Source: Patiria pectinifera (Eukaryota > Echinodermata > Asteroidea > Valvatida > Asterinidae). Taken from it: a stretch of DNA of 64,000 nucleotides. Under the pieces are notes generated by a model. That model searched no databases and was not told the DNA's origin. It saw only the letters and a list, made by a program, of their open reading frames with translations. This document shows, piece by piece, positions 1 to 64,000 of this stretch. Where the stretch lies: the NCBI GenBank assembly GCA_029964075.1, contig CM057130.1, forward strand, positions 6,634,001-6,698,000, given 5' to 3'. Every line of letters begins with the position of its first letter. Position 1 is the first letter of the stretch. A program made the position numbers and the translations under genes.

Positions 1-293
1 AAGCCCCAAATTGCCCAACCCACCTCCACCGGCAAATTGGGCTCAAGTTACGCTACAGGAACAGGTTGCAAGCAACCTTGCTCACTAGTTAGGCTAGGAT
101 AATTAAAAAAAAAAATAGCTGAATTTTGTCAAGGAGCTCCATGAAAAATTGACCCGAACTGTTGCTTTTGGGTATTTTTTTTCTACCTCTAAATACATGT
201 TACAATGTGCATTTAAGTATTGAGATAGTTCCCAGCCAAATCTTTTGGTGTAGGAAATCGGAATGTACGCAAAAATACCCAAAATGCACCTAC

Positions 294-546
294 CTTCCGG
301 TAGGTTTTGACAGAACGGCTTACAGCACGTTCCTCCCAGCCGCCTCCTGACGGCAGCGAACAGCGTCTCTTCAATCAGGGCCCGATCGGAGCCGAACTCC
401 CGCGGCGAGAAGACTGATGTGGCCCCCTTGAGCGCGTCCACGGCGCTGTTGCGGAGCGTGTCCTCGTACTGTAGATCGTAGGTGTCGTGGAGCAGCTTCA
501 GGTCCTCGGGACGCAGGAAGTACTGAAAGGTGCAGTCAAGATTGAC
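294..546 (-). CDS. SPFH/Band 7 family protein, internal exon (downstream of 2088-2252)
   Basis: This exon continues the SPFH (stomatin/prohibitin-like, Band 7) domain begun in the exon at 2088-2252. It opens at a good acceptor (TCTGTCTTCCAG) and joins in phase 0, so that LE is followed by VNLDCTFQYFLRPEDL. Further residues include LHDTYDLQYEDTLRNSAVDA and, near the end, VRRRLGGTCC. The FQYFL core and the long amphipathic helical stretch are what I recognise from the family. The proposed end is the donor GTAGGT after codons for NLPE, leaving phase 1. SPFH proteins usually sit on the inner face of membranes and oligomerise into scaffolds; the job of this one is not known to me. The gene is partial: no start or stop codon is visible in the window. 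Family call from residue pattern only. Confidence 0.6.
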
Positions 547-600
547 CTGGAAGACAGAGGAGGGGTGCCAAAGATTGTTGTTCAATTCTTGGATGGTAAC

Positions 601-895
601 AAGGGCGGATCCAGGGGGCCATGCCCCCCCCCCAAAAAAACACCAATTTTGTATTTTGTGAAATTGCAATAAAGGCCGGCAATGAGTACACCACCATCTT
701 TTCCTCAAAACAAACATTGGTTAAAGTGGTCAGAAATTGCCTCAGATCGCACCACAGAGCATCTAGAATCAAAAATTTCGGGGCTGGGGGTTTCGGGCCC
801 TTAAGCGGGCCCCGAACCCCACGCCGTAATTTTGGACCCAATTTTTGGGGCCAAAATTTTGGGCCCCAAAAAAATTGTGTTCTGGATCCGCCCTT
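601..895. mobile_element. Inverted-repeat MITE, AAGGGCGGATCC family, with 10-bp target duplication
   Basis: The terminal inverted repeats are AAGGGCGGATCC (601-612) and GGATCCGCCCTT (884-895). The flanks carry a perfect 10-bp direct repeat, GGATGGTAAC (591-600 and 896-905). A 9-11 bp duplication is usual for Mutator-like elements, so I infer that a MULE transposase mobilised it. It has no coding capacity. A relative lies inverted at 49135-49397. Confidence 0.8.
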
Positions 896-1494
896 GGATG
901 GTAACTGCTTTAAGGGTCCATGAAGTGATTTTTTTTCTTAGAAACATGTTTCGTGCAATATTCAAATTGTCTTTTATGCATGGACAATATTAGACATCCT
1001 TTTTTTGTTAAATTTTATTGAAAAGTGAACTTCTTTAAACATTCAAAATTGTCCATGCTTTTTTCGGACGACCGAGGATGCTTTTGCTGTGATGTCATTT
1101 AGGGAAGACACTGTTCGGTTTAGGGGTTTTCTGTTCAAATTGTGAACCGAACATTTGCTTATTGAAAATAATTGTGTGAAAAAATTTGCTCATTGGCTTA
1201 CTGCCCTGTACTGACAGAACAATAAATCACCAAAGGAAAGTAAATTTAGAGAAATAGCCCAATTTCTTGCAACTTTTGGTGCTGAAATAGCTGTAACATT
1301 GAGGTTTCTGCCTGAAATGACATCACACTTTTGCTCATGAATATGGTAATTCGCATAAGCATAAAAACCAAAAAGGCACAACATACCCTTGAAAATGACA
1401 AAACGAAAAATGAAAAGCGGGTTAAATGGGAAACAAAGGTGCATTTCCAAGGATTGCATTAAAAACATTACAATTTCTTGGCCCTTTGAAGTTT

Positions 1495-1810
1495 GTTTGT
1501 TTGTCGTTCGTTCAGTCAGTCGATTGGTCAATTGCTTGTAAATTCAGGAACATGGTCGGTGGTTTGCTTGTTAAATTATGGTTAATTAGTCGCTTGGAGC
1601 ATCAGCAACAGTCAGCGGTTGTCAGTCAGTTAGTGAGTCAGTCTGTCAGTTGGTCGGCCGTTCAGTGGGTTGGTCGGTCCATCAGTCAGTGGTCAGTGAA
1701 TCAATTGGCCTGTGAGCGGTCAGTGGGTTGGTTGTCGGTCGGTTGGTTGGTCACGGATCGGATTGTCGCTCATCGGTCGGTCAGCGATAATTGGGTCGGT
1801 CACTTGGTTT
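1495..1810. repeat. Degenerate GGTC/CAGT simple repeat
   Basis: A run of imperfect 4-5 base motifs (cagtcagt, ggtcggt, ttggttgg) in many orders. It explains the open Ser/Val/Trp-rich frame across this stretch, which I do not treat as coding. Confidence 0.7.
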
Positions 1811-2087
1811 TGAGGCCAGCATCTTCTTCTTTTCTATTACGGTGTAGCGTGAATATCCGACTCCATGAAATATGGACTCATTGGTAGTATCGCGCATGCG
1901 TAAGTACGATAGTATGCTATTTTTAGAATCATAATGGGAGAGTGACCTGTCACTATGGCACGTGCGAGGGATTAACCAATAATAGGAAAAAGGAGTCCCA
2001 TTTTCATAGGAGTCGGATTTTCATATGACAACGGTACAACATTCAAATAATTCTCAAATGATGAAAATAATTAAAAATCCTTCCCAC

Positions 2088-2252
2088 CTCAAGTCGATCT
2101 CTGGTGAAGACTCCAATCGATTCCAAGCTCACCATGTGGGCGTCGGCTTTGAACACCTTGAATTCGGCATCGAGACCAATGTAGTGATGCCCGGCCTGGT
2201 AAACAATGCTGGTATCGACGGTACCGCTAGTTTTACGCCTCACAAATCCCAT
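2088..2252 (-). CDS. SPFH/Band 7 family protein, internal or first visible exon
   Basis: The 55 codons include GFVRRKTSGTVDT, VYQAGHHYIG, EFKVFKADAHMV and end in FTRDRLE. This matches the N-terminal part of SPFH domains, where a VDT-VY-G-H-Y/F-IG strand pair precedes a short D-K/R-LEV strand. The exon ends CTT GAG before donor GTGGGA, and phase 0 splicing to 546 restores the family's LEV core. The left edge is less sure. An AG precedes an ATG at 2252, but the tract before it is not pyrimidine-rich and a stop lies four codons upstream in frame. Met may therefore be an internal residue right after the acceptor. Upstream exons, if any, are beyond or within the assembly gap. Confidence 0.55.
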
Positions 2253-2649
2253 CTGCCCAATTTACCGAGACGGAAGAATTTCGATTAATCGAATCCGAAA
2301 AGGTCGAAAATGTTCTTTGTCGAAATCGATACTTTATAAGTCTTGAAATGGGATCCTTGTTTAAAACAGACTCAAGTCTAAAAGATAGCGTGTTCTCAAA
2401 GGGCTACAGTTGTCAGGAAAACTCGTGCATTTCTCCGGACGCGGATAAAACCCATTGACGATATTAAGCTGGATCAAAAACTGATTAAAGTGAAAAACTT
2501 ACACATTTCATATTGGTGGCTTGATTAGCTGGAGTCTTTGCCAATGATGTCCAACTTTCACAGTGAGTTGCAATCACAGTGAGTTTAACCTTGTCACGCC
2601 TTAAACATCGTTACACAGTATCGTAATGGACGTGATCAAAGCCATTCAC
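2253..2649. other. Non-coding, no feature recognised
   Basis: AT-rich sequence between the SPFH exon and the gap. I see no exon with convincing splice sites and no repeat end. Confidence 0.5.
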
Positions 2650-3149
2650 NNNNNNNNNNNNNNNNNNNNNNNNNNNNNNNNNNNNNNNNNNNNNNNNNNN
2701 NNNNNNNNNNNNNNNNNNNNNNNNNNNNNNNNNNNNNNNNNNNNNNNNNNNNNNNNNNNNNNNNNNNNNNNNNNNNNNNNNNNNNNNNNNNNNNNNNNNN
2801 NNNNNNNNNNNNNNNNNNNNNNNNNNNNNNNNNNNNNNNNNNNNNNNNNNNNNNNNNNNNNNNNNNNNNNNNNNNNNNNNNNNNNNNNNNNNNNNNNNNN
2901 NNNNNNNNNNNNNNNNNNNNNNNNNNNNNNNNNNNNNNNNNNNNNNNNNNNNNNNNNNNNNNNNNNNNNNNNNNNNNNNNNNNNNNNNNNNNNNNNNNNN
3001 NNNNNNNNNNNNNNNNNNNNNNNNNNNNNNNNNNNNNNNNNNNNNNNNNNNNNNNNNNNNNNNNNNNNNNNNNNNNNNNNNNNNNNNNNNNNNNNNNNNN
3101 NNNNNNNNNNNNNNNNNNNNNNNNNNNNNNNNNNNNNNNNNNNNNNNNN
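2650..3149. other. Assembly gap of 500 N
   Basis: Exactly 500 consecutive N, a round number that suggests a scaffold gap of nominal size. Order and distance across it are not proven by the sequence. Confidence 0.99.
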
Positions 3150-6010
3150 GTTTAAGACCTATCCTTAAATAGACAATTGAAGTAAAAACTAATATAAAAA
3201 CTGCCATGGTTGATTTTTCAGGAATTTTCTAAGCAAAAAGGGTCTTTTCATTATAACTTCCGGTCTGATGACGTCATACATTTTAAACTTTGCACACGTC
3301 TGAAGTGGGTCAAGATCATCATATACACCAATATTTAGGCGATTCCGACAAACTTCGCCGCAGACATCTATTCAAAATACATTTTTGGAAATGTTCAACC
3401 TGTCGCTAGAGGGCGCTCGAAGATTGCATGACGTCATCGGTAGATGATTTCAAGAATACTATCGGCCAAGAGACTAACACCGTTAAAAGCAAGTTCATAT
3501 CTATTACCACTTTCAAATAAAAAGCCACTTCCGGTTTTGGTCTTTTTCGACCGGAAGCAAGGGTCACGTGATTTCACGCACACTGAATGAAATAAAGACC
3601 TCAACCTACTCTACCACTTGCCGGCAACAGAATGCTGCGGACGTGTACGGTTGATTTCTTATGCATTTTTAAATATTAAAAGTGTCACTATTCAATTGCC
3701 TATAAATAAACACCGGATGACGTCATCATGACGTCATCATTACAAAATGTTGTTTGAATTAGGGTCTTTGCTTGGACAAAGATTGGTGTAAATGAATTAC
3801 TGGCAAAGAGTTGAAAATGCCCTCTGAAAATCGACATTTTAAAAAAAAATTCTGTGTACAAAGTCTATGGGAAAAATTAAATATTCAAAATTCTATAATA
3901 AATCACGTGATGACGTCAGCATGACGAAAAGTTTCGGCACACATCTTCAGATGATGCTTAATAACTATGCTGAGTTTAAAGTTGATCGGATTTAAAATAA
4001 TTGCCAAAGTGGCTTGTAGAATAAAAACGTGTACAAAACCTATGGGAAAAGTGGAAAAAGAAAAAAAAAACTAGAGCTGTATGTCTGTTTGCAACAGAAC
4101 ACAGGGCTTTTCCGCATTACGATTTTTTTTTATCAATAATACATCCCTGACTATGCGCATGAATGAACATAAAATCTGTCAAAGTAAGCCGAAAATCGGC
4201 TAAAACGGTCACTGTGGACAGGATTTGACCTCGGCAATACGATGTATGTGCATGTGTACATGGTCTTTGCTTGGAAAAAGAGTGATCTATTACTGGCAAA
4301 GAGTCGAAAATGCTCTTTGAAAATTGACAATTTTTTTTTAATTTTTGATGAAATCATCGTGACGTCACTTTGGACTTTGCATACTAGTACGATTATCTAC
4401 CTACCCACCAAGTTTCATGACAGTTGTACCTTTCCTTATATGAGTTTTGAAAAATCGCATTTTGATGACGTCATAATGACGTCACACATTTTTCAAGTTT
4501 TGTGCGAATACCTATTACCTAACAGACCAAATGCAAAGAAGAATTTTGCATTTTGCATGTTGCGTTCGGGAGATATGGCTAAAAGGTCGAAAAAAATAAA
4601 TATTCATATAAAATCTCAGGATGACGTCATCATGACGTCACCTCATTTTTAATCTATAACACATCCTGGTATAGCCACATACCAAGTTTCAACCCAATCG
4701 GACTTACATTTCTGTAGATATAAGACTTCACAATATGCACGTAATTTTTTGAAAAATCAATAAAAAATTAGGTGATAACGTCATCGTGACGTCATAGTCT
4801 TGGCATAATTTTTGTATGAGGGTCTTCCTTGGCTGTAACTTTGATGACGATTCCAGATCGCCAAGTTATAAAAATGGTGAACTGAAAACGTGTACAAAGT
4901 CAATGGGTTAAAAATCCCACAGCAGAAAAACTGCACCTTTAAATACGTGATTTGCCTTTAAACTGAATTATTTTTATAAAATATTACTTGATATTCTGAC
5001 TCTTGGGAATATTTTCAATCAAATGACAGGCGTAAAAAAATACGATTTCTTTTTCCTCCTCATAGTAATTCTCAGCCGAAGTTCAGAACTACTCAGTAAG
5101 ATATATCAGTGTTGTATAGGGAAAGACTTGTGGAGAAAGCTGTGTACAAAGTCTGTGAGAAGAAATAATTATTCATGAATCCATAATAAATCATTTGATG
5201 ATGACGTCATCGTGACGTCATAGTCTTGGCATAATTTTTGTATGAGGGTCTTCCTTTGCTGTAACTTTGATGACGATTCCAGATCGCCAAGTTATAAAAA
5301 TGGTGGCTTGAAAACGTGTACAAAGTCAATAAGTTAAAAATCCCACAGCCGAAAAACTGCACCTTTAAATACGTGATTGGCCTTTAAACCGGAACATTTT
5401 TATAAAATATTACTTGATATTCTGACTCTTGGGAATATTTTCAATCAAATGGCAAGCGTAAAAAATACGATTTCTTTTTCCTTCTCATAGTAATTCTCAG
5501 CCGAAGTTCAGAACTACTCAGTAAGATATATCAGTGTTGTATAGGAAAAGACTTGTGGAGAAAGCTGTGTACAAAGTCTATGAGAAAAATTAATTATTCA
5601 TAAATCCATAATAAATCACTTGATGACGTCACCGTGACGTCACTCTTCGGGACACATCTTGGCTATAGGGACTATGCTTATGCCAATTTTCAATGATATC
5701 TGACAAAGATTAATGCCAAAAGTAATACGTCACTGTCTATGCGCATGCATGAACATAAAATCTGTCAAAATTAGCCGAAAATCGGCTAAAACGGTCACCG
5801 TGGACAGGATTTGACCTCAGCAACACGTGCGCTGCAGGCTGACTGACATACGATGTATGTGCCTATGTACAACGTACGTGCATGTACATGTACATGTACA
5901 TTGTGGACGTCCTGTCCTGTGCATGTTTCGAAGCAGAGGTATTGTCAACGTGAAGTTTTAAGCGTGCGCAGGGTATCTTCGAGTTCGCTTATCGCCTCGA
6001 AACTTTGAAA
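3150..6010 (+). repeat. CRE array, unit A
   Basis: Complete unit of 2,861 bp. A region of about 427 bp (gatgacgtcatcgtgacgtcat ... cacctttaaatacgtg) is repeated inside it, starting near 4772 and 5199. Confidence 0.8.
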
Positions 6011-6919
6011 TGTTTTAGACCTACCCTTCAACCAACAATTAAAGTAAAAACAAATATAAAAAATGCCATGGTTGATTTTTCAGGAATTTTCAAATGAAAA
6101 AGGGTCTTTTCATTATAACTTCCGGTTTGATGACGTCATCTGCCTAAAACTTCGCACATGTCTTAAGTGGGTCAAGGTCATCATATACACCAATATTTAG
6201 GCGATTCCGACAAACTTCGCCACAGACATCTATTCAAAATACATTTTTGAAAATTTTCAACCTGTCGCTAGAGGGCGCTCGAAGATTGCATGACGTCATC
6301 GGTAGATGATTTAAAGAATACTATCGACCAAGAGACTAACACCGTTAAAAGCAAGTTCATATCTATTACCACTTTTAAATACTAAGCCACTTCCGGTTTT
6401 GGCCTTTTTCGACCGGAAGCAAGGGTCACGTGATTTCACGCACACTGAATGAAATAAAGACCTCAACCTATTCTACCACTTGCCGGCAACAGAATGCTGC
6501 GGACGCGTACGGTTGATTTCTTATGCATTTTTAAATATTAAAAGTGCCACAATTTAATTGCCTATAAATACACACCGGATGACGTCATCATGACGTCATC
6601 ATTCCACAATGTTGTTTGAATTAGGGTCTTTGCTTGGATAAAGAGTGGTGTAAATTAATTATTGGCAAAGAGTCGAAAATGCCCTTTGAAAAGCGACAAT
6701 TTTTTTTAATTTTCTGTGTACAAAGTCTATGGGAAAAATTAAATATTCAAAAATCTATAATAAATTAGTCGATGACGTCACCATGACGTCAATCTTCGGG
6801 ACACATCTTTGCTATAGGGACTATGCTTATGCCAACTTTGAATGATGTCTGACAAAGATTAATGCAAAAAGTGGCGTGTAGAAAAAACGTGTACAAAGTC
6901 TATGGGCTTTTGGGCAAAA

Positions 6920-6951
<32 letters not shown>

Positions 6952-8896
6952 AGAAAAACTAGAGGTCTATGTCTGTTTGCAACAGAACATAGGGCTTTTC
7001 CGCATCATAATTTTTTTTAATCAATAATATGCCTTGAATATGCATGAACATAAAATATGTCAAAGTTACCCGAAAAATCGGCTAAAACGGTCACTGTGGA
7101 CAGGATTTGACCTCGGCAATACGATGTATGTGCGCGTGTACAAGATCTTTGCTTGGACAAAGAGTGATCTTAATAAATTACTGGCAAAGAGTCGAAAACG
7201 CACTTTGAAAATCGACAATTATTTTTAAATTTTTGATGACGTCATCGTGACGTCACTTCGAACTTTGCATACTAGTATGATTGACTACCTACCCACCAAA
7301 TTTCATGACAATTGGACCTTTCCTAATATGAGTTTTGAAAAATTGCATTTTGATGACGTCATGATGACGTCACACATTTTTCAAGTTTTGTGCGAATAGC
7401 TATTACATAACAGACCAAATGCAAAAAAGAATTTTGCATTTTGCATGTTGCGTTCGGGAGATATGGCTAAAAGGTCCAAACAAATAAATATTCATATAAA
7501 ATCTCAGAATGACGTCATCATGACGTCACCTCATTTTTAATCTATAACACATCCTGGTATAGCCACATACCAAGTTTCAACCCAATCGGACTTACATTTC
7601 TGTAGATATAAGACTTCACAATATGTACGTAAATTTTCAAAAATCAATAAAAAAATTAGGTGATGACGTCATCGTGACGTCATAATCTTGGCATAATTTG
7701 TGTATGAGGGTCTTCCTTAGCTGTAACTTTGATGACGATTCCAGGTCGCCAAGTTATAAAAATTGTGGCTTGAAAACCTGTACAAAGTCAATGGGTTAAA
7801 AATCCCACAGCAGAAAAACTGCACCTTTAAATACGTGATTTGCCTTTAAACTGAAACATTTTTATAAAATATTACTTGCTATTCTAACTCCTGGGAATAT
7901 TTTCAATCAAATGGCAGACGTAACAAAATACGATTTCTTTTTCCTTCTCATAGTAATTCTCGGCCGAAGTTCAGAACTACTCAGTAAGATATATCAGTGT
8001 TGTATAGGAAAAGACTTGTGGAGAAAGCTGTGTACAAAGTCTATGAGAAAAATTAATTATTCATGAATCCATAATAAATCACTTGATGATGACGTCATCA
8101 TGATGTCATAGCCTTGGCATAATTTTTGTATGAGGGTCTTCCTTGGCTGTAACTTTGATGACGATTCCAGATCGCCAAGTTATAAAAATGGTGGCTTGAA
8201 AACGTGTACAAAGTCAATGGGTTAAAAATCCCACAGCAGAAAAACTGCACCTTTAAATGCGTGATTTTCCTTTAAACTGAAACATTTTTATAAAATATTA
8301 CTTGCTATTCTAACTCTTGGGAATATTTTCAATCAAATGACAGGCGTAAAAAAATACGATTTCTTTTTCCTTCTCACAGTAATTCTCAGCCGAAGTTCAG
8401 AACTACTCAGTAAAATATATCAGTGTTGTATAGGGAAAGACTTGTGGAGAAAGCTGTGTACAAAGTCTATGAGAAAAATTAATTATTCATAAATCCATAA
8501 TAAATCACATGAAGACGTCACCCTGTTGCACTCTTCGGGACAAAACTTGGCTATAGGGACTATGTTTATGCCAACTTTCAATGATATCTGACGAAGATTA
8601 ATGCCAAAAGTGCTATAATACGTCCCTGTCTATGCGCATGCATGAACATAAAATCTGTCAAAGTTAGCCGAAAATCGGCTAAAACGGTCACTGTGGACAG
8701 GATTTGACCTCAGCAACACGTGCGCTGCAGGCTGACTGACTACGATGTATGTGCCTATGTACAACGTACGTGCATATACATGTACATTGTGGACGTCCTG
8801 TCCTGTGCATGTTTTGAAGCAGAGGTATTGTCAACGTGAAGTGTTAAGCTTGCGCAGGGTATGTTCGAGTTCGCTTATCGCCTCGAAACTTTGAAA
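6011..8896 (+). repeat. CRE array, unit B
   Basis: Complete unit of 2,886 bp, closely similar to unit A along its whole length and with the same internal duplication of about 427 bp (near 7660 and 8086). The AAG tract is at about 6918-6955. Confidence 0.8.
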
Positions 8897-9849
8897 TGTT
8901 TCAGACCTACCCTCCAATCAACAATTAAAGTAAAAACAAATATAAAAACTGCCATGGTTGATTTTTTAGGAATTTTCAAATGAAAAAGGGTCTTTTCATT
9001 ATAACTTCCGGTCTGATGACGTCATTCGCCTAAAACTTCGCACACGTCTTAGGGTGGTCAAGGTCATTATATACACCATTATTTAGGCGATTCCGACAAA
9101 CTTCGCCACAGACATCTATTCAAAATACATTTTTGCTAATTTTCAACCTGTCGCTAGAGGGCGCTCGAAGATTGCATGACGTCATCGGTAGATGATTTGA
9201 AGGCTACTATCGGCCAAGAGACTAACACCGTTAAAAGCAAGTTCATTTCTATTACCACTTTTAAATAATAAGCCACTTCCGGTTTGGGCCTTTTTCGACC
9301 GGAAGCGAGGGTCACGTGATTTCACGTACACTGAATGAAATAAAGACCTTAACCTACTCTACCACTTGCCGGCAACAGAATGCTGCGGACGCGTACGGTT
9401 GATTTCTTATGCATTTTTAAATATTAAAAGTGTCACAATTTAATTGCCTATAAATAAACACCTGATGACGTCATCATGACGTCATCATTACACAATGTTG
9501 TTTGAAATAGGGTCTTTGCTTGGACAAAGAGTGATATAAATGAATTACTGGCAAACAGTCGAAAATGCCCTTTGAAAATCGACATTTTTTCCTTAATTTT
9601 TGTGTTCAAAGTCTATGGGACAAATTAAATATTCAAAAATCTATAATAAATTAGTCGATGACGTCACCATGACGTCACTCTTCGGGGCACATCTCTGCTA
9701 TAAGGACTATGACTATGCTTAATTTGAATGATGTATGACAAAGATTAGTACCAAAAGTGGCACTGAGAAAAAACGTGTACAAAGTCTATGGGATTTAGGC
9801 GACAAAAAGAAGAAGAAGAAGAAAGAAAAAAAATGAGAACAAAAAGAAA

Positions 9850-10240
9850 GGCTTTTCCGCTTTTTTGCGGAAAAGCCAAAAATCAGAACAAAAAGAAAGG
9901 CTTTTCCGCAATAATGCGGAAAAGCCAAAAAAAGGAAAAAAAAAAACTTTAACGAAAACAATAGCTGTTCCCAATTGAAATTGGGAACAGCTAAAAAGGA
10001 AAAAAAAAAATTTTAACGAAAACAAAAGCTGTTCCCAATTGAAATTGGGAACAGCTAAAAATAACAGAAACAAGAGCTGTTTCGGTGTGTACACCGAAAC
10101 AGCTAAAAAAAGGTTTTTTTGCTGTTTCGGTGTGTACACCGAAACAGCTAAAAAAAGGTTTTTTTGCAAATTTTGCGAAAAAGCCACAAAAAAAATCAGA
10201 ACAAAAAGAAAAGCTTTTTCGCAAATTTTGCGAAAAAGCC
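9850..10240. repeat. Cluster of seven perfect or near-perfect hairpins
   Basis: Palindromes lie at 9850-9877 and 9899-9926 (GGCTTTTCCGC stems), 9963-9992 and 10027-10056 (AGCTGTTCCCAATT stems), 10075-10104 and 10121-10148 (GCTGTTTCGGTG stems) and 10213-10239 (GCTTTTTCGCAAA stem). They are separated by A-rich linkers that repeat agaacaaaaagaaa or aaaaaggaaaaaaaa. The stem sequence differs between classes but pairing is kept in every one. Confidence 0.9.
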
Positions 10241-10270
10241 AACTAGAGGTTGTTGGAACAACCACACCGT

Positions 10271-10355
10271 GTTGGGCCATTGTTGATGTTGACCTTGATT
10301 GTTGATGTTAATGTTAATGTTGACTGTTGATGTTGATGTTGATGTTGAGGGTTGA
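10271..10355 (+). repeat. GTTGAT/GTTAAT microsatellite
   Basis: Irregular tandem six-base motifs (gttgatgtt, gttaatgtt) following the hairpin cluster. Confidence 0.8.
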
Positions 10356-11883
10356 AAGTTGAAAAATAGCGCGTGTAGTAATTATACAGAGGATAGTTAA
10401 AAAGAGTCAGGTGAGAACCTGCACGCGCGTATGCTACTGAACTGTAAACTGATCAAGTATACAGAAACCCATTAAATAGCTAAAAGTAAAGGTCGCACAC
10501 CATTGGCACAATACAAAATATTGCTCGCCATATCCTTTTTACCCTAATGCGCATGTTTTTGGAAAAAAGCGCCCAATTTAAAAAAAGCGCCCAATTGGAC
10601 GATTTTGCCAGCCCAATTTTTGAGTATCATATATGACGTCATCAGAAGTAAAAAATGTGCTTGCGTTAAGAAGTTGTCATGTAAACGTGTACAAAACACT
10701 GGTAAACACTTAAGATACATTGGTTCATCAAACAGCCGTTACATGAAGCTCAATAGTTAACATACAACAGTCGTAAAACCAGACACTCAAAAAAGCAGGC
10801 ACGGGGAATTCCCTTTCGTACGGAATCATAGCGCACTGTTTTTCGGGAATTTCCCTCGGTACGCAATCATCCCCATTTGCTGTACACACAATGTATGTGG
10901 CATTAAATGAGCGTTTCAAGACGTAGGTGTGTTCAACTTCAAATTTCAAGGGGACTGCAGGGCATCTCCAAGTTTACTTATTGAAACGAAACTTTGGGAA
11001 GTTTTAGACCTATTATTAAAGTGCCATTTAAAGCACAAAACTTAATTATATCTCTGACGGTTGATTTTTTAGCAATTTTCAAAGGAAAAGAGGTCTTTTC
11101 ATTGTAACTTCTGGTCAATCTAGGCAGACTCTAACATCGTTGAAAGCAAGTTCATATCTTTTTCCACTTTCAAATTATTTGGCACTTCCGGTTTCAACCG
11201 GAAGGAAGGGTCACGTGATTTGACGCACACAAGATAAAATGAAAATCAAATATTATCATGTCGATTCCCGCAAAATTCAAGTTCCGGTCTCTCACGGTTG
11301 ATTTTATATTGAATTTCAAAGATTAAATTTATTATTTTTTGAAGTGACGTCACGTGACCTATAATGACGTCATATTGACGTTATTGCAAAAAAGCACATA
11401 TTCAGTTGGTTGTGCATTCATGTATTGACAATTGAAGTTCATATATGTTTTCATGTTAACAAACAGTTCTGGAGAAGAAATGTGTCTTGAAGAATAAAAA
11501 GAATAATAGTAAATTCTTACAATAACAATAGGTGTTGGGCTGAGGCCCAACACCTAACTAGAAATCTATGTCTGTTTGCAACAGAACATAGGGCTTTTCC
11601 GCATTATGATTTGTTTTTATCAGTTATATGTCCCTGACTATGCATGAACATAAAATCTGTCAAAGTTAGCCAAAAATCGGCTAAAACGCTCACTGTGGAC
11701 AGGATTTGACCTCGGCAACACGTGTTCTGCGGGCTGACGACATACGATATGTAAAACGTACGTGCATGTACATGTACATTGTGGACGTCCTGTGCATGTT
11801 TTGAAGCAGAGGTGTTGTCAACGTGAAGTTTTAAGCGTGCGCAGGGCATGTCCCAGTTCGCTTAATGTCTCGAAGCTTTGAAA

Positions 11884-12985
11884 TGTGTTAGACCTACCCT
11901 TAAATAGACAATTAAAGTAAAAACTAATATAAAAACTGCCATGGTTGATTTTTTAGGCATTTTCAAAGGAAAACGGGTCTTTTCATTATAACTTCCGGTC
12001 TGATGACGTAATACGCCTAAAACTTCGCACACGTCTTAAGTGGGTCAAGGTTATCATATACACCAATATTTAGGCGATTCAGACAAAATTCGCCACAGAC
12101 ATCTATTCAAAATACATTTTTGAAAATTTTCAACCTGTCGCTAGAGGGCGCTCGAAGAATGCATGACGTCATCTGTAAATGATTTGAAGAAAACTATCAG
12201 CCAAGAGACTAACACCGTCAAAAGCAAGTTCATATCTGTTATCGCTTTTAAAATATAAGCCACTTCCGGTTTTGGCCTTTTTCGACCGGAAGCAAGGGTC
12301 ACGTGATTTCACGCACACTGAATGAAATAAAGAGCTTAATCTACTCTACCACTTGCCGGCAACAGAATGCTACGGACGCGTACGGTTGATTTCTTATGCA
12401 TTTTTAAATATTAAAAATGTCACAATTTAATTTCCCATCAATAAACACCGGATGACGTCATCATGACGTCATCATTACACAATGTTGTTTGAATTAGGGT
12501 CTTTGCTGGACAAAGATTTGTGTATTAATGAATTACTGGCAAAGAGTCAAAAATGCCCTTTGAAAATTTACAATTTTTTTAAATTTCTGTGTACAAAGTC
12601 TATGGGAAAAATTAAATATTCAAAAATCTATAATAAATTAGTCGATGACGTCATCATGACGTCGCTCGTCCGCATAAATCTATGCTGTATGGACTATGCC
12701 TATGCAAACTTTGAACGATATGCAACAAAGTTTAATGGCAAAAGTGGCGTGTAGAATAAACGTGTACAAAGTCTATGGGGTTTTAAGGAAAAAAAGAAGA
12801 GGAAGAAGAAAGAAAAAAATCAGAACAAAACGAAAGGCTTTTCCGCAACTATGCGGAAAAGCCAAAAAAATCAGAACAAAAAGAAAGGCTTTTTCGCAAA
12901 TTTTGCGAAAAAAGCCAACTAGAGCTGTATGTCTGTTTGCAAACAGAACACAGGGCTTTTTCGCATTTTACAAATATTTATGTTT
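11884..12985 (+). repeat. CRE array, unit D, truncated, with two terminal hairpins
   Basis: The head and CRE pairs match units A-C but the unit stops after about 1.1 kb. Before its tail it carries two hairpins, 12837-12864 (GGCTTTTCCGC stem) and 12887-12916 (GGCTTTTTCGC stem). These are of the same classes as in the cluster at 9850-10240, so the hairpins belong to the array. Confidence 0.75.
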
Positions 12986-13194
12986 CGTCGGTCCTTTTGC
13001 AATCAGTTTTCAGAGTGCATCATGCAGTTAAAGGTTGTTCAAAATGCTGTTACATAGACTATGTTTTTGCTTGCTAGAAATCGAAAGCACCTGTAACTTA
13101 TCGTTTCGGTCGTTTATATCAACGAATGTCACAAGATTTTGTTCATGAATCTGTTTAAAAATAGAAAAGGGGGACAGAAAGGAAAAGAAAATAC

Positions 13195-13548
13195 CTCCCA
13201 CACTTCATCCTGGTCAGGTCCGCAGTAGACGTATCCCTCATCCTGAGATGTCCCAGCCACATCCTTAGTGGAGTCGCTCATGTAGCATTGGCCCGTCTCG
13301 GGCGAGTAGCTGATAGACTTGCACTCGGCGCGAGCAAAGCAGCTCAGCAGACACTGGGCTTTGGATAACGTCTTACGGGAGACTCCCAAGCCGGCGTCCC
13401 CACCACCAATACGGATCCCCTTTTCACACTGGACCTTAAAACTGCGGTGACCCCAGGACGATTCTATGCCGTGGATCCACGGTAGTACTGCGATGACGAT
13501 GCATGCTGCTGCTGCTGCGTAAGGAAGAGTGGCCGCATTTGAGGCCAT
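13195..13548 (-). CDS. Orphan first exon: signal peptide plus PAN/Apple domain
   Basis: The 118 codons run from an ATG in a good context (gaaaccATGG) to GAG before donor GTATTT. Residues 1-29 form a signal peptide (Ala/Ile/Val-rich core, then PWIHGIES). A PAN/Apple-type domain follows with six cysteines at 41, 66, 70, 76, 88 and 109. PAN domains bind proteins or carbohydrates outside the cell. It is nearly identical to the exon at 38397-38750, with four residue changes within the exon (S31Y, L61S, L68R, S101I reading this copy to the other). It should splice to exons at lower coordinates, but the next 10 kb is the CRE array. I see no linker, EGF or SRCR exon there, so the exon is either orphaned by the rearrangement or its partners were lost in assembly. 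Confidence 0.75.
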
Positions 13549-14318
13549 GGTTTCCTCTCCAATTTATCGTCCTTCAATTAAAGATAAGAACTGAAATCCC
13601 AGAGTCCCTTAATCAAAGTATCAATTTATGGCCATCTCTTGAGGACCCCTTTGTATTTTTTTAAGCTGATAACACGGGAAAAATATCCGCGTATAAGGTA
13701 CCGCAGAAAACAATTCTGGATGAAACTACATTTCACAATCAGTTTAACACTCCAGGCTGAGGTGAGTACCGTGTTGTTCACACAATGAGCCGTGAGTGAT
13801 CCCGGTGGCTGTTTTATTACTGTGTACGTGTCACGCTTGGAAGCATACCTACTGCAAGTGGTTGGGTCCACCAATGGAGCGAGCTCAGGCGCGAACTATA
13901 TAGACCATTTTCATGTTGCGGCCATCTTGATTTTTTTACCATTAAAATCAACGTAACCTAAGCGAGGCTAAAAGGAAAAATAGTCTGGTTCCTTTTTTAT
14001 TTATGTTTTACAAAAAAAACCCATTACCATTCAGTACTGTTATTGGATACGGGAAACATGATTGAAATGGTGGCAGCATGATAAAGGTATATCTTTGACT
14101 AACTTCCCTCGAAGGAAGGATGGTTGGACTACTCTAGTTGACCATTTGGAACCAGACCACTGGGCACGGTTGCATCGCTGGTTACCAATAATCGTACCAA
14201 TCATGATGCATGGACGGGGAGCCTGGACGAAGAAGCTTTCGTGATGACGTTTAGACCATTTGCGCAGGCGTAAGTGACGTCACATAAACAACAACCAGTC
14301 GACTAGTAGTCCTTGCCC
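13549..14318. other. Upstream region of the orphan PAN exon
   Basis: No exon. It contains the candidate 5' UTR and promoter of the PAN exon and then AT-rich sequence shared with copy 2. Copy 1 has about 20 extra bases near 13917 compared with copy 2. Confidence 0.5.
13896..13903 (-). promoter_or_regulatory. Possible TATA box of the PAN exon
   Basis: CTATATAG lies about 350 nt upstream of the ATG and is kept in copy 2 (39098-39105), next to a GC-rich stretch and an ATTGG/CCAAT box at 13872. Position and motif only; no cap site is known. Confidence 0.3.
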
Positions 14319-14831
14319 CAACCTCGTCCCCAGGGTGTCGAGCAGTACGCGCCCACCACTACCTGCTCTCTCACCCTGGTATTGGATCATTTGCATGTGC
14401 AAGATTTTTGAACACGTTTGCAAATGAGGAACAGTCTGGTGCCTGGATATGCGTTACACATTAGCGTTTGCTTTTGTATGCGGTGTCCGGGGTAAGAACA
14501 GAGTCAATTCGTAGCGGCGCGAGCACGGCGTGGGTCACGAAAACACGATTTTTGAAATCAAACTGTTACGATCTTATCGAGACAACATGCAGTATCATAT
14601 TTCATATTAATATGAGCAAATTGGAAAGGAAATTAGTATTTTCGAGAAGGCGTGGACGAATGATCGCGAAAACACGTACTGCACGTTGTGAATAATAGCA
14701 CCAAGTACACGATAAAAATCCATTACTAGCCAATTGTGGTATCCAATCAGGATACAGGAAGAAAGTTTCCTATCCAGGGTTTACTATTGGAAACGCGCTT
14801 GGAAATAAAGTAAGAACTGGGGACGAGGTTG
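14319..14831. mobile_element. 513-bp MITE, CAACCTCGTCCCCAG family
   Basis: The terminal inverted repeats are CAACCTCGTCCCCAG and CTGGGGACGAGGTTG. A perfect 9-bp target duplication, TCCTTGCCC, flanks it at 14310-14318 and 14832-14840. It has no coding capacity. The same insertion is in copy 2 (39493-40005), so it predates the duplication. A shorter inverted relative sits in the EGF region (54313-54705). Confidence 0.85.
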
Positions 14832-14853
14832 TCCTTGCCCGTGCTTGCTCATA

Positions 14854-16088
14854 GGGGTGCACACCGGTAAATAGGCCTAAATCCGTCCGCCGAGCTCATG
14901 AATAAAAGTTATACCCTCAAAATATTCTATATTAGAGAGTTCTGGGAGCCATAACATTGGGGAATTGAAGAGATATGGCAATGAACCTCTGGCCCGGACT
15001 CGGGGCTTCCAATTCTGAGCATTTTGGATACAATTGGGCTTGAAAGTGGCGCTATTTTGCCATGTTGTGGAGGGATCGTTTTTCAAAATGGCTGTGCAGC
15101 TTAAATACCTGTGAGAGTTCTGAGTATTTTTAAAAGAATTTTGAAGTATGGGCATTTAGCACTAGTGTCTATGGGAATTTATTTGCAGGGTTGCATCCTA
15201 TAAAGAATAACAAAGATGGCCGTTTCGCGCATGCGCTGTGCCGCGGCAGTGGTCTTTTCAGCGGGCGGAACCTACGGGGAGGGGAAAAAAGTGTTTTAAA
15301 GGTGTCAACAAGGGTTTTTCCGCAACGAATGCTCCCAAATCGTAAGGGAGCAGTAGGCTATCAGCCGATTACAACAATTGCTAGTTGAAAAGAGGGGGAG
15401 GGGGCATTTTGAGCTTTAAAGTAGCTGAAACTCAATTTATTGTCGCTGGGGGCGCTCTACAGCTTAGCAGGGGCAAAAAAAGTCACTATTTTCGGGCCTA
15501 ATATCGACCCGGGAAAAATTTTTTCTCTTTTTTTTTTTCTTCAAAATTTTGACTTTGGAGATATTCTGCTTCTCTTGAATGTGGTTTTGTGTTAAAATTT
15601 AAAAGTTACCTGCTATTATAGGGTGCACACCGGTAAATAGGCCTAAATCCGTCCGCCGAGCTCATGAATAAAAGTTATACCCTCAAAATATTCTATATTA
15701 ATGAGTTCTGGGAGCCATAACATTGGGGAATTGAAGAGATATGGCAATGAACCTCTGGCCCGGGCTCGGGGCTTCTAATTCTAAGCATTTTGGATACAAT
15801 TGGGCTTGAAAGTGGCGCTATTTTGCCATGTTGTGGAGGGATCGTTTTTCAAGTTGGCTGCCGTTCCACTTTGGGGAAAATAGGGGTCGTCTTCTTTGGG
15901 CGAGAATTTCTCGAAAAGTCAATGGGTAACCCACCAAAAAATGAAACGAAATTGAAAGACGACATGTCGATCATCATTGTTCTGTGCAGCTTAAATACCT
16001 GTGAGAGTTCTGAGTATTTTTAAAAGAACTTTGAAGTATGGGCATTTAGCACTAGTGTCTATGGGAATTTATTTGCAGGGTTGCATCC
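14854..16088. repeat. Local tandem duplication (766-bp period) present only in copy 1
   Basis: The segment starting gggtgcacaccggtaaatag occurs at 14855 and again at 15621, each running through ttgcagggttgcatcc (ends near 15198 and 16088). The first copy has lost about 120 bp (cgttccactttgg...) that the second keeps. Block copy 2 has one copy only (from about 40030). Between the two copies, 15199-15619 holds sequence I do not recognise. Confidence 0.75.
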
Positions 16089-17062
16089 ATAGACAGCGAC
16101 ACGGCGCCCTCTTGCATCCTTTTGTGAGTGAAGTAGCGCCCTCTTGTGATGAAATGTAAAATCAAAATGTCAAAATAACGGGACGATGGAACACTCGCCA
16201 CACAAAAGCAATGGCGTAACATTCACTTTTTTTCTTGGGGGGGGCGGGTCATTTTCTGGTCTCGAGCGGTCAATCAATGTACAGCCTATGTCCAACCCAT
16301 GCAGGTAAACTGAAGCTTATGAGAAGTTATGTCAGTGCAATTTTGCATCTAATTGACCTGTAGCCTACACATACAAAAACACAAAAATGACAGAAATGCA
16401 GTCGCAAAAAACATGTACAAACTTTATGAAACTTTTGGGAGCATATTTTTTAAAATCACCAAAACATTTGGTGATGACATCATGATGATGCCAATACTAG
16501 GTGCATGTTTGTTTTCATTCCCTTACGTGAAAAGTAGCACGTCCATCTTGTCACAAGTTCCGATCATGTCAAGTCGAGAGTGGAAAATGGGAAAACATTC
16601 ACAGAGTATTTAAAACAGTCACTGTATGGCGTCATCATTAGGACACTTTGTAATACGTATATCTGCAACATATCCTACGCGACCACCAAGTTTCATGACA
16701 AATCAAGTCTTGTCTTTAAAATAGCACACGGCACATTGATGTGAACACGATGTCAGATATTTCACACCATTTTGAGCACATCTTTATTAATCACTCAAGC
16801 CATTAACAACAATAAATTCGAATTGAGCACATTTAGGTTATATAATGATTTCTTTAACCTTGACATTAAAGTAAAGGTTAAAAATCTCATTATTTAAAAA
16901 TCACATTATGACGTCATCATTATAATAGTAATAAAAGAGAAATTTATAAAACGCAGACAATCGCAGTAACGAATTCATTAGGCGCTAAAACATATCAACA
17001 CCAGATTACATTTAACAAATCTTTACATAATAACAACCTTACATAATAACAACCTATAAGTT
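16089..17062. other. Non-coding, shared with copy 2
   Basis: AT-rich intergenic DNA between the SRCR 3' end and the orphan PAN exon, with no exon, repeat end or RNA gene that I can support. The counterpart is 40505-41463. Confidence 0.5.
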
Positions 17063-17335
17063 AAATTAGGTTTTGCCCTTCAACGACGTTTGTAAACACT
17101 GTATACTCAGTGTGTTACCTCCCGAGTGAAAGTTGGAAAAAATTTGCTATGTACATCAGATTCGAACCGGCCAACCGATCCCGTTAGCTCGGTGGTCGAG
17201 TGGTAAGACATCTGCACTCGAAAGCAGGAGGTCGTGGGTTCGAGTCCCACCCGAGTGATTTTTTTTTCAACTTTCACTCGGGAGGTAACAAACTGAGTAT
17301 ACAGTGTCACGTCGGTGAAGGGCAAAACCTAATTT
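17063..17335. mobile_element. Palindromic element with a tRNA-like core
   Basis: The two arms of about 70 bp are inverted repeats: aaattaggttttgccctt ... gagtgaaagttgg and its complement ending aagggcaaaacctaattt. They enclose about 120 bp with a tRNA-like sequence (17186-17257). The same site in copy 2 (41464-41615) has the arms but not the core. Confidence 0.8.
17186..17257 (+). ncRNA. tRNA-like sequence, not a standard tRNA gene
   Basis: The 72 nt fold as a cloverleaf: acceptor agctcgg/ccgagtg with a non-canonical outer pair, D arm gtc/gac, anticodon stem tctgc/gcagg, T arm GTGGG-TTCGAGT-CCCAC. A-box-like TAGCTCGGTGG and an exact B box GGTTCGAGTCC are present. The anticodon loop has eight bases (actcgaaa; CGA, serine, if read from U33), and the long variable arm of a serine tRNA is missing. 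A run of T follows, as for a pol III terminator. I read it as a SINE-like tRNA-derived core rather than a decoding tRNA. Confidence 0.55.
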
Positions 17336-17871
17336 GATTTATATCACCCCGGCGCAAAAATTCCATCTTATAATAACCTATAAGTTTATATGTACGAGCA
17401 TACAAAGTGTCGTCATAGTTCTACAGAGAGAAGTGTTTTAAAAAAAAAATGAACCTGTTTTAGGCTATCTTCAATAAATTCTGAAAAATAGTTTGCACAT
17501 CAAACTCAAAAGAGTAACAAAACAAGTTTAACAAGATTTATCTCTTTTTGCTTGATAAGGACTCTAATTCCCATCATCAAGCCGAAGTAGCCTTTTGAAT
17601 AGTGAAAATCACTTAAAGCGCTACCATGTGCTAGTTTCACTGTCACCAACTCAAATCACTGATGAAACTATTAACGAGACGTTAACTTGCGTTACAAACG
17701 TACATGAATGACCCGTGAACGACATTTTTAAGGTATGAGATGCAGCTGCGATCGAGAGTCGGTCAGCCCCAAACTGCAACGCAGATACATATGGAAACAT
17801 GGATACATTTCTTCTTGAGATATCGCCTGATTGACAAAGTTAATTTCAAGGCTTTACTTCCATCAAATATG

Positions 17872-18007
17872 GGTGCATTGGAGTAGCTCACCCGGATCGT
17901 CCCGTGCCGCTCGACTAGCTCTGACGTCATTCAGAGGATGTCGTGGCTAACCCGTCTGCCTCAGCGCCTTTATCTGAATCGATCCGGGTGAGCTATTCGA
18001 ACGCACC
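17872..18007. mobile_element. 136-bp palindromic MITE
   Basis: The arms GGTGCATTGGAGTAGCTCAC and its imperfect complement ending in ATTCGAACGCACC enclose a short centre with a TGACGTCA. The counterpart in copy 2 is 42148-42283, so the insertion is older than the duplication. Confidence 0.7.
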
Positions 18008-19587
18008 AATGTATACACAAAGGTCCTGCTTTTTTGTCCATGAGGGCGCTATAGCAAAGCCATAAGGGAGTAAAAGTGAATGGGGTGTGTCTTCCTCAAA
18101 TAGGGTCCACTGTACTAATTCAAGCCCCATTGAAAACAGTGTAAAATCAACAAAGTTCAGGGCCAAGTAACATGCAAGCCAACATCACTGGGGTTTCTGA
18201 AACAAAAATTAAATTATTGTCTTGTCTTTCATCTTTTCATTTCTTTTCAATTTTACGTACATTAGCCAATTACATTTTTAAATATTCACACCCAATTAAA
18301 ATCACCTCCCGAAAAGTGATAGTTCCCGAGCCTGCATGTAGCCATTTTACAAGTGGCACCCTTCCACTTTCACAGGCAAATAGGACCCATTTTTCATCCG
18401 TGATTTTATCAAGCCTGCCCTCAGATGGAAGCCCCAAAACCAGGGAGTTGATCCTTGGGTATATTTAAACAATTCCACCGTTTTTAAAGCCAAACGGTCT
18501 CCGTTTTCAAAAGAAATTGTGGGGGCACTTTTTATGCAAATCAGCTGGCGTAGAAATTCTCGCTTGAATTAGTTCAGTGCACCCCAAAGAGTTATACTAT
18601 TTATACATACAACTGTATGAGGGTTTGGCTACAATTTCAACATAATGCAAATCTACATCGAGTCCGGACGTGCAAGATGGCGGACATAAACATCATCCCA
18701 ATGTATTATAATATGTATGTGATATAATATGTATATAATAACGTATCACATAATATCGCGGAGCATATGCCAAATCCTATTCGCTGATTTATTGCATTTA
18801 AACGGAATCATGACTTCGTATTTCTCATTAAAATATTGACCTTGTGTGTAGCAGTCATGTCAAAGAGCAATGCCTTTGTTTTGCTGGGATGTGCATGAGT
18901 GAAGCTGCTGTGCATTCATTGTTACTGAATTAAAATAACAAACGATGCCCTCTAAGATGGCTGCTATGCATAAGGTCTTTTGTTAATTACAACACCATGA
19001 CAACTTCAAAATGGAAACGCTGTATACAAGTGGGCACAATGCATATAATAAAAAAAAATATGTTAAAGGAAAGATACAACATTTACAAACATCAAAAAAC
19101 GAAATGATCAAATTATCACGAAATACCTTACTGGATTGTAACAGTCTAAAGCAACCTGTAAAATCGGGCCTCCTGATGGTGTGCCATCTGACATTTTCAA
19201 GAAAAAAAATATTTTTCCAACGCGTGTCGGCCGACCAGCGTTGGAGAAAACTGGCTGATTTTTAAAAACTGCTCCTAATTTTTCATATTTAGTTATTCCG
19301 CATTTTTCTGCAATTGATTACACACCTGTGAAGAGCTACAAGCCTGCCAGACTGATTCTCTGACCTTACAATTCCCAAAAGTCTATACAAATTGCTCCGT
19401 TTCATCTTAAGTGGTGTCAGGGAGCCAAACTACAAGAACATGATTGGTTTTCTTGGTCTGACCATCATGTACAAGCCGAAAACGTGAAACAAGTCAGTTA
19501 CAATATTTGCTTTAACATTTTAATCCTCCCAAATCCATTTAGGCTATTTCTGAAAATTGCAGCAAAAAGCAAATGTTGTACATTCCC
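18008..19587. other. Non-coding 3' flank of the PAN-EGF-SRCR gene
   Basis: No exon is seen. The region contains the empty sites (near 18657 and 18790) for the LINE fragment and the 702-bp element found in copy 2. Confidence 0.55.
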
Positions 19588-19593
19588 TTTAAT
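19588..19593 (-). terminator. Poly(A) signal ATTAAA of the SRCR gene
   Basis: ATTAAA on the minus strand, 77 nt after the TAA stop, kept in copy 2 (44605-44610). Confidence 0.5.
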
Positions 19594-19669
19594 GTAAATG
19601 CGGATCCCTTTTCTTTGCCCAATATTTTTCCTTTCACTCTTGAAAGATCGTACTTTCGAACTGTAGTTC

Positions 19670-19989
19670 TTAGGTCAGGTTGCACTTGACACTCGAATCT
19701 TCACCGTGTACGCAGTTATGAGAACCCCATCCACTGTGGCCGCAAGCTCCTAGGCTAGCCTCGCTGCCACTACACGCCATGTCATCCAAGTGTATAGCCC
19801 CCGTGCCCTGTCCATAGAAGGCAAAGGACCAGACCTGGGCAGCAGACGGGTAGCCAAGTTCACGGCAGGCTACGTGACCGTCGTTGATATCCCAACCGTC
19901 ATCGCAGACTGTTCCCCAGACTCCGCTGTGGTAGACCTCCACACGGCCCTCGTTGGACAATGGACCGTTCGCCAGACGAATGCTACTAC
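19670..19989 (-). CDS. SRCR-2 exon, C-terminal, with stop codon
   Basis: Acceptor AATCCTGACAG, then phase 1 [66 protein letters not shown] and SSVKCNLT before TAA. Six cysteines and the WGTVCDD/CRELG/LDD signatures identify a scavenger receptor cysteine-rich domain in one exon. The stop sits in the same place in copy 2 although flanking bases differ, so it is likely the true C-terminus. Confidence 0.85.
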
Positions 19990-22900
19990 CTGTCAGGATT
20001 TAAATTATACTTTATAATAGTCATAAAACGTAAAATGTTGTGTTTTTCCCCAGAGCGGGGTTGCTTATACACCATCTGACAAATAGTCAGCCTAAAAATA
20101 GTGTGGCCAAGCCCATCACAAGTCCGGTCAAACGAGAATCACAAGTCCAAACCTCAGGCGCGGTTCGCACCAAATTTTGAATGGTGAGCGCTGATCAAAT
20201 CCCACAATCATGCACAATTTTCAACAGTTTTCAACAGGGGGCCGAAGGAGGGTTCGACACAAAACCAACCCCCTCTAGATCCCGGGGAAGGGGGGAGGCG
20301 GAGACCTTTTGCCGGTGACGTCACTTTCTAAAATTCGCTACTGCTACTTCCCTTTTTTGGGGGGGCGGATTTTTTTGGGGGGGGGGGGGAAAAAAAAAAA
20401 TTGGGGGGCTACAGCCCCTTGACCACCCCCCCCCCCCCACGTAGAACCGCGCCTGCCTAACATAAGTCAAGCAATAATTAACTTTGACGAACAATGACAA
20501 ACAAATAATTTTGTCACAGTTCAGTTGAATAGCTTGCGAATTAATTTGATACTGTCAAGTAAAGGACTGGACTAAACACTGCTGAAATACACTCCTGGGG
20601 GCTTTCCTCCCCCAAGGAAGAGAAAGCCAAATTATTAGAAACTGAAAGGGGAAATCTGTTAGCACTACGTTTGGACTGTGATTATTAAACAGAGATGTTT
20701 TAAAGAAGCCCACACCTTCTTGTCATTAATAAATACAGCCACGTACTTTGATAACACTTCAGGCTGGAATCTTCGTTATGGCCGCAGTTGTGCACACCCC
20801 ATCCGTTGTGTGGACAACTGCCAAGGCTAACTTCTGTACCAGCGCAGTTTATACCATCGAGGTGGATCGCCCCGGATCCGGCACCATGGGTAGCTGAGCT
20901 GTAGGCGTTTGTCGCATACGGGTAGCCCAACTGACGACAGGCGACATTGGCGTCGTTCATGTCCCAATTGTCATCACACACGGTGCCCCAGGCGCCACTG
21001 TGCCACACCTCCACCCTGCCCACGTTTGACGTCGCACCATTCACCAAACGGATTGATACTGCAAGTATCAAATGAAACAAACACTAACTTTTCTCGTTTA
21101 ATTAATTGTAATGAGGTGCATTGTAGTGCACTCTGCGGACGTGTGATAAACACGGACGTGTGTATTGATGTTGTGTGTATGTGTCACACACAGAACGTGT
21201 ATATGACATTTAATACACACGGCTTGAAATACGTATGCATACAGGGTGAGTAAAAAAAAATGTCCCTTTGGATAAATCCTTGTCTCCCACAAAAACGGGA
21301 ACGATCGCTTGTTTTTTCCCAAGGGTTATCCAAGGGGGTGTCTAGGAGTGTTGAAGTCCAAGATATTTCGGGGGACAATAGACAGTGCAATCTTTACATA
21401 AAACACACAAAAAGCTTGAAGCAATTAATAAATATGCACAATATTGAGTGATGACGTTATTCAGGGAACTTGGAATTTGGTCCATTATGTACAAAATTAA
21501 CAATGGTCGTTTTTTTGTGGTGGTGGAGGGGATGGTTAGCCATCCATACCAACCTCCTGATTGTCTGATTCCAATAAGCCTCTGTACTAATGACGTCACA
21601 CTTTGTTTACATGTGCACTTTCCTATGGAGCCAGTGGGGCCCACGATCCACTGAGCACCATAGGACGTCATTGATACAGAGGCTTATTATTGTTACACAG
21701 ATCTTTCACTCACAACTCACCACAGAGTAGTCCACTCAATGGAGTCAACTACTGGCACACTTAGGATAAATGATGTTTATTTCAGTGAGTGCAACATTTC
21801 AATTTCCTGTCAAAAAATACTGAAGTTCAATTCGGACGATTCACTATGCAGTACGCTACCAAGAATTTGCCACGGAGAGCTCATTTTTTTCCAGTGGATT
21901 TGTGAAAGATAGTTGACAAATTCACAGCGCGGGACATTTAAAATTGTTAGGTTTTTTTCCGGTCAGTAGTTTCGTAAGCGTATGATTCTAGTATATGTTT
22001 GCCCTTTCCGTTTCCTTTTATCAATATGGTGTTTTTGGTAAGGCGGCAGAACGCTTTGCCCCAATCTAAAACAAATTAGCTTAGGTTGCCTTCTGACACT
22101 CATTCAAATGGGTCATGTTTTGTCGACCGTAAACTTGAAAAAAGGCCTCTCCATGTGAAACTCGTGGTGGCGCACTGCATTGTGAATCGCTCGAATTGGG
22201 TCTTACTTGTATCACACAAGGTTCCTTCGTATCCAGAAGTGCACGCGCAAGTGTAGCTGTTGACTGCATCATTGCAGACGCCATTTTGACAAGGGTTGCT
22301 AGCACATTCATTGGTGTCTGCCATAAAGACGGAACATTACACAAAAATACAATTGCATAATACTCTTTGTTTGGTGTCAGCATAATACTTTTCTTGATTG
22401 ATATTGCTTGTTCGGTTTGTGATGGCAGAATAATATTCTAACTAGTAAGTGAAATAAATCTTTCTAAAAGTTGACGAGGATGCAGTAAGCTCATAACATA
22501 TATTTTAAATCAATTTACACTTCTTTCTCGTTCACAGGCTTATTAAAATTGGAATTAAATCTCACTGCTTTTTATGAGCAGATTGTTTGGACATAATTCC
22601 GTCAACGAAGTCGGTTTTTTATTACTAAAATCAAGTGACAATGGCAGTTTTATGTATCTTCTCATGCGTATCACTGAAGGCGTGAGACCTGTCCTCAAGA
22701 GGGCGCCCTATACAAGGGGTCACACTCGCGGTACAAACATTCATGTCATTCTTACCACCCGCCCCTATAATGACATGGACCCCGAATGACACACACCACA
22801 AACTTTATCACTGTCTTTTGTGCTTGTAGTATGGATGTGGATGGTTGAATGATTATGGAGAACAAGATTTTGTTTGATGTCCACGAATGTACGGAAGTAA

Positions 22901-25900
22901 TGTTAGGTCTTACTCGTGTCACATAAAGTTCCTTCATATCCAGCAGAACAGGTGCATGTGTAGCTATTGACTCCATCATTGCAGACGCCATTTTGACAGG
23001 GGCTGCTTGCACATTCGTTGATGTCTGTCATAAATTCAGAAAAAAATACACCGAGTAAACCAACGCGTTTTAAAATACTCTTCAAATTTCGCTTGTTCCC
23101 CCCCCCCCTTGATTCCCAAAGGGGTGCCTGGGGTGGTGTTGAAGTCCAAGATTTTTCGAGGAGGGGGATAGAAAACTTGGAGCAATGAATCAATGTGCAC
23201 AATGTGAGCGATGACGTTATTCAGAAAACTTTGGATTTGGCCCAATTTGTTTGTTTTGACGCTGGTACTTGTGGTGGTGGTGGAGGGAATGGTTAGCCAA
23301 CCAAACCAACCTCCTGATTGTCTCATTCCAATTAATGATACACATATCTTTCACTCCACAACTCACCACAGAGAAGTCGACTCAGTGAAGTCAACTACTG
23401 CCACGCTTAGGATTAATATTGTTATTTTAGGGAGTCAAACATTTGGATTTGCTGTAAAAAAAGAAAAAAAGAAAAAAAGAAGTTCAAATGGGTCTTACTT
23501 GTATCACACAAGGTTCCTCCGTATCCAGAGGAGCACGTGCAAGTGTAGCTGTGGACTGCATCATTGCAGACGCCATTTTGACAAGGGCTGCTTGCACATT
23601 CATTGGTGTCTGCCATAAAGACGAACATTACACCAAAAAATTATTCCACAATATAATTCTCTTTGTTTGGTTTAAACATAATACTTTTCTTGATAGATAT
23701 TGCTTCCTTTGTTCAGTTTGTGTTGACAACCATTCTAAAACAGTGGGTGGAATAAATCTGTCTAAAGTTGACAAGAATGCAGTATGCTCATAACAAAATC
23801 AATTTACATATCTTTTTCATTCACAGATTTATTACAATTGGAATGTTCCTTAAATCTCATTGCTTTTAATGTGTAGATGTTTTGCACAGTTCATCGTCAA
23901 TGATATTTTTTTTCTAAATTAAAATCCAGTGACAATGGCAGTCCTTTGTATGTGGGGTTATCACAGAGGGCGTAAGACCTGTCCTCAAGAGGGCGCCCTA
24001 TTCAAAGGGGCACACTCACGGCAGAACCACACACGTTATTCTTACCACCTGCCCCTATAATGACATGGACCCTGAATGACATACACCACAAGCTTTATAA
24101 CTGTCTTTTGTACATGTAGTATGGCTGTGGATGGCTAAATGATTATAGGGAGAACAAGATATTGTTTGATGTCCAAGAATGTACGGAAGTAATGTTAGGT
24201 CTTACTCGTGTCACATAAAGTTCCTTCATATCCAGCAGAACAGGTGCATGTGTAGCTATTGACTCCATCATTGCAGACGCCATGTTGACAAGGGCTGCTA
24301 ACAATCGTGTTTTCGTAACTCACGGCGCGACGAATTGATTGTGTTTTTACCCCAGACACCGCATACAAAAACAAACGCTAATACAACGTACAGGCAGGCA
24401 CCAGACTATTCCTCACGTGCGCAATACCATCGATCCAATACCAGGGTGAGAGAGCAGATAGTGGTGGGCGCGTACTGCTCGACACCCTGGGTGCGAGGTT
24501 GGCATCGACCTATGTTTGTGCACAAGACCGTGTCGCCCTCGCGCTCGCACACAGGCGGTGGTCATTTTGAACCTCCCTAAAAAGATCCACAGCCCACGGA
24601 TCCGTATATAAAAGCACACAATTACAATAGTTTAGAAAACGATTTTGGACCATCAAACACGTTTTTATTTATTCATTTTGCCCACAGTGTTAATTTACTC
24701 ATGTTAATATTTGTTGTTATATTTTTACTTGGCCAAAGGGAGCTTCAAAATGGCGTCCAGTGACTTCATCCCCCACGGCCCGAAGCGCTATCCAGTCAGT
24801 ACAATAGAGATCAGTGATATCCCTGCTGAGCAAAAGCAGACAACTCCAAGATGGCTGCGGCACTGCAGTCTACATTTCGTATAAATCGTGAACTCACTTG
24901 TTTCGCAGTGTACGCCATCATATCCTGCGAGACACGTGCATGCATACTCGTTGACGGCATCCACACAATTAGCGCCATTTTGACACGGGTTACTGCCACA
25001 CTCGTCAATATCTGAACAAAATGAATCATGTAAAGAGATTCAAATTAGGTGTTTCCCCTTCATCGACGTTTAAACACTGTATACTCAGTGTGTTACCTCC
25101 CCAGTGAAAGTTGGTAAAAATCATTCGGGTGGGACTCGATCGAACCCACGACCTCCTGCTTTCAAGTGCAGATGTCTTACCACTCGACCACCGAGCTAAG
25201 AGGATCGGTTGGCTGGTTCGAATCTGATGAACATAGCAGCGGGTACCACATAAAATTCATCTTATAAGAGAATACTTGTCTATTTGTTGAATGTGTACGT
25301 TATGAGTTCATATACACGAATATAATGTAATTAGTTTAGATGTAATTGATAATGTCGTGATATTCTTCAGACTCACGTCACGGTTACGAAAAGCATCTTA
25401 CTCACTTGTGTTGCATGTGGTTCCCTCGTACCCAGGGGCGCAGTCACAAGTGAACATGTCCGGGCCGTCGTTACAAGCGGCTCCGTTCTGGCAAGGGTCA
25501 CTGTCACACTCGTTGGGTTCTGTCAACATGAGCAATGTTATAGGCAATTTAGATAGTCGATCACAAGTCCGGTCACAAGGGGTGCATAGCTATGTTCCCC
25601 GATACCTATGTTCTCCAATACCTATGTTCCCTAACTCTGTAACCCTAACCATCTAACCCTATAACCCTAACCCTAACCCTGCAAGGATTTTGGGGAACAT
25701 AGGTATTGATGAACATCAGGTAGACCCCGTCAAGTAACAAGAGATGAACGACAAAGGAATCCCTTTTTTTACAGTTCACGTACATAGCTTTTGACATAAT
25801 TAGAGACTTGGGTGCTTGTGACGGACTTGTGATGGAGTTGTGAGAACATGTGAAGGACAACACTGAATAGACACAGCGTGAACTTGCCAGAAGATCACGG

Positions 25901-28900
25901 TTATTGAAAACTCGCAAAACGAACTGTGAGGGTCGTGGTTTGGTACACGAGATACCAAGTGAATTCCATTCCGATTAATTTACTGCAGGAATCGGTCTGA
26001 ACTTAATTCCATGATATGAAAACCAAGAGTTTTAAAAAAAAAATTATTTGGATTCTTCTTTCCGTCTTTACTTCTGTTCAGGCAGCTAAGTCAGATAAAA
26101 AAAAACATTCCAAATGTAATATTGGCCCAGAAATAATTATTTGTCCCGCCGAAGAAATAGTTGACACAAGTTTTTACTAATGGTTCAGATTGAGACTTTG
26201 TTGTTTCACTAGCGGGCCCCTGTAATTTCTGGTGATTTTTAGTTCAGCCGTTATTTGATTAACTTTTGTTGCACAAATCAAAGCTCAAAACTGTTCTCAT
26301 CATGTGCGTATTTCACAAAGTTTTACACTCAGTACCATTATGGACGTACGGAAATGAAAAGAAAAACAATACACGTCTTACTGAGCTTCATATTTGCTGA
26401 CTTCATGTAGAAAATTGTACCACTTATTTTTCCCAAATGCAGTTAATCTCATCGGATTCAATTCTCTTCAAAGCGACTCCGATCACTCGAAACCAATGGA
26501 ACTTACCCAGTGTGGTTGGCATCAATGTCGTTGTGGGGAGTTCCACTGTAATAGCGGTTCTCTGAATAAAAACATGACAAAAATATAAACATACTATCTT
26601 ATCCTTCACACTTCAAAGTACCAGGTCGAATTAGGTCCCTGTGTTTGTTTTTGATCATTCTTCAAGGAACTTGCATGTAAATTGAGAGTCTGACACAGAT
26701 TGTAGTGAGAATACAACTTAACTGCACAAAAAATGCCACCCCTCAGTAAAGAACTTGCAAATTAAAACAAACAGATCAGTGAGATTTCGCGACAACAAAC
26801 AAACATATAATCACGTGGCGACGACTGGTTCCCGCCGCGCCGCGCAGGGGCCAATTTAGAAGACATAATGAAAATGCGGTAACCAGTCCATAGCTAGCTA
26901 TGCGACCGATAGCACGCTTTCAGTACAGTGCAGGCCACTGTCAACTGGTCGGATTCGACATCGTAAAAATGCCAAGAAAACACCGATGGAAAGAGAACAT
27001 TTTTGCAAGTTAATTTACAGAGTTGATCTAGCTTGTCTGTGTATGTATTTTCTGTGTTCAAGAGTTCATTTTGAGATCGCACTACTCGTATTTGGAGTGA
27101 TACATGCCGCGTGTTTCCCGAAATTGTTGACCGTTAAAAACAGGTCTGTCGGCCCATGGCGGGCCGCTCGCCACACATGCTCGCATCACACACCTCGGAG
27201 TTTTGGCCAGCTCCCCGCGTCTTGACTAGCGTTGTGCATATGGTGCGAACGGCCTGAATTTTCCATTATTTTTTGAAATTATCGAACGTTAATATATTGA
27301 CAATAATTAAAGGTAGGTTTTACTCACTTTTTGTTGCCATTTCGTGTATAGCTTTCGTAGTGCAATAGAAATAGTTCAGGCTAAAACTTCGCATATAATT
27401 GAATACCCCATTCAATCTGCATAAAAAAAATTGGCAAAAAAAAAAGAAATTCCGAACCGACCGACCGAATGTGATGAGTTGAACTCTTCAGGGAATTCAA
27501 TTCTGGCCACTAGGCACCTCGTGTGAACTTTTGAGCAAATTTGATCAACTTGTATTTTTGGGTCAAAAACTGACTTTTTCGATGATGCCGGCTATGGAAA
27601 ACGTTGAAGTTTTGGGGCCATTTTGTAAAAAATCTGAAATTCATCTTTTCTCACTGGATACTGAATGTAATGAGTTAAACTCTTCAGGGAATTCAATTCT
27701 GGCCTTTAGGCATCTCGTGTGAACTTTTGAGCAAATTTGATGAAGTTGTATTTTTGGGTCAAAAACTGACTTTTTCGATGATGCCGGCTATGAAAAACCT
27801 TGAGGTTTGGGGGGCTTTTTGTAAAAAACGATTTTCTTTCCAGAACGAAATGTAATGGAATATAATGTCCTGCAAGAAATAAATTTGTTTGGTTTTGCAG
27901 GTTTTTATACAATTTTAAAAATTGGTTTTTAAATGGCGCGCTCCAGTTCAGAAATTGCGCACACTATATTCAGAACGAATTAGGAGCGTCCCGCTCATTC
28001 AAAAGTTGAAATTAATAATTGATTGCCCGTCATGGGCAGATTTTTTTCGTGCAATTTCTCATTCGAAAGCTCATAACTAATGTAATGCTAGAAAATTATC
28101 AATTCAATTTAAACATCCATTTATCAAGGTTCCACACACACAAAGCACGCATACATCAACTTCAATATATCAATAATGAACGGCAAAACACGTGTCGGCG
28201 ACTTTGTGAACCTCCACGGATATTTGTGGAAACAGAAATAAGGGAAAAGTTCGACTCTTCCCTATGTTGTTAATTTCAATCTTTCAATAGCTATTTGGCT
28301 GAATAAAAAAAATGTTTTCAATTCATATTTTTATGGAAATGGTTGATGGAATAATACTGCACTACGTTCAATCTTTCATAACCGTCAAATACATAATTCA
28401 CCGTATTGGCTCGCATCGTAGTCTTTCCTCGGCTCGTAGTCTTTCCTTTCTACATGTTGTAATACATCTCAATGAAGATCTTGATGAAGGCCAAGCAAAA
28501 AATCACATGCGCATAAACTCAATAGCCTTTGTTAATCAACAATATGTTCGTTCAAATACATGATTCGTTATGGTGCATCGAATTTCGTAAATTGCTGAAC
28601 ATGACTTTTTTACGATGTAGTTTTCCTTCATCATCTGTGTCCGTGTCATATTTTAGACACTTTTTTTTTTAAATTTTCTTCATATACCATCTTGTTACCC
28701 CAGTTTCCTTTCGATTTCGTTTTAATTGCTTGCGAGCTGACTGTATGCTATGATGCTTGTATTTTATATAGGTTTTCCCGGCCAATTTCAACAAGCTTTC
28801 ATTCAATTTAACGCCTGGCTCATTCGATCTAAATTAAAATTGAAAGATCACGCCGATCGACTTTCGACAATCAAAAAGAATCATTCAATTTCACTATCCA

Positions 28901-31900
28901 AGCATTCTATTGCCTTTTAGCTTCACTCGTCCGTATCAAAGATGCATTCATTTTAAAAGTATCGCGTTGTTGGTCGTTGGCTTACTGCCATGTACTGACA
29001 CATCATATAATCACTAAAAAAAAGAAATTTATGACAGCAAAACATCCAAAATTCTAGCAACTTTGTTTGCTGAAATAATTGTGTAACATTAATCATGCCC
29101 GGAATGCCATCACAGGTTATCTAATGAATATGAAACTTTGCATTAGCATAAAACGGAGAAAGCTCCAAAAACACACCTCAAAATGGAAAATGAAACTTGC
29201 AAATAAGGTTAAATGTGACACAAAGATGTATTTTCAAGGTTTGCATTGCAGACTTACTTTGCATGGACTCTGTGAATACAAGTGTTCCGTCAGACATGCG
29301 CAAGAAAACATTTAAGAAATAACTCAAGAGAAATGTTCCAGATGGTATGGTGCAACCATTGCCAAACATAGGTGTTCCAATGTCTTGCACGTTAAGAAAT
29401 CGTCAACGTAAAGATGACCCTTCCTCTAACGTTTAAACAAGTAGAAAAGATCAACAGTGAAAAATAAATTATCTTAGTCCCTTCAATTAATTATTTCGTA
29501 GTTACATCTTGTTTCCCTCATAGGGCCTATCAGTTAATTTGTAACATTGTAAATTTTACAGTCATCAAGTTTTGGGAGGAAATGAACCTCGGAGAAAAAT
29601 AGGAAAATGTATCGATTAATTTTTTTTACTAATTCAAATGACCAAACGATGAAAGCGATTGCCCATAAACGAATAAGAAACGAAAAGCGTGGTTATACGT
29701 TACAAGCGCACAGACGTTCGCTAATTTGAATGCATCAACCGTCAAAAGGTTGCAAAGACTTAATTTAAGACTGGTATGCACCAAAACGAAATAGGATGCC
29801 CAAATATGAAAACGAACATTCGGAGCAAAATCTTGGCTGCCTAAGAAAGAAATTGGACGAACCCAAAACGAAAAAAGAAACCCCAATTTGACCACATGTG
29901 CAAAACTCACGCGAAATTGAATGGCTGATAATGAAACTGATTGGAAAACTTCGGAAATTCGCCGGGAAAACCTATATTTAAAAGCTTTTACGGTCAACAT
30001 TAACTTCGACCTTTAACTTCTGTTTAGGTATTCTTTTCAACTTGGTTTTACTTTTCATTAAAGTTTAATGTTTTTTCTAACTTTTGATAATTGTGTTTGA
30101 TTATTTCTTATTCATATTCAGCCTTGTCAATTCTTTTCAATTATTTTGAATAACAAAACATGTCATATTTCCGTTCATTTTCATTTGTTTAGGCCTATAT
30201 TTTTCAAGTCAATCCAGATTTGGTTTGCTTGTTTTTAGGTTGGTATGTGCGTGCTTACACGTGCACATTATGCACAGTAACGTCTGCACGCAGATCACAC
30301 ACACTTGGAATGTGTGGTTTATTATTATTCATAAACTGTACTGGCGCATGCGTAATTAGGTCCTGCTGGCCCCTGATTCGAATAAGTCGAAATTTATTAA
30401 TTGGTTACTTTTTTTCGGCGTATAATACCAGTATAATTTCTTGGGGCGTCGGAGTAGGGGCGCTGGGCAGTACTTTTGTACAGGATTACCCCGTAACGTC
30501 ACACGAATGGGCTATTGTGTACACAGATGCATGCAAAGGCCTCAATTGAATAACCATTCGGCACCAGAATATATTTTTTTTATAATTTGGAAAAAGCTTG
30601 GCTAGGCTTGACTTGTCTTTTTTATTGCCACAAGAACATTTAATTTTACCTCAAAATAAGTCATCAACTATAATTTACATCATTATGATGTTATCAAAAT
30701 ATAAAACAACAAACCAAAAAATTCGACAAAATTTATTTCTTTGTAGATTGTGTTTATCCAACTTACAAACTCATGGGGCATCGAACCGGGGACATCTGTG
30801 GTTTAGTCGAGTAAACACACACAAAGACATGTAAAATTAGAACTAAAGGACAGTTGAGTGTCAATACGTTTGTGGTACATTTTGAAACGTGTAAATTATT
30901 TTCGCAAACGGACTTGATTCCTAGAAACTAATACCCGTCGACACTGAGACTGAAAATTTGATCAAAATGCCGCGTGCAGAGGCAACTAATGGTTGTGTCT
31001 CTTTTGTTGATGTTCATAAAAAATGCAAAACGTCTGCTCGTCTATTTCCTTTCCACACATGAAGCGGCACAAAGACGGATGATTAATGATGTCATTAGAG
31101 TTGTTTGCAAACAAGCACATATTTTTGTTACAGGACATTTAATCATATTATATTCATTCCAAATTCGTTCGGAAAAGAAATTTGAAATTTTGAATAAGAA
31201 AAAACACGTATTAACCAACTTTAAGCAATTGTTTTAAGACATCCTCTGTCAGTGTGCGTTTGGTACGGTCAAATAGGCATTATGTGTTATTCCTCAATTT
31301 CTCTTTTTAGATTTCTATATTTTGTTAGTCCCTGAAAAAATTAGATAAACATAAAAAACCACATTCATTTGAATAATGCAATCTCACGTGTCATAAATAA
31401 CTATGAAAAAAAGGCATTATACTACATTCCTTGTCATGCGACATTATACTACATTCCTTGTCATGCGACTCGATTTATTATGGAGAGGATTATACTGGAC
31501 ACTGGACTAGTAATGCAGCAAACCCCCAGTTCAAAAGTCTTCATTGCCTCATGGAGCTATATGATTGCTTTATATTCCTCAAGGTCCGTACATCGATTTG
31601 TTGACTGACATAACAAGGAAGGGTTGAAGTTTAACGTTCATTTTATAGTTTCCATATATATATCCATCGAACGTGTTCATCCTGAAGTAGGCGTTTACTA
31701 ATTCATTGCAACGATGCACACATTTGATTACACGTTGCGTACTCAACGAAGGTCATATAACTGATCAATAATTGAACTTTTGGGCAAGTCGAACTGACCT
31801 ACTGGCAGGTTTTTCTTGTTCTACAAGCAAGTATGATCAATTACCATAATGCACATGCATCAGGTGGGAACGGACTGGTTCTCGGACTTAACTGCCCTAA

Positions 31901-34900
31901 AATCCTCCAGGGCCATAAATCAGAAGAAAACAAATTGAAGTTTATTTCGTCGATTGGTAGGAATTGATTAAACACAATTTAAGGGAGAAAATTCGCTTTG
32001 GGGAAACAAAATAAAATGTAAAACTTCGGGGCACTCCAACTCGTAACCTGCAGCACTTGGACCCCGACCTAACGTAGCAGGCCACAGTGATGCCACGCTT
32101 TTCATTGTGTAGGCCCTAAATTTAAACTTTATGAAGATATTTCAAATCCCATGACATCTTTATTCAATCACGTAATATGTTTCAAGCATCACGTAAATGA
32201 CTTTACTAGACTGCAGAAGAAAAATTTCCGAAATTGGTGCGAGCGCGAATTAAACGCGTGTTTGGGATCTGCTTTATGAACTTTGGTCTCAAATTAGGTT
32301 TTGCCATTCACCGGTCTCAATAGTGTATCACTGTAAGGATCTAAAAACGGGAGGGGGTCTAAAACGCGTCCTGCAAGGGGGGTCAAAGGGTATGCCCCGG
32401 AAAAAAAATTGAAGGCTACGATGCTTTCTCCTGCATTCTAAGGCAATTCAAGAATACATTTAGGAACTTTAGCATTCCGCTTATTATTTTTGGCCCCATT
32501 TTACTTGTGTCATAACCTTAGTCATCCGCAGAACGGGATGTGGGGGGGGGGGAGGGGGTGCAACCTCCAAAACCACCTTCCTAGATCCGCTACTACTAAT
32601 TGTATTGTTCCAGATTTTTGGAGGTGAAAATGATCAAGTACCATGCCAGGGCAAGAGCAGCTAATAGGAGCGATGTTTCTGTACACCCATGCATAATGAC
32701 GGTCCCATGATCTCCATGTAAACAAATATGGATAGTTCGTGGGCCGCACTTTTTTTTTTTGCAGCATACGTCGTCTTTTAACCAATCACATTACGCACCC
32801 TAACATGAATATTTATTACGCTGAGTGGACGGAAGACACTTAGCTTCTCGTAGTGTTTTCCCTTCAATAAGCCTCTGTACTGGTGACGTCAAACTTTGTT
32901 TACGTGTGTGCTTTCCTATGGTGCTCAGTGGACCGCGGGGCCCCCACTGGCTCCATAGGAAAGTGCACATGTGGAGAAAGTATGACGTCATCAGTACAGA
33001 GGCTTATTAAACTTATCTCAACGAACAAAAATGTTCAATGAAAATGGACACAGGTTCGAACCACAGATCTTGCAATCCATAGTTCATTCCACTACTCATG
33101 TGGCAGCTCGACGAAAGCCGTTCCTTGAAACGCTTTAGTGTACATGCATGATTGAGTGATAGCAATGGTGTGACGTCATTCTAATTTTCTTATGAATAAA
33201 CATCGAACTATAGCTGAATAATCATGATCCAAAGACCACTGACGATGTGTGCTGCAAATAAAAACACCGCTCGTGGACCATTCTGAGCTGCTGTACAAAA
33301 AAGTGAAGCTGCGCGCTGGTTCCTGATCCCTCTCGATTTAAGAAGTCTAAAAGTGTACACAGAAGTCTAAAAGTGTGCATTTATATCAAATATATTTTGT
33401 TGCCATTTAATTTTGTTTTTTACAAAAAATCTATCCAATTTGATATTTTTCTTTATAAATCTATTAATCTGGGACTGGCAATATGGCGGAAAGTCACTTC
33501 ACTTCTAACAGCAAATGGTTTATCCAGATTTGTTTATGGAGGGCAGTGGACGGTCTCCAGTTACAGTGTTGACGGAAGCATTGTGCCTGTTTTCACAGAA
33601 AACAACCAGTCCATTCTGAACAATATATGGCACAATGCTTCGATACCACTCCTTGAATTGGTCCGATGAGCAAATAAAAAATGCATTGTTCATAGTGAAT
33701 TTATTTCAGGCCCCACTTTTATTAAAGGTTTTCCCGGCGAATTTCGGAATTTTTCTAATCAGTTTCATTATCAGCCGTTCAATTTCGCGTAAGTTTGGCA
33801 CATGTGGTCCATTTGGGGTTTCTTTTTCATTTGGGATTCATTCAATTTCATTTTTAGGCAGCCAAGATTTTGTTCTAAATGTTCATATTCATTTTCGAGC
33901 ATCCTATTTCGTTTTGCTGCATTCAAGACTTAATTTGTAGCAGTCTTAAATTAAGTCTTTGCAACCTTTGGCGGTTGACGCATTCGAATTAGCGAACATC
34001 TGTACGCTTATAACGTATAACCATGCTTCTCGTTTCTTTTTCGTTTATGGGCAATCGCTTTCATCGTTTGGTAATTTTAATAAGTAAGGTTTTTTTAATC
34101 GATATATTTTCCTAGTTTCCTCCGAGGTTCACCCCCCAAACAATCTTAATGACTGTAAAATGTACAATGTTACATATCACCTGATATGAGGGAAGCAAGA
34201 TGTAACGAAATAATTAATTGAAAGGGACTAAGATAATTTCTTTTTCACTGTTGATCTTTTCTACTTGTTTAAACGTTTGAGCAAGGGGTATCTTTACGCT
34301 GACGACTTCTTGAAGTGCAAGACATCGGTACGTTTGGCAATGGTTGTATCATCGGGAACACTTCTCTTGTGTTATTTCGTAAATGTTTTATTGCGCGTGT
34401 CTGACCGAACACTTACCGTATTTAAAGGGCCCATGCAAAGTTAGTTTTCAAATACAAACCTTGAAATATACAATCTTTGAGTCACATTTAACCTTACTTG
34501 CAAGTTTTATTTTTCCATTTTTGAAGGATGTTTTTGGTGCCTTCTCCGTTTCTATGCTAATGCAAAGTTTCATATTCATTAGAATACCTGTGATGGCATT
34601 CCGGGCATGATTAATGTTACATGCTATTTAAGCACAAAAAGTTGCTAGAATTTTGGATATTGTGCTGTTATAAATTTCTTTCATTTGGTGATTCTTTGAT
34701 GTGTCAGTATGCATGGCAGTAAGCCAGTGAGCAACCCTTTCCCACACATGTCTTCAATTAGCAAATTTTGGATGAATAATTTGAAAGAAAACCCCAAAAA
34801 CTGAACAGTGTCTTCCTGAAATGACATGACAGTAACAGCGCGCTCATACGTAGTCCGGAAAAGCATGGAAACTTTTAAATGTTTAACCCTAAAAGGGCCG

Positions 34901-37900
34901 GGTTGTTTTGACCATCTTTCAGCCGGGGGGCATATTCCCCCCTGGTCTCTTTAGGGTTAAAGAAGTGCACTTTTGAAATAAGATTAACCCAAAAATGTTG
35001 TCAAATGTGTAGTTTTCGCACATTTCACAGTAGTAAAGACTTGCACAAAAAGAATTTCTGAGAAAAATTCATGATTTATGCTAAGGAATACGTACATGTA
35101 TGAAGTCTTAAAGATGTTAGACAAAATGAGAAATATGTTTGCCCATTAATGAAAACGAATGTCCGATCAACCCTGGCGCGGATCCAGAGGAGGGGATTTT
35201 GGGGGTCAAATCCCCCCCAGCTCAGTCAAAACAAAAATTTCCATACAAATTCCCCCAAAATAAGTTGAAACCCCCCCCCCCCCCTGCTGTGACACCCCAA
35301 AAAAGTTATACTGTCTTGTATAATGTTTGCCTGCTCAAAATACGGTACACCATTCTGTAATCTAGTGTTAATAATCATCGCATTTGAACAGCGCCCCCTA
35401 TTGAAATATGGTACCAGCCCCCCACACACCCCACACACCCCCATTTTTTTTTTTTACGGAGACCAAGTGTCCAGAGAAAAAAACCTGTGTTTTTTTTTGC
35501 TGATGAAAACCCCCCCTGCGAAAATTCCTGGATCCGCCCCTGCAACCCCTTACTGCTGGTTTAGACGAAACTGAATGAACAACGCGATACTGTTAATATA
35601 AATGCATCTTTTACAGGGACGAGTGAAGCTAAAAGGCGATAGATTGCTCGGATAGTGAAATTGAATGATTCTTTTAGATTGTCGAATGCCGATCTGCGTG
35701 TTCTTTCAATTTCAATCTAAATCGAATGAGCCAGGCGTTAAATTGAATGAAAACTTGGTGAAATTGGACGGGAAAATCTATACTTATAGACTACCTGTAT
35801 TTTGGCACACGTTGTTGCCATAGTTACATCAGCGCATCTGATGCTTGTCCGTTCATGGAAAATGCTTTTGGCAGTTCAAAGCAGACATTTGTCATTGTTG
35901 ATATCAGCAATATAGGTAGCCGCTACGAGATTGTTTTAAAAACTGTGCTTTGACGTATAGTAAAATTAATAAGAAAAGCATACACTGTAACACCTCCCCC
36001 CCCCCACCAAAAAAACAAAAAACAGATAAAAATTACGACAATGGTAAATTGATGGTACCCATTAGTCGTGAACTGTACGGTAATTTACCGCATTACAACG
36101 CGTGACAATGAATGGAACCCTTACAAAGCTTACGGTCAATTAAGCGTAGCTAGCAGTCTGTATTATCACTAGTAGCTCAGGAACCATTACGGAGATTGCT
36201 TTGAGCGAAATATATGAGGAAATAATGTTCTTTTGACACCGTAATTTTATTAAATAATAATGTGTGTTAAAATATTGCACTCTCTACGTTGGCTGCTATG
36301 CATAAAGTGGATGGACATACAGCTATTGAATATACAGCGTGTCCGAATAAACATCGATGATTTTCGCAAAGTTGTTCAGACTAGCTAAGCAAACTTTATA
36401 GCATTTTCAAACCTGTGGTCTTGTTTATAATTGATTAAAAAAGTCCAACGATGCAAACCGGAGATATCTTTAATTTGGTAATGTATTTTTCGACCTGCAT
36501 AATGTAATTTCCACACTAGTATTTGCTTGTATATTATTGGGTTATTGGTATGTGTTACCAGTCATGTGGTTGCTAAGGCAAAACATCTGGTGTTGTTAGG
36601 CAAAGCTAATCTGATTTCGTACTTTTAGCCTACGCTATAACAGAGCAGTGAAATCCATGCACCCCCAAAAACATGACTTTTGAACGTTGTGTGTCTCAGG
36701 AAAACATGCTCAGTTTGATTGAAATGTTAAATTATAACGGAAGACGACACTCTAAACGTCATAAGCGAAAAATATTCGGTCATCGATGCCGAAACTTCAA
36801 TACTGGTTACTTGTAAAGCTGACCTTCAAATCTGGAAGAAATCGTTCAAAAATTTCCCCAAATGCATGTATTAACCTCAATTTCTAGGAATCTCTCCAAT
36901 TTGTTACTTCACGAGTAGTTCAACACTAACATCATCTAAGAATAGTCCAAATTTCAGCTCAGTCTGTTGTTGCAAACGCTAGTATACCAACTAGAACCAT
37001 CTCCATGGAAAATTTCGACGAGGATTTTCCGCGCTACGGTTGACAGAGTAGGGTAGGTTAGCATATTCATTAGTGTCACTTGGCGTGTTTTGGCGTGGGT
37101 CTCGGTATCGACAATGGAAGCCGGCAAAAAGGGTGATATTTATCAATTAATAACCCGTGAAGGCGGCTTTTCTCCAAATTTATACTGCATACCATAATGA
37201 AAAGGAACCTTATTAATTTTTGTGAGTCTTCAAAAGATTGACAGATATTGCAAACGCTAGTGTTCTGACTTTCAAAAGTGTACGCAGCCAGGCCTATTTT
37301 TCCAATTTCAACGAAAAGAAATGAACACATCGCAACGATTTTTAGCACATACTTGGGTCATTATGAGGGAAGTAAACACTGAAAGTTGCATGAAGATATG
37401 GTCTTCCGAACGGGAGAAATTAATTTTCAAAGATTTCGCTCGCCAACGTGAACATGTGTGTACACGTAGTTTCATTCAAAATGAATTTTTACGTAACCTT
37501 TGCAACCACATAACTGTTACACAGTGAAATATTGCGTCGCCTTTATGTTGCATTTGGATAAGGGTGTTCACAGATAACATTTTGGGTACATATCATTGTA
37601 TAATTAAATCTAATACAACTTGGAATGCAAAATGCTGGGTGTTTAGTCTTTGACAAAGATTTTGAAAGGACAATGAACATGCAATCTCCTTTGACAGCTG
37701 AAATGTATCGGCCTAAGCTTAACTACAGGATTCTAATTGTACAGGAGGGGGGGAATGGCCTTACAAAATCAACGATATCTCTGGTTTGCATCGATGAATT
37801 TTTCCTGATATTTTTACCAATTATAAACAATACCATGGGCTTTAAAATATTATAAAAATTGATTAGCTAGACCACCTTTAGAGCAAATCAGCGACGTCTT

Positions 37901-38750
37901 CGTGCACAATGTTTATTGGGACACGCTGTATAGTTTTTAGGTTAGAGGTTTCATTTTCTGGAGGAATCATAAGTTCCAGTGTTTTATGCTCGTTTTTGCC
38001 TTCCGAATTCCGAGAGAGGACGCAATGAGAGGCGGGGCCTCGAGGGGGCGTGTCCCATTCCCTAAACACTCCAAAAATACTCTGGTTTGAATTGACTAGA
38101 ATACAGTCCATCTTGCACACCAAACCAATCTGACCCTAGCTGTAGTCAGCGGGTGCAAATGTGACTGTTTATCTAGCCAATCTAACTAGGTGTGGCAACA
38201 GCGTAGTAACGCCACAACAAAGTGAATTAGTTAAAATCGCCGCAGATATTTTTTCACATGCCGTTTTTTGGCTTGCTAGATATCGAAAGCGCGTGTAACT
38301 TATCGTTTCGGTCGTTTATATCAACGAATGTCACAAGATTTTGTTCATGTATCTGTTTAAAAATAGAAAAGTAGGACGGAAAGGAAAAGAAAATACCTCC
38401 CACACTTCATCCTGGTCAGGTCCGCAGTAGACGTATCCCTCATCCTGAATTGTCCCAGCTACATCCTTGGTGGAGTCGCTCATGTAGCATTGGCCCGTCT
38501 CTGGCGAGTAGCTGATAGACTTGCACTCGGCGCGAGCAAAGCAGCTCCGCAGACACTGGGCTTTGGATGACGTCTTACGGGAGACTCCCAAGCCGGCGTC
38601 CCCACCACCAATACGGATCCCCTTTTCACACTGGACCTTAAAACTGCGGTGACCCCAGTACGATTCTATGCCGTGGATCCACGGTAGTACTGCGATGACG
38701 ATGCATGCTGCTGCTGCTGCGTAAGGAAGAGTGGCCGCATTTGAGGCCAT
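19670..38750 (-). CDS. Secreted PAN-EGF-SRCR protein, ten-exon gene model (one exon damaged)
   Basis: Exons in order: 38750-38397, 26561-26507, 25519-25406, 25011-24898, 24300-24206 (broken), 23609-23499, 23024-22914, 22317-22207, 21058-20747, 19989-19670. Exon 1 ends in phase 0; the 55-nt exon converts this to phase 1; every EGF exon and SRCR-1 is symmetric 1-1; the last exon ends in TAA. With the broken exon counted at full length the CDS is 1,713 nt (570 residues): signal peptide, PAN to about 118, Thr/Pro linker, six EGF domains, two SRCR domains, no membrane segment. Skipping the damaged symmetric exon would keep the frame (533 residues). Such proteins act in cell adhesion or innate recognition outside the cell; the role here is inferred. 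Intron 1 is about 11.8 kb, so further small exons could be missed. Confidence 0.6.
20155..20455. mobile_element. MITE with CAGGCGCGGTTC ends, in the SRCR intron
   Basis: CAGGCGCGGTTC at the left and GAACCGCGCCTG at the right are exact inverted repeats. The inside is rich in G and C homopolymers. Copy 2 has the same insertion (45205-45593) with about 80 extra bases, so copy 1 has an internal deletion. Confidence 0.7.
20747..21058 (-). CDS. SRCR-1 exon
   Basis: Acceptor GATACTTGCAG, 312 nt in phases 1-1, donor GTACGT. It encodes [69 protein letters not shown]. Six cysteines, an SRCR domain in a single exon. It differs from copy 2 (45881-46192) at only a few residues, near the C-terminus. Confidence 0.88.
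21573..21688. mobile_element. Small palindromic MITE AATAAGCCTCTGTAC, empty site of the foldback element
   Basis: AATAAGCCTCTGTACTAATG at the left mirrors gtattcatgacgtc-like sequence ending in TACAGAGGCTTATT at the right. Its centre contains a single CACGAT; in copy 2 this hexamer is duplicated around the 4,472-bp insertion. Relatives: 32866-33008 and 63326-63467. Confidence 0.75.
22207..22317 (-). CDS. EGF-6 exon
   Basis: 111 nt, phases 1-1, acceptor TATGGCAG, donor GTAAGA. It encodes [20 protein letters not shown] and then [16 protein letters not shown]. Six cysteines in EGF spacing with the N-E-C and V-N-S-Y residues of calcium-binding EGF domains. Confidence 0.88.
22914..23024 (-). CDS. 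EGF-5 exon
   Basis: 111 nt, phases 1-1, acceptor CTGACAG-type (tgacag), donor [26 protein letters not shown], then [16 protein letters not shown]. Together with EGF-6 it forms a pair duplicated as EGF-4/EGF-3 at a 1,292-bp spacing. Confidence 0.88.
23499..23609 (-). CDS. EGF-4 exon
   Basis: 111 nt, phases 1-1, acceptor TATGGCAG, donor [26 protein letters not shown], then [16 protein letters not shown]. Copy 2 has Asn in place of His before Ser. Confidence 0.88.
24206..24300 (-). pseudogene. EGF-3 exon, 5' end deleted
   Basis: The donor side (GTLCDT, GTAAGA) and most of the domain ([19 protein letters not shown]) remain. The first 16 nt of the exon and the acceptor are gone: after 24300 the sequence jumps into a transposon remnant. 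Copy 2 has the whole exon (53827-53937) plus 583 bp that copy 1 lacks. The exon cannot be spliced normally; since it was symmetric, skipping keeps the frame. Confidence 0.8.
24301..24501. mobile_element. Remnant of the CAACCTCGTCCCCAG MITE at a deletion junction
   Basis: It matches 54505-54705 and ends at the right terminal repeat CTGGGTGCGAGGTTG. The left half is missing, which places the copy-1 deletion inside this element. Confidence 0.75.
24898..25011 (-). CDS. EGF-2 exon
   Basis: 114 nt, phases 1-1, acceptor TTGTTCAG, donor [26 protein letters not shown], then [17 protein letters not shown]: a typical calcium-binding EGF domain. Identical in protein to copy 2. Confidence 0.88.
25042..25250. 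mobile_element. Half of the palindromic tRNA-core element
   Basis: One arm (aaattaggtgtttcccctt ... cagtgaaagttgg) is followed by the core in the other orientation; the second arm is missing. Located in the intron between EGF-1 and EGF-2. Confidence 0.65.
25122..25197 (-). ncRNA. tRNA-like sequence, decayed
   Basis: Same core as 17186-17257, with acttgaaa as anticodon loop and four extra bases in the T loop that break the B box. Very unlikely to be transcribed as a tRNA. Confidence 0.45.
25406..25519 (-). CDS. EGF-1 exon
   Basis: 114 nt, phases 1-1, acceptor CATGTTGACAG, donor [26 protein letters not shown], then [17 protein letters not shown]. Joining the 55-nt linker exon (ending G) to its AA makes a Glu codon, E-P-N-E-C. 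Confidence 0.85.
25589..25708. repeat. Telomere-like CCCTAA cluster inside an inverted repeat
   Basis: Imperfect TAACCC/CCCTAA repeats (25630-25680) lie between catatgttccccga/tacctatgttccc at the left and ggggaacataggtattg at the right, which pair. In copy 2 (55789-55915) there is one TAACCC fewer and one ggggaacataggtatt more. Confidence 0.75.
26507..26561 (-). CDS. 55-nt linker exon (Thr/Pro-rich)
   Basis: Acceptor TGTTTTTATTCAG, donor GTAAGTT, both strong. Read from the phase 0 end of the PAN exon it encodes [18 protein letters not shown] plus one base, leaving phase 1 as the EGF exons need. A short Thr/Pro stretch suits an O-glycosylated spacer between PAN and EGF. It is conserved at 56717-56771. 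No cDNA supports it, so this rests on splice sites, phase and composition. Confidence 0.65.
27468..27830. repeat. 195-bp tandem duplication in intron 1
   Basis: gaatgtgatgagttgaactc at 27468 and gaatgtaatgagttaaactc at 27663 start two related units that both contain ctgactttttcgatgatgcc. The equivalent in copy 2 is 57680-58020, where the second unit lacks about ten bases. Confidence 0.75.
28767..29976. mobile_element. 1.2-kb non-autonomous TIR element TATAGGTTTTCCCGGC
   Basis: The ends are TATAGGTTTTCCCGGCCAAT and, inverted, ATTCGCCGGGAAAACCTATA. AT-rich flanks hide the target duplication. No transposase frame remains. Copy 2 has it at 58972-60180, and a reversed relative is at 33725-35783. 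Confidence 0.65.
32866..33008. mobile_element. 143-bp palindromic MITE AATAAGCCTCTGTAC
   Basis: AATAAGCCTCTGTACTGGTG mirrors TCAGTACAGAGGCTTATT, and the inner arms continue to pair almost to the centre. Same family as 21573-21688. Confidence 0.8.
34882..34961. mobile_element. 80-bp hairpin MITE TTTAACCCTAAA
   Basis: TTTAACCCTAAAAGGGCCGG at the left, and TTTAGGGTTAAA at the right as its complement. Confidence 0.55.
35175..35540. mobile_element. MITE with GGCGCGGATCCAG / CTGGATCCGCCCC ends
   Basis: Inverted ends with C- and A-rich homopolymers inside. Related in its ends to 601-895 but apparently a distinct family. No clear target duplication. Confidence 0.6.
35784..36330. other. Non-coding intron 1 DNA
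   Basis: AT-rich, one poly-C run near 35995. Nothing recognised. Confidence 0.5.
36331..37932. mobile_element. 1.6-kb TIR element TATACAGCGTGTCC, TA target
   Basis: TATACAGCGTGTCCGAATAA (36331 on) and its complement ending in GGGACACGCTGTATA (to 37932) pair over about 24 bp with one mismatch. The ACAG.GTGTCC end and TA flanks resemble Tc1/mariner-type elements. No long transposase frame is left, so it looks non-autonomous or decayed. Confidence 0.6.
38397..38750 (-). CDS. Exon 1 of the PAN-EGF-SRCR gene: signal peptide and PAN/Apple domain
   Basis: 118 codons, ATG in a good context (gaaaccATGG), donor GTATTT after GAG (phase 0). A signal peptide of about 29 residues (hydrophobic [14 protein letters not shown] core) precedes a domain with cysteines at 41, 66, 70, 76, 88 and 109, spaced as in PAN/Apple modules, with KAQCLRSC and ECKSISYSP. 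The nearest compatible downstream exon on this strand is the linker at 26561. The SRCR stop of the neighbouring copy (44716) is about 6 kb upstream, the same spacing as 19670 to 13548, as expected for head-to-tail genes. Confidence 0.78.
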
Positions 38751-39097
38751 GGTTTCCTCTACAATTTATCGTCCTTCAATTAAAGATAAGAACTGAAATC
38801 CCAGAGTCCCTTAATCAAAGTATCAATTTATGGCCATCTCTTGAGGACCCCTTTGTATTTTTTTAAGCTGATAACTTGGGAAAAATATCCGCGTATAAGG
38901 TACCGCAGAAAACAATTCTGGATGAAACTACATTTCACAATCAGTTTAACACTCCAGGCTGAGGTGAGTACCGTGTTGTTCACACAATGAGCCGTGATTG
39001 ATCCCAGTGGCTGTTTTATTACTGTGTACGTGTCGCGCGTGGAAGCATATCTACTGCAAGTGGTTGGGTCCACCAATGGAGCGAGCTCAGGCGCGAA

Positions 39098-39105
39098 CTA
39101 TATAG
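39098..39105 (-). promoter_or_regulatory. Possible TATA box upstream of exon 1
   Basis: CTATATAG about 350 nt before the ATG, the same as in copy 1 (13896-13903), with ATTGG 26 nt away. Motif only. Confidence 0.3.
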
Positions 39106-39492
39106 ACAATTTTCATGATTTTTTACCATTAAAATCAACGTAACCTAAGCGAGGCTAGAAGGAAAAATAGTCTGGTTCCTTTTTAATTTATTTTTTACAA
39201 AAAAAACCCATTATCATTCAGTACTGTTATTGGATACGGGAAACATGATTGAAATGATGGCAGCATGATAAAGAAATATCTTTGACTAACTTCCCTCGAA
39301 GGAAGGATGGTTGGACTACTCTAGTTGACCATTTGGAACCAGACCACTGGGCACGGTTGCATCGCTGGTTACCAATAATCGTACCAATCATGATGCATGG
39401 ACGAAGAAGCTTTCGTGATGACGTTTAGACCATTTGCGCAGGCGTAAGTGACGTCACATAAACAACAACTAGTCGACTAGTAGTCCTTGCCC

Positions 39493-40005
39493 CAACCTCG
39501 TCCCCAGGGTGTCGAGCAGTACGCGCCCACCACTACCTGCTCTCTCACCCTGGTATTGGATCATTTGCATGTGCAAGATTTTTGAACACGTATGCAAATG
39601 AGGAACAGTTTGGTGCCTGGATATGCGTTACACATTAGCGTTTGCTTTTGTATGCGGTGTCTTGGGTAAAAACAGAGTCAATTCGTAGCAGCGCGAGCAC
39701 GGCGTGGGTCACGAAAACACGATTTTTGAAATCAAACTGTTACGATCTTATCGAGACAACATGCAGTATTATATTTCATATTAATATGAGCAAATTGGAA
39801 AAGAAATTAGTATTTTCGAGAAGGCGTGGACGAATGATCGCGAAAACACGTACTGCACGTTGTGAATAATAGCACCAAGTACACGATAAAAATCCATTAC
39901 TAGCCAATTGCGGTATCCAATCAGGATACAGGAAGAAAGTTTCCTATCCAGGGTTTACTATTGGAAACGCGCTTGGAAATAAAGTAAGAACTGGGGACGA
40001 GGTTG
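39493..40005. mobile_element. 513-bp MITE, CAACCTCGTCCCCAG family (copy 2 orthologue)
   Basis: Same ends and length as 14319-14831. The target duplication is TCCTTGCCC at the left and CCCTTGCCC at the right. Confidence 0.82.
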
Positions 40006-40029
40006 CCCTTGCCCGTGCTTGCTCATAGG

Positions 40030-41463
40030 GGTGCACACCGGTAAATAGGCCTAAATCCGTCCGCCGAGCTCATGAATAAAAGTTATACCCTCAAAATATT
40101 CTATATTAGAGAGTTCTGGGAGCCATAACATTGGGGAATTGAAGAGATATGGCAATGAACCTCTGGCCCAGACTCGGGGCTTCCAATTCTGAGCATATTG
40201 GATACAATTGGGCTTGAAAGTGGCGCTATTTTGCCATGTTGTGGAGGGATCGTTTTTCAAGATGGCTGCCGTTCCACTTTGGGGAAAATTGGGGTCGTCT
40301 TCTTTGGGCGAGAATTTCTCGAAAAGTCAGTGGTCAACCCACCAAAAAATGAAACGAAATTGAAAGACAACATGTCGATCATCATTTTTCTGTGCAGCTT
40401 AAATACCTGTGAGAGTTCTGAGTATTTTTAAAAGAATTTTGAAGTATGGGCATTTAGCACTAGTCTCTATGGGAATTTATTTGCAGGGGTTGCATCCATA
40501 GAGAGCGACACGGCGCCCTCTTGCATCTTTTTGTGAGTGAAGTAGCGCCCTCTTGTGATGAAATGTAGAATCAAAATGTCAAAGTAACGGGACGATGGAA
40601 CACTCTCCACACAAAAGCAATGGCGTAACATTCACTTTTTTTCTTGGGGGGGGGGGTCATTTTCTGGTCTCGAGCGGTCAATCAATGTACAGCCTATGTC
40701 CAACCCATGCAGGTAAACTGAAGCTTATAGAAGTTATGTCAGTGCAATTTTGCATCTAATTGACCTGTACACATACAAAAACACAAAAATGACAGAAATG
40801 CAGTCGCAAAAAAAATGTACAAACTTTATGAAACTTTTGGGAGCATATTTTTTAAAATCACCAAAACATTTGGTGATGACATCATGATGATGCCAATACT
40901 AGGTGCATGTTTGTTTTCGTTCCCTTACGTGAAAAGTAGCACGTCCATCTTGTCACAAGTTCCGATCATGTCAAGTAGAGAGTGGAAAATGGGAAAACAT
41001 TCAAAGAGTATTTAAAACAGTCACTGTATGGCGTCATCATTAGGACACTTTGTAATACGTATATCTGCAACATATCCTACGCGACCACCAAGTTTCATGA
41101 CAAATCAAGTCTTGTCTTTAAAATAGCACACGGCACATTGATGAGAACACCATGTCAGATATTTCTCACCATTCTTTGCACAACTTTATTAACCAGCCCA
41201 GCTATTAACAACAAGAATTTCGAATTGAGCACATTTAGGTTATATAATGATTTTTTTTAACCTTGACATTAAAGTAAAGATTAAACATCTCATTATTTAA
41301 AAATCACATTATGACGTCATCGTTATAATAGTAATAAAAGAGAAATTTATAAAACGCAGACAATCGCAGAAACGAATTCATTAGGCGCTAAAACATATCA
41401 ACACCAAATTACATTTAACAACTTTACATAATAACAACCTTACATAATAACAACCTATAAGTT
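40030..41463. other. Non-coding intergenic DNA, shared with copy 1
   Basis: Single copy of the segment that is duplicated at 14854-16088, then AT-rich DNA. No exon or RNA gene seen. Confidence 0.5.
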
Positions 41464-41615
41464 AAATTAGGTTTTGCCCTTCACCGACGTTTGTAAACAC
41501 TGTATACCCAGTGTGTTACCTCCCGAGTGAAAGTTGGAAAGAAAACTTTCACTCAGGAGGTAACACACTGAGTATACAGTGTTTAAAAACGTCGGTGAAG
41601 GGCAAAACCTAATTT
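41464..41615. mobile_element. Palindromic element without the tRNA-like core
   Basis: The same arms as 17063-17335, separated only by aaagaaa, forming a nearly perfect 152-bp hairpin. Confidence 0.8.
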
Positions 41616-42147
41616 GATTTATATCACCCCGGCGTAAAAATTCCATCTTATAATAACATATAAGTTTACATGTACGAGCATACAAAGTGTCGTCATAGTT
41701 CTACAGAGAGAAGAGTTTAAAAAAAAAAAAAAAAGGAAAAAATCTCCAATAAATTCTGAAAAATATTTTGCACATCAAACTCAAAAGAGTAACAAAACAA
41801 GTTTAACAAGATTTTATCTCTTTTTGCTTGATAAGGACTCTAATTCCCATCATCAAGCCGAAGTAGCCTTTTGAATAGTGAAAATCACTTAAAGCGCTAC
41901 CATGTGCTAGTTTCACTGTCACCAACTCAAATCACTGATGAAACTATTAACGAGACGTTAACTTGCGTTACAAACGTACATGAATGACCCGTGAACGACA
42001 TTTTTAAGGTATGAGATGCAGCTGCGATCGAGAGTCGGTCAGCCCCAAACTGCAACGCAGATACATATGGAAACATGGATACATTTCTTCTTGAGATATC
42101 GCCTGATTGACAAAGTTAATCTCAAGACTTTACTTCCATCAGATATG

Positions 42148-42283
42148 GGTGCATTTGAGTAGCTCACCCGGATCGTCCTGTGCCGTTCGACTAGCTCTGA
42201 CGTCATTCAGAGGATGTCGTAGCTAACCCGTCTGCCTCAGTGCCTTTATCTGAATCGATCCGGGTGAGCTACTCGAACGCACC
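42148..42283. mobile_element. 136-bp palindromic MITE (copy 2 orthologue)
   Basis: Same ends and centre as 17872-18007. Confidence 0.68.
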
Positions 42284-42442
42284 GATGTATACACAAAGGT
42301 CTTTTCTTTGTAAATGAGGGCGCTATAGCGAAGCCATTCTGGGAGTAATGATGTGTGTTTTTCTTATAGAGTTATACTATTCAAACATACAACTGTATGA
42401 GAGTTTTGCTACAATTCCGCCATAATGCAAATCGGGATCGAG

Positions 42443-43043
42443 CTACTTGTTTTAACCCCTTCTTTATGTTCACATCTGATATTCATTTTTATAATACCCG
42501 AAGCACTAGAAGAAGAAATTTATTGTCCAATTTAACAGAACAACATTGTCTGAAAATAGTGTTAATCAACGTGGTACATCATATTGGAATAGTCTAGATA
42601 ACTTCTTAAAATCATCACCCTCCTTCTCTGTCTTTGTTAAAAACCTTAGATCACATCTACTCAATTCTAATTCGAATAATTAGTTATAATTTATAAATCT
42701 TAATGTATGCTCTCGTCTCATACCAGTTTCTGTTTTTTTTCTAGGTTGTGTCTTTGTGTGTCTGATTGTTGTCCATTTGTCCTTTGTCGCTGTCTCTGTT
42801 TTTTTCTCGGTCATGTCCACTTGTCTGTCGATAGGTTAGGGTACAAAAGCGTGACGCTTCACCTTATACCTAAATGTTGTAAATGTGTTTGTGTTGATCC
42901 ATGTACATTATTATACACCATTACATAATTCATTGCATTTTACTTTGTATAATTATTAAGTTTACACGATATTGTAACATTTTATTGTGTGGAACTATGT
43001 GATGGCAACATTGAAATAAATGTTTCTACTTAAAGCTAGAAAG
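42443..43043 (+). pseudogene. 5'-truncated LINE, 3' end of a reverse transcriptase ORF
   Basis: Present only in copy 2. One frame gives HFYNTRSTRRRNLLSN and, after a one-base frameshift, RGTSYWNSLDNFLKSS then FVKNLRSHLLNSNSNN and TAG. The YNTR ... WNSL ... F-LR-LL order is the usual C-terminus of non-LTR reverse transcriptase proteins of the Jockey/CR1/RTE kind. An AATAAA lies near the end (about 43015). No target duplication could be fixed. Confidence 0.7.
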
Positions 43044-43131
43044 CCCGGACGTGCAAGATTGCGGACATGAACATCATCCCAATGTTTCACATAATATCGC
43101 GCAGCATATGCCAAATCTTATTCGCTGATTT

Positions 43132-43833
43132 CGTCACCGTTTTCACGAAGAGGCGAATTTAGTATTTCACTGTCTGAACAAACATTCGAGATAATCGCGT
43201 TTAAAGTTGGTCCTTTTTCCATTTGACAATTTGAAACTTAAAAATGCATAAAATATGCAAGATTTAGGTATCAGAGGAACGAAGAGCTTCTAATCTTCCT
43301 AAATGTAGCAAACTTTAAGAAAAATAGGTGATTAATTTTGCAAAATTTATCAATTAAGAGAAGTGGCTGTTCGTGACAAATTAACAAATTCGCCCCTTCG
43401 TGAAAACGCTAAAGTGACTACGCGCCGATTTCGCCCTTCTGCGGTCCGAGTCAATGCATTTTTTGTACAGTACGCGCAGATTCTGCCCCACTGCGCATTG
43501 AAATTCGCCCCTTCGTGAAAACGTTTTATTGCACGCGCATGGAATTCGCCCTTTCGTGATATACGCGCTATTGTTTTACAATATATTTATTCACTGAAAA
43601 TTTATTAATACCATAGAGTGCGCAAATTCGCCCCTTCGTGAAAACGCAAAACGGCACTTTTGGCAATTTCGCCCATTCGTTAATTAGCTTAATTAAGATT
43701 TTAACTAATTTTTTGAAAGTATAGCCTCACCAGGTTGTAGATATTGATACATTTATTCATTTTTACACACAAAAACAAACTTCGAAAAACAGACGATTTT
43801 TTTGAAATTCGCCCCTTCGTGAAAACGGTGACG
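43132..43833. mobile_element. 702-bp TIR element with repeated internal 22-bp motif
   Basis: Exact 19-bp inverted ends CGTCACCGTTTTCACGAAG. The target duplication is ATTT (43128-43131 and 43834-43837). The site is empty in copy 1 near 18790. The motif AATTCGCCCCTTCGTGAAAA recurs at about 43386, 43501, 43542 (shorter), 43624, 43665 (degenerate) and 43804. No coding frame. Confidence 0.8.
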
Positions 43834-44604
43834 ATTTGTTGCAATGAAACAGAATCATGACTTCGTATTTCTCATAAAAATATTGACCTTGGGTGTAGCA
43901 GTCATGTCAAAGAGCAATGCCTTTGTCTTGCTGGGATCTGCATGAGTGAAGTTGCTGTGCATTCATGAATTACTAATAACAAACGATGCCCTCTGAGATG
44001 GCTGTTATGCACAAGGTCTTTTGTTAATTAAAAAACCATGACAACTTCAAAATGGAAACGCTGTATACAAGTGGGCACAATGTTTATAATCAAAAATCAT
44101 GTTAAAGGAAAGATACAACATTTCCAAACATCAAAAAACGAAATGATCAAATTATCACGAAATACCTTACTGGATTGTTAGGGAATAACAGTCCAAAGCA
44201 ACCTGTAAAATCGGGCCTCCTGATGGTGTGCAAGCTGACATTTTCAAGAAAAAAAATATTTTACCGACGCTTGTCGGCCGACCAGCGTTGGAGAAAACTG
44301 GCTGATTTAAAAAAAAAAAATCTGCAATTGATTACACACCTGTGAAGAGCTACAAGCCTGCCATATTGATTCTCTGACCTTACAATTTTCAATTCCCAAA
44401 AGTCTATACAAATTGCTCCATTTCATCTTAAGTGGTGTCAGGGAGCAAAACTACAAGAACATGATTGGTTTTCTTAGTTTGTCCATCATGTACAAGCCGA
44501 AAACGTGAAACAAGTCAGTTTAACAATATTTGCTTTAACATTTTAATCCTCCCAAATCCATTTATTTGGGAAAATTGCAGCAAAAGCAAATGTTGTACAT
44601 TCCC
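43834..44604. other. Non-coding 3' flank of copy-2 SRCR gene
   Basis: Matches 18790-19587. No exon. Confidence 0.5.
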
Positions 44605-44610
44605 TTTAAT
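44605..44610 (-). terminator. Poly(A) signal ATTAAA, copy 2
   Basis: ATTAAA on the minus strand about 105 nt after the TAA. Confidence 0.5.
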
Positions 44611-44715
44611 GTAAATGCGGATCCCTTTTCTTTGCCCAATATTTTTCCTTTCACTCTTAAAAGATCGTACTTTCGAACTGTAGTTCTTTTATAATTATAC
44701 TAAAATAATTATACT

Positions 44716-45029
44716 TTATGTCAGGTTGCACTTGACACTCGAATCTTCACCGTGTACGCAGTTATGAGAACCCCATCCATTGTGGCCGCAATCTCCTAGG
44801 CTAGCCTCGCTACCACTACACGCCGTGTTATCCAGGTGTATAGCCCCCGTGCCCTGTCCATAGAAGGCAGAGGACCAGACCTGGGCAGCAGACGGGTAGC
44901 CAAGTTCACGGCAGGCTACGTGACCGTCGCTGATATCCCAACTGTCATCGCAGACCGTTCCCCAGACTCCGTTGTAGTAGACTTCCACACGGCCCTCGTT
45001 GGACAATGGACCATTCACCAGACGAATCC
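44716..45029 (-). CDS. SRCR-2 exon, copy 2, with stop codon
   Basis: Acceptor [71 protein letters not shown] and TAA. Six cysteines. 314 nt against 320 in copy 1. Confidence 0.85.
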
Positions 45030-48000
45030 CTGTCAGGATTTAAATTATACTTTATGATCATCAATTTTCATCATAATACGTACAATTTAATGTTTTTCCC
45101 CAGAGCGGGGTTGCTTATACACCATCTGACAAATAGTCAGCCTAAAAATGGTGTGGCCAAGCCCATCACAAGTCCGGTCAAACGAGAATCACAAGTCCAA
45201 ACCTCAGGCGCGGTTCGCACCAAATTTTGAATGGTGAGCGCTGATCAAATCCCACAATCATGCACACTATAATAATTACCTCTGTACAAATTCACCCTTC
45301 TCAAGAATGGCTACGCCTCTGGCAAACATTTACGTTATTCTTATCAATGCAATTTTCAACAGTTTTCAACGGGGGGCCGGGGGAGGGTTCGACACAAAAC
45401 CAACCCCCTCTAGATCCGTGCCTGGACAGCTGTGGCGAATATTTTTGAGGGGGGGGGGAGCGGAGACCTTTTGCCGGTGACGTCACTTTGTAAAATTTGC
45501 TACTGCTACTTCCCTTTTGGGGGGGGGGGGGGCAAAACAAAATATTGGGAGGACGCAGCCCCTTGACCACCCCCTTCCGTAGAACTGCGCCTGCCTAACA
45601 TAAGTCAAACAATAATTAACTTTGACGAACAATGACAAACGAATAATTTTGTCCCAGTTCAGTTGAATAGCTTGCGAATTAATTTGATATACTGTCATGT
45701 GAAGGACTGGACTAAACACTGCTGAAATACACTCATGGGGGCTTCCCCCCAAGGAAGAGACAACCAAATTATTAGAAACTGAAAGGGGAAATCTGTTAGC
45801 ACTACGTTGGACTGTGATTATTAATAAGATGTTTTAAAGAAACCCACACCTTCTTGTCATTAATTAATACAGCCACGTACTTGGATAACACTTCAGGCTG
45901 GAATCTTCGCCATGGCCGCAGTTGTGCACACCCCATCCGCCATGTGGACAACTGCCAAGGCTAACTTCTGTACCAGCGCAGTTTATACCATCGAGGTGGA
46001 TCGCCCCGGATCCGGCACCATGGGTAGCTGAGCTGTAGGCGTTTGTCGCATACGGGTAGCCCAACTGACGACAGGCGACATTGGCGTCGTTCATGTCCCA
46101 ATTGTCATCACACACGGTGCCCCAGGCGCCACTGTGCCACACCTCCACCCTGCCCACGTTTGACGTCGCACCATTCACCAAACGGATTGATACTGCAAGT
46201 ATCAAATGAAACAAACACTAACTTTTTCTCGTTTAATTAATTGTAATGAGGTGCATTGTAGTGCACTCTGCGGACGTGTGATAAACACGGACGTGTGTAT
46301 TGATGTTGTGTGTATGTGTCACACACAGAACGTGTATATGACATTTAATACACACGGCTTGAAATACGTATGCATACAGGGTGAGTAAAAAAAAATGTCC
46401 CTTTGGATAAATCCTTGTCTCCCACAAAAACGGGAACGATCGCTTGTTTTTTTTTCCCAAGGGTTATCCAAGGGGGTGTCTAGGAGTGTTGAAGTCCAAG
46501 ATATTTCGGGGAACAAGAGACAGTGCAATCTTTACATAAAACACACAAAAAGCTTGAAGCAATTAATAAATATGCACAATGTTGAGTGATGACGTTATTC
46601 AGGGAACGTGGAATTTGGTCCAATATGTAAAAAATTAACAATGGTCGTTTTTTGTGGTGGTGGAGGGGATGGTTAGCCATCCATACCGACCTCCTGATTG
46701 TCTGATTCCAATAAGCCTCTGTACTAATGACGTCACACTTTGTTTACATGTGCACTTTCCTATGGAGCCAGTGGGGCCCACGATTATGGGCGGCCATTAG
46801 GGCAAAAAAGACAATCACAAAATTAAAGTTAAACAAAAATACAATAAAATCAAATGCAAAATAATAAACAATAACGTACAATTAACAATGAAAATGTAGG
46901 ACAACAAAATAAAGAAACCCAAAACAAAATTGAATCGTAAAAAAAAATAAAAACATAAATTAAACATAACAAATAAAACACAAATTAAATTAAACCCAAA
47001 ATTATTGTAAGTCCCGCGTCGAATGTAAACCCCAAAATTACTGTAAGCCCCGCGACGAATGTAAATCCCAAAATTACTGTAAGCCCCGCGTCGAATGTAT
47101 ACCCCAAAATTACTGTAAGCCCCGCGTCGAATGTATACCCCAAAATTACTGTAAGTCCCGCGTCGAATGTAAACCCCAAAATTACTGTAAGTCCAGCGTC
47201 GAATGTAAACCCCAAAATTACTGTAAGCCCCGCGACGAGTGTATACCCCAAATTTACTGTAAGTCCCGCGTCGAATGTATACCCCAATATTACTGTAAGT
47301 CCCGCGTCGAATGTATACCCCAATATTACTGTAAGTCCCGGCCGCGACGAATGTATACCCCAAAATTACTGTATTAGTCCCGCGACAAATGTAAACCCCA
47401 AAATAACTGTAAGTCCCGCGACAAAATTGTAAACCCCAAAATTACTTAAAGCGGGGTACCAGTCTACATGGACTGGTATACAACAACCTATCACTGCAGC
47501 GTGGCCGCGCTACATGGACTGTACACGTGCAACTTTTGCGTTTATTTGGAGGGGGCGTAATCATACACGAAGCCACTATGTTACATGTCAAGTCGGATGG
47601 AGGGGAATTTTTGAGGGGGGGGGGCAGCCACCATGATCAATTAATTTTGTCAGATTGGGATTTTTTTTCTTTTTGGGGAAGTGATTATAGCTGAGAACAT
47701 AGCAAGGATGGACCGATATGTGCAGGCTAAGTTCAGGGGATAATTTTTATTGTTGGAAATTCCAAGAAAATGTGCCAATTTGCCGCCGTGAAGTACTATT
47801 AAGTGGGGAGTGCAATTGGGTTTTGGGTTTTGTTATAATCATCAGCAGGACTGTTGCTCATTCTTTTGTACTTTTTGGGCTAGGAGTCAAATGATCCGAG
47901 GACCGAAGGCTCTGTGAACATTTTTGATAGAGAATATTTCTGTTGATTTACATTGGTATGGATACCAGTGTAGTTACATAATTGAGTTGCCCAGAGTGTA

Positions 48001-51000
48001 TTTGTTAGGTTTTAATATGTTTACATTGTACATTGTTTTATACATACATTCTTGTCTTTATTAAGTTTATGGAACATCTTAGGTTGGGGTGTGGTAGTTG
48101 GGCGTAAAGGGAACACTTGGGATTTTCTCTCGGGGGGGGGGGGGGTTAAAAGGGAGTGTTTCATAAGTCCTTGGACTTCTTACAACTTCCTTATAACTTC
48201 TCTGCTTTTCATTTATCTTTGTTACTTATCTTTGTCATTTACTTTTATGTTTTGTTTATCTATTAAGTTACGTACTTTATATGTTTTCATTATGAAGTTA
48301 TGAAATAAACTAGATTGATTGATTGATTGAAAAAAAAATACGCATTAAGGCCAAAAAAAAAGTCTCCGGTTTCTGGTATGGAGCTTGCCAAAAAAGTGGT
48401 GCGGCGACGCGGCTTTTTTTTTTTACCCGACTTTTTGCTTCAAATGTCGGCTGATGACTGCAAATGGTGTCCGACTAAACTTGGTGCAAATATATGGGAG
48501 TCCAGAGAGGCCACATAAAGCTTATTCTCGATCATAACCCCGTATAAAAACACGTTAAAATTGTGCAGCAGCAGGATTCCAGTCAAACCAGTGAGTTTGG
48601 CGGTTTTGAGATATCATCTTTCATTGAAAAAAAACTTTTTCATTTTGCCGACGCGCATGGCTACGGCGACGCGCGCGCATACCAGAAACCGGAGACTTTG
48701 TTTTTTTTTGGCCTAAGGAAGTTCCGGTTCCGATACAAGGTGCTGGCGGTGGGTGGGTTAACTTGTCAACGCATAAACCGCCTGCGGGCCGATTAGGTTA
48801 GTATATCCCCAGAGAGCAGGATTTTTAAAAACCCATCTCCGGTGTAGGCGACGCAAGGTTTGTTTTGCGTACAATTTTGTGTGGTTTTTGGTTTCTAATT
48901 CACTTAATGATGTGATTTATACAGGTGATAATAATTATGCCGTCCCACCTGTTGTTTTTGTGACGGGTGAAACAGAGGATATTTTGGGGTGCTTTTTCCG
49001 AACTTCATCAGTCACCATACATAGTCTTCTACGTATTCACTCCTTTGCTAACGATGGTAAATAATATATAGATATATAATATATATAATATATATAATGT
49101 CGGTCTCAGGGGCGTAAATCCGGGGGAGGGAAGCAAGGGCGGATCCAGAACCAAAAAATAATTGGTCCTCTAAAAAGTGGGTCCGAAAAATTACGGCGTG
49201 CGGTTTGAATTTTTGGATTCTAGATGCTCTGTGGTGCGATCTGGGGCAATTTCTGACCACTTTGACTTTTTTTTCAGGAAAAGATGGTGGTGTATACGCA
49301 GTGCCTGCCTTTATTGCGACGTCACATACAAAAAATGGTTTCTATTTGGGGGGGGGGCGGGCCTCCATTGCCCCCCCCCCCAAAAAAATCCGCCCTTGGA
49401 GGGATGGGGGTTTATACCCCCCCCCCCCCATTTTTGACCAAGGGGGATGGACTATTGGATCACATCCCCACACCCCTTGCCCACGTGGTGAGAAGACAAA
49501 AAAGGGCAGATTTTGAGATATTTTAAACTTCCCTACAACCAAAATGTATTCAATAGAGTAGAGAAAAAGGAAGAAAAAGTACAACAGCTTTAAATGCGCC
49601 TTTTGATGTAAGGTCAAGGGGCGTAGGTATACATGATGTACATCTGTTCAACTCCCCCTGGTGTCATTGTGTGATGTCCAGCAAGAGTCCCCCCCGCCTT
49701 CGAATTTTCACGGCCGTGCAATTTTTTATTAGTTTAGTCATCCCCAGTCCCCAGAACAGATCTCCTTCACTGCCGGTGTGTTTCGAGAAGGGTCCGTTTG
49801 CCGGGTGTTTTTTTTGTGGGTAGTACAAAGACAAGTGGCATCTTTTTATCGGTTAATTTCTTTTAACGTTCACGAGATCTCGCCTTTTTGACTGAGAAAG
49901 TAGGGTTAAATCTTCTTTGTTGTATTCGCGTTTTTGTCTCTGAAATTTGTCTCTGAAATACGCTCTAGGCATTATGTACCTACACTGGTACCGATATCCA
50001 TACCAGTGTAAATCAACAGAATTTTCCCCTACAACTTACAAGACTTATAGTCATGCTGGTCGCAAGATAAAGTCAAAAATGTTCATCAGTTCGCAGAGCC
50101 TTCGGTCCTCAGATCATTTGACTCCTTTCCCAAAAAGTAAAAAGAAAGAGGAACGGTCCTGCTGATGATTATAACAAAACCCAATTTTATTCCCCGTTAA
50201 ATCAACTTTACTTCACGGCGGCAAATTGGCAATTTTCTTGGAATTTTCCAACAATGAAAATTATTCCCTGAACTTAGCCTGCACATATCGGTCCATCCTT
50301 GCTATGTTCTCAGCTATAAATCACTTCCCAAAAAAGAAAAAAAATCCCAATCTGACAAAATTAATTGATCATGGTGGCTGCCCCCCCCCCTCAAAAATTC
50401 CCCTCCATCCGACTTGACATGTAACATAGTGGCTTCGTGTATGATTACGCCCCCTCCAAATAAACGCAAAAGTTGCACGTGTACAGTCCATGTAGCGCGG
50501 CCACGCTGCAGTGATAGGTTGTTGTATACCAGTCCATGTAGACTGGTACCCCGCTTTAAGTAATTTTGGGGTTTACAATTTTGTCGCGGGACTTACAGTT
50601 ATTTTGGGGTTTACATTTGTCGCGGGACTAATACAGTAATTTTGGGGTATACATTCGTCGCGGCCGGGACTTACAGTAATATTGGGGTATACATTCGACG
50701 CGGGACTTACAGTAATATTGGGGTATACATTCGACGCGGGACTTACAGTAAATTTGGGGTATACACTCGTCGCGGGGCTTACAGTAATTTTGGGGTTTAC
50801 ATTCGACGCTGGACTTACAGTAATTTTGGGGTATACATTCGACGCGGGACTTACAGTAATTTTGGGGTATACATTCGACGCGGGACTTACAGTAATTTTG
50901 GGGTATACATTCGACGCGGGACTTACAGTAATTTTGGGGTATACATTCGACGCGGGGCTTACAGTAATTTTGGGATTTACATTCGTCGCGGGGCTTACAG

Positions 51001-54000
51001 TAATTTTGGGGTTTACATTCGACGCGGGACTTACAATAATTTTGGGTTTAATTTAATTTGTGTTTTATTTGTTATGTTTAATTTATGTTTTTATTTTTTT
51101 TTACGATTCAATTTTGTTTTGGGTTTCTTTATTTTGTTGTCCTACATTTTCATTGTTAATTGTACGTTATTGTTTATTATTTTGCATTTGATTTTATTGT
51201 ATTTTTGTTTAACTTTAATTTTGTGATTGTCTTTTTTGCCGTAATGGCCGCCCATACACGATCCACTGAGCACCATAGGACGTCATTGATACAGAGGCTT
51301 ATTATTGTTACACAGATCTTTCACTCACAACTCACCACAGAGTAGTCCACTCAATGGAGTCAACTACTGGCACACTTAGGATAAATGATGTTTATTTCAG
51401 TGAGTGCAACATTTCAATTTGCTGTCAAAAAATACTGAAGTTCAATTCGGACGATTCACTATGTAGTACGCTACCAAGAATTTGCCACGGAGAGCTCATT
51501 TTTTTCCCAGTGGATTTGTGAAAGATAGTTGACAAATTCACAGCGCGGGACATTTAAAATTGTTAGGTTTTTTTCCGGTCAGTAGTTTCGTAAGGGTATG
51601 ATTCTAGTATATGTTTGCCCTTTCCGTTTCCTTTTATCAATATGGTGTTTTTGGTAAGGCGGCAGAACGCTTTGCCCCAATCTAAAACAAATTAGCTTAG
51701 GTTGCCTTCTGACACTCATTCAAATGGGTCATGTTTTGTCGACCGTAAACTTGAAAAAAGGCCTCTCCATGGGAAACTCGTGGTGGCGCACTGCATTGTG
51801 AATCGCTCGAATTGGGTCTTACTTGTATCACACAAGGTTCCTCCGTATCCAGAAGTGCACGTGCAAGTGTAGCTGTTGACTGCATCATTGCAGACGCCAT
51901 TTTGACAAGGGTTGCTAGCACATTCATTGGTGTCTGCCATAAAGACGGAACATTACACAAAAATACAATTGCATAATACTCTTTGTTTGGTGTCAGCATA
52001 ATACTTTTCTTGATTGATATTGCTTGTTCGGTTTGTGATGGCAGAATAATATTCTTACTAGTAAGTGAAATAAATCTTTCTAAAAGTTGACGAGGATGCA
52101 GTAAGCTCATAACATATATTTTAAATCAATTTATACTTCTTTCTCGTTCACAGGCTTATTAAAATTGGAATTAAATCTCACTGCTTTTTATGAGCAGATT
52201 GTTTGGACATAATTCCGTCAACGAAGTCGGTTTTTTATTACTAAAATCAAGTGACAATGGCAGTTTTATGTATCTTCTCATGCGTATCACTGAAGGCGTG
52301 AGACCTGTCCTCAAGAGGGCGCCCTATACAAGGGGTCACACTCACGGTACAAACATTCATGTCATTCTTACCACCCGCCCCTATAATTACATGGACCCCG
52401 AATGACACACACCACAAACTTTATCGCTGTCTTTTGTACATGGAGTATGGCTGTGGATGGTTAAATGATTATGGAGAACAAGATATTGTTTGATGTCCAA
52501 GAATGTACGGAAGTAATGTTAGGTCTTACTCGTGTTACATAAAGTTCCTTCATATCCAGCAGAACAGGTGCAAGTGTAGCTATTGACTGCATCATTGCAG
52601 ACGCCATTTTGACAAGGGCTGCTAGCACATTCGTTGATGTCTGTCATAAATTCAGAAAAGAATACACCGAGTAAACCAACGCGTTTTAAAATACTCTTCA
52701 AATTTCGCTTGTTCCCCCCCCCCTTGATTCCCAAAGGGGTGCCTGGGGTGGTGTTGAAGTCCAAGATTTTTCGAGGAGGGGGATAGAAAACTTGGAGCAA
52801 TGAATCAATGTGCACAATGTGAGCGATGACGTTATTCGGAGAACTTTGGATTTGGCCCAGTTAGTTTGTTTTGATGCTGGTGCTTGTGGTGGTCGTGGAC
52901 GGGATGGTTAGCCAACCAGACCAACCTCCTGATTGTCTCATTCCAATAAATGTTACAAATATCTTTCGCTCCACAACTCACCACAGAGTAGTCCACTCAT
53001 TGAAGTCAACTACTGGCACACTTAGGATTAATATGGTTATTTTAGGGAGTGAAACATTTCGATTTGCTGTAAAAAAAAAAATAAATAAATTAAAAAAATG
53101 GAAGTTCAATTGGGTCTTACTTGTATCACACAAGGTTCCTCCGTATCCAGAGGAGCACGTGCAAGTGTAGCTGTTGACTGCATCATTGCAGACGCCATTT
53201 TGACAAGGGCTGCTTGCACATTCATTGGTGTCTGCCATAAAGACGGACATTACACCAAACAATTATTCCACAATACTAATTCTCTTTGTTTGGTTTAAAC
53301 ACTATACTTTTCTTGATAGATATTGCTTCCTGTGTTCAGTTTGTGTTGACAACCATTCTAAAACAGTGAGTGGAATAAATCTGTCTAAAGTTGGCAAGGA
53401 TGCAGTATGCTCATAACAAAATCAATTTACATATCTTTTTCATTCACATATTTATTACAATTGGAATGTTCCTTAAATCTCATTGCTTTTAATGTGTAGA
53501 TGTTTTGCACAGTTCATCGTCAATGACTTTTTTTCTAAATTAAAATCCAGTGACAATGGCAGTCCTTTGTATCTGGGGGTATCACAGAGGGCGTGAGACC
53601 TGTCCTCAAGAGGGCGCCCTATTCAAAGGGGCACACTCACGGCAGAACCATGCATGTTATTCTTACCACCCGACCCTATAATGACATGGACCCTGAATGA
53701 CATACACCACAAGCTTTATCACTGTCTTTGGTACATGTAGTATGGCTGTGGATGGTTTAATGATTATAGGGAGAACAAGATATTGTTTGATGTCCAAGAA
53801 TGTACGGAAGTAATGTTAGGTCTTACTCGTGTCACATAAAGTTCCTTCATATCCAGCAGAACAGGTGCATGTGTAGCTATTGACTCCATCATTGCAGACG
53901 CCATGTTGACAAGGGCTGCTAGCACATTCGTTGATGTCTGTCATAAATACATCAAAGAATACAATTTTGTTATTTGTTTGTATTTATTATTTATTTATTT

Positions 54001-56771
54001 TTGTCAATAGATCGATTGCATTCAGCAGCCATCTTTGAGGTGTATTTTTTTTATGTCACTAGGCCAGTTTGGTTTTTCAACTGCGCATGCGCACAATGAT
54101 ATGGGTCACGGGTCATTCGGGATAATCGAAGGCGTATGAACGCGCGCGTAGACGGCCGGGCGCACGACGCTCGTGCCCGCGTAACATCGCGCATCATCAC
54201 GTCAGCGATTTTATCCCGAATAGCCTTTGACCTGGACTACTTCATCGAGACACCGAACCCGCTTTAATATTCATTAACTCTCTATTATACTGACTAGATA
54301 GTGCTTCGACCTCAACATCGTCCCCAGTGCTTACTTTATTTCCAACCTCGTTTCCAATAGTAAGCCCTGGATAGGAAACTTTCTTCCTGTATCCTGATTC
54401 GATACCGCAATTGGTTAGTAATGGATTGATATCGTGTAGTTGTTATTTCCAACGTGCATGACGTGTTTTCGGGATAAGATTGTAACATTTTAACTCAGTC
54501 GAAAACAATCGTGTTTTCGTAACTCACGGCGCGACGAATTGATTGTGTTTTTACCCCAGACACCGCATACAAAAACAAACGCTAATACAACGTACAGGCA
54601 GGCACCAGACTATTCCTCACGTGCGCAATACCATCGATCCAATACCAGGGTGAGAGAGCAGATAGTGGTGGGCGCGTACTGCTCGACACCCTGGGTGCGA
54701 GGTTGGCATCGACCTATGTTTGTGCACAAGACCGTGTCGCCCTCGCGCTCGCACACAGGCGGTGGTCATTTTGAACCTCCCTAAAAAGATCCACAGCCCA
54801 CGGATCCGTATATAAAAGCACACAATTACAATAGTTTAGAAAACGATTTTGGACCATCAAACACGTTTTTATTTATTCATTTTGCCCACAGTGTTAATTT
54901 ACTCATGTTAATATTTGTTGTTATATTTTTACTTGGCCAAAGGGAGCTTCAAAATGGCGTCCAGTGACTTCATCCCCCACGGCCCGAAGCGCTATCCAGT
55001 CAGTACAATAGAGATCAGTGATATCCCTGCTGAGCAAAAGCAGACAACTCCAAGATGGCTGCGGCACTGCAGTCTACATTTCGTATAAATCGTGAACTCA
55101 CTTGTTTCGCAGTGTACGCCATCATATCCTGCGAGACACGTGCATGCATACTCGTTGACGGCATCCACACAATTAGCGCCATTTTGACACGGGTTACTGC
55201 CACACTCGTCAATATCTGAACAAAATGAATCATGTAAAGAGATTCAAATTAGGTGTTTCCCCTTCATCGACGTTTAAACACTGTATACTCAGTGTGTTAC
55301 CTCCCCAGTGAAAGTTGGTAAAAATCATTCGGGTGGGACTCGATCGAACCCACGACCTCCTGCTTTCAAGTGCAGATGTCTTACCACTCGACCACCGAGC
55401 TAACGGGATCGGTTGGCTGGTTCGAATCTGATGTACATAGCAGCGGGTACCACATAAAATTCATCTTATAAGAGAATACTTGTCTATTTGTTGAATGTGT
55501 ACGTTATGAGTTCATATACACGAATATAATGTAATTAGTTTAGATGTAATTGATAATGTCGTGATATTCTTCAGACTCACGTCACGGTTACGAAAAGCAT
55601 CTTACTCACTTGTGTTGCATGTGGTTCCCTCGTACCCAGGGGCGCAGTCACAAGTGAACATGTCCGGGCCGTCGTTACAAGCGGCTCCGTTCTGGCAAGG
55701 GTCACTGTCACACTCGTTGGGTTCTGTCAACATGAGCAATGTTATAGGCAATTTAGATCACAAGTCCGGTCACAAGGGGTGCATAGCTATGTTCCCCGAT
55801 ACCTATGTTCTCCAATACCTATGTTCCCTAACTCTGTAACCCTAACCATCTAACCCTATAACCCTAACCCTGTAAGGATTTTGGGGAACATAGGTATTGG
55901 GGAACATAGGTATTGATGAACATCAGGTAGACCCCGTCACAAGTAACAAGAGATGAACGACAAAGGAATCCCTTTTTTTACAGTTCACGTACATAGCTTT
56001 TGACATAATTAGAGACTTGGGTGCTTGTGACGGACTTGTGATGGAGTTGTGAGAACATGTGAAGGACAACACTGAATAGACACAGCGTGAACTTGCCAGA
56101 AGATCACGGTTATTGAAAACTCGCAAAACGAACTGGGAGGGTCGTGGTTTGGTACACGAGATACCAAGTGAATTCCATTCCGATTAATTTACTGCAGGAA
56201 TCGGTCTGAACTTAATTCCATGATATGAAAACCAAGAGTTTTTAAAAAAAAAATATTTGGATTCTTCTTTTCGTCTTTACTTCTGTTCAGGCAGCTAAGT
56301 CAGATAAAAAAAAAACATTCCAAATGTAATATTGGCCCAGAAATAATTATTTGTCCCGCCGAAGAAATAGTTGACACAAGTTTTTACTAATGGTTCAGAT
56401 TGAGACTTTGTTGTTTCACTAGCGGGCCCCTGTAATTTCTGGTGATTTTTAGTTCAGCCGTTATTTGATTAACTTTTGTTGCACAAATCAAAGCTCAAAA
56501 CTGTTCTCATCATGTGCGTATTTCACAAAGTTTTACACTCAGTACCATTATGGACGTACGGAAATGAAAAGAAAAACAATACACGTCTTACTGAGCTTCA
56601 TATTTGCTGACTTCATGTAGAAAATTGTACCACTTATTTTTCCCAAATGCAGTTAATCTCATCGGATTCAATTCTCTTCAAAGCGACTCCGATCACTCGA
56701 AACCAATGGAACTTACCCAGTGTGGTTGGCATCAATGTCGTTGTGGGGAGTTCCACTGTAATAGCGGTTCT
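44716..56771 (-). CDS. PAN-EGF-SRCR gene copy 2, exons 2-10 (5' partial)
   Basis: Exons: 56771-56717 (linker), 55723-55610, 55215-55102, 53937-53827, 53231-53121, 52640-52530, 51933-51823, 46192-45881, 45029-44716. All splice sites and phases agree with the model of the other copy, and here all six EGF exons are intact. SRCR-2 is two codons shorter at its start than in the other copy, an in-frame difference. The exon coding for the signal peptide and PAN domain is expected to the right of 64000. The intron between EGF-6 and SRCR-1 is swollen to 5.6 kb by the foldback insertion. Product: secreted multidomain protein, function inferred as adhesion or recognition. Confidence 0.65.
45205..45593. 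mobile_element. MITE with CAGGCGCGGTTC ends, copy 2
   Basis: Same insertion as 20155-20455; right end GAACTGCGCCTG with one change; about 80 more internal bases. Confidence 0.68.
45881..46192 (-). CDS. SRCR-1 exon, copy 2
   Basis: 312 nt, phases 1-1, donor GTACGT. It differs from copy 1 by Asn to Gly (HGGWG), Asn to Gly (GHGEDSS) and Gln to Pro (KCYP). Confidence 0.88.
46993..47446. repeat. 36-bp tandem array in the left arm
   Basis: About 12 units of a 36-bp repeat with core ccccaaaattactgtaag and a variable cgcg(t/a)cgaatgta part. On the minus strand it reads as a 12-residue period, [12 protein letters not shown], an effect of 36 being a multiple of three. Confidence 0.9.
48005..48333 (+). 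mobile_element. LINE-like 3' tail with (ATTG)n end
   Basis: ATGAAATAAACTAGATTGAT followed by three more GATT units and poly-A. This tail form is common in CR1-like LINEs. No reverse transcriptase residues are preserved upstream, so this is tentative. Confidence 0.4.
48346..48716. mobile_element. 371-bp MITE nested in the foldback centre
   Basis: TTAAGGCC plus A-run plus AGTCTCCGGTTTCTGGTATG mirrors CATACCAGAAACCGGAGACT plus T-run plus GGCCTAA, about 35 bp of inverted repeat. Confidence 0.75.
48717..49134. other. Foldback centre, unrecognised sequence
   Basis: About 400 bp with an AT microsatellite (49070-49098). No exon or element end seen. Confidence 0.5.
49135..49397. mobile_element. AAGGGCGGATCC MITE nested in the foldback centre
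   Basis: Ends AAGGGCGGATCC and ATCCGCCCTT; imperfect 10-bp flank repeat GGAGGGAAGC/GGAGGGATGG (8 of 10). The interior shares long runs with the reverse complement of 601-895. Confidence 0.75.
49398..49971. other. Foldback centre, unrecognised sequence
   Basis: C- and G-run-rich DNA without a recognisable gene. Confidence 0.45.
50566..51047. repeat. 36-bp tandem array in the right arm
   Basis: About 13 units, inverted relative to 46993-47446 and one unit longer. The order of variant units mirrors the left arm apart from the extra unit. Confidence 0.9.
51823..51933 (-). CDS. EGF-6 exon, copy 2
   Basis: 111 nt, phases 1-1. [36 protein letters not shown]. Confidence 0.88.
52530..52640 (-). CDS. 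EGF-5 exon, copy 2
   Basis: 111 nt, phases 1-1. [36 protein letters not shown]: Asn replaces Asp after the last cysteine. Confidence 0.88.
53121..53231 (-). CDS. EGF-4 exon, copy 2
   Basis: 111 nt, phases 1-1. [36 protein letters not shown]. Confidence 0.88.
53827..53937 (-). CDS. EGF-3 exon, copy 2 (intact)
   Basis: 111 nt, phases 1-1, acceptor TTTATGACAG, donor [42 protein letters not shown]. This is the intact version of the exon broken at 24206-24300. Confidence 0.85.
54313..54705. mobile_element. Short CAACCTCGTCCCCAG MITE in the EGF-2/EGF-3 intron
   Basis: CAACATCGTCCCCAG at the left, CTGGGTGCGAGGTTG at the right; flanks GCTTCGACCT and GCATCGACCT (9 of 10). 393 bp, inverted relative to 39493-40005. 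Confidence 0.72.
55102..55215 (-). CDS. EGF-2 exon, copy 2
   Basis: 114 nt, phases 1-1, same protein as 24898-25011. Confidence 0.88.
55246..55454. mobile_element. Half of the palindromic tRNA-core element, copy 2
   Basis: Orthologue of 25042-25250. Confidence 0.63.
55326..55401 (-). ncRNA. tRNA-like sequence, decayed, copy 2
   Basis: Orthologue of 25122-25197 with the same four-base insertion in the T loop. Confidence 0.43.
55610..55723 (-). CDS. EGF-1 exon, copy 2
   Basis: 114 nt, phases 1-1, same protein as 25406-25519. Confidence 0.85.
55789..55915. repeat. Telomere-like CCCTAA cluster in an inverted repeat, copy 2
   Basis: Orthologue of 25589-25708, with ggggaacataggtatt present twice in tandem at the right side. 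Confidence 0.75.
56717..56771 (-). CDS. 55-nt linker exon, copy 2
   Basis: Same bases and splice sites as 26507-26561 (acceptor tract ATTCAG, donor GTAAGT). Confidence 0.62.
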
Positions 56772-58971
56772 CTGAATGAAAACATGACAAAAATATAAAC
56801 ATACTATCTTATCCTTCACACTTCAAAGTACCAGGTCGAATTAGGTCCCTGTGTTTGTTTTTGATCATTCTTCAAGGAACTTGCATGTAAATTGAGAGTC
56901 TGACACAGATTGTAGTAAGAATACAACTTAACTGCACAAAAAATGCCACCCCTCAGTAAAGAACTTGCAAATTAAAACAAACAGATCAGTGAGATTTCGC
57001 GACAACAAACAAACATATAATCACGTGGCGACGACTGGTTCCTGCCGCGCCGCCGCGCAGGGGCCAATTTAGAAGATATAATGAAAATGCGGTAACCAGT
57101 CCATAGCTAGCTATGCGACCGATAGCACGCTTTCAGTACAGTGCAGGCCACTGTCAACTGGTCGGATTCGACATCGTAAAAATGCCAAGAAAACACCGAT
57201 GGAAAGAGAACATTTTTGCAAGTTAATTTACAGAATTGATCTAGCTTGTCTGTGTATGTATTTTCTGTGTTCAAGAGTTCATTTTGAGATCGCACTACTC
57301 GTATTTGGAGTGATACATGCCGCGTATTTCCCGAAATTGTTGACCGTTAAAAACAGGTCTGTCGGCCCATGGCGGGCCGCTCGCCACACATGCTCGCATC
57401 ACACACCTCGGAGTTTTGGCCAGCTCCCCGCGTCTTGACTAGCGTTGTGCATATGGTGCGAACGGCCTGAATTTTCCATTATTTTTTGAAATTATCGAAC
57501 GTTAATATATTGACAATAATTAAAGGTAGGTTTTACTCACTTTTTGTTGCCATTTCGTGTATAGCTTTCGTAGTGCAATAGAAATAATTCAGGCTAAAAC
57601 TTCGCATATAATTGAATACCCCATTCAATCTGCATAAAAAAAATTGGCAAAAAAAGAAAGAAATTCCGACCGACCGACCGAATGTGATGAGTTGAACTCT
57701 TCAGGGAATTCAATTCTGGCCACTAGGCACCTCGTGTGAACTTTTGAGCAAATTTGATCAACTTGTATTTTTGGGTCAAAAACTGACTTTTTCGATGATG
57801 CCGGCTATGGAAAACGTTGAAGTTTTGGGGCCATTTTGTAAAAAATCTAAAATTCATCTTTTCTCACTGGTTACTGAATGTAATGAGTTAAACTCTTCAG
57901 GGAATTCAATTCTGGCCTCGTGTGAACTTTTGAGCAAATTTGATGAAGTTGTATTTTTGGGTCAAAAACTGACTTTTTCGATGATGCCGGCTATGAAAAA
58001 CCTTGAGGTTTGGGGGGCTTTTTGTAAAAAAAACGATTTTCTTTCCAGAACGAAATGTAATGGAATATAATGTCCTGCAACAAATAAATTTGTTTGGTTT
58101 TGCAGGTTTTTATACAATTTTAAAAATTGGTTTTTAAATGGCGCGCTCCAGTTCAGAAATTGCGCACACTATATTCAGAACGAATTAGGAGCGTCCCGCT
58201 CATTCAAAAGTTGAAATTAATAATTGATTGCCCGTCATGGGCAGATTTTTTTCGTGCAATTTCTCATTCGAAAGCTCATAACTAATGTAATGCTAGAAAA
58301 TTATCAATTCAATTTAAACATCCATTTATCAAGGTTCCACACACACAAAGCACGCATACATCAACTTCAATATATCAATAATGAACGGCAAAACACGTGT
58401 CGGCGACTTTGTGAACCTCCACGGATATTTGTGGAAACAGAAATAAGGGAAAAGTTCGACTCTTCCCTATGTTGTTAATTTCAATCTTTCAATAGCTATT
58501 TGGCTGAATAAAAAAAATGTTTTCAATTCATATTTTTATGGAAATGGTTGATGGAATAATACTGCACTACGTTCAATCTTTCATAACCGTCAAATACATA
58601 ATTCACCGTATTGGCTCGCATCGTAGTCTTTCCTCGGCTCGTAGTCTTTCCTTTCTACATGTTGTAATACATCTCAATGAAGATCTTGATGAAGGCCAAG
58701 CAAAAATTCACATGCGCATAAACTCAATAGCCTTTGTTAATCAACAATATGTTCGTTCAAATACATGATTCGTTATGGTGCATCGAATTTCGTAAATTGC
58801 TGAACATGACTTTTTTACGATGTAGTTTTCCTTCATCATCTGTGTCCGTGTCTTATTTTAGACACTTTTTTTTTTAAATTTTCTTCATATACCATCTTGT
58901 TACCCCAGTTTCCTTTCGATTTCGTTTTAATTGCTTGCGAGCTGACTGTATGCTATGATGCTTGTATTTTA

Positions 58972-60180
58972 TATAGGTTTTCCCGGCCAATTTCACCAAG
59001 CTTTCATTCAATTTAACGCCTGGCTCATTCGATCTAAATTGAAATTGAAAGATCACGCCGATCGACTTTCGACAATCAAATAGAATCATTCAATTTCACT
59101 ATCCAAGCATTCTATTGCCTTTTAGCTTCACTCGTCCGTATCAAAGATGCATTCATTTTAAAAGTATCGCGTTGTTGGCCGTTGGCTTACTGCCATGTAC
59201 TGACACATCATATAATCACTAAAAAAAAGAAATTTATGACAGCAAAACATCCAAAATTCTAGCAACTTTGTTTGCTGAAATAATTGTGTAACATTAATCA
59301 TGCCCGGAATGCCATCACAGGTTATCTAATGAATATGAAACTTTGCATTAGCATAAAACGGAGAAAGCTCCAAAAACACACCTCAAAATGGAAAATGAAA
59401 CTTGCAAATAAGGTTAAATGTGATACAACGATGTATTTTCAAGGTTTGCATTGCAGACTTACTTTGCATGGACTCTGTGAATACAAGTGTTCCGTCAGAC
59501 ATGCGCAAGAAAACATTTAAGAAATAACTCAAGAGAAATGTTCCAGATGGTATGGTGCAACCATTGCCAAACATAGGTGTTCCAATGTCTTGCACGTTAA
59601 GAAATCGTCAACGTAAAGATGACCCTTCCTCTAACGTTTAAACAAGTAGAAAAGATCAACAGTGAAAAATAAATTATCTTAGTCCCTTCAATTAATTATT
59701 TTGTAGTTACATCTTGTTTCCCTCATAGGGCCTATCAGTTAATTTGTAACATTGTAAATTTTACAGTCATCAAGTTTTGGGAGGAAATGAACCTCGGAGA
59801 AAAATAGGAAAATGTATCGATTAATTTTTTTTACTAATTCAAATGACCAAACGATGAAAGCGATTGCCCATAAACGAATAAGAAACGAAAAGCGTGGTTA
59901 TACGTTACAAGCGCACAGACGTTCGCTAATTTGAATGCATCAACCGTCAAAAGGTTGCAAAGACTTAATTTAAGACTGCTATGCACCAAAACGAAATAGG
60001 ATGCCCAAATATGAAAACGAACATTCGGAGCAAAATCTTGGCTGCCTAAGAAAGAAATTGGACGAACCCAAAACGAAAAAGAAACCCCAATTTGACCACA
60101 TGTGCAAAACTCACGCGAAATTGAATGGCTGATAATGAAACTGATTGGAAAACTTCGGAAATTCGCCGGGAAAACCTATA
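58972..60180. mobile_element. 1.2-kb TIR element TATAGGTTTTCCCGGC, copy 2
   Basis: Orthologue of 28767-29976 with the same ends. Confidence 0.63.
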
Positions 60181-61310
60181 TTTAAAAGCTTTTACGGTCA
60201 ACATTAACTTCGACCTTTAACTTCTGTTTAGGTATTCTTTTCAACTTGGTTTTACTTTTCATTAAAGTTTAATGTTTTTTTCTAACTTTATGATAATTGT
60301 GTTTGATTATTTCTTATTCATATTCAGCCTTGTCAATTCTTTTCAATTATTTTGAATAACAAAACATGTCATATTTCCGTTCATTTTCATTTGTTTCGGC
60401 CTATATTTTTCAAGTCAATCCAGATTTGGTTTGCTTGTTTTTAGGTTGGTATGTGCGAGCTTACACGTGCACATTATGCACAGTAACGTCTGCACGCAGA
60501 TCACACACACTTGGAATGTGTGGTTTATTATTATTCATAAACTGTACTGGCGCATGCGTAATTAGGTCCTGCTGGCCCCTGGTTCGAATAAGTCGAAATT
60601 TATTAATTGGTTACTTTTTTTCGGCGTATAATACCAGTATAATTTCTTGGGGCGTTGGAGTAGGGGCGCTGGGCAGTACTTTTGTACAGGATTACCCCGT
60701 AACGTCACACGAATGGGCTATTGTGTACACAGATGCATGCAAAGGCCTCAATTGAATAACCATTCGGCACCAGAATATATTTTTTTTATAATTTGGGAAA
60801 AGCTTGGCTAGGCTTGACTTGTCTTTTTTATTGCCACAAGAACATTTAATTTTACCTCAAAATAAGTCATCAACTATAATTTACATCATTATGATGTTAT
60901 CAAAATATAAAACAACAAACCAAAAAATTCGACGAAATTTATTTCTTTGTAGATTGTGTTTATCCAACTTACAAACTCATGGGGCATCGAACCGGGGACA
61001 TCTGTGGTTTAGTCGAGTAAACACACACAAAGACATGTAAAATTAGAACTAAAGGACAGTTGAGTGTCAATACGTTTGTGGTACATTTTGAAACGTGTAA
61101 ATTATTTTCGCAAACGGACTTGATTCCTAGAAACTAATACCCGTCGACACTGAGACTGAAAATTTGATCAAAATGCCGCGTGCAGAGGCAACTAATGGTT
61201 GTGTCTCTTTTGTTGATGTTCATAAAAAATGCAAAACGTCTGCTGGTCTATTTCCTTTCCACACATGAAGCGGCACAAAGACGGATGATTAATGATGTCA
61301 GAGTTGTTTT

Positions 61311-61579
61311 CATTGTTGCCACGATATGCCATTAGTGCGACCACTCAAATCTACACTTGAAAATAAGTACGCTTTTTGCAATCCTCTGAGAGGAAAAGAC
61401 GCGAAAGTCGCCAGATCGGTCCATGGTACTAGGCTAATACAAAACGCGTGATTTAAAATTAACATACATGAATACGTGGCTATACGTCACTAGATATTTA
61501 TAGCGTTTCGCTCAAAACTTTCTGAACCAGAGTGCTGTGTAAAACCACTTTTTAAAACTATATAAACGCATGCATTAAT
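61311..61579. other. About 270 bp present only in copy 2
   Basis: Copy 1 reads gagttgtttgcaaacaagc at 31096 where copy 2 has extra sequence between gagttgttt and gcaaacaagc. No inverted ends or target duplication, so the direction of the change is unknown. Confidence 0.6.
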
Positions 61580-63325
61580 GCAAACAAGCACATATTTTTG
61601 TTACAGGACATTTAATCATATTATATTCATTCCAAATTCGTTCGGAAAAGAAATTTGAAATTTTGAATAAGAAAAAACACGTATTAACCAACTTTAAGCA
61701 ATTGTTTTAAGACATCCTCTGTCAGTGTGCGTTTGGTACGGTCAAATAGGCATTATGTGTTATTCCTCAATTTCTCTTTTTAGATTTCTATATTTTGTTA
61801 GTCCCTGAAAAATTAGATAAACATAAAAAACCACATTCATTTGAATAATGCAATCTCACGTGTCATAAATAACTATGAAAAAAAGGCATTATACTACATT
61901 CCTTGTCATGCGACATTATACTACATTCCTTGTCATGCGACTCGATTTATTATGGAGAGGATTATACTGGACACTGGACTAGTAATGCAGCAAACCCCTA
62001 GTTCAAAAGTCTTCATTGCCTCATGGAGCTATATGATTGCTTTATATTCCTCAAGGTCCGTACATCGATTTGTTGACTGACATAACAAGGAAGGGTTGAA
62101 GTTTAACGTTCATTTTATAGTTTCCATATATATATCCATCGAACGTGTTCATCCTGAAGTAGGCGTTTACTAATTCATTGTAACAATGCACACATTTGAT
62201 TACACGTTGTCGTACTCAACGAAGGTCATATAACTGATCAATAATTGAACTTTTGGGCGAGTCGAACTGAACTACTGGCAGGTATTTTTTTGTTCTACAA
62301 GCAAGTATGATTAATTACCATAATCCACATGCATCAGGTGGGAACGGACTGGTTCTCGGACTAAACTTCCCTAAAATCCTCCAGGGCCATAAATCAGAAG
62401 AAAACAAATTGAAGTTTATTTCGTCGATTGGTAGGAATTGATTAAACACAATTTAAGGGAGAAAATTCGCTTTGGGGAAACAAAATAAAATGTAAAACTT
62501 CGGGGCACTCCAACTCGTAACCTGCAGCACTTGGACCCCGACCTAACGTAGCAGGCCACAGTGATGCCACGCTTTTCATTGTGTAGGCCCTAAATTTAAA
62601 CTTTATGAAGATATTTCAAATCCCATGACATCTTTATTCAATCACGTAATATGTTTCAAGCATCACGTAAATGACTTTACTAGACTGCAGAAGAAAAATT
62701 TCCGAAATTGGTGCGAGCGCGAATTAAACGCGTGTTTGGGATCTGGTCTCAAATTAGGTTTTGCCATTCACCGGTCTCAATAGTGTATCACTGTAAGGAT
62801 CTAAAAACGGGAGGGGGTCTAAAACGCGTCCTGCAAGGGGGGTCAAAGGGTATGCCCCGGAAAAAAATTGAAGGCTACGATGCTTTCTCCTGCATTCTAA
62901 GGCAATTCAAGAATACATTTAGGAACTTTAGCATTCCGCTTATTATTTTTGGCCCCATTTTACTTGTGTCATAACCTTAGTCATCCGCAGAACGGGATGT
63001 GGGGGGGGGGGGAGGGGGTGCAACCTCCAAAACCACCTTCCTAGATCCGCTACTACTAATTGTATTGTTCCAGATTTTTGGAGGTGAAAATGATCAAGTA
63101 CCATGCCAGGGCAAGAGCAGCTAATAGGAGCGATGTTTCTGTACACCCATGCATAATGACGGTCCCATGATCTCCATGTAAACAAATATGGATAGTTCGT
63201 GGGCCGCACTTTTTTTTTTTGCAGCATACGTCGTCTTTTAACCAATCACATTACGCACCCTAACATGAATATTTATTACGCTGAGTGGACGGAAGACACT
63301 TAGCTTCTCGTAGTGTTTTCCCTTC

Positions 63326-63467
63326 AATAAGCCTCTGTACTGGTGACGTCAAACTTTGTTTACGTGTGTGCTTTCCTATGGTGCTCAGTGGACCGTGGGC
63401 CCCCACTGGCTCCATAGGAAAGTGCACATGTGGAGAAAGTATGACGTCATCAGTACAGAGGCTTATT
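63326..63467. mobile_element. 142-bp palindromic MITE AATAAGCCTCTGTAC, copy 2
   Basis: Orthologue of 32866-33008. Confidence 0.78.
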
Positions 63468-64000
63468 AAACTTATCTCAACGAACAAAAATGTTCAATGA
63501 AAATGGACACAGGTTCGAACCACAGATCTTGCAATCCATAGTTCATTCCACTACTCATGTGGCAGCTCGACGAAAGCCGTTCCTTGAAACGCTTTAGTGT
63601 ACATGCATGATTGAGTGATAGCAATGGTGTGACGTCATTCTAATTTTCTTATGAATAAACATCGAACTATAGCTGAATAATCATGATCCAAAGACCACTG
63701 ACGATGTGTGCTGCAAATAAAAACACCGCTCGTGGACCATTCTGAGCTGCTGTACAAAAAAGTGAAGCTGCGCGCTGGTTCCTGATCCCTCTCGATTTAA
63801 GAAGTCTAAAAGTGTACACAGAAGTCTAAAAGTGTGCATTTATATCAAATATATTTTGTTGCCATTTAATTTTGTTTTTTACAAAAAATCTATCCAATTT
63901 GATATTTTTCTTTATAAATCTATTAATCTGGGACTGGCAATATGGCGGACAGTCACTTCACTTCTAACAGCAAATGGTTTATCCAGATTTGTTTATGGAG

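Follow-up and report, generated by a model that had tools for sequence, protein, structure and literature searches.

Many foldback transposons cannot be assigned a transposase, a point made for Tetris (PMC4079207). Galileo and Tetris are foldbacks of Drosophila (PMC3573991, PMC4079207), and the description of Tetris also mentions a foldback from sea urchin (PMC4079207). For the transposon group IS3EU, the signature given is TA..TA ends and a target-site duplication (TSD) of usually 6 bp (PMC10045372). Fungal IS3EU elements are described as ending in TAYGG..CCRTA, with a 6-bp TSD, and as carrying TET/JBP and alpha-kinase passenger genes (PMC12730594). The window analysed here, a stretch of DNA of 64,000 nucleotides, contains an element with tandem repeats in its long inverted arms and a middle without recognised genes, as in foldbacks (Table 1).

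The insertion and its empty sister sites

The initial annotation had described a 4,472-bp insert with TATGGGCGGCCATTA ends, CACGAT on both sides and a single CACGAT in a sister unit, and this description was confirmed. The 15-bp end TATGGGCGGCCATTA is exact at 46785-46799 (+) and 51242-51256 (-), and with up to three mismatches allowed these remain its only two matches in the window, where shuffled sequences average 1.21. CACGAT alone is neither rarer nor commoner than chance (20 matches in the window versus 24.8 expected); hence it is the position of the duplication, not the 6-mer itself, that carries weight. Joined without the element, the flanks aligned to 21166-22184 with 97.9% identity over 1,029 columns and no insert. 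In a genome-wide search, the 501-bp empty site was found uninterrupted at C2:6655400, 6711065 and 6851871, and at a fourth place the window element splits it; the site units, four in all, lie on contig C2, and one is inverted. The element interrupts a single unit in a cluster of SRCR-domain genes, beside exons of an animal gene. Given that the sister sites are empty, insertion is placed after the local duplication, irrespective of the identity of the arms.

The window further includes near-identical long stretches at 13064-33541 and 38265-64000, plus a 500-N gap.

Table 1. Positions in the window of the foldback element, its parts and the empty site.
Feature	Position	Strand	Remarks
Non-autonomous foldback transposon, 4,472 bp	46785..51256	.	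ends, TSD, empty site, 20 further complete family copies
Target-site duplication CACGAT, left	46779..46784	+	
Target-site duplication CACGAT, right	51257..51262	+	
Left terminal inverted repeat, 30 bp	46785..46814	+	
Right terminal inverted repeat, with a single-base difference at position 16 (C in place of G)	51227..51256	-	
Left arm	46785..47919	+	aligned to right arm
Right arm	50089..51256	-	terminal segment 'A' type in tree, inner part 'B' type
36-bp tandem array, 12.5 copies	46991..47446	+	
36-bp tandem array, 13.3 copies	50559..51046	-	
Core without recognised coding sequence, common to other copies	47920..50088	.	
Empty site CACGAT in sister unit	21642..21647	+	alignment to joined flanks, genome search

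Arms, ends and duplications of the foldback copies

The inverted arms, ~1.2 kb long as previously noted, contain tandem arrays of a 36-bp unit. Left and right arm are 94% identical including gaps (1,177 columns), and in their outermost 900 bp, compared in 100-bp bins, 896 columns are identical, 4 are mismatched and 37 are gaps, these last equal to one 36-bp unit and one base. Inward of the first 900 bp the similarity drops steeply. In the tree and the identity profile, ~900 bp of the right arm are of the left arm's type, and in whole family-1 copies (the window element and the 20 further complete copies fetched) the two ends differ from each other in 18 of 21. The near-identity of the arms had earlier been taken as a sign of recent mobility. 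That reading was not upheld: since the arms fit a homogenisation of one by the other, their identity does not date the window element. The trees and binned identities point to arm-to-arm conversion as the cause, which would be a warning against dating foldbacks by arm identity. The longest open frame in the element (220 aa) passes through an array, and five ORF pieces searched against Pfam gave no match over the cut-off.

The exact 15-bp end is present at 120 places in the genome (61 + 59; reversed control, 0 + 0), and a 22-mer of the end, at up to three mismatches, was found 128 + 134 times (control, 1 + 1). The full left 30-bp end recurs at both ends of L017 (family 1), of L035 (family 2) and of a 29.6-kb element, family 2 being a second group of foldbacks with the same end but with 19-bp instead of 36-bp arrays. 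Constancy of the ends and of the 6-bp duplication, on which the initial annotation had staked its reading, held genome-wide. Among 46 copies with both ends read, a sample picked by good ends and thus biased towards good TSDs, the TSD is a perfect 6 bp in 39, has one mismatch in three, is a perfect 7 bp in two and is absent from two. For 24 of the 46, little or nothing past the ends was read, except for two short copies and most of one long copy. The perfect 6-bp TSDs differ in sequence among copies, and when flanks were compared between different copies, 6/6 matched in one of 2,070 pairs and at least five in 15. The target preference is mirror-symmetric; position -2, for example, is a pyrimidine in 64 of 78 half-sites.

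No transposase was recognised in any foldback copy read whole, at ORF length limits of 200 aa or 70-100 aa, below which transposase exons could escape. The 87 rva_4 matches in the genome include none inside the foldback copies read, as judged by comparing coordinates by eye. Inside L023 (8.5 kb) lies an insert carrying a 310-aa ORF; ten of the ORF pieces of this copy had no Pfam match. The 11.6-kb copy at C7:16331669-16343254 was rejected as a transposase-bearing copy, the extra length being a nested Gypsy-like retrotransposon, as judged from its ORFs with 9.9 of the 11.6 kb of the copy read. An rve match at C3:9969390, the only one found by eye within ~10 kb of an end among the 150 scored of 1,962 candidates and the ends listed, was rejected as a source, being a Gypsy-like pol that adjoins a family-2 end.

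A candidate source of the transposase

The search proposed earlier, for a complete, transposase-encoding element with shared ends, identified C7:20126055-20155668. This 29.6-kb element shares the 30-bp end, is flanked by a perfect TSD of 6 bp, CATATG, and holds an integrase core of the rva_4 family (Pfam, E 4.8e-66), which we take to be a domain of IS3EU-type transposases. Its transposase exons include an upstream stretch with WHIDGNHKL, followed by D and E separated by 36 residues. The rve model matched the transposase exon weakly (E 0.18), a PDB search with this exon found nothing, and neither did an NCBIfam search of three ORFs that included it. Among 100 of the 120 end places and the 87 rva_4 matches, compared by eye, this is the only exact inverted end pair with an rva_4 match inside, and no inner inverted pair framing the transposase was found within it. 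The closest relative of the transposase exon (92%) has the exact 15-bp end 14 kb off, in the right orientation. Exons of a HECT ubiquitin ligase also lie within the element, which suggests the ligase as a transposon gene; an ORF resembling the HECT N-lobe had no match in Pfam and weak matches in PDB (best E 0.041), HECT ligases making up 20 of the 21. Further rva_4 and HECT loci are situated at C7:9.09-9.11 Mb and C21:3.52 Mb.

The 29.6-kb element is, on its sequence, the likely source of transposase for the foldbacks. The proposed supply of transposase in trans is likewise likely, in that a same-ended element holds rva_4. However, its arrays are of the 19-bp type, and its likeness to the window element extends over no more than the terminal ~90 bp, at 80%; cross-mobilisation of the window element, like action of the protein on these ends, is thus an inference.

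Movement, alternatives and placement

In the proposed mechanism, a long element at another genomic locus would encode an integrase-like DDE transposase of IS3EU/GingerRoot type. This protein would bind the common ~30-bp end, excise the foldback in a cut-and-paste manner and insert it at staggered target nicks that are 6 bp, sometimes 7 bp, apart. The long arms would be kept alike by conversion of one by the other, with tracts that vary between copies, as trees and identity profiles suggest. This model as a whole, of a non-autonomous foldback moved by the transposase of a long element and with arms maintained by conversion, is considered probable. More tentatively, there may be an animal IS3EU-type lineage with a HECT ligase as standing second gene, tail to tail with the transposase, that mobilises two or more foldback families with nothing in common but the end. 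If true, the HECT ligase would have host or transposase proteins as its targets while the elements move, and its carriage would be comparable to that of the passenger genes in fungal IS3EU elements.

The superfamily had been left open, and the duplication is indeed 6 bp and not 8-9 bp. By the published signature it can be narrowed to IS3EU/GingerRoot: the termini are TATGG..CCATA, the TSD is a perfect 6 bp in the large majority of copies and in the 29.6-kb element, and an integrase-like DDD/E transposase accompanies the same ends in one complete element. We infer that the foldbacks belong to IS3EU/GingerRoot, filed by signature and not by phylogeny. Alternatively, another superfamily with 6-bp TSDs (hAT6, Dada or Polinton-like) might move them, the rva_4 gene being a nested passenger in the 29.6-kb element, which is roomy enough for insertions. 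TSDs are given as 6 bp for hAT6 (PMC12730594) and 6-7 bp for Dada (PMC3706591), but the described Dada families are without terminal inverted repeats and target small RNA genes (PMC3706591), whereas inverted repeats are present here and the TSDs are diverse; Dada membership was rejected. That both closest transposase loci accompany the exact 15-bp end argues against a passenger. hAT elements end in CAG and Polintons, which have DNA polymerase B and capsid genes, in AG; the 6-bp TSD agrees with hAT6 and Polinton, but the TA..TA ends of the foldbacks are unlike both, and Pfam showed no Polinton-type genes among 10 ORF pieces scanned from the 29.6-kb element. Movement by one of these superfamilies is unlikely.

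Less plausible still is an artefact of assembly, or a haplotype difference wrongly joined in tandem, a reading to which the two near-identical stretches and the 500-N gap lend some colour. An artefact would yield neither 6-bp TSDs nor copies spread over many contigs, and the four site units, one inverted, favour a real gene cluster. The insertion is real under either reading, and only the answer to 'paralogue or allele' would change. It is scarcely credible that these are classical FB/TU or Mutator-type foldbacks whose 8-10 bp duplications happen to read as 6. Although most foldbacks are said to be Mutator (PMC4079207), the frequency of perfect 6-bp TSDs opposes this, and none of 21 copies had flank pairs perfect at 8, 9 or 10; membership with FB and Tetris was rejected on the 8-10 bp TSD.

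With IS3EU/GingerRoot as the preferred placement, foldback arms would now be found in a little-studied, integrase-like transposon group. One genome supplies the ends, duplication length and target preference, together with two families with array-bearing arms and a candidate transposase source, so that it becomes possible to test by what a foldback is moved.

The TU elements of sea urchin, likened here by description and not by sequence, also have array-built arms, but their TSD is 8 bp rather than 6 bp. Galileo shares long tandem-repeat arms, for which exchange and conversion have been proposed, but has a 7-bp TSD and is placed in the P superfamily (PMC3573991). Tetris likewise has long tandem-repeat arms and copies without transposase, but its TSD is 8-10 bp and its superfamily Mutator (PMC4079207). 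Styx, an IS3EU-like element of a fungus, shares the 6-bp TSD and an integrase-type DDD/E transposase, but is described as a 7.9-kb coding element and not termed a foldback there (PMC10853768). In the literature searched, one paper mentions both IS3EU and foldbacks but draws no link between them, and none mentions both IS3EU and HECT. The likeness to IS3EU/GingerRoot comprises the TA..TA ends, the TAYGG..CCRTA motif, the 6-bp TSD and the integrase-like DDE protein in a same-ended element, whereas the long arms of the foldbacks, with their arrays of 36-bp or 19-bp units, and the HECT exons in the candidate source set the elements described here apart.

The window element and its insertion site

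The foldback structure described in the initial annotation held in full, with exact 15-bp ends, a 6-bp CACGAT duplication and arms of ~1.15 kb, and the arrays of the element have a 36-bp unit. The empty site was likewise recovered, as the sister unit, an SRCR-type gene-cluster unit with an uninterrupted site, aligns to the joined flanks without an insert at 97.9% identity. A 501-bp empty-site query of the whole genome (613.5 Mb in 1,020 contigs) recovered the site intact at three places on the window's own contig and in split form at the window element; one of the three is the query itself, and the remaining two are 95% alike, one being inverted. The further units suggest a larger gene cluster. 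A repeat enclosing the insertion point has many genomic matches (40 of 2,267 candidates scored). Among the ORFs scanned around the element, four matched PAN, SRCR (two) and EGF domains. Given that minus-strand SRCR and EGF ORFs flank it on either side, the element would be intronic by position.

Coordinates of the features discussed (window positions unless a contig is named)
Feature	Position	Length	Remarks
Window element	46785-51256	4,472 bp	non-autonomous foldback transposon
SRCR ORF	45867-46217 (-)		
EGF ORF	52981-53262 (-)		
Sister unit	21166-22184		
Repeat enclosing the insertion point	21572-21665	~94 bp	
Long near-identical stretches	13064-33541 and 38265-64000		second holds PAN, SRCR and EGF ORFs
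Dense long direct repeats	3150-12900		~88-95% alike; spacings include ~2.9 kb and ~0.4 kb
N gap	2650-3149	500 N	adjoins the direct repeats
Further units	C2:6711065 and C2:6851871		second inverted
Nested short element	48349-48713	365 bp	ends GGCCAAAA; TAA both sides
Second nested short element	49134-49398		ends CAAGGGCGGAT; flanks GAGGGAAG / GAGGGATG
Stretch like second nested element	623-777		84% identical to part of it
Miniature (L074)	G000:C18:8998259-8998412	154 bp	both exact 15-bp ends; perfect 6-bp duplication
29.6-kb element	C7:20126055-20155668	29,614 bp	perfect CATATG duplication
Closest relative of its transposase exon	C7:9099189		92%
HECT/rva_4 tail-to-tail pairs	C7:20.14, C7:9.10 and C21:3.52 Mb		last weak

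Two nested short elements lie in the core; going by signature, we take the first to be Harbinger-like and the second hAT-like. Because sequence matching the first is present in 14 of the 20 remaining whole copies of the 36-bp-array family (family 1), it is older than the spread of those copies.

Genomic copies, duplications and target

The terminal 201 bp of the element gave 138 candidates in the genome, 40 of them scored as matches. Reversed controls gave 0 + 0 for the exact 15-mer end, which occurs 61 + 59 times (100 of these 120 places being listed), and 1 + 1 for the 22-mer end with at most 3 mismatches, which occurs 128 + 134 times. Both ends were read in 46 copies, namely the window copy, 20 whole copies, one second-family copy, three small flank pairs and 21 further inverted pairs of exact ends. 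The constancy of the duplication, which the initial annotation had left to be tabulated, was evident in this set, with a perfect 6 bp in 39 of the 46, though these copies were chosen for good ends and the counts give no rate for all remnants. The others have one mismatch (3), a perfect 7 bp (2) or no duplication (2); one of the last pair lacks the final bases of its right end, and the other, with both ends intact, may be a chimera. When flanks of different copies were compared, all six positions matched in 1 of 2,070 pairings and at least five in 15.

A dimeric integrase-like enzyme is expected to have a symmetric target, and the target is weakly palindromic about the duplication. In 78 half-sites, A occurs at -5 in 42, G or C at -3 in 52, C or T at -2 in 64 and C as the first base of the duplication in 31, and A or T at -1 (54) shows no clear excess over chance; binomial values for these positions are rough, as half-sites of one insertion were counted separately and positions were chosen post hoc.

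The same first 30 bp are found in a 6,654-bp foldback (L035) with 19-bp arrays and an unrelated core, in which the longest open frame is 135 aa. Ten further elements of 6.7-8.1 kb start and finish like it (~110 bp read per end), with one extra A in one of the 20 ends, and all eleven have perfect 6-bp duplications. Hence the terminal end is the part common to both families, and the arrays differ. The miniature is composed of 19-bp-array type sequence.

A larger element with the same ends and a transposase domain

No transposase was recognised in any foldback whose full sequence was read. A search with PF24764 (rva_4, 'integrase core domain'), which we take to be a domain of IS3EU-type transposases, gave 87 matches in the genome and none in 14 control genomes. 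One match lies inside a pair of exact ends, that of the 29.6-kb element, a candidate for the transposase-encoding element with shared ends that the initial annotation proposed to look for. It has the same 30-bp end and 19-bp arrays. Its minus strand carries a stretch containing WHIDGNHKL and an exon matching rva_4 (E 4.8e-66), with 36 residues between D and E; a helix-turn-helix ORF upstream is a weak match below the cut-off. HECT C-lobe ORFs occur on the plus strand (E 4.8e-8, and 1.1e-6 for a second copy 5.5 kb from the rva_4 match), together with an N-lobe-like ORF without a match in the Pfam search, for which 20 of 21 weak PDB matches are HECT ligases.

At the locus most closely related to the transposase exon, an exact 15-bp end lies 14 kb to the left and leads into 19-bp-type repeats, and there is a HECT match 0.7 kb to the right; the opposite end of that element was not found. 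As judged by eye from the two lists of positions, 3 of the 16 genomic HECT matches lie within 3.5 kb of rva_4, each tail to tail, the remaining 12 apart from the second copy have no rva_4 within that distance, and a HECT neighbour of this kind is lacking for the majority of rva_4 matches. Contig C7 holds 14 of the 16 HECT matches and looks rich in such elements. No inner inverted pair framing the transposase as a nested element was found in the 29.6-kb element, though it does contain several inner inverted repeats of other types and may well harbour other insertions. We infer that the HECT gene is part of the transposon and useful to it. The 29.6-kb element is the likely source of the foldback transposase; its C7-type protein would be an IS3EU transposase and would mobilise the foldbacks. 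In the literature searched, which probably does not extend to Repbase Reports, no published link between IS3EU and either HECT or foldback elements was found, and titles and abstract openings on HECT and transposons held nothing on this subject; a relative may already be described in Repbase Reports.

Arm likeness and known systems

In 18 of the 21 whole family-1 copies, all retrieved by similarity to the first end, one end is 96.9-99.5% like the terminal 200 bp of the window element and the opposite end 76-84%; the two ends within a copy are 89-95% alike, gap columns excluded. In the window copy and two others (L009 and L010) both ends are of one type, and an ML tree of terminal segments places the second ends of these three outside the clade formed by the second ends of the other copies (99% support). 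Over their first 900 bp the window arms show 4 mismatches and 37 gap columns, as compared with 86 and 55 in the same bins of another copy (L017); past ~900 bp they diverge as in other copies. In a further copy (L013) the arms are almost fully identical over ~400 bp at another place along their length. Taken together, the end types, tree and identity profiles are read as one arm having converted the other, with tracts that would vary between copies. The near-identical arms, which the initial annotation took as a sign of recent mobility, are no clock; their likeness fits arm-to-arm conversion. Compared over the core, the window copy is 97.3% like L009 and 97.1% like L010, and 91.8-96.2% like the eleven others with a core that can be aligned as a single piece.

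According to the IS481EU paper (PMC10045372), IS3EU and GingerRoot form a single lineage, and every complete IS3EU family has TA..TA termini, with duplications usually of 6 bp; PMC12730594 reports TAYGG..CCRTA ends with 6-bp duplications for a group of fungal IS3EU families. The TATGG..CCATA ends of the window family agree with both, and the proposed IS3EU/GingerRoot assignment is a match of signature, not phylogeny. For Galileo, conversion and exchange among long arms are proposed by its authors (PMC3573991).
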